From a virus: a stretch of DNA of 25,074 bases. Made by a program: the position numbers and the translations under genes. Under the pieces are notes generated by a model. The model was not told where the DNA came from. It worked only from the letters and a program-made list of their open reading frames with translations, and searched no databases. Positions within the stretch are counted from its first letter, which is position 1; each line of letters begins with the position of its first letter. Positions 1 through 25,074 of this stretch are shown in pieces. Where the stretch lies: positions 1-25,074 of IMG/VR virus record IMGVR_UViG_3300025127_000256. One strand, given 5' to 3'.

Positions 1-2361
1 ACCTACATCCTGGAGTTTGGCGACGAATATTTTAGAATCCACAAAGACGGCGGCACGGTTGTTGATGGCAGTAGCAACCCGATTGAGGTGACAACGCCAT
101 ATGCCCATACAGATCTTTCCAAATTAAAATTTACGCAAAGCGCTGACGTTATGTATGTCGCGCACCCAAGTTTTTCACCCCGAAAGATAACAAGAACCAG
201 CCACACGGCTTGGACGATCACAGAAGTCACGTTTCTGCGTGGTCCGTTCCAGGATCAAAACACAAGTGCAACCACGTTTGTGGCGTCAGGGCGCACCGGC
301 ACTGTTAATGTGACAGCAAGCGCAAGCACCTTTGTCAGCACAGATGTAGGCCGGCTAATCAAAGTGCATGATGGTGTGACTAAAATTACCGGCTTTACTA
401 GCGCGACTGTGGTAGCAACATCAGTGCAGACAAATGCTGATGGCCGCACTGAGCTGATGCCAAGCTACACAGCGACCACACTGTCAGCCCATGAGGGCGA
501 CCCGTCATCAACTGGCCTAGAGCATAATGACCGCTATCAGGATAGTGCCGGTCAGTTCGTCGCGCAGGGGTTCAAGGTTGGTCAGAAAGTTACAGTCACT
601 GGTTTTACCGACAGTAATAATAACGAATCCAGCGCGATCATTGTAAAAGTCACCGAGGACACGCTATTGCTGGCGCCGAGCTCTGACCTCACAGATGAGG
701 CTGCCGGTGATAGTGTGACGATAGCCGGCGACCTGACAGCAACCACTGAATGGTCGCTTGGTGCTTTTTCGACAACAACCGGGTTTCCGTCAGCTGTTGC
801 CTTCTATGAGCAACGTCTAGTCTTTGCCTCAACAACAACACAGCCGCAGACCTTGTTCTTTTCGGTGGGCGGTAGTTTTGAGGATTTTGCTGACGGTGTT
901 GATGCAGATGATGCGCTTGTCTACACACTGGGATCTAATCAGGTAAACATCATCAGATACCTTCAGGCTGGCCGTGTGCTGCTTGTTGGCACGTCAGGTG
1001 GTGAGTTTGTGGTTACAAGCTCCGAGGACGCTCCTCTGAGCCCTACAAACGCCGTTGTGAAGCGTCAGGCTACATATGGTTCGGCAGATATACAGCCCGT
1101 CCAGGTGGCAAACGTGACGCTGTTTGTACAGCGCGCAAAGCGTAAACTGCGCGAGCTTGTGTTCGATCTTAACACAGACAGTTACCAGGCGCCTGATATG
1201 ACGCTGCTGGCTGAGCACATAACGGAAAGCGGCATCAAGGAAATGTCACTGCAACAAGAGCCGGACAATGTTGTCTGGTGCGTGTTGGAAAACGGCTTGT
1301 TTGTCGGCATGACCTATCGGCGCGAAGAAAACGTGATTGCATGGCATGAGCATATTATCGGCGGCAGATCCGGCGCTTGCACTGTCACGGTTAGCGATTA
1401 CGCCAACATAGCGGTCGGCACGACGCTTACTTTTACTAAGTCTGATGGCACAACGGTAACATTTACAAGTGAGGCAGCCGGCAGCTCTGATCCATCATCA
1501 TCGTTGGGCTTTCGGCCAAACACCAATAACAACACCACTGCTGACAACATCTTTACCGCAATCAATGCACACGAAGATTTTACTGTGGCTAACCCAGCGG
1601 CTGCGATTGTTACCATAGAAGAGACAAGCCCGACACCAACAGGGTTTTTATCTGTCGTCAGCTCCGACACAACAAGGCTAACCACCACAGATCAGACCCA
1701 TGCGCTTGTTGAAAGCGTTGCAACCATACCAGGCGAGCTTAATGAGGACGACACATATCTTATTGTGCAGCGCACTGTTAACGGTGCAACCAAGCGTTAT
1801 GTTGAGTATTTTAGCGCTTTTGATTTTGGCACAGATGTGGAAGATGCTTTTTTCGTTGATTCTGGACTTACATACTCAGGTACAAGCGCAACGTCGATAA
1901 GCGGTCTTAACCACCTGGAAGGCGAGGTTGTATCTATCTTGGCTAACGGCGCCACGCATCCTAACAAGACTGTCAGCTCTGGCGCAATCACCTTAGACTT
2001 TGCTGTCACCAAAGCACATATTGGTTTAAATTATAACTCGACATTGCAAACCATGCGGATCGAAGCCGGCGGCACTGAAGGGACAGCCCAAGGCAAAACC
2101 AAGCGAATCCATGAGGTTGTGTTGCGGCTGTTCCGTACCGTTGGTGTGACGGTAGGCAGCTCGGAAACGGAGCTTGATCGTATACCGTTTAGATCGTCAG
2201 CCCAAGCCATGACGGCGGCGATACCGTTATTTACTGGCGATAAAGAAATAGAGTTCAGGGGTGGGTTCGATACAGATGGATTTGTGGTGGTTCAACAGAA
2301 CCAGCCATTGCCTCTTACGCTTATCGGCATATTCCCGCGCCTGATTACGTTTGATCAGTGA
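1..2361 (+). CDS. tail tubular/nozzle protein (T7 gp12 position), 5' truncated by window
   Basis: The frame is open from base 1 (TYILEFGDEYFRIHKDGG...), so the gene begins upstream and the GTG at 88 is not the start. The product belongs to the large podophage tail family often labelled 'ubiquitin-activating E1 FCCH domain-containing protein'. Hallmarks are QSADVMYVAHPSFSPRK near the start, then GFPSAVAFYEQRLVFAS, NQVNIIRYL, LLVGTSGGEF, QRAKRKLREL and QQEPDNVVWCVLENG. The role, a structural part of the short tail tube (nozzle), is inferred from family and gene order. Two Ser/Thr/Val-rich beta stretches (about 245-370 and 540-720) look like FCCH-type inserts, and a further insert of about 112 residues sits at 1366-1701 between AWHEHIIGG and ALVESVATIPGE. 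The stop overlaps the next gene's start by 4 bases. Family assignment is firm; exact tail position is less so. Confidence 0.88.
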   Translation, partial: TYILEFGDEYFRIHKDGGTVVDGSSNPIEVTTPYAHTDLSKLKFTQSADVMYVAHPSFSPRKITRTSHTAWTITEVTFLRGPFQDQNTSATTFVASGRTGTVNVTASASTFVSTDVGRLIKVHDGVTKITGFTSATVVATSVQTNADGRTELMPSYTATTLSAHEGDPSSTGLEHNDRYQDSAGQFVAQGFKVGQKVTVTGFTDSNNNESSAIIVKVTEDTLLLAPSSDLTDEAAGDSVTIAGDLTATTEWSLGAFSTTTGFPSAVAFYEQRLVFASTTTQPQTLFFSVGGSFEDFADGVDADDALVYTLGSNQVNIIRYLQAGRVLLVGTSGGEFVVTSSEDAPLSPTNAVVKRQATYGSADIQPVQVANVTLFVQRAKRKLRELVFDLNTDSYQAPDMTLLAEHITESGIKEMSLQQEPDNVVWCVLENGLFVGMTYRREENVIAWHEHIIGGRSGACTVTVSDYANIAVGTTLTFTKSDGTTVTFTSEAAGSSDPSSSLGFRPNTNNNTTADNIFTAINAHEDFTVANPAAAIVTIEETSPTPTGFLSVVSSDTTRLTTTDQTHALVESVATIPGELNEDDTYLIVQRTVNGATKRYVEYFSAFDFGTDVEDAFFVDSGLTYSGTSATSISGLNHLEGEVVSILANGATHPNKTVSSGAITLDFAVTKAHIGLNYNSTLQTMRIEAGGTEGTAQGKTKRIHEVVLRLFRTVGVTVGSSETELDRIPFRSSAQAMTAAIPLFTGDKEIEFRGGFDTDGFVVVQQNQPLPLTLIGIFPRLITFDQ

Positions 2362-2801
2362 GGATTCTGGACTACGACCCCGACCATCTGCATGAGCTGA
2401 TGGATGGCGATCTGAATGACGGGGCAATAAAAAATATTGGCTATATGAAGGAATGGGCTAGCGAGCTGCAACAGCCTGGTTGGTCTTACACTCTTATAGA
2501 AAACGGTCACATTATCTGTTGTGCCGGCATAGTTGATATGTGGCCGGGTGTGGGCGAGGCGTGGTTTATCGCGTCAAGCAAAATACATCAGTATCCAAAG
2601 CCATTTATCAGGTTTGCCAAAACAGACGTGATGAAAAAAGTGGTAGACGAAAATGACCTATGGCGGGTGCAAGCGGTCTGCAAGGCAGACTGGCCGGCAG
2701 CGATCAAGTTCGCCAACTTTATGGGTTTTGAAACTGAAGGTCTGATGCGTAAGTACGGGCCAGAGGCAATGGATTATTTACGAGTAGCATGGGTGCGATA
2801 A
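2358..2801 (+). CDS. GNAT-fold protein at the T7 gp13 position
   Basis: 147 residues beginning MRILDYDPDHLHEL. The GTG start overlaps the preceding TGA (GTGA), consistent with translational coupling. The pattern is that of a degenerate GNAT acetyltransferase as found in podophage gp13-like proteins: an N-terminal helical stretch, a beta pair around WSYTLIENGHIICCAGIVDMWPG, WFIASSKI, then a C-terminal WPAAIKFANFMGFETEGLMRKYG, which is the usual GNAT end (side-by-side helix, 'GF..EG'). In T7, gp13 sits between gp12 and gp14 and is needed for virion assembly. Whether this copy acetylates anything cannot be told from sequence; no clear acetyl-CoA pyrophosphate loop is visible. An internal ATG at 2400 is a poorer start because it would remove the first strand. 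Confidence 0.75.
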   Translation: MRILDYDPDHLHELMDGDLNDGAIKNIGYMKEWASELQQPGWSYTLIENGHIICCAGIVDMWPGVGEAWFIASSKIHQYPKPFIRFAKTDVMKKVVDENDLWRVQAVCKADWPAAIKFANFMGFETEGLMRKYGPEAMDYLRVAWVR

Positions 2802-3248
2802 ATGGGCTTTTTATTTGAAGGTAGAGTCGGTCAGCAAGAACAGGCGGCATATAATTTTACTGCTGATGTTAACGAACGTAACGCTAAGGCAGCTGACCAA
2901 GAAGCAGCTCAGCTTATTTTTACGGAAGAACAGAACATCGTTAAGTTCCGTGAAGATGTTAGTGATCTGCAAGACGCAACAGGGCAAGCTTATCGCCGTA
3001 ATGGCTGGATAGCAGAAGAAGGAACACCTCTTAAAGTAGCGCTCGCCAACGCACAAGAAGCAGATGCCGAGATAGAAACCCGCCGATATAACGCCGCTGT
3101 TGGAGCGCAAACAACGCGCGAAAAAGGTGTTGAGCAAAGATTGCAAGGAACGTTGAATCGTATGTATGGAAAGGCTGCAAGAACAAGAGGCCAGGCTAGG
3201 GCAGTCACTAGCCTTATACAAACTGGCGCAGCCATAGCGGGTGCATAA
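2802..3248 (+). CDS. internal virion (core) protein, gp14-like
   Basis: 148 residues, ATG directly after the preceding TAA with no gap. It is Ala/Gln/Glu-rich and predicted almost fully helical. The stretch GQAYRRNGWIAEEGTPLKVALANAQEADAEIETRRYNAA (about residues 62-100) matches the recurring 'YR.NG...EGTPL.VL...A.E.' pattern of podophage internal virion proteins of the gp14 kind. The C-terminus is hydrophobic (LIQTGAAIAGA). In T7 these proteins form the inner core and are ejected to extend the tail channel through the envelope. The role here is inferred from length, composition and strict T7-like position between gp13-like and gp15-like genes. The stop overlaps the next ATG by one base. Confidence 0.72.
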   Translation: MGFLFEGRVGQQEQAAYNFTADVNERNAKAADQEAAQLIFTEEQNIVKFREDVSDLQDATGQAYRRNGWIAEEGTPLKVALANAQEADAEIETRRYNAAVGAQTTREKGVEQRLQGTLNRMYGKAARTRGQARAVTSLIQTGAAIAGA

Positions 3249-5068
3249 TGAAAGTTCCAACATACAGACAGCAAACAGCGCGAACAGCCTCAACAGGGGC
3301 TACATTTTTCACAACGCAAGCAAATCCCGGCGCTTTATCAGCTGGACTGCGCGCACAAGCGCAAATGTTTGGTGCTGCAGAAAAAGTGGCTGTGGACTAT
3401 TACGCCAATGAACAGAAGATAAAAAGACAAGCAGAGCTTAATGACGCAAATTTTGAATTGAAACAGGAGTTGCAAGAATTACAGCAACAACAAAAAACGC
3501 GATCGCCAAAAGAGGTTTTGTTTGACGATCCGCTTGGCCGCACCACTAGTTTTACAAAACAGGGGCAACAAAAACTAAATGAAATATTGTCTAGAATTAC
3601 GGACAAACGAGTACGGCGCGCTTTTCAAGAAGCATCACGCGATAGCCTTAATACCTTTACCATAAATGTAAACCAGGATGCCCGTAATAGGCTTATCGAT
3701 CAGAATAAAGCCAGCGGTTTGGAAACTGGCAACAACCTTGTTGACGCGATGGTTATGGGCAACCCGGCTGAACGCGAGATTGCTAAGAAAAAATTATTTG
3801 GTGACTCGTCAACTGGCGAGCTAGGTCATTACGAGACGATGGCAGCTGACGGCTATATTAAACAGGTTGATGCTGTAAAGTTAGAGCGTGACGCGCAGAT
3901 CAAACTGCGAGATCGGATTAAGCAAGCTGATACAGCAATTCTTAACAGTAATGTTAATAAAAATGTATTGCTTGCTGGTGATGTATCGCTGCCTTTCACG
4001 CAACGCAATGATGCTTTTTCAAACCTAACAAAAGAGATAGATCAGGCGGTTGCCAACAACACAATTACTGCTGATGAAGGCCAAAAGAAAAAGATGTCGG
4101 CGGCTGATGATACAGTCCGGGCAATCGGATTGAGTATGTTGACAAGATCTCCAGATGCGACCGCTGCGTTTCTACAAATGGCAGAAGGCGATGTTGATGA
4201 CCCGGTTCTGGAATCTGCTTTTACCATGATGGACGCCGGGGACCGCATTAAGGTGCTTAATGATTTAGATACGCTTGCTAAAAAAATTGACACCGAGCGC
4301 AGAGAAAAAGAAGAGGCTGACGAAAACGCTGCCGCAGCTGAAAATAAACTTGCCTATAGAACAATTATTAATGTCGATAAAAACAACCCTACAGCACTTG
4401 AAGCAGCAAAGAGAGTACACCAACAATTGATTGCTCGTCGTTTTTACACTCCTACGGAGCGCAAAGCTGCTGAGTATTTTCTTGGCCTCAACGATAAACC
4501 TGGCGGCACTGAAACAAAAACAACCAAAAATGCAATTAAGATATTACGAAACGCCGATCTGCGAAATGAAGTGACCTTGGATTTAGTCATAAGCCTAGCG
4601 AATGAATTAAGCGTTTCTGATTTTGACAAATATTCTAAGCTGGCTGTGACAGAAGCTAGCGAGGGTTTCAAACGTGCAAAAGACCTCATAGCTGCAAACC
4701 TTAAATATAATGAGTTTAAAGACTCAACAAACGCGCTTGGTAATGCAGCTGATAGGATGTTCGCACAAAGCACCGAAGAATTGATTACATGGCTGGAAAC
4801 AGAGGGCGTTGGTTCTAATTATAATCAAATCGTTGCAAAAGCGCGTGAGATTAATGCCGACAACGCAGTTGAATATAAAGAGCTGATGAGTGAAGCGATT
4901 ACGTCTTATTTACAAGGCCAATCAGTTTTGATGCCCGGTTTGCCTCAGAATATTGAGGAAGCTAAAATATTTTTACAACAAAAACTAGTGGCAAATCCTA
5001 GCGATATGGTGGCTGTTGGTATTACGCAAACGATTAGAGATTATGAAAAGACATTGAGAGGCAATTAG
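3248..5068 (+). CDS. internal virion protein, gp15-like
   Basis: 606 residues starting MKVPTYRQQT, in the ATAATG overlap with the preceding stop. The N-terminus (PTYRQQT...G..FF..QANPGALSAGLRAQAQMFGAAEKVAVDYY) is the typical start of large podophage internal core proteins. The rest is mostly alpha-helical and charged, with heptad-like stretches at about 55-85 (ELKQELQELQQQQ) and 350-370 (EEADENAAAAENK). No enzyme motif is visible. Position and size (T7 gp15 is about 750 residues) support the middle subunit of the ejected core. The stop TAG overlaps the next gene's GTG by one base, so genes 2358-7899 form one coupled block. Confidence 0.72.
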   Translation: MKVPTYRQQTARTASTGATFFTTQANPGALSAGLRAQAQMFGAAEKVAVDYYANEQKIKRQAELNDANFELKQELQELQQQQKTRSPKEVLFDDPLGRTTSFTKQGQQKLNEILSRITDKRVRRAFQEASRDSLNTFTINVNQDARNRLIDQNKASGLETGNNLVDAMVMGNPAEREIAKKKLFGDSSTGELGHYETMAADGYIKQVDAVKLERDAQIKLRDRIKQADTAILNSNVNKNVLLAGDVSLPFTQRNDAFSNLTKEIDQAVANNTITADEGQKKKMSAADDTVRAIGLSMLTRSPDATAAFLQMAEGDVDDPVLESAFTMMDAGDRIKVLNDLDTLAKKIDTERREKEEADENAAAAENKLAYRTIINVDKNNPTALEAAKRVHQQLIARRFYTPTERKAAEYFLGLNDKPGGTETKTTKNAIKILRNADLRNEVTLDLVISLANELSVSDFDKYSKLAVTEASEGFKRAKDLIAANLKYNEFKDSTNALGNAADRMFAQSTEELITWLETEGVGSNYNQIVAKAREINADNAVEYKELMSEAITSYLQGQSVLMPGLPQNIEEAKIFLQQKLVANPSDMVAVGITQTIRDYEKTLRGN

Positions 5069-7899
5069 TGGATAACGAAACTGAACAGTTAAACGCTTAT
5101 GACGTTGCTGAAACATCTCGCTATTTGATGGGCAGCATAAAAAAGCCTGAGCCAGAAATGGAAATCATGGGTAGGCCCATGAGCGAGCTAGAGCAAGCTG
5201 GCGAGCAAACTAAGGACGAACTGTACCGAGTTGTAGGCGGTGGTTTGCGCGATGCCGCGCAATCAGCCATTGACACCGGGTCTGATCTTATTGAGGTAGG
5301 TGCGTTCGGCCCATCTATGGCACTTGTTGGCAAACAGATAAAAGCCACAGTGCCGCCATCACGATTGCCAGAGGTGCCAGAGCCAGAGGGTTTTGCGGGT
5401 AGTCTTGTAAGAGATTTTATCCAGTTTGGTACTGGCATGGTGGCAACACCAATAGGTGGCCCTGCATCTATAGGCAAAACAATATTAAAATCAGCAGTGG
5501 CTGACGGCGGTTATTTTGACCCTGCCGAGGGCGGTTTTATTCGACCATTGATAGATTTAGGCATTTTACCGCAAGCAGTCGATTTTCTTGCTGTTGAGTC
5601 AGATGAAGAGGACAGCGCGGCAGAGCGCTTGCAAAGCAGATTAGGTCTAGCAGCACAAGGCACAGCGATAGGCGGCGCTTTCGAGGGTATTCTTGGCACC
5701 TTGCGCGCTATCAAAAACAACCCAGCTGCATTGCGAGCTGCAACAAATACGATTGCAACAGCAACTGGCGCGTCAGCTTTGATACCGTCTGATGCCGAGG
5801 GCTCACCTATAAAACGATTACTAAAGCTAACAAAAGCTGAACGCGATGTTATAAAAACAGACATTGCGAACCAAAAACCAAAAGAAGGTCAAACACCTGT
5901 TCAGTTAAAAGATGTGGTGGCTGAAGCGGAACGAGTTAAAAATTTATATGCCCCAGAAGATGGCTGGTTGCCTATCAATGTACAAACAGGAAGCTCTAAC
6001 CCAACATTTAAAGTAGATAAAGACGGCGGTCTAGAAATCCGTTGGCAACAGCCAGCTTATGCGTTTCACAATCCACCAGGCGAAAAGTTAAAAGGTGAGG
6101 CCGGCAAAGCTCAACGCGCAGCGCATCAACAAAACTTAGTTGATACCACCGTGTCTGATGTGGGCGTTGTTGTAGAAAGGGCGAAAAACGGCGACCAGGC
6201 GGCGATAGAGATTATTAACCAGGCTAACTGGTATCGATCAATGAGAACGGCTCTACGCAAAGAATTTGGCGGTTTGGGAGATGTTTTTGCAGATATTATA
6301 GGCGCAACATCAGCACAGACTAATGTGCAGCAAAATTATGACAATGCGTTGCAAGTTTTGCGAAGATATACGCGAGGCGAGTTTGATGAAGAAATAGCAA
6401 TCTATCAGAAAAGAATTGATTCTGGTGAGCCAATGGGCAGCGCTGAATTAAATAGGTTGCACAAAGATGAGGACAGTCCTTTTAAGCTTATAACAAAAGC
6501 ATCTGAGGCGTTGTTTAACACCAACAGCCCAGCTGCGACAGAAGCTTTGTTGAATATGTTTCGGCAAATAAAACCAGGCAAAGCGCCTAAAACAGTTAAT
6601 TTTACTGGCAACTTAATTGGGTTTGGTAATGAGGCAACTATTGATGTGTGGGCTGCACGGTATTTGCGCGATGCCGCTGGTCTGCCACGGATACCACCGC
6701 CAGCAGAAAAGGCAGTATCTGGCAAACATCTAACAAAATCCACCTTTGACGATCCGCAAATAGGCGCAGAATTTGGTTTTGGACAAGAAGTATTTTCTAA
6801 GGCAGCCGCTGAACTCAATGCAAGCGGCATCATCAAAGAGGTCAATCCTGAGCTAGGTGAAATTGGACCTGATGATTTGCAAGCAGTCGTCTGGTTTATG
6901 GAAAAAGAAAAATGGACAAAGAACGGATGGACAACAAAAGCCGGTGAGGGCGGCTCGCTTGACCTTGAATCTGTCTATGGCGGCTCTCCTAATCGCAGTC
7001 GTGTAGCGCAATTACGGTCTGTTATAAATAAAAAAGGCAGCACAGCTGAGCAAATCGCTGCTGCTGAAACCGAGCTGGCAACCCTGGAAGGCAGAGCAGA
7101 GCGGTTTACTGCTGGTGTTTCTATGGAACGACCTAACTTACGCCCGACAAACCCTGAACAAGCGCAGCTCGCATCTGAGTTAACCGCACCGTTAAAAGAC
7201 GATGATAGCGTTATAGGGTTCCAGGCCAACAACACATATGGCGAGTTTATGGGCGATCTTGAGCGTTCCCTTAATTTTGAGGTTGTGACGCAGACAAATT
7301 TTGACCCAACAGAAATGACAAAAGCCCTAATTGATGCTGGCAAGAAATACAATCAAGACGCTGTCTTTATCTCTAAGGTTGTTGCCCCCGGCACAGCAAA
7401 CGCACGGCCTGGTGGTGAAATTTATTTTAGAGATAGACAAGGTGTGGATTTTGCCCAACAGGTAACAGAAATACTCAAAAAATATAAGATAGGCGATGAA
7501 AACATCGATGGGTTTACCTATATAACAGATGCAAGACAGGCTGATCGGGTTGATGTTCAAGCTGCCGGCACAGACGAAACAGCAGGGTTAGTAGGGGTTA
7601 GGTTTCAATATATACCAGAATTTGCTGGCACGGCTGGCGACCCAAATTTATCCGGCATAATGTCAGACGCACAGCAAGTCTACGCTGACGCAATGGAAGA
7701 GATTTTGAGTTTAGACGGTGTTACTTATGCAGATGTTGTGTTTTACGACACTAAAGTATATGCTAACCCGGACGTTGATTACGTTGTAGGAGCAACAAGT
7801 TATGAAGACTTTGGAACAGTTGCGGGACGAAATGGAAGCCAAATACGGCAAGGACAGCCGGATGGTGGCACAGTTGAACCGGCAGATAGCGGCGGCTAA
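5068..7899 (+). CDS. large internal virion/polyvalent protein A (gp16 region)
   Basis: 943 residues from a GTG overlapping the preceding TAG. Three parts can be seen. Residues about 30-215 contain GRPMSELEQ, GGYFDPAEGG and LQSRLGLAAQGTAIGGAFEGI, a pattern shared by giant internal proteins of marine podophages. Residues about 385-630 hold NWYRSMRTALRKEFGGL, ADIIGATSAQTNVQQNYDNA and FGNEATIDVWAARYL, which resembles the DUF7178-type domain of phage polyvalent proteins. Residues about 745-850 hold NQDAVFISKV, ANARPGGEIYF and DGFTYITDARQADRV, another module known from such proteins. The likely role is an ejected core protein. I see no soluble lytic transglycosylase motif, unlike T7 gp16. The last 98 bases overlap a small gene in another frame (7802-7972). 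Confidence 0.68.
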   Translation: MDNETEQLNAYDVAETSRYLMGSIKKPEPEMEIMGRPMSELEQAGEQTKDELYRVVGGGLRDAAQSAIDTGSDLIEVGAFGPSMALVGKQIKATVPPSRLPEVPEPEGFAGSLVRDFIQFGTGMVATPIGGPASIGKTILKSAVADGGYFDPAEGGFIRPLIDLGILPQAVDFLAVESDEEDSAAERLQSRLGLAAQGTAIGGAFEGILGTLRAIKNNPAALRAATNTIATATGASALIPSDAEGSPIKRLLKLTKAERDVIKTDIANQKPKEGQTPVQLKDVVAEAERVKNLYAPEDGWLPINVQTGSSNPTFKVDKDGGLEIRWQQPAYAFHNPPGEKLKGEAGKAQRAAHQQNLVDTTVSDVGVVVERAKNGDQAAIEIINQANWYRSMRTALRKEFGGLGDVFADIIGATSAQTNVQQNYDNALQVLRRYTRGEFDEEIAIYQKRIDSGEPMGSAELNRLHKDEDSPFKLITKASEALFNTNSPAATEALLNMFRQIKPGKAPKTVNFTGNLIGFGNEATIDVWAARYLRDAAGLPRIPPPAEKAVSGKHLTKSTFDDPQIGAEFGFGQEVFSKAAAELNASGIIKEVNPELGEIGPDDLQAVVWFMEKEKWTKNGWTTKAGEGGSLDLESVYGGSPNRSRVAQLRSVINKKGSTAEQIAAAETELATLEGRAERFTAGVSMERPNLRPTNPEQAQLASELTAPLKDDDSVIGFQANNTYGEFMGDLERSLNFEVVTQTNFDPTEMTKALIDAGKKYNQDAVFISKVVAPGTANARPGGEIYFRDRQGVDFAQQVTEILKKYKIGDENIDGFTYITDARQADRVDVQAAGTDETAGLVGVRFQYIPEFAGTAGDPNLSGIMSDAQQVYADAMEEILSLDGVTYADVVFYDTKVYANPDVDYVVGATSYEDFGTVAGRNGSQIRQGQPDGGTVEPADSGG

Positions 7900-7972
7900 A
7901 TCTGGGCAAACAAGCAAAGATTTATACGTTACGGGATCTTACAAAAAGTCAACACAGCCACAAACTGTGTAG
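7802..7972 (+). CDS. small hypothetical protein (56 aa) overlapping the 943-aa gene
   Basis: The frame gives MKTLEQLRDEMEAKYGKDSR followed by MVAQLNRQIAAAKSGQ and ends QPQTV. A clear Shine-Dalgarno TAGGAG (7787-7792) stands 9 bases before the ATG, inside the upstream gene, which supports real translation. The first 35 residues are predicted to form one or two amphipathic, coiled-coil-like helices with mixed charge; the tail is Ser/Thr/Lys-rich. It overlaps the 3' 98 bases of the preceding gene and ends 37 bases before the terminator at 8009. I do not recognise a family beyond a general likeness to short helical phage late proteins. Its place inside the core-protein block suggests a structural or assembly role, but this is only inference. 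Confidence 0.62.
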   Translation: MKTLEQLRDEMEAKYGKDSRMVAQLNRQIAAAKSGQTSKDLYVTGSYKKSTQPQTV

Positions 7973-8008
7973 CCAACGCATCTAAATTATAGTAAATATA
8001 AATAAAGT

Positions 8009-8034
8009 GGGCGTCCTTTTGGGGCGCCTTTTTC
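8009..8034 (+). terminator. rho-independent terminator inside the late operon
   Basis: GGCGTCC (8010-8016) pairs with GGGCGCC (8022-8028), seven pairs with one T-G wobble, around loop TTTTG, followed by TTTTT and C. An A-rich stretch precedes it. The next gene's Shine-Dalgarno GGAG (8038-8041) begins four bases after this span, so transcripts of the 1120-aa gene must read through it unless a start point hides within about 10 bases. Confidence 0.8.
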
Positions 8035-8046
8035 TTTGGAGTTTTC

Positions 8047-11000
8047 ATGGCAACACCAGCACAACAAGCAGCCCGTGCGCTACGCACCGGGGGCGTGAGG
8101 CAATTCGCCGACACTCAGCCCCAAATAGACGAGGGCATACAGCTAGCTGGCGGTCTAAGTAAATTGTTGCAACGGGCGGCAAAAGCCGCACCAGGCACAG
8201 CGCGTCAGGCACTAGATGCAGATCAAGCGACAAAGCAAGCTGAAGCGCTCGCAGAACAAAAACGAAAACAAGCACAAGTAAAAGCAGAGGGCGGCGACCC
8301 GAAAACTGTGCGCGGTCCTGATCCTATTGCAGCTGGCCGTGTTGCTGAGCCTATCACCGAGGGCATTGCGCCAGAAGGAACAACGCGCGAAGCAACACAG
8401 CAGAAGCTTGCAACAGACGCATTATCGGAAGAGGGCCGAGAGCGGTTTTTTACAACAGGTAATGACGCGCGCGCTGCTATACAGACGCCCACAAAACGTG
8501 AGATAGCTGACCAGCCGGATTTGTTTGAAACTGTGCCGGCAGAGTCTGAGCTTGCTGCAAATGAGCAAGTGACGAAAAAAGCGCAAATGGCTATGAGTCC
8601 GTTGGAGCCCGTAGCTAAAAGCGAATCTGCTATTGCTGATCCCGGTGATGCCAGTGATTTAATACGCATGGCAACAGAGCCAGGTCTTGTTGATGAGGCT
8701 GGCATTGATTTTAATTTTGATAATTTTGAAGGCGGCGAGGACATTAATCGCGTAGTCAACGCAATGTCCGATATTATCAAAAACCCAACTGAGGCACAAA
8801 AGCGTGGTATTGTAACAAATAAAGAAACACTAGCTAACGCCGGCGAGCTGCTAGCTGATGAGGTTGGTTTTACCAGAAGCATATTACGCAAACAGTCGGG
8901 CGCTACCTTAAACGCTGAAGAAATGACAGCTTTGCGCATTTTGTTGCAAAAGTCAGGCAAGCGTCTGCAAGAAATGGCCGTGCAAATACAGAGCGGTTTA
9001 GCTAGCCCCAAAGCGATGATTGATTTTAGACGGCAAATGTCTATTCATGCTGGCATCCAAATGAAAGCAAAAGGCGCGCAGACTGAGATAGCGAGAGCCA
9101 TGCAAGCTTTTAAAATACCAGTTGGAACCCAAGTGCCAGCTGAGGTCATGGACGGAATATTGAAAGAAGCCGGTGGCCGTGGCCTTACGCAAAAAATGGC
9201 AAAAGGATATCTAGAAGCCTTGGCAGAAGGTGGTCAGGCAAATGCAAATAAATATGTGAGCGGCGCCTGGTCGCAAAAAGTTGAGAATGTGTGGATGGAA
9301 GTCTATATGAACGGGCTTTTATCTTACTTTCCAACACATTTAAAAAACGGTTTAGCGACACCGTTATTTATGACTTACAACGTCCTAACTGACCTAATGT
9401 CGGCAAGTATTGGCGCAACATTTCGCACTGGTGCTAGGTTGGCTGGCCGAGACGTTGACCCTGACGGTGTACATTTTGAAGATGTGTTTGCGCGTGTTTA
9501 CGGGTTTGGTCAATCATTTGGCGATGCGTGGGCAGTGGCATCAAAATCCTTTATAGAAGAGACGCCGGCAGACACACTTAACAAAGTTGAGGGTGCTACA
9601 TTACGCGCTATTGATAGAGAAACGCTAAACATTGACAACAACAGCATAGGAAAAGCCGTTGACCATATGGGGCGTGTTATTCGCTTGCCTGGTCGAGCAT
9701 TAATGTTTGCTGATGATTTTTTTAAAACAATCGCAGCTAGAGGCGCGTTGTATGAGGAATCAATCCGCGCATATAGAAAATCAAAGAACATGGGGCGTAA
9801 CGATACGGAAGCAATGGACGACGCCATGATGGTAATGCTTGATCCAAAGTATGCCAGTGATGAAATGGATGCCGCTGGTCGTTATGCAACAATGACAACC
9901 GATTTAGGTGACGGCGTTGTTGGTAGATTTACCAACGCTTTTAGAGGCAATATGTTGGGCAAGTTAATTATGCCTTTTGCCAAAGCCCCGTCAAACACTG
10001 TTAAAATCGTTGCAGAGGGCCATCCGTTTGTACAAGCAATAGCGGCTGTCAATCCTAGCTCAGCTAAAGTCAGAGATACATTAATGGGCAAAAACGGAGC
10101 GCGAGCGCGTGACCGGGCTCTTGGCAGAATGGCAATGGCAAGCACAACCTTTATGGGGTTTCATGAACTTGCCATGAACGGGCGTATCACTGGGTCATAC
10201 CCGGTTGATAAACAGTTGCAAAAAATGTTGCCGCCTAACTGGCAACCATACAGTTTTGTTTTTCGCGGCGAAGGGTTCCCGGTAGACGAAGATGGCGATC
10301 CGTTGCCGCTGTACAATAAAGAAACAGGTCTGCCCAATGGCCCAGTGACATATATCAGTTACCAGGGGCTAGAGCCGGTCAGTGCGTTTGTAGGCATAGC
10401 TGCAAGCACTGTGCGCCATCAGACCATGTTTGTTGATCCAGAGGACAGATTAAACTTTTTTAGTGCTTCAACATTAGCGACAATGGAGTATTTCCGCGAT
10501 CTGCCTATGTTGCAGGGAATCGGAACAATTTACAAAGCGTTCCAGTATGAAGACCCCAGCATGATTACAAATGGGTTTCTAGGCGGGACAGCTATTGTCT
10601 TTCCAATGCCGTTTAGCTCGGTTGTCCGAAATGTAGAAAAGCTAACGGGTGACAATGCCAAGCGCAGAGTTGACCAGCCTTATTCCTATTACACTGTAGA
10701 TGACGTCAGGGTTTTGTACGAAGAAAGCCAAAACACAGATAACCCATATAGCAAAATTCCTTACAGTCTGGTTGGGACAGTAAAAAATTGGCAAGACGCC
10801 AGCTGGTCAAAATTGTTTTACGAGCAAGTTGCCTGGGGTTGGGAACAGCAAGTTATGAACATACCGTTCGTCGAAAAGGTAGAGGAAAACTATGCCTTTC
10901 AATACGATATGTTAGGCAACAAAAAAACCCGCACTTTGCGGCACGATGTAAATCCGATAGCTGCGATCTGGAGCAATGTTACGCCGTTCAAAATGTCATT

Positions 11001-11409
11001 CGGTACTGACATTGAGCCCTACCACCGAGAACTCATTAGGCTCGGTGCGCCGCTTACTGAAAGCCGCGACAAAGCAAAGTTTATGGGCGTTACCTTGAGC
11101 CAGCGCAACAGAGGCGAGCTAGCTAACATAGCCAAAAATCAAATTACGTTACCATTGGTAGTTATGACGCCGAAGGGTAAGAAACAGCAAGGTCCGGCAG
11201 CATATCAGTTTAGAGATTATCTTAAGGTTTTGATGACAAGTCCGTTTTACACAGCAGATGACGATGATGGCCGTGCTCAAAGAATACGAAATGCAGAGGC
11301 TCGTTTTTATCGCGCAGCCTTGCCGGTTTTGCTTTCACAACCAGGCAATCAAGAGCTGCGGCAAACTATGGCACAGCGTGACGCACTGAAAAGCTTAGGA
11401 GCACAATAA
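8047..11409 (+). CDS. large internal virion/polyvalent protein B (gp16 region)
   Basis: 1120 residues, ATG with GGAG five bases upstream. The N-terminal third (1-250) is Ala/Gln/Glu-rich, low in hydrophobics and probably extended or coiled. From about 415 the sequence matches a conserved helical region of phage polyvalent/internal proteins: VYMNGLLSYFPTHLKNGLAT (about 419), RLPGRALMFADDFFKTIAARGAL (about 547), KLIMPFAKAPSNTVK (about 637), then NGRITGSYP and PPNWQPYSFVF (about 730), as in proteins carrying 'large polyvalent protein-associated' modules. Hydrophobic segments around 690-720 and 775-800 could touch membrane during ejection. It takes the T7 gp16 position before the tail fibre, so a genome-ejection role is inferred. 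No peptidoglycan hydrolase motif was found. The stop overlaps the tail-fibre ATG. Confidence 0.7.
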   Translation: MATPAQQAARALRTGGVRQFADTQPQIDEGIQLAGGLSKLLQRAAKAAPGTARQALDADQATKQAEALAEQKRKQAQVKAEGGDPKTVRGPDPIAAGRVAEPITEGIAPEGTTREATQQKLATDALSEEGRERFFTTGNDARAAIQTPTKREIADQPDLFETVPAESELAANEQVTKKAQMAMSPLEPVAKSESAIADPGDASDLIRMATEPGLVDEAGIDFNFDNFEGGEDINRVVNAMSDIIKNPTEAQKRGIVTNKETLANAGELLADEVGFTRSILRKQSGATLNAEEMTALRILLQKSGKRLQEMAVQIQSGLASPKAMIDFRRQMSIHAGIQMKAKGAQTEIARAMQAFKIPVGTQVPAEVMDGILKEAGGRGLTQKMAKGYLEALAEGGQANANKYVSGAWSQKVENVWMEVYMNGLLSYFPTHLKNGLATPLFMTYNVLTDLMSASIGATFRTGARLAGRDVDPDGVHFEDVFARVYGFGQSFGDAWAVASKSFIEETPADTLNKVEGATLRAIDRETLNIDNNSIGKAVDHMGRVIRLPGRALMFADDFFKTIAARGALYEESIRAYRKSKNMGRNDTEAMDDAMMVMLDPKYASDEMDAAGRYATMTTDLGDGVVGRFTNAFRGNMLGKLIMPFAKAPSNTVKIVAEGHPFVQAIAAVNPSSAKVRDTLMGKNGARARDRALGRMAMASTTFMGFHELAMNGRITGSYPVDKQLQKMLPPNWQPYSFVFRGEGFPVDEDGDPLPLYNKETGLPNGPVTYISYQGLEPVSAFVGIAASTVRHQTMFVDPEDRLNFFSASTLATMEYFRDLPMLQGIGTIYKAFQYEDPSMITNGFLGGTAIVFPMPFSSVVRNVEKLTGDNAKRRVDQPYSYYTVDDVRVLYEESQNTDNPYSKIPYSLVGTVKNWQDASWSKLFYEQVAWGWEQQVMNIPFVEKVEENYAFQYDMLGNKKTRTLRHDVNPIAAIWSNVTPFKMSFGTDIEPYHRELIRLGAPLTESRDKAKFMGVTLSQRNRGELANIAKNQITLPLVVMTPKGKKQQGPAAYQFRDYLKVLMTSPFYTADDDDGRAQRIRNAEARFYRAALPVLLSQPGNQELRQTMAQRDALKSLGAQ

Positions 11410-13232
11410 TGACAGTATCAACCACGACGAACCGTGCCAGTTACTCTGGGAACGGCAGCACAGATGCGTTTGCTTACGGGTTCAAGATCTTTGCAGATGC
11501 TGACCTGACGGTAATTATCAGATCGTCAGCTGGCGTTGAAACCACAAAAACCCTAACGACCCACTACACCGTTAGCGGAGCTGGCACTGACAGCGGCGGC
11601 AACGTGACATTTACCAGCGGCAACATCCCGGCATCCGGCGAAACGGTTGTTATTCTGCGCAAGCTTACATTGACTCAAGGCACAGACTACGTCGCAAACG
11701 ATCCCTTCCCAGCTGAATCACATGAGGATGCGCTTGACCGGCTGACAATGATTACTCAGCAGCTCGACGAAGCGGTAGGCAGATCTCTCAAAGTGTCACA
11801 AACAAACGTGATTGCAACCTCTGAGTTTACAACCTCAGCGAGCGACAGAGCTAACAAGTTACTGAGCTTTGACGGTAGCGGCGATTTAACGGTCACTGAG
11901 GGCAAGGTAGATACTGTTACGGCATCTGTGTCGGCTGTATCTGCTGGCGGCTCTCCCACAGCTTCTGCAACTTTTACAGCGTCATCTGGTGCGCTTGCCT
12001 TGGCCTTTGGGCTTGTGACAGGTAACACTGGCGCAACAGGCAACTCTGCTGGTATGCAGCTAACCTTCAGCAACAGCACCTCAGATGCCGATCCTGGTGC
12101 TGGCAAACTGGCACTAAACAACGGCACTATCGCATCTGTGACTGAAATGTACTTTGATGATGTTGATGACAATGGCGCAACCATATCTACATTTGTGCAG
12201 AGCTTTGACGACATAAGCAATGCCACAGCCAGAGGCATCATATCCATTGAGAAAGAAGGAACACCAGCTACCTTTGCGCTGTTTAAGGTAACAGGCGCAG
12301 TCACAAACGCATCAGGGTATACCAAGGTTCCTGTCGGGCATCTGGCGTCCAATGGTTCGTTTAGCAACGCTGATGGCATCCGTGTTGATTTTAATTATAG
12401 CGGCGCAGATGGTGCTGGGTCACTAACAAATGTGATTGGCGATACAACGCCGCAGCTTGGTGGCGATCTTGATATGAATGGTCAGGATATTGTGACCACA
12501 TCCAATGCTACCATAGATCTTGCGCCAAATGGCACTGGCACGGTTGTTGTCCGAGGCAACACAAATCCAGGCACAATCGTTTTCAATTGTGAAAACAATA
12601 CACATGGTCAAACAGTCAAAGCACAGCCTCACAGCGCATCTGTGACAAACGTGCTTACCTTGCCAGCAGGGGGCGATCAAACCTTAGTTGGTACGGCTGG
12701 CGCGACCTTTACTGGTGTGGTTGCTGCTACGACTTTTGAACCAAGTGCCGACACATCTAGCGGTGACAACGCTGCAATCGGTTATACTGCGGCAGAGGGG
12801 CTTATCCTAACAGGGCAAGGCTCTACATCAGACGTTACAATTAAAAATGATGCTGACACTACGGTTGCTTCTATTGCAACAGGCACAAGCATATTCACAC
12901 TCAATAATGATGTGGGCGTTAGCGGCAGAGCCGTGGGTCATGTAACTACAGACAATGATGGCAGCTTTGATTTGGCTGTAGGCAACGATTTCAAATGCAC
13001 AACGGCTGGCGGTTTGACGCTGACGTTTACAAACGCAGCGGCAGGACAAAGCGGTAACATTATGTTTGTCAATGGCGGCAACCACACGATTGCAGCCCAT
13101 GCTGACGTTGCCATAAGCGCAGATTCACTAACGGCTATTTCAGCCACAGGCACATATCATTTAGCTTATTATTGCAGTGCAGCAAGTGGCAGCAACAGTA
13201 TCTTAGTGTCTGCATCGGCTGCTTTGACATAA
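11409..13232 (+). CDS. tail fibre protein with T7-type N-terminal domain
   Basis: 607 residues; ATG in a TAATG overlap with the preceding stop. Residues 1 to about 130 (TTTNRASYSGNGSTDAFAYGFKIF, ADLTVIIRSSAGVETT, LHYTV-like 'THYTVSGAG', GETVVILRKLTLTQGTDYVANDPFPAESHEDALDRLTMI) are the T7 gp17 N-terminal domain that docks fibres on the tail. A short collagen-like GNTGATGNSAG lies at about 206. IGDTTPQLGGDLDMNGQDI at about 345 is a frequent phage-fibre linker followed by beta-rich repeats. The C-terminus (545-600) is a small beta domain, with GQSGNIMFVNGGNHTIA and ATGTYHLAYYC, common at fibre tips. It probably attaches the adhesin encoded next, or binds the host surface itself. The family call for the N-terminus is firm. 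Confidence 0.9.
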   Translation: MTVSTTTNRASYSGNGSTDAFAYGFKIFADADLTVIIRSSAGVETTKTLTTHYTVSGAGTDSGGNVTFTSGNIPASGETVVILRKLTLTQGTDYVANDPFPAESHEDALDRLTMITQQLDEAVGRSLKVSQTNVIATSEFTTSASDRANKLLSFDGSGDLTVTEGKVDTVTASVSAVSAGGSPTASATFTASSGALALAFGLVTGNTGATGNSAGMQLTFSNSTSDADPGAGKLALNNGTIASVTEMYFDDVDDNGATISTFVQSFDDISNATARGIISIEKEGTPATFALFKVTGAVTNASGYTKVPVGHLASNGSFSNADGIRVDFNYSGADGAGSLTNVIGDTTPQLGGDLDMNGQDIVTTSNATIDLAPNGTGTVVVRGNTNPGTIVFNCENNTHGQTVKAQPHSASVTNVLTLPAGGDQTLVGTAGATFTGVVAATTFEPSADTSSGDNAAIGYTAAEGLILTGQGSTSDVTIKNDADTTVASIATGTSIFTLNNDVGVSGRAVGHVTTDNDGSFDLAVGNDFKCTTAGGLTLTFTNAAAGQSGNIMFVNGGNHTIAAHADVAISADSLTAISATGTYHLAYYCSAASGSNSILVSASAALT

Positions 13233-13241
13233 GGATTACAC

Positions 13242-16200
13242 ATGTCTCTAATTAAAGCACAAGGCGCAGGTGAAGTAAGCACAGGCTTTTACAGCCATAC
13301 GCTTGATCAATCTTTAAAGTTCAATGATGCGGATAGTCCTTACTTAAAATGGACGCCAGCGAGTCAAGGTAATCTCACAACTTTTACTTTTAGTTTTTGG
13401 TTTAAGCGTTCAGTTCTGGGTTCTTACCAAGAAATTTTCCATGAGTATCCGGGGTCTGGTGAGCGTTCACAAATCCTTTTTATGAACAACGACACACTAA
13501 AAGTAGAACTTGAGGCGGCTAATACAAATCAATTTTTGACCAATATGGTTTTTAGAGATACGTCAGCTTGGTATAATATTGTTGTTGTGTTTAACAGTGG
13601 TGATTCAACATCTACAAATCGAGTTAAAATTTACGTCAATGGTGTTGATCAAGCAGACACAGCAAATGGTGGTGGTGGTTTTTCCACTGCAAATTATCCC
13701 TCTCAAAGTGCAACGAGTGGTTTTAATCGAACAAATCAACATGAAATTTCTACATACGATGGGTCAGACTATCACTTAGATGGTTATCTGGCAGAAGTAA
13801 ATTTTATCGATGGCACAGCCTTAACTGCCGCCAGCTTTGGCGAGACTAAGAACGGCATCTGGATACCAAAAGATACTAGCAGCCTGACATTCGGAACCAA
13901 TGGTTTTCACCTAACTTTCAAGGATGATGTGGTTTCTGAGGGGTTCAATACTGTTACATATAGAGGAAACAATGGCAGTGGGACAACAGGCCAAAGCATA
14001 TCTGGTGTTGGTTTTAAGCCAGCGTTTATTTGGATAAAAAATCGAGACACAACGACTTATCCTGTTGTTTTTGATTATGTTAGAGGCAATCAACTATGGT
14101 TAGAAACGTCTTCAACTGATGCAGATCAGGACAGCGGAACTTATGGTGTGCAGACCCACGATGCTGATGGCTGGACGATGGGCGGCGGCAATGACATTAA
14201 TAGAAATGGTGAGGGCCATGTTGCTTGGTGTTGGGAAGCTGGCGGCACACCAACAGCAGACAACAGTGCTGGTGCAGGGGCAACCCCAACAGCGGGTTCT
14301 GTTAAAATAGATGGGTCTAATCTTGGTTCTGCATTAGCTGGTTCAACAGCTGCAACTAGGTTGTCAGCAGATACAGCAAAAGGCTTTAGTATAGTTACGT
14401 TTACGAGCAATGGTAGTGATAGCCAAACAGTTGCACATGGATTAGGCGCAGCACCAAAGTGGATTATAATTAAGAGTCGGGGTAGTGGAGCTTGGGTGAT
14501 TGGTCATACGCATACTGGCTTTAATTGGGCAAATGATTATTTTCAATTTGACAGTAGTGCAAAAAGAACTAATGGGAGTGGCACTGTTTTTGGGGCAGAT
14601 CCAACGAGCACTGTGTTTACTTTTGGTTCTGCATTGGGTTCGAATGGGACAAACCTTGTAGCGTATTGCTGGGCAGAAATTTCTGGATACAGTGCGTTTG
14701 GTAGCTTTACTGGAAATGGTGGTTCGCAAGCAATTGATGTTGGGTTTGCCCCAGCATGGGTTATGCTTGTAAGAACAAATGGTAGTACTTGGGGTATTTT
14801 TGACAATACTCGTCAAAGTAGAAATCTTCAAATGCTTGCGGCAAACAGTAGTGCAGTTGAAACTACAAATGCCCAAATGAATTTTAGCGGTAATACCTTT
14901 AATGACAATGGTTATCTATCAGATAATGGTGCAACAGTAGTATACTTTGCATTTGCTGACACAAGAGAAGCAGCTTTCTTCAAAGATGTGACAAGTAACG
15001 GCAATCACTTTACACCAGTAAATTTAGATTATCGGGATAGTGTGCCTGATGTTCCAACGAATAACTTTACTGTGCTTAATCCTTTGACTACAACGGCAGG
15101 AACGTACAGTGAGGGTAACACAAGATATATTGGTGCTGGTGCGTGGAGGCGTTCCAATGCCACACACGGTATCTCATCAGGAAAATGGTATTGGGAATAT
15201 TGTGTTTTAAGTGCGCCTTACGGTTCAAGGTCAACAAGCACTGCATATAATGCTGGTGGATTTGGTCTATCAACTGCTTTTAACAGCACAACTGCTCATA
15301 GTTCTGTAACTGACGGTGTTGTTTATACTGATAGCGGATATTTCAAAAATTTTAGTGGTAGTTATACCAGCGGTTCAGCGGGGGCTATAACAAGCGTTGG
15401 TGACATTATTGGTTTTGCTGTAAACTTAGATGACAATACATTTACTATTTATAAAAATAATTCTTCTGAAGCGTCTGGCACTATAGGAATGACTGCTGGC
15501 ACAGAGATAACTCCGCTTCTTCTCTCATACAATGCAGATTACGGTAAACTTGCAGTAAACTTTGGACAAGACAGTTCGTTTTCTGGTGCAAAATCTACAG
15601 CCAACTCCAACGCTGATGGTAACGGTCACGGCTCATTTCAGTATGCGCCGCCAAGTGGGTTCCTTGCTCTGTGTTCGCAGAATTTGCCAGACGCAGATAT
15701 TATTGATGGCACTGAGCATTTTAATACGGTGCTTTATACTGGCAATGCTGGAACACAAAGCATTACAGGCGTTGGTTTCAGTCCAGATTGGCTTTGGGTT
15801 AAAAATAGAGGAACAACGTACTCTCACGCATTGGTGGATTCTGTGCGTGGAGCCACCTTATCACTGGCTTCTGATTCAACTGCCGCTGAAAGAACTTCAG
15901 ACATTACTTCTTTAGATTCCGATGGATTTTCTCTTCAATTTGTTACTGCAACTGGCTCATATTCTGAAAATCAAGGCAGTCAAGCTTATGCCGCTTGGAA
16001 TTGGCTTGCTGGCACAGCGTTTAGCAACGATGCAAGTGCGACAGGCGTTGGCACGATTGACAGTTCTGGTCAGGTAAATACAAAGGCCGGATTTAGTATT
16101 ATGAGTTATACTGGTTCATCCAACACTGCATTTGCTCATGGTCTATCTAGTCAACCCGAAATGGTTTGGATAAAACGCAGAGATAGTGCTGCTCAATGGG

Positions 16201-16715
16201 CTGTGTACCACACAGGTTTAAGCAGTACATCGCACTACCTAAATCTGGATGATACTGGTGCAGAAGCAAGTTACGGTTCTGCTTTTATTAACCCGGGCAG
16301 CACCACAATAACAATCGATGCAAGTAGCAGTCTGTTAAATGCCAATAGTGGCACTTACATCTGTTATGCGTTTCACTCAGTCTTAGGTTACTCAAAGGTC
16401 GGCACCTACGTTGGAAACGGAAATGCAGATGGCACGTTTGTTTTCACAGGTATGGCTGTTTCATGGCTTATGGTAAAGCGCACAGACAGCACTGGTAATT
16501 GGGCAATCTATGATAAAACAAGAGATACAACAAATGTTATGGGTTCGGAATTGTTTGCAAACCTCAATAACGCAGAGCAAAGCAATTCTTCAGACATAGA
16601 TTTTCTTTCAAACGGCTTTAAGTTTCGTCGCAATTATTCTGAAAACAATAGTTCTGGGTCGTATATCTACCTCGCCTTTGCTGACCAGCCATTCAAATTT
16701 GCTAATGCACGATAG
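13242..16715 (+). CDS. giant tail adhesin with LamG, SPRY and repeated beta modules
   Basis: 1157 residues; TAAGGA (overlapping the upstream stop) six bases before the ATG. Layout by eye: LamG/concanavalin-like domain about 20-225 (FTFSFWFKRS, YNIVVVFNSG, DGYLAEVNFIDGTAL); three modules of about 100 residues at 234-335, 381-480 and 482-575; a SPRY-like domain about 635-780 (SGKWYWEYCV, VGDIIGFAVNLDDNTFTIYKNN); then three further modules at 826-925, 948-1046 and 1049-1150. The modules share 'GF.P.W.W.K.R' strands and 'A.AWNW/AYCWAE/CYAFH' ends and resemble the DUF7483-type units of marine phage tail proteins. It is likely a trimeric receptor-binding or decorating fibre. Ser, Thr, Gly and Asn dominate. 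Gene order after the T7-type fibre supports a distal adhesin; the receptor is unknown. Confidence 0.82.
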   Translation: MSLIKAQGAGEVSTGFYSHTLDQSLKFNDADSPYLKWTPASQGNLTTFTFSFWFKRSVLGSYQEIFHEYPGSGERSQILFMNNDTLKVELEAANTNQFLTNMVFRDTSAWYNIVVVFNSGDSTSTNRVKIYVNGVDQADTANGGGGFSTANYPSQSATSGFNRTNQHEISTYDGSDYHLDGYLAEVNFIDGTALTAASFGETKNGIWIPKDTSSLTFGTNGFHLTFKDDVVSEGFNTVTYRGNNGSGTTGQSISGVGFKPAFIWIKNRDTTTYPVVFDYVRGNQLWLETSSTDADQDSGTYGVQTHDADGWTMGGGNDINRNGEGHVAWCWEAGGTPTADNSAGAGATPTAGSVKIDGSNLGSALAGSTAATRLSADTAKGFSIVTFTSNGSDSQTVAHGLGAAPKWIIIKSRGSGAWVIGHTHTGFNWANDYFQFDSSAKRTNGSGTVFGADPTSTVFTFGSALGSNGTNLVAYCWAEISGYSAFGSFTGNGGSQAIDVGFAPAWVMLVRTNGSTWGIFDNTRQSRNLQMLAANSSAVETTNAQMNFSGNTFNDNGYLSDNGATVVYFAFADTREAAFFKDVTSNGNHFTPVNLDYRDSVPDVPTNNFTVLNPLTTTAGTYSEGNTRYIGAGAWRRSNATHGISSGKWYWEYCVLSAPYGSRSTSTAYNAGGFGLSTAFNSTTAHSSVTDGVVYTDSGYFKNFSGSYTSGSAGAITSVGDIIGFAVNLDDNTFTIYKNNSSEASGTIGMTAGTEITPLLLSYNADYGKLAVNFGQDSSFSGAKSTANSNADGNGHGSFQYAPPSGFLALCSQNLPDADIIDGTEHFNTVLYTGNAGTQSITGVGFSPDWLWVKNRGTTYSHALVDSVRGATLSLASDSTAAERTSDITSLDSDGFSLQFVTATGSYSENQGSQAYAAWNWLAGTAFSNDASATGVGTIDSSGQVNTKAGFSIMSYTGSSNTAFAHGLSSQPEMVWIKRRDSAAQWAVYHTGLSSTSHYLNLDDTGAEASYGSAFINPGSTTITIDASSSLLNANSGTYICYAFHSVLGYSKVGTYVGNGNADGTFVFTGMAVSWLMVKRTDSTGNWAIYDKTRDTTNVMGSELFANLNNAEQSNSSDIDFLSNGFKFRRNYSENNSSGSYIYLAFADQPFKFANAR

Positions 16716-16726
16716 GAGAAACTAAG

Positions 16727-17290
16727 ATGCCGTGGAAGTACTCAGGCAGAATAATCAGAGTCGGTAAAGCGTGGGTCGATAATGACGGCACACAATACCC
16801 TGCTGTGTGGAATAATCTAAGCGCAGATGAAAAAGCTGCGATTGGTCTTACATGGGAAGATGAAGTAGCCGCACACGATAACAGGTTTTATTGGGGGCGT
16901 GATTCTGATGGTGAGCTAATCCCTCGCTCACTGACAGATGTAAATGCAGTGGATGAAGATGACAAACCAATCCTTGACATTGACGGTAATCAGCTTGTGA
17001 CTAAAGGTTTAAAAACTTTAGCCATTGAAACAGCGAAAGCTCAAGCGGCTGGGCAGCTTGCACCATACGATTGGTATGTTACACGCAAAAGCGAAAAATC
17101 TACAGCTATACCTAGTTCTATTACGACCTATCGGGATGCAGTCAGAACGGCTTGTGCAACAATCGAAACAAGCATTACCAACGCTTCTGACCTCGCTGCA
17201 TTTATGGCACTTTACGATACACCTGTTGACAGCGATGGCAAGCCAACTGGTGACCCTGCGCCAATCAACGCTTGGCCTGACGCACTCTAA
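16727..17290 (+). CDS. tail fibre assembly chaperone-like protein
   Basis: 187 residues. The TAG stop of the adhesin is part of the Shine-Dalgarno TAGGAG, about 9 bases before this ATG. The C-terminal half contains APYDWYVTRKSEKSTAIPSSITTYRDAVRTACATIETSI (about 112-150), the 'D W ... R K .E ... IP..I..YR..VR' pattern of short phage tail-fibre assembly or tail-chaperone proteins, followed by an acidic, Pro-rich end (INAWPDAL). The N-terminus (MPWKYSGRIIRVGKAWVDNDGTQYPAVWNNLS) is like the short beta-start found in marine phage homologues. It follows directly after two fibre genes, so folding or joining of fibres is the natural job. Function is inferred from pattern and position. Confidence 0.62.
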   Translation: MPWKYSGRIIRVGKAWVDNDGTQYPAVWNNLSADEKAAIGLTWEDEVAAHDNRFYWGRDSDGELIPRSLTDVNAVDEDDKPILDIDGNQLVTKGLKTLAIETAKAQAAGQLAPYDWYVTRKSEKSTAIPSSITTYRDAVRTACATIETSITNASDLAAFMALYDTPVDSDGKPTGDPAPINAWPDAL

Positions 17291-17307
17291 AAAAATCGAG
17301 AAACATC

Positions 17308-17805
17308 ATGGAGCCTATTTCTGCTGCGCTAACGGGGTTCGCGTTGTTAAAAACTGCTGTCTCGGGTTTGAAGTCAGCGATCAATACAGCCAATGACGTG
17401 AAAGACGTAGGCCACTTCCTAGAGGCAATTTGGAAAGCCGACAAAGAGTGTAACGAACAGCATAACAAAAACGCATCCGTTGGTAGCCTGGACGGTTTCA
17501 AAGATGTGGCGTCGAATGTCATAGACCGCCGCCTTCAACAAGAAATGATGCACGAGGTTCGCACATTAATCACCGCCAGGTTTGGGATTGGGGCTTGGGA
17601 AGAAATCGTCGCAGAAAAGGCAAGGCGAGAACGTGAGATTAAGGAAGCTCAGGCGGCGGCGCGTCGTGAGAAGATTCGTAGGGCTCAAGAAACTGAGGAA
17701 GCGATTAAAACAGCAGCGATTGTCGCCTCTATTATCGGAATTGCGATTGCGTTATTTGTCGCTTTATTAGTCACGGTCGCGTCAGCACAACGGATGGTTG
17801 CATAA
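17308..17805 (+). CDS. helical protein with C-terminal membrane anchor, lysis-region
   Basis: 165 residues. It starts MEPISAALTGFALLKTAVSGLKSAI, continues with a soluble helical part containing QQEMMHEVRTLITARFGIGAWEEIV (about 77-100), then a very basic Arg/Lys/Ala helix (103-133) and one strong transmembrane segment at about 135-157 (IVASIIGIAIALFVALLVTVA). The '...E.R..I....G.GAWEE......R.RR' pattern is known from uncharacterised marine phage proteins encoded beside lysis genes. Its stop overlaps the next gene (ATAATG). It may be a holin partner or a spanin-like inner-membrane component, but no lipobox or partner is visible, so I leave the function open. Confidence 0.6.
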   Translation: MEPISAALTGFALLKTAVSGLKSAINTANDVKDVGHFLEAIWKADKECNEQHNKNASVGSLDGFKDVASNVIDRRLQQEMMHEVRTLITARFGIGAWEEIVAEKARREREIKEAQAAARREKIRRAQETEEAIKTAAIVASIIGIAIALFVALLVTVASAQRMVA

Positions 17806-18020
17806 TGACTGATTGGTTCAACAAATATTTAAAGTTTAATGTTACAGCAAAGCTAACAATGATTGCGTCCGTCGCTATGAGCTGGCGATGCGCAGAATGG
17901 TTCATGGATTTAGAAGCGCCAACCACACAGCAATCTGCTTTTGTCAGCGTCATAATGGGCGTGATGACAGGCGTTTACGGCATCTATCTTGGCAAGGAAG
18001 CAAGGACAACGAAGGACTGA
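17805..18020 (+). CDS. small holin-like membrane protein
   Basis: 71 residues with two hydrophobic helices: about 15-34 (AKLTMIASVAMSWRCAEWFM) and 43-62 (QSAFVSVIMGVMTGVYGIYL), a short polar turn between them and a charged tail (GKEARTTKD). The size, topology and position in the lysis cassette fit a class II-like holin or holin modulator. The stop TGA overlaps the next ATG. Because a second holin-like gene (18220) lies nearby, this could also be an antiholin. No family is certain. Confidence 0.55.
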   Translation: MTDWFNKYLKFNVTAKLTMIASVAMSWRCAEWFMDLEAPTTQQSAFVSVIMGVMTGVYGIYLGKEARTTKD

Positions 18021-18223
18021 TGTGGCAAGCATTAGTCACCGTTTGCTTCATTGCAAAAATGGACCAGTGCGTAATCCTGGAAAGCCAACAATGGTTTGAG
18101 ACTGAGTTGAGCTGCAAGCGCAGAGCGCTTGAGATGGCTGGCGACGTTAACCAATACATGAAATCACACAAGCCTGTCAGATACAAATGCCGGTATTTGC
18201 CTGGGGGGATGTTAACAAAATGA
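18020..18223 (+). CDS. small Cys-containing protein in the lysis cassette
   Basis: 67 residues starting MWQALVTVCFIAKMDQC. I chose the ATG overlapping the preceding TGA; the open frame extends further upstream but only inside the previous gene. GAAGGA lies just before the start. Four cysteines (9, 17, 32, 57) and a basic C-terminus (YMKSHKPVRYKCRYLPGGM) resemble a set of short marine phage proteins in which a weak hydrophobic start is followed by paired Cys. This suggests export and disulfides, although the hydrophobic stretch (4-12) is short for a signal peptide. Its stop overlaps the holin start (ATGA). It may be a lysis accessory; the function is unknown. Confidence 0.5.
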   Translation: MWQALVTVCFIAKMDQCVILESQQWFETELSCKRRALEMAGDVNQYMKSHKPVRYKCRYLPGGMLTK

Positions 18224-18618
18224 TTGCACAATTAATTGGGCCTATTGCAAATCTGGCTGGTGGCTGGCTGCAAGGCCGAGCTGACAAACAGCTTGCGGAA
18301 ACCCAAGCCAAAGTCGCGATGAAAAAAGCAGAGGCAAAGGTTTACGAGACTGAGGCCACAAGTCAGATGCTGATGGAACAGCGGCTGACAGACCACATGG
18401 GCGATAGCATCAAAGATGAAATCTGGACAATTTGGTTTGTGTTGGTTTTGACCGGCTGCTTTTTGCCTTGGACGCAAGAATACGTCAAAAACGGCTTTGT
18501 GTTCCTAGACCAGCACACCCCGCAATGGTTTCACAATATGCTTTATATCGTGATTGGCAGCTCTTTTGGTTATCGCTTTGGCAAGCAGGGCTTGCAGCTG
18601 ATTAACAGGAAAAAATAA
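18220..18618 (+). CDS. 3TM-type holin-like protein
   Basis: 132 residues from the ATG in the ATGA overlap, with a G-rich Shine-Dalgarno about 11 bases upstream. An in-frame ATG at 18187 exists but would overlap the preceding gene by 37 bases. The protein starts with an amphipathic helix (MIAQLIGPIANLAGGWLQG), then a charged coiled-coil stretch (20-55), then DEIWTIWFVLVLTGCFLPW (about 66-84) and WFHNMLYIVIGSSFGYRFGKQGL (about 103-125). This is the arrangement of the 3TM holin family linked to gene-transfer agents and phages (GTA_holin_3TM). It would permeabilise the inner membrane so that the endolysin encoded next reaches peptidoglycan. The order holin-endolysin with TAATG overlap supports this. 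Confidence 0.68.
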   Translation: MIAQLIGPIANLAGGWLQGRADKQLAETQAKVAMKKAEAKVYETEATSQMLMEQRLTDHMGDSIKDEIWTIWFVLVLTGCFLPWTQEYVKNGFVFLDQHTPQWFHNMLYIVIGSSFGYRFGKQGLQLINRKK

Positions 18619-19151
18619 TGAAACAGAATTTTGACCAGTGCCTTACCTGGCTGCTGGCTCATGAGGGCGGCTTTGTTGATCACCCCAACGACCCTGGCGG
18701 CATGACCAACAAGGGCATCACAGCGCGCGTCTATAGCCAATGGCTGGCCGATACAATGGACGTTGATGCTGAAATGACCGAAGAGATGATGCGTAATATT
18801 CCACAAAATCACGTCGAGCAAATTTATCGTGAGGAATATTGGAATCGCGTTGCCGGTGACAAGCTGCCAGCTGGCCTTGATTGGTCGGTGTTCGATTGGG
18901 CTGTTAACTCCGGCGTCGGTCGGTCAGCTCGGACGCTGCAAAAGATCATTGCCGTTACAGCTGATGGCGGTATTGGACCGCAAACATTAGCCGCTGTTGA
19001 TGAGCACGACACAGAGCAGCTGATTACCGATATGTTCAGCCGGCGTCAGGCTTTTTATGAGCGCCTCAAAACTTTTGACCATTTTGGCAAAGGTTGGACT
19101 AGGCGCAACGAAGAAACACTGCACCAAGCTGTAGAGCTCTGCCGTGGCTAA
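18618..19151 (+). CDS. endolysin, glycoside hydrolase family 108 (N-acetylmuramidase)
   Basis: 177 residues; ATG overlaps the holin stop. The N-terminal motif LLAHEGGFVDHPNDPGGMTNKGIT (about 12-35) is the GH108 signature, with the catalytic glutamate at E16 in HEGG. The middle part (QIYREEYWNRVAGDKLPAGLDWSVFDWAVNSG) and the C-terminal GVGRSARTLQKIIAVTADGGIGPQTLAAV (about 99-130) form the predicted peptidoglycan-binding domain type that accompanies GH108. The length fits the family. No signal peptide is present, so release depends on the holin. It cuts the glycan backbone of peptidoglycan at the end of the lytic cycle. Confidence 0.93.
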   Translation: MKQNFDQCLTWLLAHEGGFVDHPNDPGGMTNKGITARVYSQWLADTMDVDAEMTEEMMRNIPQNHVEQIYREEYWNRVAGDKLPAGLDWSVFDWAVNSGVGRSARTLQKIIAVTADGGIGPQTLAAVDEHDTEQLITDMFSRRQAFYERLKTFDHFGKGWTRRNEETLHQAVELCRG

Positions 19152-19401
19152 ACGAAAAAAGAAATCGGTAAATCTTTCTGTCGGTCGTGGTGAAAAGCGC
19201 TCGGTCAAGCAGGGCGGTGGGCTCACTGCAAAGGGCAGGGCAAAGTATAACAAAGCTACCGGCAGTAATTTGAAAGCGCCGGTCACGGGCAAAGTAAAGC
19301 CGGGCAGCAAAGCTGCAAAAAGGCGCAAGAGCTTTTGTGCCAGATCCAAGAGCTGGACGGGGCCAAGAGGCAAGGCCGCAAGGCGCAGATGGAAATGCTA
19401 A
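19144..19401 (+). CDS. small very basic protein, DUF6321-like
   Basis: 85 residues from a GTG that overlaps the endolysin stop by 8 bases. Lys and Arg dominate (MAKRKKKSVNLSVGRGEKRS). GGLTAKGRAKYNKATGSNLKAPV, GSKAAKRRKSFCARSKSW and a terminal GKAARRRWKC match a family of short basic proteins in phages of aquatic bacteria (DUF6321-like as far as I recall). The two cysteines are in conserved spots. It is likely a nucleic-acid binding or DNA-packing protein; nothing in the sequence proves it. A GTG start and the coupling to the endolysin suggest late, moderate expression. Confidence 0.72.
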   Translation: MAKRKKKSVNLSVGRGEKRSVKQGGGLTAKGRAKYNKATGSNLKAPVTGKVKPGSKAAKRRKSFCARSKSWTGPRGKAARRRWKC

Positions 19402-19418
19402 CCAAAGGAGACTGATCA

Positions 19419-19544
19419 ATGCCAGGGCATTACGGAAAAGGTATGAAAAAAATGGGCGCCAAGAAAAAGCTAACAGCCAAACAAAAAACGCTGCCGGCAT
19501 TTTTGAAAAAGAAAATTATGAAGTCTAAAAAGAAAGGTAAGTGA
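19419..19544 (+). CDS. tiny Lys-rich protein (41 aa)
   Basis: Begins MPGHYGKGMKKMGAKKK and ends MKSKKKGK; 17 of 41 residues are Lys. An excellent Shine-Dalgarno AAAGGAG (19404-19410) sits 8 bases before the ATG. Small 'MP.HYGK' Lys-rich proteins recur near the basic protein encoded upstream in aquatic phages. It is disordered by composition and probably binds DNA or RNA. Strong start signal and family likeness make it a believable gene despite its length. Confidence 0.68.
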   Translation: MPGHYGKGMKKMGAKKKLTAKQKTLPAFLKKKIMKSKKKGK

Positions 19545-19545
19545 C

Positions 19546-19692
19546 ATGGCTAAACGTCCAGGGCTCTACGCCAATATAAATGCTCGTAAGAAAAAAGGCA
19601 TCAGCCGCAGCAAAAAGAAAAGCACAATTACCCCTAAAGCCTACGCCAATATGAAGGCCGGCTTCCCCAAAAAGAAAAAGAAAAAAGCATAG
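19546..19692 (+). CDS. tiny Lys-rich protein (48 aa), 'MAKRPGLYANI' type
   Basis: Begins one base after the preceding stop; sequence MAKRPGLYANINARKKKGIS, later TPKAYANMKAGFPKKKKKKA. The start 'MAKRPGLYANI' is a common N-terminus of short basic phage proteins. AAGG in the end of the previous gene serves as ribosome binding site. The motif YAN occurs twice (residues 8-10 and 33-35), which may mark an internal duplication or two copies of a short binding motif. It is the last gene before the attP-like non-coding region. Function unknown; a basic, DNA-contacting role is likely. Confidence 0.7.
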   Translation: MAKRPGLYANINARKKKGISRSKKKSTITPKAYANMKAGFPKKKKKKA

Positions 19693-19695
19693 CCC

Positions 19696-19739
19696 GGTGC
19701 CAAAGCTCTTGGCACCCGCTGGTGCCAAGCCGGTGCCAG
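19696..19739 (+). repeat. GGTGCCAA repeats, left arm (putative integrase arm sites)
   Basis: GGTGCCAA at 19696-19703, its inverse TTGGCACC at 19709-19716, GGTGCCAA at 19721-19728 and GGTGCCAG at 19732-19739. The last two are 11 bases apart, one helical turn. The first two form a perfect 8-bp inverted repeat with loop AGCTC, but no T-run follows, so I do not call a terminator. The same tandem pair with the same 11-base step recurs on the other side of the tRNA fragment. Confidence 0.65.
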
Positions 19740-19792
19740 ACCACATGGGTGCAGGGGGGTTATGGTGGATTAAGGTTGACCCGTAAGTGTCT

Positions 19793-19804
19793 GTGATATA
19801 TCAC
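19793..19804. repeat. 12-base perfect palindrome GTGATATATCAC
   Basis: A perfect palindrome 28 bases left of the tRNA fragment, nested in a wider imperfect one (AAGTG at 19785 and CACTT at 19802). It lies between the left arm repeats and the core, where excisionase, IHF or a regulator could bind. There is no direct evidence for any one of these. Confidence 0.4.
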
Positions 19805-19831
19805 TTGAGGATATAGCAAGACGCTTTTTTT

Positions 19832-19858
19832 CAGGTTCGAATCCTGTCGCGCTCACCA
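19832..19858 (+). other. tRNA 3'-end fragment, putative att core
   Basis: CAGG-TTCGAAT-CCTG forms a T-arm, then T, the 7-base acceptor strand CGCGCTC, discriminator A and CCA. There is no 5' half: upstream sequence does not offer an acceptor partner (GAGCGCG), D-arm or anticodon arm. The outer T-stem pair would be T19831-T19847, a mismatch, so identity with the host tRNA probably begins at 19832. Phage tyrosine integrases often use tRNA 3' ends as attB, and the phage copy restores the gene. The tRNA species cannot be told from this part. Confidence 0.8.
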
Positions 19859-19871
19859 TTTTGTATGGTGT

Positions 19872-19912
19872 TAAGCCACTGAAAGCACTAGCTTTTGGTG
19901 GTTTATTTTTTT
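19872..19912 (+). terminator. strong terminator directly after the tRNA fragment
   Basis: AAGCCACT-GAAAGC (19873-19886) pairs with GCTTTT-GGTGGTTT (19891-19904) around tetraloop ACTA, and T19872 pairs with A19905. This gives about 15 pairs with a few G-T wobbles, followed by seven T. It starts 14 bases after the CCA. It would stop late transcription before integrase in phage form and end the tRNA transcript in the integrated form. Confidence 0.82.
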
Positions 19913-19917
19913 GTCTG

Positions 19918-19936
19918 GGTGCCAAGCTGGTGCCAA
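19918..19936 (+). repeat. GGTGCCAA repeats, right arm (putative integrase arm sites)
   Basis: GGTGCCAA at 19918-19925 and 19929-19936, same strand, 11 bases apart, with AGCT between start positions. The spacing and orientation match the pair at 19721-19739 on the other side of the core. Confidence 0.65.
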
Positions 19937-19964
19937 AGACAACGTAAAAAGTCGCGAGAGTAAC

Positions 19965-20004
19965 GGGATTATCCCTTGAACTTGACGGAATACGTCACTA
20001 TGTA
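19965..20004 (+). promoter_or_regulatory. promoter/operator of the small gene-integrase unit
   Basis: Palindrome GGGAT-T-ATCCC (19965-19975) is followed at once by TTGAAC (19976-19981), 17 bases, and TATGTA (19999-20004), a possible -35/-10 pair. Overlapping it, CTTGACGGAATACGTCA (19981-19997) is a copy of the motif found at the nuclease and repressor promoters, with arms GACG...CGTC. Alternatively its own TTGACG is the -35 box. The start point is uncertain; the motif match is direct. Confidence 0.55.
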
Positions 20005-20036
20005 AGTAGTGTAAGGTCAAGAAAAGGAGATAGACC

Positions 20037-20234
20037 ATGGTTAAGATAGACAAAATTATTCGCGAAGCAGAAATACACTGCAACCGCGTGTGGCTCAGCG
20101 CTGAAATTATTGCAAGTGAGCTAAATAAAATACGACAGGCATTGGACAGGCAAAATAATTTGTCAGTCGATCAGCTCGCACAACTCAAGGTTTTAGAAAG
20201 CACACTCATTAACAAAAAACAAGGGTGGCAATAA
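20037..20234 (+). CDS. small helical hypothetical protein upstream of integrase (65 aa)
   Basis: MVKIDKIIREAEIHCNRVWLSAEIIASELNKIRQALDRQNNLSVDQLAQLKVLESTLINKKQGWQ-type composition, all predicted helix. AAGGAG (20024-20029) stands 7 bases before the ATG, a very good start. The stop overlaps the integrase ATG by one base (TAATG), so the two are co-translated. I do not recognise a family. The position in front of int would suit a directionality factor, but there is no visible HTH or basic patch, and a better excisionase candidate lies at 21561. It may modulate integrase expression or form a small oligomer. Confidence 0.6.
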   Translation: MVKIDKIIREAEIHCNRVWLSAEIIASELNKIRQALDRQNNLSVDQLAQLKVLESTLINKKQGWQ

Positions 20235-21358
20235 TGGACATAGAAATTAAAAAATACAAGTCGCGTGAGAAGTTAGGCAAAGCTGGGTTTTGTGTAGACA
20301 CCAGGTCTATTGTTGCTAACGGCAAGCGTGAGTTTTTTTACACAAGGCTAGAGGCTGAGCGTCACGTCGATAAGATCAACGCAGAGTTGACACCGAGCAC
20401 AGCAGCTGCGTGGGATTGGGACTTTGATATGCTGTACCGCAATTTCATAACCCACATCACAAGCCAGCATGACAAGGGTGACATGACCACGTCATCAAAG
20501 TCAGAAAAAGAGCGCGATGCAAAATTGTTTGTCGGTCTTATTCTTGACGGTAAACCTGTCGGGCAAAGCAAGGTGCGTGATCTTACAACCGGGCATATGC
20601 GGTTGCAGATCGTTGAGCAACTGCGGGTCGGTCGAGCTAAAAAGACTGTCGATAATATCCTCGGCTCGCTCAGATACTTTATGAGCTACTCTATTGATGC
20701 TGGTTGCCGCAACAGCAATCCAATGACTGACGTTAAAGGCAAGGGCGACAAAGCCAAGCCAGCAAAACAGATCAAGCAGATACAGCCTGACGTGATCAAC
20801 GCAATTATCGATGCAATGCCGGTTCACTGGGCTTTGCGCGCTAGGTTTGCTGCAACTACTGGTCTACGCCAGGGCGAGCTGCGCGCGCTTGTGTGGGCTG
20901 ACATTGACTGGGGCAAGCCTGGTTATGTTTATGTCAACAAGGCGGTCAAGCATAACAGCAGTGACATAGGTGATCCTAAAACCAAGCGCGGCAAGCGCAA
21001 GGTGCCGCTGCACCCGGACGTCAAACAGTCATTGCAAGAGCTCTATTTGTTGCTCGGCAGACCAGCTGATGACGCGCTAGTTTTTACCGGCAGATTCGGT
21101 GACCCGCTCGGCACAAATGTTTTTGCTAAGGTTATTGGCAAGGCGTGTAAGGAAGCCGGCGTTGACCGCATCAGGTGGCATGATTTGCGTCACTACTATG
21201 CCAGCCGGCTGTTGCAAAAGTTTGGCGCTGATTGGTGGACAATCACTAACCTGATGGGCCACGCCAGCATCAGCACAACTAGCGATGTTTACGGCCACTG
21301 GCTCGACGATAAAGAGCGCGACGATAAGATTGCTGACGGCATAGCGGAGGCGTTCTAA
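20234..21358 (+). CDS. int: tyrosine-type site-specific integrase
   Basis: 374 residues from the ATG overlapping the preceding stop; a GTG nine bases upstream is possible, but it falls within the likely Shine-Dalgarno AAGGG. Residues 1-50 (IEIKKYKSREKLGKAGFCVD, FFYTRLEAERHVDKINAEL) look like a short arm-binding domain and 60-165 like the core-binding SAM-like domain. The catalytic domain shows R212 (TTGLRQGELRAL), a basic K near 250-256 (KTKRGKRKVPLH), H316-D-L-R319-H (WHDLRHYYASRLL), H343 (LMGHASISTTS) and nucleophile Y353 (DVYGHW). All key residues are present, so it should be active. It would recombine the attP at 19693-19936 with a host tRNA gene. It is transcribed away from attP and ends against a convergent operon. 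Confidence 0.95.
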   Translation: MDIEIKKYKSREKLGKAGFCVDTRSIVANGKREFFYTRLEAERHVDKINAELTPSTAAAWDWDFDMLYRNFITHITSQHDKGDMTTSSKSEKERDAKLFVGLILDGKPVGQSKVRDLTTGHMRLQIVEQLRVGRAKKTVDNILGSLRYFMSYSIDAGCRNSNPMTDVKGKGDKAKPAKQIKQIQPDVINAIIDAMPVHWALRARFAATTGLRQGELRALVWADIDWGKPGYVYVNKAVKHNSSDIGDPKTKRGKRKVPLHPDVKQSLQELYLLLGRPADDALVFTGRFGDPLGTNVFAKVIGKACKEAGVDRIRWHDLRHYYASRLLQKFGADWWTITNLMGHASISTTSDVYGHWLDDKERDDKIADGIAEAF

Positions 21359-21568
21359 TCACAACCTGATCTTGATCTCATTAACGACCCTCGCGTTAAC
21401 TAAGGTATAACGCGGGGGTTTTTTACCAGGTCTGGAATTTATATAAGTGCGAGTGCGTTTTGCGTTCTCGCGAGTTTTGACTAAGGGCTCCACATATATT
21501 GTTTTTTCCCATAGGCGCCTGAGTTCAAGCTTAAACTCTTCCACAGTCATATCAGCTGAATCACGCAT
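21359..21568 (-). CDS. small basic hypothetical protein, last gene of leftward operon
   Basis: 69 residues starting MRDSADMTVEEFKLELRRLW and continuing with a Lys/Arg-rich half (KTRENAKRTRTYINSRPGKKPPRYTLV). I chose the ATG that overlaps the preceding gene's TGA by 8 bases; the longer open frame upstream only shadows that gene. The first 25 residues are an acidic amphipathic helix and the rest is basic. No family recognised. Its TGA abuts the integrase stop with no base between, and the integrase terminator lies inside its 3' end. A nucleic-acid binding role is possible on charge alone. Confidence 0.5.
   Translation of the reverse strand: MRDSADMTVEEFKLELRRLWEKTIYVEPLVKTRENAKRTRTYINSRPGKKPPRYTLVNARVVNEIKIRL
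21388..21424 (+). terminator. integrase terminator, inside the convergent gene
   Basis: CCCTCGCGTTA (21388-21398) pairs with TAACGCGGGGG (21408-21418), 11 pairs with one T-G wobble, loop of 9, followed by six T. It works on the plus strand only, since the opposite side has no T-run after the stem. It lies 30 bases past the integrase stop, within the coding end of the minus-strand gene at 21359-21568. Confidence 0.82.
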
Positions 21569-21761
21569 TTGGATGCACTTGTCTGATCTTAAATTGATCG
21601 TCGAGAGTTGAACGGCTGACATATATTGCCTTGCCGGAACGGAAAGTTTCGACGCCAGAATTTTCAATGAGGCGCTTGGCTCGTTTGTACGCAGCTGGGC
21701 TTTTGTCATTGAAAAGATAGATTGCTGCTTCTGGCAGCGTCATAAGGTTTTTATCATCCAT
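21561..21761 (-). CDS. excisionase/AlpA-like HTH protein, candidate directionality factor
   Basis: 66 residues: MDDKNLMTLPEAAIYLFNDK, then SPAAYKRAKRLIENSGVETFRSGKAIYVSRSTLDDQF. The pattern 'LT..EAA.YL......AY.RAKRLIE..GV...R.GK.IYV.RS.LD' is the MerR-like winged HTH of small excisionases and AlpA-type regulators (HTH_17). The ATG at 21761 has GGTGG just upstream and overlaps the previous gene's TGA by 8 bases; the frame is open 12 codons further but within that gene. As the best DNA-binding candidate near int, it may bend att DNA for excision. It is made from the opposite strand to int, with the early recombination genes. Confidence 0.68.
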   Translation of the reverse strand: MDDKNLMTLPEAAIYLFNDKSPAAYKRAKRLIENSGVETFRSGKAIYVSRSTLDDQFKIRQVHPNA

Positions 21762-22089
21762 TGTTGCCACCCTGGTAACCAGCTGGGTCGTTTGCAAGTA
21801 GCGAAAAGGTCGCTACTTTCGGGAATGTGCGAACATCTTTTTCATTAGGTATGCGCCTGGTCAGGCTTATGCCAAGCTCAACACCGGCTTCAAACATCAT
21901 GTTTTGCAGCTCAGTACACATTTCTTTTTGCTCATCTGTCATTGGCGTAAACTTGCCAGCTGCTTCATCCCATTCGGTTCTGTACTGAATAAAGGCAACG
22001 GCGCGATATTCATGTGGGTTGCCGTCGTCATCAATCATTGGAATGTCATTACGCAATTTGAACTTGCCTCGGCTAAATCCCGGCATCAT
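21754..22089 (-). CDS. hypothetical protein after ERF (111 aa)
   Basis: Sequence starts MMPGFSRGKFKLRNDIPMID, then DDDGNPHEYRAVAFIQYRTEWDEAAGKFTPMTDEQKEMC and ends ANDPAGYQGGNNG. The ATG overlaps the ERF stop (ATGATG), so it is probably translationally coupled to ERF. An N-terminal beta-rich part (YRAVAFIQYRTEW) is followed by helix (QKEMCTELQNMMFEAGVELGISLTRR). The Gly/Asn-rich end is reminiscent of flexible tails of single-strand DNA-binding proteins, but I see no OB-fold signature and do not claim one. Its place next to an annealase suggests a helper in recombination or replication. Confidence 0.6.
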   Translation of the reverse strand: MMPGFSRGKFKLRNDIPMIDDDGNPHEYRAVAFIQYRTEWDEAAGKFTPMTDEQKEMCTELQNMMFEAGVELGISLTRRIPNEKDVRTFPKVATFSLLANDPAGYQGGNNG

Positions 22090-22784
22090 CTTTCTCCCGT
22101 GTTTTGTTCGTCATATTTTTGTTGATAAAAATCACCTAGCGTTGCGCTTAACTCGCGGTCAGCTTCTTTAAGGTCTTCACGCTGCTTCTGCGTTTTCTTT
22201 GACCACATCAAAAGCTTGATCTTGTTAGCGTCTTTGATCTGATTCATTTGGTCGTTGACCCACTTGCTCCAATCAACGTCAGCATTGGCTGGCGGTGGTG
22301 GTGATGGTGTTGTAGTTTTTGGCTCAGGCGCAGCTGCTGGGGCAGGGGTTGCCTTAGTTTCGATCCCACCTTCTACTTGTGGCAAAAAATCAGCATCGTC
22401 GTTGTCGCCGGTTGCAATAAGCAACAAACCGCGCAGATATTGTTTGACTGCGTAAGATTGTGCCGCCCCGGATGTTTGTGCGCCAGTTAACGGCAAGCTG
22501 ACCATGCTCCCAGCCGGCTCCGTTTGCTGGCCGGACGAATGGCACATTGTAATATTAAATGTAAATGTCGCCCATGTTTTGTTATTGACCGGGAATGTAT
22601 CCATCGACACACAGTTTGGGTTTATGTGCAAACCCTCTCCAGCGCAGATTGGCCGGCACATTTCCAAAAAATCATCAATGCTTGCAAAGTTATAGTTTTG
22701 GTGGGTGTTTTTCTCACCTTTGCCGAGCATTTTTATTTTAGTCATAGCGTTAGCTATAGCGGCGTTTATGTCTTTAGTTTCCAT
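22086..22784 (-). CDS. erf: ERF-family single-strand annealing protein
   Basis: About 232 residues; two adjacent ATGs (22787, 22784), of which the second has the better distance to GAGGGG. The N-terminal domain holds the ERF marks: INAAIANAMTKIKMLGKGEKN, YNFASIDDFLEMCRPICAGEGL and TGAQTSGAAQSYAVKQYLRGLLLIATGDNDDAD (about 101-133). A Pro/Ala/Thr-rich linker (about 145-168) leads to a basic helical tail (DWSKWVNDQMNQIKDANKIK...). Such annealases pair complementary single strands made by a phage exonuclease, in genome circularisation and recombination repair. The nuclease two genes upstream in the same operon is the expected partner. The start overlaps the preceding winged-helix gene by 11 bases. 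Confidence 0.92.
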   Translation of the reverse strand: METKDINAAIANAMTKIKMLGKGEKNTHQNYNFASIDDFLEMCRPICAGEGLHINPNCVSMDTFPVNNKTWATFTFNITMCHSSGQQTEPAGSMVSLPLTGAQTSGAAQSYAVKQYLRGLLLIATGDNDDADFLPQVEGGIETKATPAPAAAPEPKTTTPSPPPPANADVDWSKWVNDQMNQIKDANKIKLLMWSKKTQKQREDLKEADRELSATLGDFYQQKYDEQNTGER

Positions 22785-23121
22785 CATTTCCCCTCAAAAA
22801 CTCAGTCCCAGCTGGCGTGATTTGCCAGACAACTTCTTGCCGGTTACGCAGATTTGTTTCGCGCTCACCGCTATCAACAACCAGCCCCATGTTTTGCAGC
22901 TCTGTTAATCGAGGCTTGACGCTGTACTCGTAAGCGTTCACTTTCTGGACAACCTGACTGCTTGACAGGCCAGACGGGGCTGCGGCGAGGCTTTGCAAGG
23001 TTTTCAGCCGTAGTCCCGTTACCTTTGGTGCAATAAACTCAGCAGCGAGCCGCTCAGTATCTTTGGCGTTTTTGTGAACCAGCGGTGGCCGGTCAAAATT
23101 GAGCTCTGATTGTGTCATCAT
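22774..23121 (-). CDS. winged-helix DNA-binding protein
   Basis: 115 residues from the ATG in the ATGATG run that overlaps the TGA of the membrane microprotein; GGAG lies 7 bases upstream. A TTG 12 bases further upstream is a weaker start. The body (RLKTLQSLAAAPSGLSSSQVVQKVNAYEYSVKPRLTELQNMGLVVDSGERETNLRNRQEVVWQITPAGTEFL) is a clear MarR/phage-type winged HTH: helix, helix-turn-helix 'L..L...GLV..SGER', then the wing ending 'VW.IT..G'. Short proteins of this kind are common in phage replication and recombination operons. It may regulate this operon or take part in replication; the target is unknown. Confidence 0.72.
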   Translation of the reverse strand: MMTQSELNFDRPPLVHKNAKDTERLAAEFIAPKVTGLRLKTLQSLAAAPSGLSSSQVVQKVNAYEYSVKPRLTELQNMGLVVDSGERETNLRNRQEVVWQITPAGTEFLRGNDGN

Positions 23122-23240
23122 GCCGGACTCCAAAGCGTTGGGTCAGGAAACAAAATAACGAGCATAAACCACACCATTGCCATCAAGGTGATGAACAAAA
23201 CTGTGGCGAATATTTCGCGAATCCAGTCTTTCATTGTCAT
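23118..23240 (-). CDS. 40-residue membrane microprotein
   Basis: MTMKDWIREIFATVLFITLM continues AMVWFMLVILFPDPTLWSPA. It is nearly all one transmembrane helix (about 10-31) with an amphipathic basic start. Its ATG overlaps the nuclease TGA (ATGA) and its own TGA overlaps the next ATG (ATGA), so both ends are coupled to neighbours. GGGG lies 6 bases before the ATG, inside the nuclease gene. The perfect fit between two coupled genes argues that it is translated. No family recognised; possible jobs are superinfection exclusion, host membrane modulation, or tethering of recombination proteins. Confidence 0.6.
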   Translation of the reverse strand: MTMKDWIREIFATVLFITLMAMVWFMLVILFPDPTLWSPA

Positions 23241-24178
23241 GTGATACCCCATATTTTTCTGGCTTCTGCCAAGTAGGTTTCGGGTTCGGACCAGTAGATT
23301 GCAGTCCAGTCCGGCGATACTAAGCTCAGCAGCTCTTCTTTATTGGTTGCCATGCGAAGCATATTCTCAGTTGTTTTGTGGTATTGCGTTGTGTCGCGAA
23401 TGATGTCGCTAAGAAAATCATTACGCAGCTCAGGCGCGTTTTCTGGCGTAAAGATCTTATAATCAGTGGCGTTGGCATAGACCAGGAATGGCGGCTGGTG
23501 ACCGTTCAGCTGCCAAAAGCCGGCACACTGAAACACATTGTTCATATCGAACATACCAGTCAGCGAGCTCGGCAGACTGCCGGCTTGCCAGCCAGACTTT
23601 GACCTGGCACTTGGCCGTGACCATTTTGTTTTAAGATCACCGCGCCGGTTATAGTCAGGCTTTGTGTGATAGGGCAGGGCAAGGCCGGGGAAGGTATCAA
23701 GCAGCTCTATCTCGCCCAGGATGCGGTTGTCGCTTGCCATAGCTTCTTGCAAGCCCATCACCGCGTGTTCAGCTACAAGCGGCAGCTCTTCTAGATACTT
23801 TTCTTTTTTAGCTTGATCCAGCTCATCGACGGGTTTGTATGATTGCAGCTGTTCGATGCCGGCATGAGTTGCCTCAGCCATGTCCAGGGTTTTGCCCTCG
23901 CTATCCATGACACAGCGCAGATCAGATGTGGTCTGTACGGCTGAGCCGCTTGCCATGTTGGCGCTACCGCGTCCGTCTTTCAATCTGTGCAGTGTGTCTT
24001 TGGCTAAAAGCTTGTCTTTGTCTGAAGCAGTTTTATCGCCCAGCGTGTCGTAGGCTTTATCAATCAAGGGCCGGACGTGCGTCTTTTCAAACAGGTTTTT
24101 AGCCCTGTCTTTTGATCTCTGATTGCTGTGTGTGATTACATTGTGGCGCGATGCCCACGCCGGTACGTCTCTTATCAT
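23237..24178 (-). CDS. PD-(D/E)XK-type nuclease, likely recombination exonuclease
   Basis: 313 residues. The centre shows GEIELLDTFPGLALPYHTKPDYNRRGDLKTKW (about 155-187): an acidic residue D175 followed by D181-L-K183, the (D/E)xK signature of RecB/YqaJ/Cas4-like nucleases, after acidic E156 and E158. VFQCAGFWQLNGHQPPFLVYANATDYKIF (about 215-243) corresponds to the glutamine/tyrosine helix and the following strand of that fold. In phages such nucleases resect double-stranded ends to feed an annealase; the ERF protein in the same operon supports this. It is the first gene of the leftward operon and has a promoter/operator-like region about 30-60 bases upstream. The length is normal for phage versions. 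Confidence 0.78.
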   Translation of the reverse strand: MIRDVPAWASRHNVITHSNQRSKDRAKNLFEKTHVRPLIDKAYDTLGDKTASDKDKLLAKDTLHRLKDGRGSANMASGSAVQTTSDLRCVMDSEGKTLDMAEATHAGIEQLQSYKPVDELDQAKKEKYLEELPLVAEHAVMGLQEAMASDNRILGEIELLDTFPGLALPYHTKPDYNRRGDLKTKWSRPSARSKSGWQAGSLPSSLTGMFDMNNVFQCAGFWQLNGHQPPFLVYANATDYKIFTPENAPELRNDFLSDIIRDTTQYHKTTENMLRMATNKEELLSLVSPDWTAIYWSEPETYLAEARKIWGIT

Positions 24179-24203
24179 AACACCCTATCCTCAACTGTGT
24201 AAG

Positions 24204-24240
24204 GATAAGGCGTATCATTAACCGACGTATCACGTCAAGC
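24204..24240 (-). promoter_or_regulatory. promoter/operator of the nuclease-ERF operon
   Basis: Read on the minus strand: CTTGACGTGATACGTCGG (24239 to 24222), containing TTGACG as -35 and the palindrome GACGT-GAT-ACGTC. A second TGATACG lies 15 bases on (24217 to 24211). The -10 region is unclear; GATACG 16 bases after TTGACG is weak. The first 15 bases are identical but for one base to the copy upstream of the repressor gene. The rest of the 130-base gap between this operon and the repressor (24241-24308) shows no gene and no terminator, so repressor transcripts may read into this operon. Confidence 0.6.
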
Positions 24241-24308
24241 TACTTATCGAATATTATTTCCAAACCACGCAAATCAGGTCGCATAATCATCGATAAAACT
24301 GGCGTTGC

Positions 24309-24899
24309 TCATACGAGTTTTTGCGAGCGCAGTGTGCGGTTTACGTCACCATTATGAATGGTATAAAGGCCACCAGGCTCAGGATATAAAACACCAGCCA
24401 TCAGGCGTGTTTTTTTACCGCCTAAATCAACTTCTTTTTCAAGCAGCGCATAAGCTTCATGGCCGTGCGCTTCTGGGTGGACAATCTTTTCGTTGATGGG
24501 GTCTAATAAAACAGACTCAAGCGCTTTGTTCCAATAGTTCCAAGGTCCGGTATACCTGTTGTCTACAGTCCAATGGACTATACCGGTGGTGGCTGGTCTA
24601 TATGTATGGCTGTAAACTTGACCATAATATGTACCGCTCCATTCTCTCTGAACTTGCCCATCTTTATCAAGGTGACATTTGCCTATGATTGGCATCGGTG
24701 CGGCTTCAAACATTATATCGTAAGGAGAGCAATTAAGCACACGCGCATAATCTTCTGCGTGGCTCAAAGTCATATTGATGTTTCCCGAGATATGGCGTGA
24801 CACCGTTTCGGGCGTCCAACCTCCAGCCAGCTTACCAACTTCTTTATTGGTCAACCCACTACGCGCAATCTGTTTTGCTAAATTGTTTGCCATTCCCAT
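24309..24899 (-). CDS. CI-like lysogeny repressor, XRE HTH with S24-like but non-catalytic C-domain
   Basis: 196 residues; ATG at 24899 with AAGGTGG 6-7 bases upstream. Residues 3-62 form an XRE/CI-type HTH (NNLAKQIARSGLTNKEVGKLAGGWTPETVSRHISGNINMTLSHAEDYARVLNCSPYDIMF). The rest has the beta-rich pattern of S24-type repressor C-domains (PIIGKCHLDKDGQV, VLLDPINEKI, HEAYALLEKE, LMAGVLYPEPGGLYTIHN). I find no 'G-x-S-M' serine and no matching lysine, so RecA-stimulated self-cleavage is not expected. Divergence from a Cro-like gene across an operator region supports a lysogeny repressor. It may dimerise through the C-domain; induction would need another signal or an antirepressor. Confidence 0.8.
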   Translation of the reverse strand: MGMANNLAKQIARSGLTNKEVGKLAGGWTPETVSRHISGNINMTLSHAEDYARVLNCSPYDIMFEAAPMPIIGKCHLDKDGQVQREWSGTYYGQVYSHTYRPATTGIVHWTVDNRYTGPWNYWNKALESVLLDPINEKIVHPEAHGHEAYALLEKEVDLGGKKTRLMAGVLYPEPGGLYTIHNGDVNRTLRSQKLV

Positions 24900-24909
24900 A
24901 ATGTACCAC

Positions 24910-24969
24910 CTTGTCCGTATCCGTTAAAGACAGATTATTTAGATAAGGTACTTTACGGATCACGTCAAG
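24910..24969. promoter_or_regulatory. divergent repressor/Cro-like promoter-operator region
   Basis: Two facing copies of one motif. Minus strand: CTTGACGTGATCCGTAAAG (24969 to 24951), -35 TTGACG, then TATCTA 17 bases on as a possible -10 for the repressor. Plus strand: CTTGTCCGTATCCGTTAAAG (24910-24929), -35-like TTGTCC, then GATTAT 16 bases on as a possible -10 for the Cro-like gene. Arms ATCCGTTAAAG and CTTTACGGAT form an imperfect inverted repeat around 24940. The layout is that of a lambda-type genetic switch; start points are guesses. Confidence 0.62.
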
Positions 24970-24987
24970 TCATGTAGACGATTACGC

Positions 24988-25074
24988 ATGATATTAGACA
25001 CGTTTCGCAATCAAAAGGGCTGGTCATATAGTGAGCTAGCCCGTCAAGTCGGTGCCAGCCATGCCACAGTAGCA
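24988..25074 (+). CDS. Cro-like HTH regulator, 3' end outside window
   Basis: The first 29 residues are visible: MILDTFRNQKGWSYSELARQ then VGASHATVA, running off the end. 'W S Y S E L A R Q V G A S H A T V' is the first part of an XRE-type helix-turn-helix (helix 2 SELARQVG, turn, recognition helix HATVA). The ATG has no strong Shine-Dalgarno; ATG at 24972 is followed at once by TAG, so it is excluded. It is divergent from the repressor and shares its operator region, as Cro or an early activator would. The full domain content cannot be seen. Confidence 0.7.
   Translation, partial: MILDTFRNQKGWSYSELARQVGASHATVA

Follow-up and report, generated by a model that had tools for sequence, protein, structure and literature searches.

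The Probable Arm-Type Sites of an Uncultured Phage and the Integrase Inferred to Read Them

Positions 19696-19936 of the window, by which we refer to the whole 25-kb stretch of viral DNA analysed here (25,074 nucleotides), very probably serve as attP for a podovirus-like temperate phage that infects SAR116 bacteria and whose lambda-type integrase is inferred to read arm sites flanking the core. It is further likely that these arm sites can be predicted from the protein alone, by a code in which residue 16 of the integrase goes with base 1 of the site, residue 25 with base 7 and residue 32 with bases 4-5, and that arm specificity evolves as a module of its own, apart from the tRNA target. The residue-to-base code appears to be new: a literature search, which left most subscription journals outside its coverage, has turned up no account of a code of this kind. 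The window, a virus record, encodes a GH108 endolysin, an Erf-like protein, a Cro/C1-like regulator and a tyrosine integrase. Its likeness to the HTVC010P-like pelagiphages has been judged by the tail protein only, the tail tubular protein B being 52% identical over 85% to the HTVC010P counterpart; for the integrase, the phage collection contains no match at ≥60% identity.

Layout of the attP Region

A preliminary description of this DNA had reported tandem copies of GGTGCCAR, 11 bases apart, on both sides of a tRNA fragment, together with an inverted pair, and all six copies are exact matches. The P arm carries four of them and the P' arm two, as had been counted. Site 1 (19696-19703, plus strand, GGTGCCAA) forms the outer half of the inverted pair and keeps its position at -143 in most relatives, and site 2 (19709-19716, GGTGCCAA on the minus strand) forms the inner half; the left direct pair follows with site 3 (19721-19728, plus strand) as its first and site 4 (19732-19739, plus strand, GGTGCCAG) as its second copy, and the P' arm bears sites 5 (19918-19925) and 6 (19929-19936), both on the plus strand. 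Relative to the centre of the T-loop, the sites start at -143, -130 (inverted), -118, -107, +79 and +90, so that each direct pair is spaced by 11 bp and the inverted pair by 13 bp. The symmetry that had been ascribed to the region is only partial: an 11-bp direct pair is present on each side, but both pairs point in the same direction, the sites number four against two, and mirror symmetry is absent. GGTGCCAR matches the whole window nine times where 2.0 matches are expected, and six of these fall within 241 bp, while no more than two per 241 bp have been seen in 1000 first-order Markov simulations. Arm-type sites that flank the core on both sides and are distinct from the core sites are a membership feature of the lambda-type integrases, which is met here.

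The attP core between the arms comprises 27 bp (19832-19858, plus strand) and is identical to the 3' end, from T-arm to CCA, of the SAR116 tRNA-Lys(UUU); it has been found in 61 stretches of the genome collection, many of them from SAR116 bacteria. From the left limit of attP/attB identity, a 7-bp overlap TTCGAAT in the T-loop is inferred at 19836-19842 (plus strand), between putative half sites CAGG and CCTG. The crossover point is thus an inference, and the same holds for which of the six sites serve integration or excision and for any need for bending proteins. Directly to the right of the core, a terminator-like hairpin with a T-run occupies 19872-19912 on the plus strand (-19.5 kcal/mol, z -4.2), which is kept in relatives and is also found behind tRNA-Lys in the host relic described below. 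After integration, this hairpin would stand behind the restored host tRNA gene and could shield int from tRNA read-through.

Two further elements lie between the P' arm and int. The block GTCGCGAGAGTAACGGGATTATCCCTTGAACTTGACGGAATACGTCAC at 19950-20010, upstream of the next gene, is kept in relatives, went unreported by the consensus scan and may be an int promoter that includes an operator. The short gene at 20037-20240, between attP and int, varies from phage to phage and is missing in some; this position is a site of gene exchange.

Traces of Integration in SAR116 Genomes

Integration at the host tRNA-Lys has left a record in Candidatus Puniceispirillum sp. AH-135-F23 (L018). There, the terminator-like hairpin of the phage stands behind the tRNA-Lys gene; next come 1.3 kb that contain one ORF, then a P arm with its sites (92% identity to the window), and finally the tRNA 3' end once more, so that the core is duplicated at both ends of the integrated relic. 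A relative with an empty site (L039) has its tRNA-Lys joined directly to the sequence beyond the second core copy of L018, and joining both L018 flanks yields the empty site. An attP core that equals the 3' end of a host tRNA and is duplicated at attL and attR marks a tRNA 3'-end (T-loop) element, and this feature is met. A remnant of the right side has been retained in L026, and other SAR116 genomes (L111 and L112) hold relics of the P arm and of the P' arm, located at a tRNA-Asp core. The single ORF of the L018 relic (2667-3794) encodes a glycoside hydrolase-like protein of 375 aa and may be cargo that remained after prophage decay.

An intact prophage with the window integrase has been found neither in 12 genomes at 1e-10, where there was a 28% match only, nor in 136 order-level SAR116 genomes at 1e-25, nor in 385 class-level genomes at 1e-60 or 1e-50. 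This absence is weak evidence, because the genome sets searched contained no positive control.

The Integrase and Its N-Terminal Domain

The tyrosine integrase is encoded at 20234-21358 on the plus strand; counting from its ATG gives 374 aa, and translation could also start at a GTG further upstream (20225). It is identified by its catalytic domain (PF00589, E 5.7e-22), by the PHROG integrase assignment and by an alignment of its predicted model to lambda Int structures over the full length; the R, H, R, H and Y columns of the R..HxxR..H..Y signature are invariant in 19 sequences. Residues 1-55 (20234-20398, plus strand) form a domain for which AlphaFold2 models predict the β-β-β-α fold that is expected of an arm-binding domain, with a pLDDT of about 80. 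None of the Pfam Arm-DNA-bind families matches this N-domain, whose sequence family seems to be undescribed. An initial structure model that drew on 7 sequences was of poor quality beyond the N-domain. Against full-length lambda Int, the predicted model aligns from its residue 4 to lambda residues 13 onward, with a large rmsd because the domains move. Counted from the M of MDIEIK, the three residues of interest are Lys16 (codon 20279-20281), Ser25 (20306-20308) and Arg32 (20327-20329), all on the plus strand; the model places residue 16 before strand 2, residue 25 after strand 2 and residue 32 at the opening of strand 3.

Arms and Core Change Separately Among Relatives

A comparison with the attP of related integrases had been proposed as a check on the arm sites, and it has borne them out: two direct sites 11 bp apart are present on each side in dozens of relatives, and the window layout recurs in every relative with a fully resolved flank. 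The motif itself is not constant. Related viral contigs carry GGTGCCA, AGTGCCT, TGTGCCA, CATGCCA or GGTCACA, and the core of the motif (GTGCCA, GTGCCT, ATGCCA, GTCACA and others) changes at all sites together. Left and right sites differ by a mean of 0.47 bases within an attP and by 2.03 bases between attPs (12 dereplicated attPs, permutation p about 5e-5), and motif change therefore touches both arms of an attP.

Pairs of relatives separate the two ends of the protein. The integrases of L003 and L004 differ at 10 of 40 positions in residues 1-40 and at only 2 of 334 elsewhere; their tRNA-Lys core is identical, and their arms differ by CCA to CCT at five of the six sites. The opposite case is given by L133 and L137, which differ at 2/40 positions in residues 1-40 and at 77/332 elsewhere, and in which the tRNA cores are different and the arm motif is identical. 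L118 has a tRNA-Asp core and an integrase of 49% identity, yet the same arm motif. As far as can be read from these sequences, the arms travel with the N-domain and the core with the remainder of the integrase. In a partial Mantel test that controlled for catalytic distance, motif and N-domain distances were not significantly correlated (r 0.14, p 0.23), so the signal sits in single residues and not in overall N-domain distance.

A Probable Residue-to-Base Code

The rules relating residues to bases have been derived from 38 non-redundant integrase/attP pairs, taken from 80 further loci and the window, with the site numbered N1 G2 T3 G4 C5 C6 A7. Residue 32 sorts bases 4-5 without exception (Arg with GC in 23/23, Gln with CA in 15/15 pairs), and the same holds for residue 25 and base 7, where Tyr goes with T in all 7 pairs and any other residue with A in all 31. 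Base 1 follows residue 16 closely: Trp is found with C (8/8), His with T (5/5), Leu with A (2/2), Lys with G (18/19) and Arg with G (2/3), L162 being an exception in which Lys16 is accompanied by a mixture of A, C and G. Counted site by site, Arg32 occurs with GC at 92/92 and Gln32 with CA at 58/60 sites. Among the 374 columns of the integrase, residue 32 is the sole full determinant of bases 4-5 and residue 25 that of base 7; among columns beyond residues 1-55, the highest scores are 0.21, 0.16 and 0.26 against 1.00, 0.33 and 0.68 (mutual information/joint entropy; the first values refer to bases 4-5).

Four loci were excluded from the 38 pairs, a decision that was taken after inspecting them: L212, L217 and L219 have motifs outside N[GA][TC](GC|CA)C[AT], and the N-domain of L213 is two residues shorter. 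The arms of L144, L177, L184, L197, L199, L215, L218, L230, L265-267, L276, L277 and L284 remained unresolved, with short or unusual flanks. The code extends only in part to more distant domains: the rules fail in L212, L217 and L219, and in L273 and L287 base 5 alone agrees.

The rules were fixed ahead of the last scan, which supplied a hold-out set of eight loci (L231-L236, L243 and L239) whose arms were found by an unsupervised four-site search. The contig of L239 is that of the earlier L206, in which the arms had been unresolved, so that only the remaining seven contigs are entirely new. Bases 4-5 were predicted correctly in 8/8 cases, base 7 in 7/8 and base 1 in all 7 cases for which a prediction existed. 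The single miss is L231, which has Phe25 and G at base 7, while L232 carries Ile16, for which no prior rule existed, and has A at base 1.

Contact, Ancestry or Another Protein

That residues 16, 25 and 32 make the base contacts is inferred from this association, and the alternative that has to be taken most seriously, although we consider it improbable, is that the association merely reflects common descent, N-domains and arms having been inherited in blocks. Block exchange of this kind is conceivable, and well-supported independent pairs are few: there are five for residue 32, four for Tyr25 and five for Trp16 with C, all concordant, and with five independent pairs a sign test gives p 0.06, the pair numbers being too small to pass 0.05. 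On a tree of the catalytic part, however, residue 32 and bases 4-5 change 8 times each, and Tyr25 and base 7 change 5 times each; the at least eight changes of residue 32 alongside those of its bases argue against mere co-inheritance. Sister pairs such as L142/L143, L181/L183 and L191/L194 switch the residue and the bases both, and in these pairs as well as in L203/L205 and L168/L171 the expected residues are present; L142, for instance, combines Arg32 with GGTGCCA, and L143 combines Gln32 with GGTCACA. Moreover, each of the three residues tracks its own base position independently, the hold-out prediction succeeded, and even under block exchange the domain would have to read the sites.

Weaker still is the proposal that some other phage protein, such as an excisionase or a repressor, occupies the sites and that their association with the integrase is only indirect, by linkage. 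The arms of lambda-type attPs do also bear sites for Xis and other factors (PMC4880445), and a regulator could act from the P' arm, which immediately precedes int. The proposal is countered by the determination of the bases by single columns of the N-domain and by none outside residues 1-55, and by the loci L009, L136 and L137, in which the P' arm and int are immediate neighbours; elsewhere the intervening gene is unrelated. Hardly tenable is the idea that the inverted pair (19696-19716) is merely a hairpin that ends transcription of the gene upstream, the remaining copies being incidental, since the pair, although it comes after a stop codon and folds well as RNA (-14.4 kcal/mol), is followed by no T-run, co-varies in sequence with the other sites in relatives, and is replaced by tandem direct copies in L133 and L137.

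Binding by the integrase itself accordingly remains our reading of the six copies. The kept layout and left-right co-change, the host relic with its empty site, and the tracking of residues and bases all support their placement as arm-type sites on the two arms, P and P', of an attP. The assignment to the integrase N-domain, which had been no more than an inference in the preliminary description, has gained comparative support from residues 16, 25 and 32, including the hold-out loci, in the absence of a footprint. Although binding data are lacking and physical docking of the N-domain is inferred from comparisons alone, an arm-type function for the integrase N-domain is strongly supported.

Comparison With Other Integrases

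The window resembles lambda attP/Int in its presumed heterobivalent integrase and in having arm sites to the left and right of the core, at comparable distances from it. The P-arm sites annotated in the lambda record, GGTCACT at -141 and AGTCACT at -109, share the N-G-T-C-A-C-T shape with the Gln32/Tyr25 class of the window relatives. Unlike in lambda, the core of the window is a tRNA T-loop, and int, located on the P' side, points away from attP; a xis gene has not been identified beside the window int. The lambda Int N-domain reads the major groove by a β-sheet, as stated by the title of Fadeev 2009, as cited in PMC4880445. Asn, Thr and Lys of lambda Int align to residues 16, 25 and 32 and do not obey the code, in an alignment that is insecure. 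A transfer of the code to lambda Int has been rejected, the hhalign probability being 0.04, and the rules do not carry over to it.

Integrases of the Tn916 type likewise place three strands and a helix N-terminal to the core-binding and catalytic domains (PMC8138268), but the window N-domain differs from them in matching no Arm-DNA-bind family. Mycobacteriophage Ms6 offers a parallel for the core, with a crossover inferred in the T-loop and a restored tRNA 3' end, and differs in its use of tRNA-Ala and in phage, host and integrase (PMC1762012).

The same tRNA-Lys core is also used by a second, unrelated integrase group (L074, L075, L077, L084, L090 and L093), whose repeats GTCTAGT, GTCTTGT and GTCTGTA seemingly co-vary with the integrase N-terminus. 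L092, with an integrase of another type encoded by a divergent gene, has GGGTAGCA pairs 11 bp apart on both sides (12409-12689, turned strand), and its attP identity begins in the anticodon loop of tRNA-Lys. In L083, a 12-bp tandem TTTGGCACCAAA repeat resembling the window motif lies to the right of the tRNA-Lys core at about 10685-10710 (turned strand), beside a different integrase.

Proposed Mechanism and Implications

Taken as a heterobivalent lambda-type tyrosine recombinase, the integrase would act with its core-binding and catalytic domains on the T-loop core of tRNA-Lys, while its N-terminal β-β-β-α domain would dock onto the arm sites. Each same-face 11-bp pair, on P and on P', could accommodate two N-domains, which would read N-G-T-G-C-C-A through residue 16 at base 1, residue 32 at bases 4-5 and residue 25 at base 7.

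The DNA choice of arm-binding domains was previously known from a few model integrases such as lambda and Tn916. The phages described here add dozens of natural variants that switch arm specificity by single residues while the architecture is unchanged, which makes the contact rules directly testable. Arm specificity and the chromosomal target, tRNA-Lys or tRNA-Asp, change independently. The arm sites of uncultured phages become predictable, and uncultured marine phages are given a host, SAR116.
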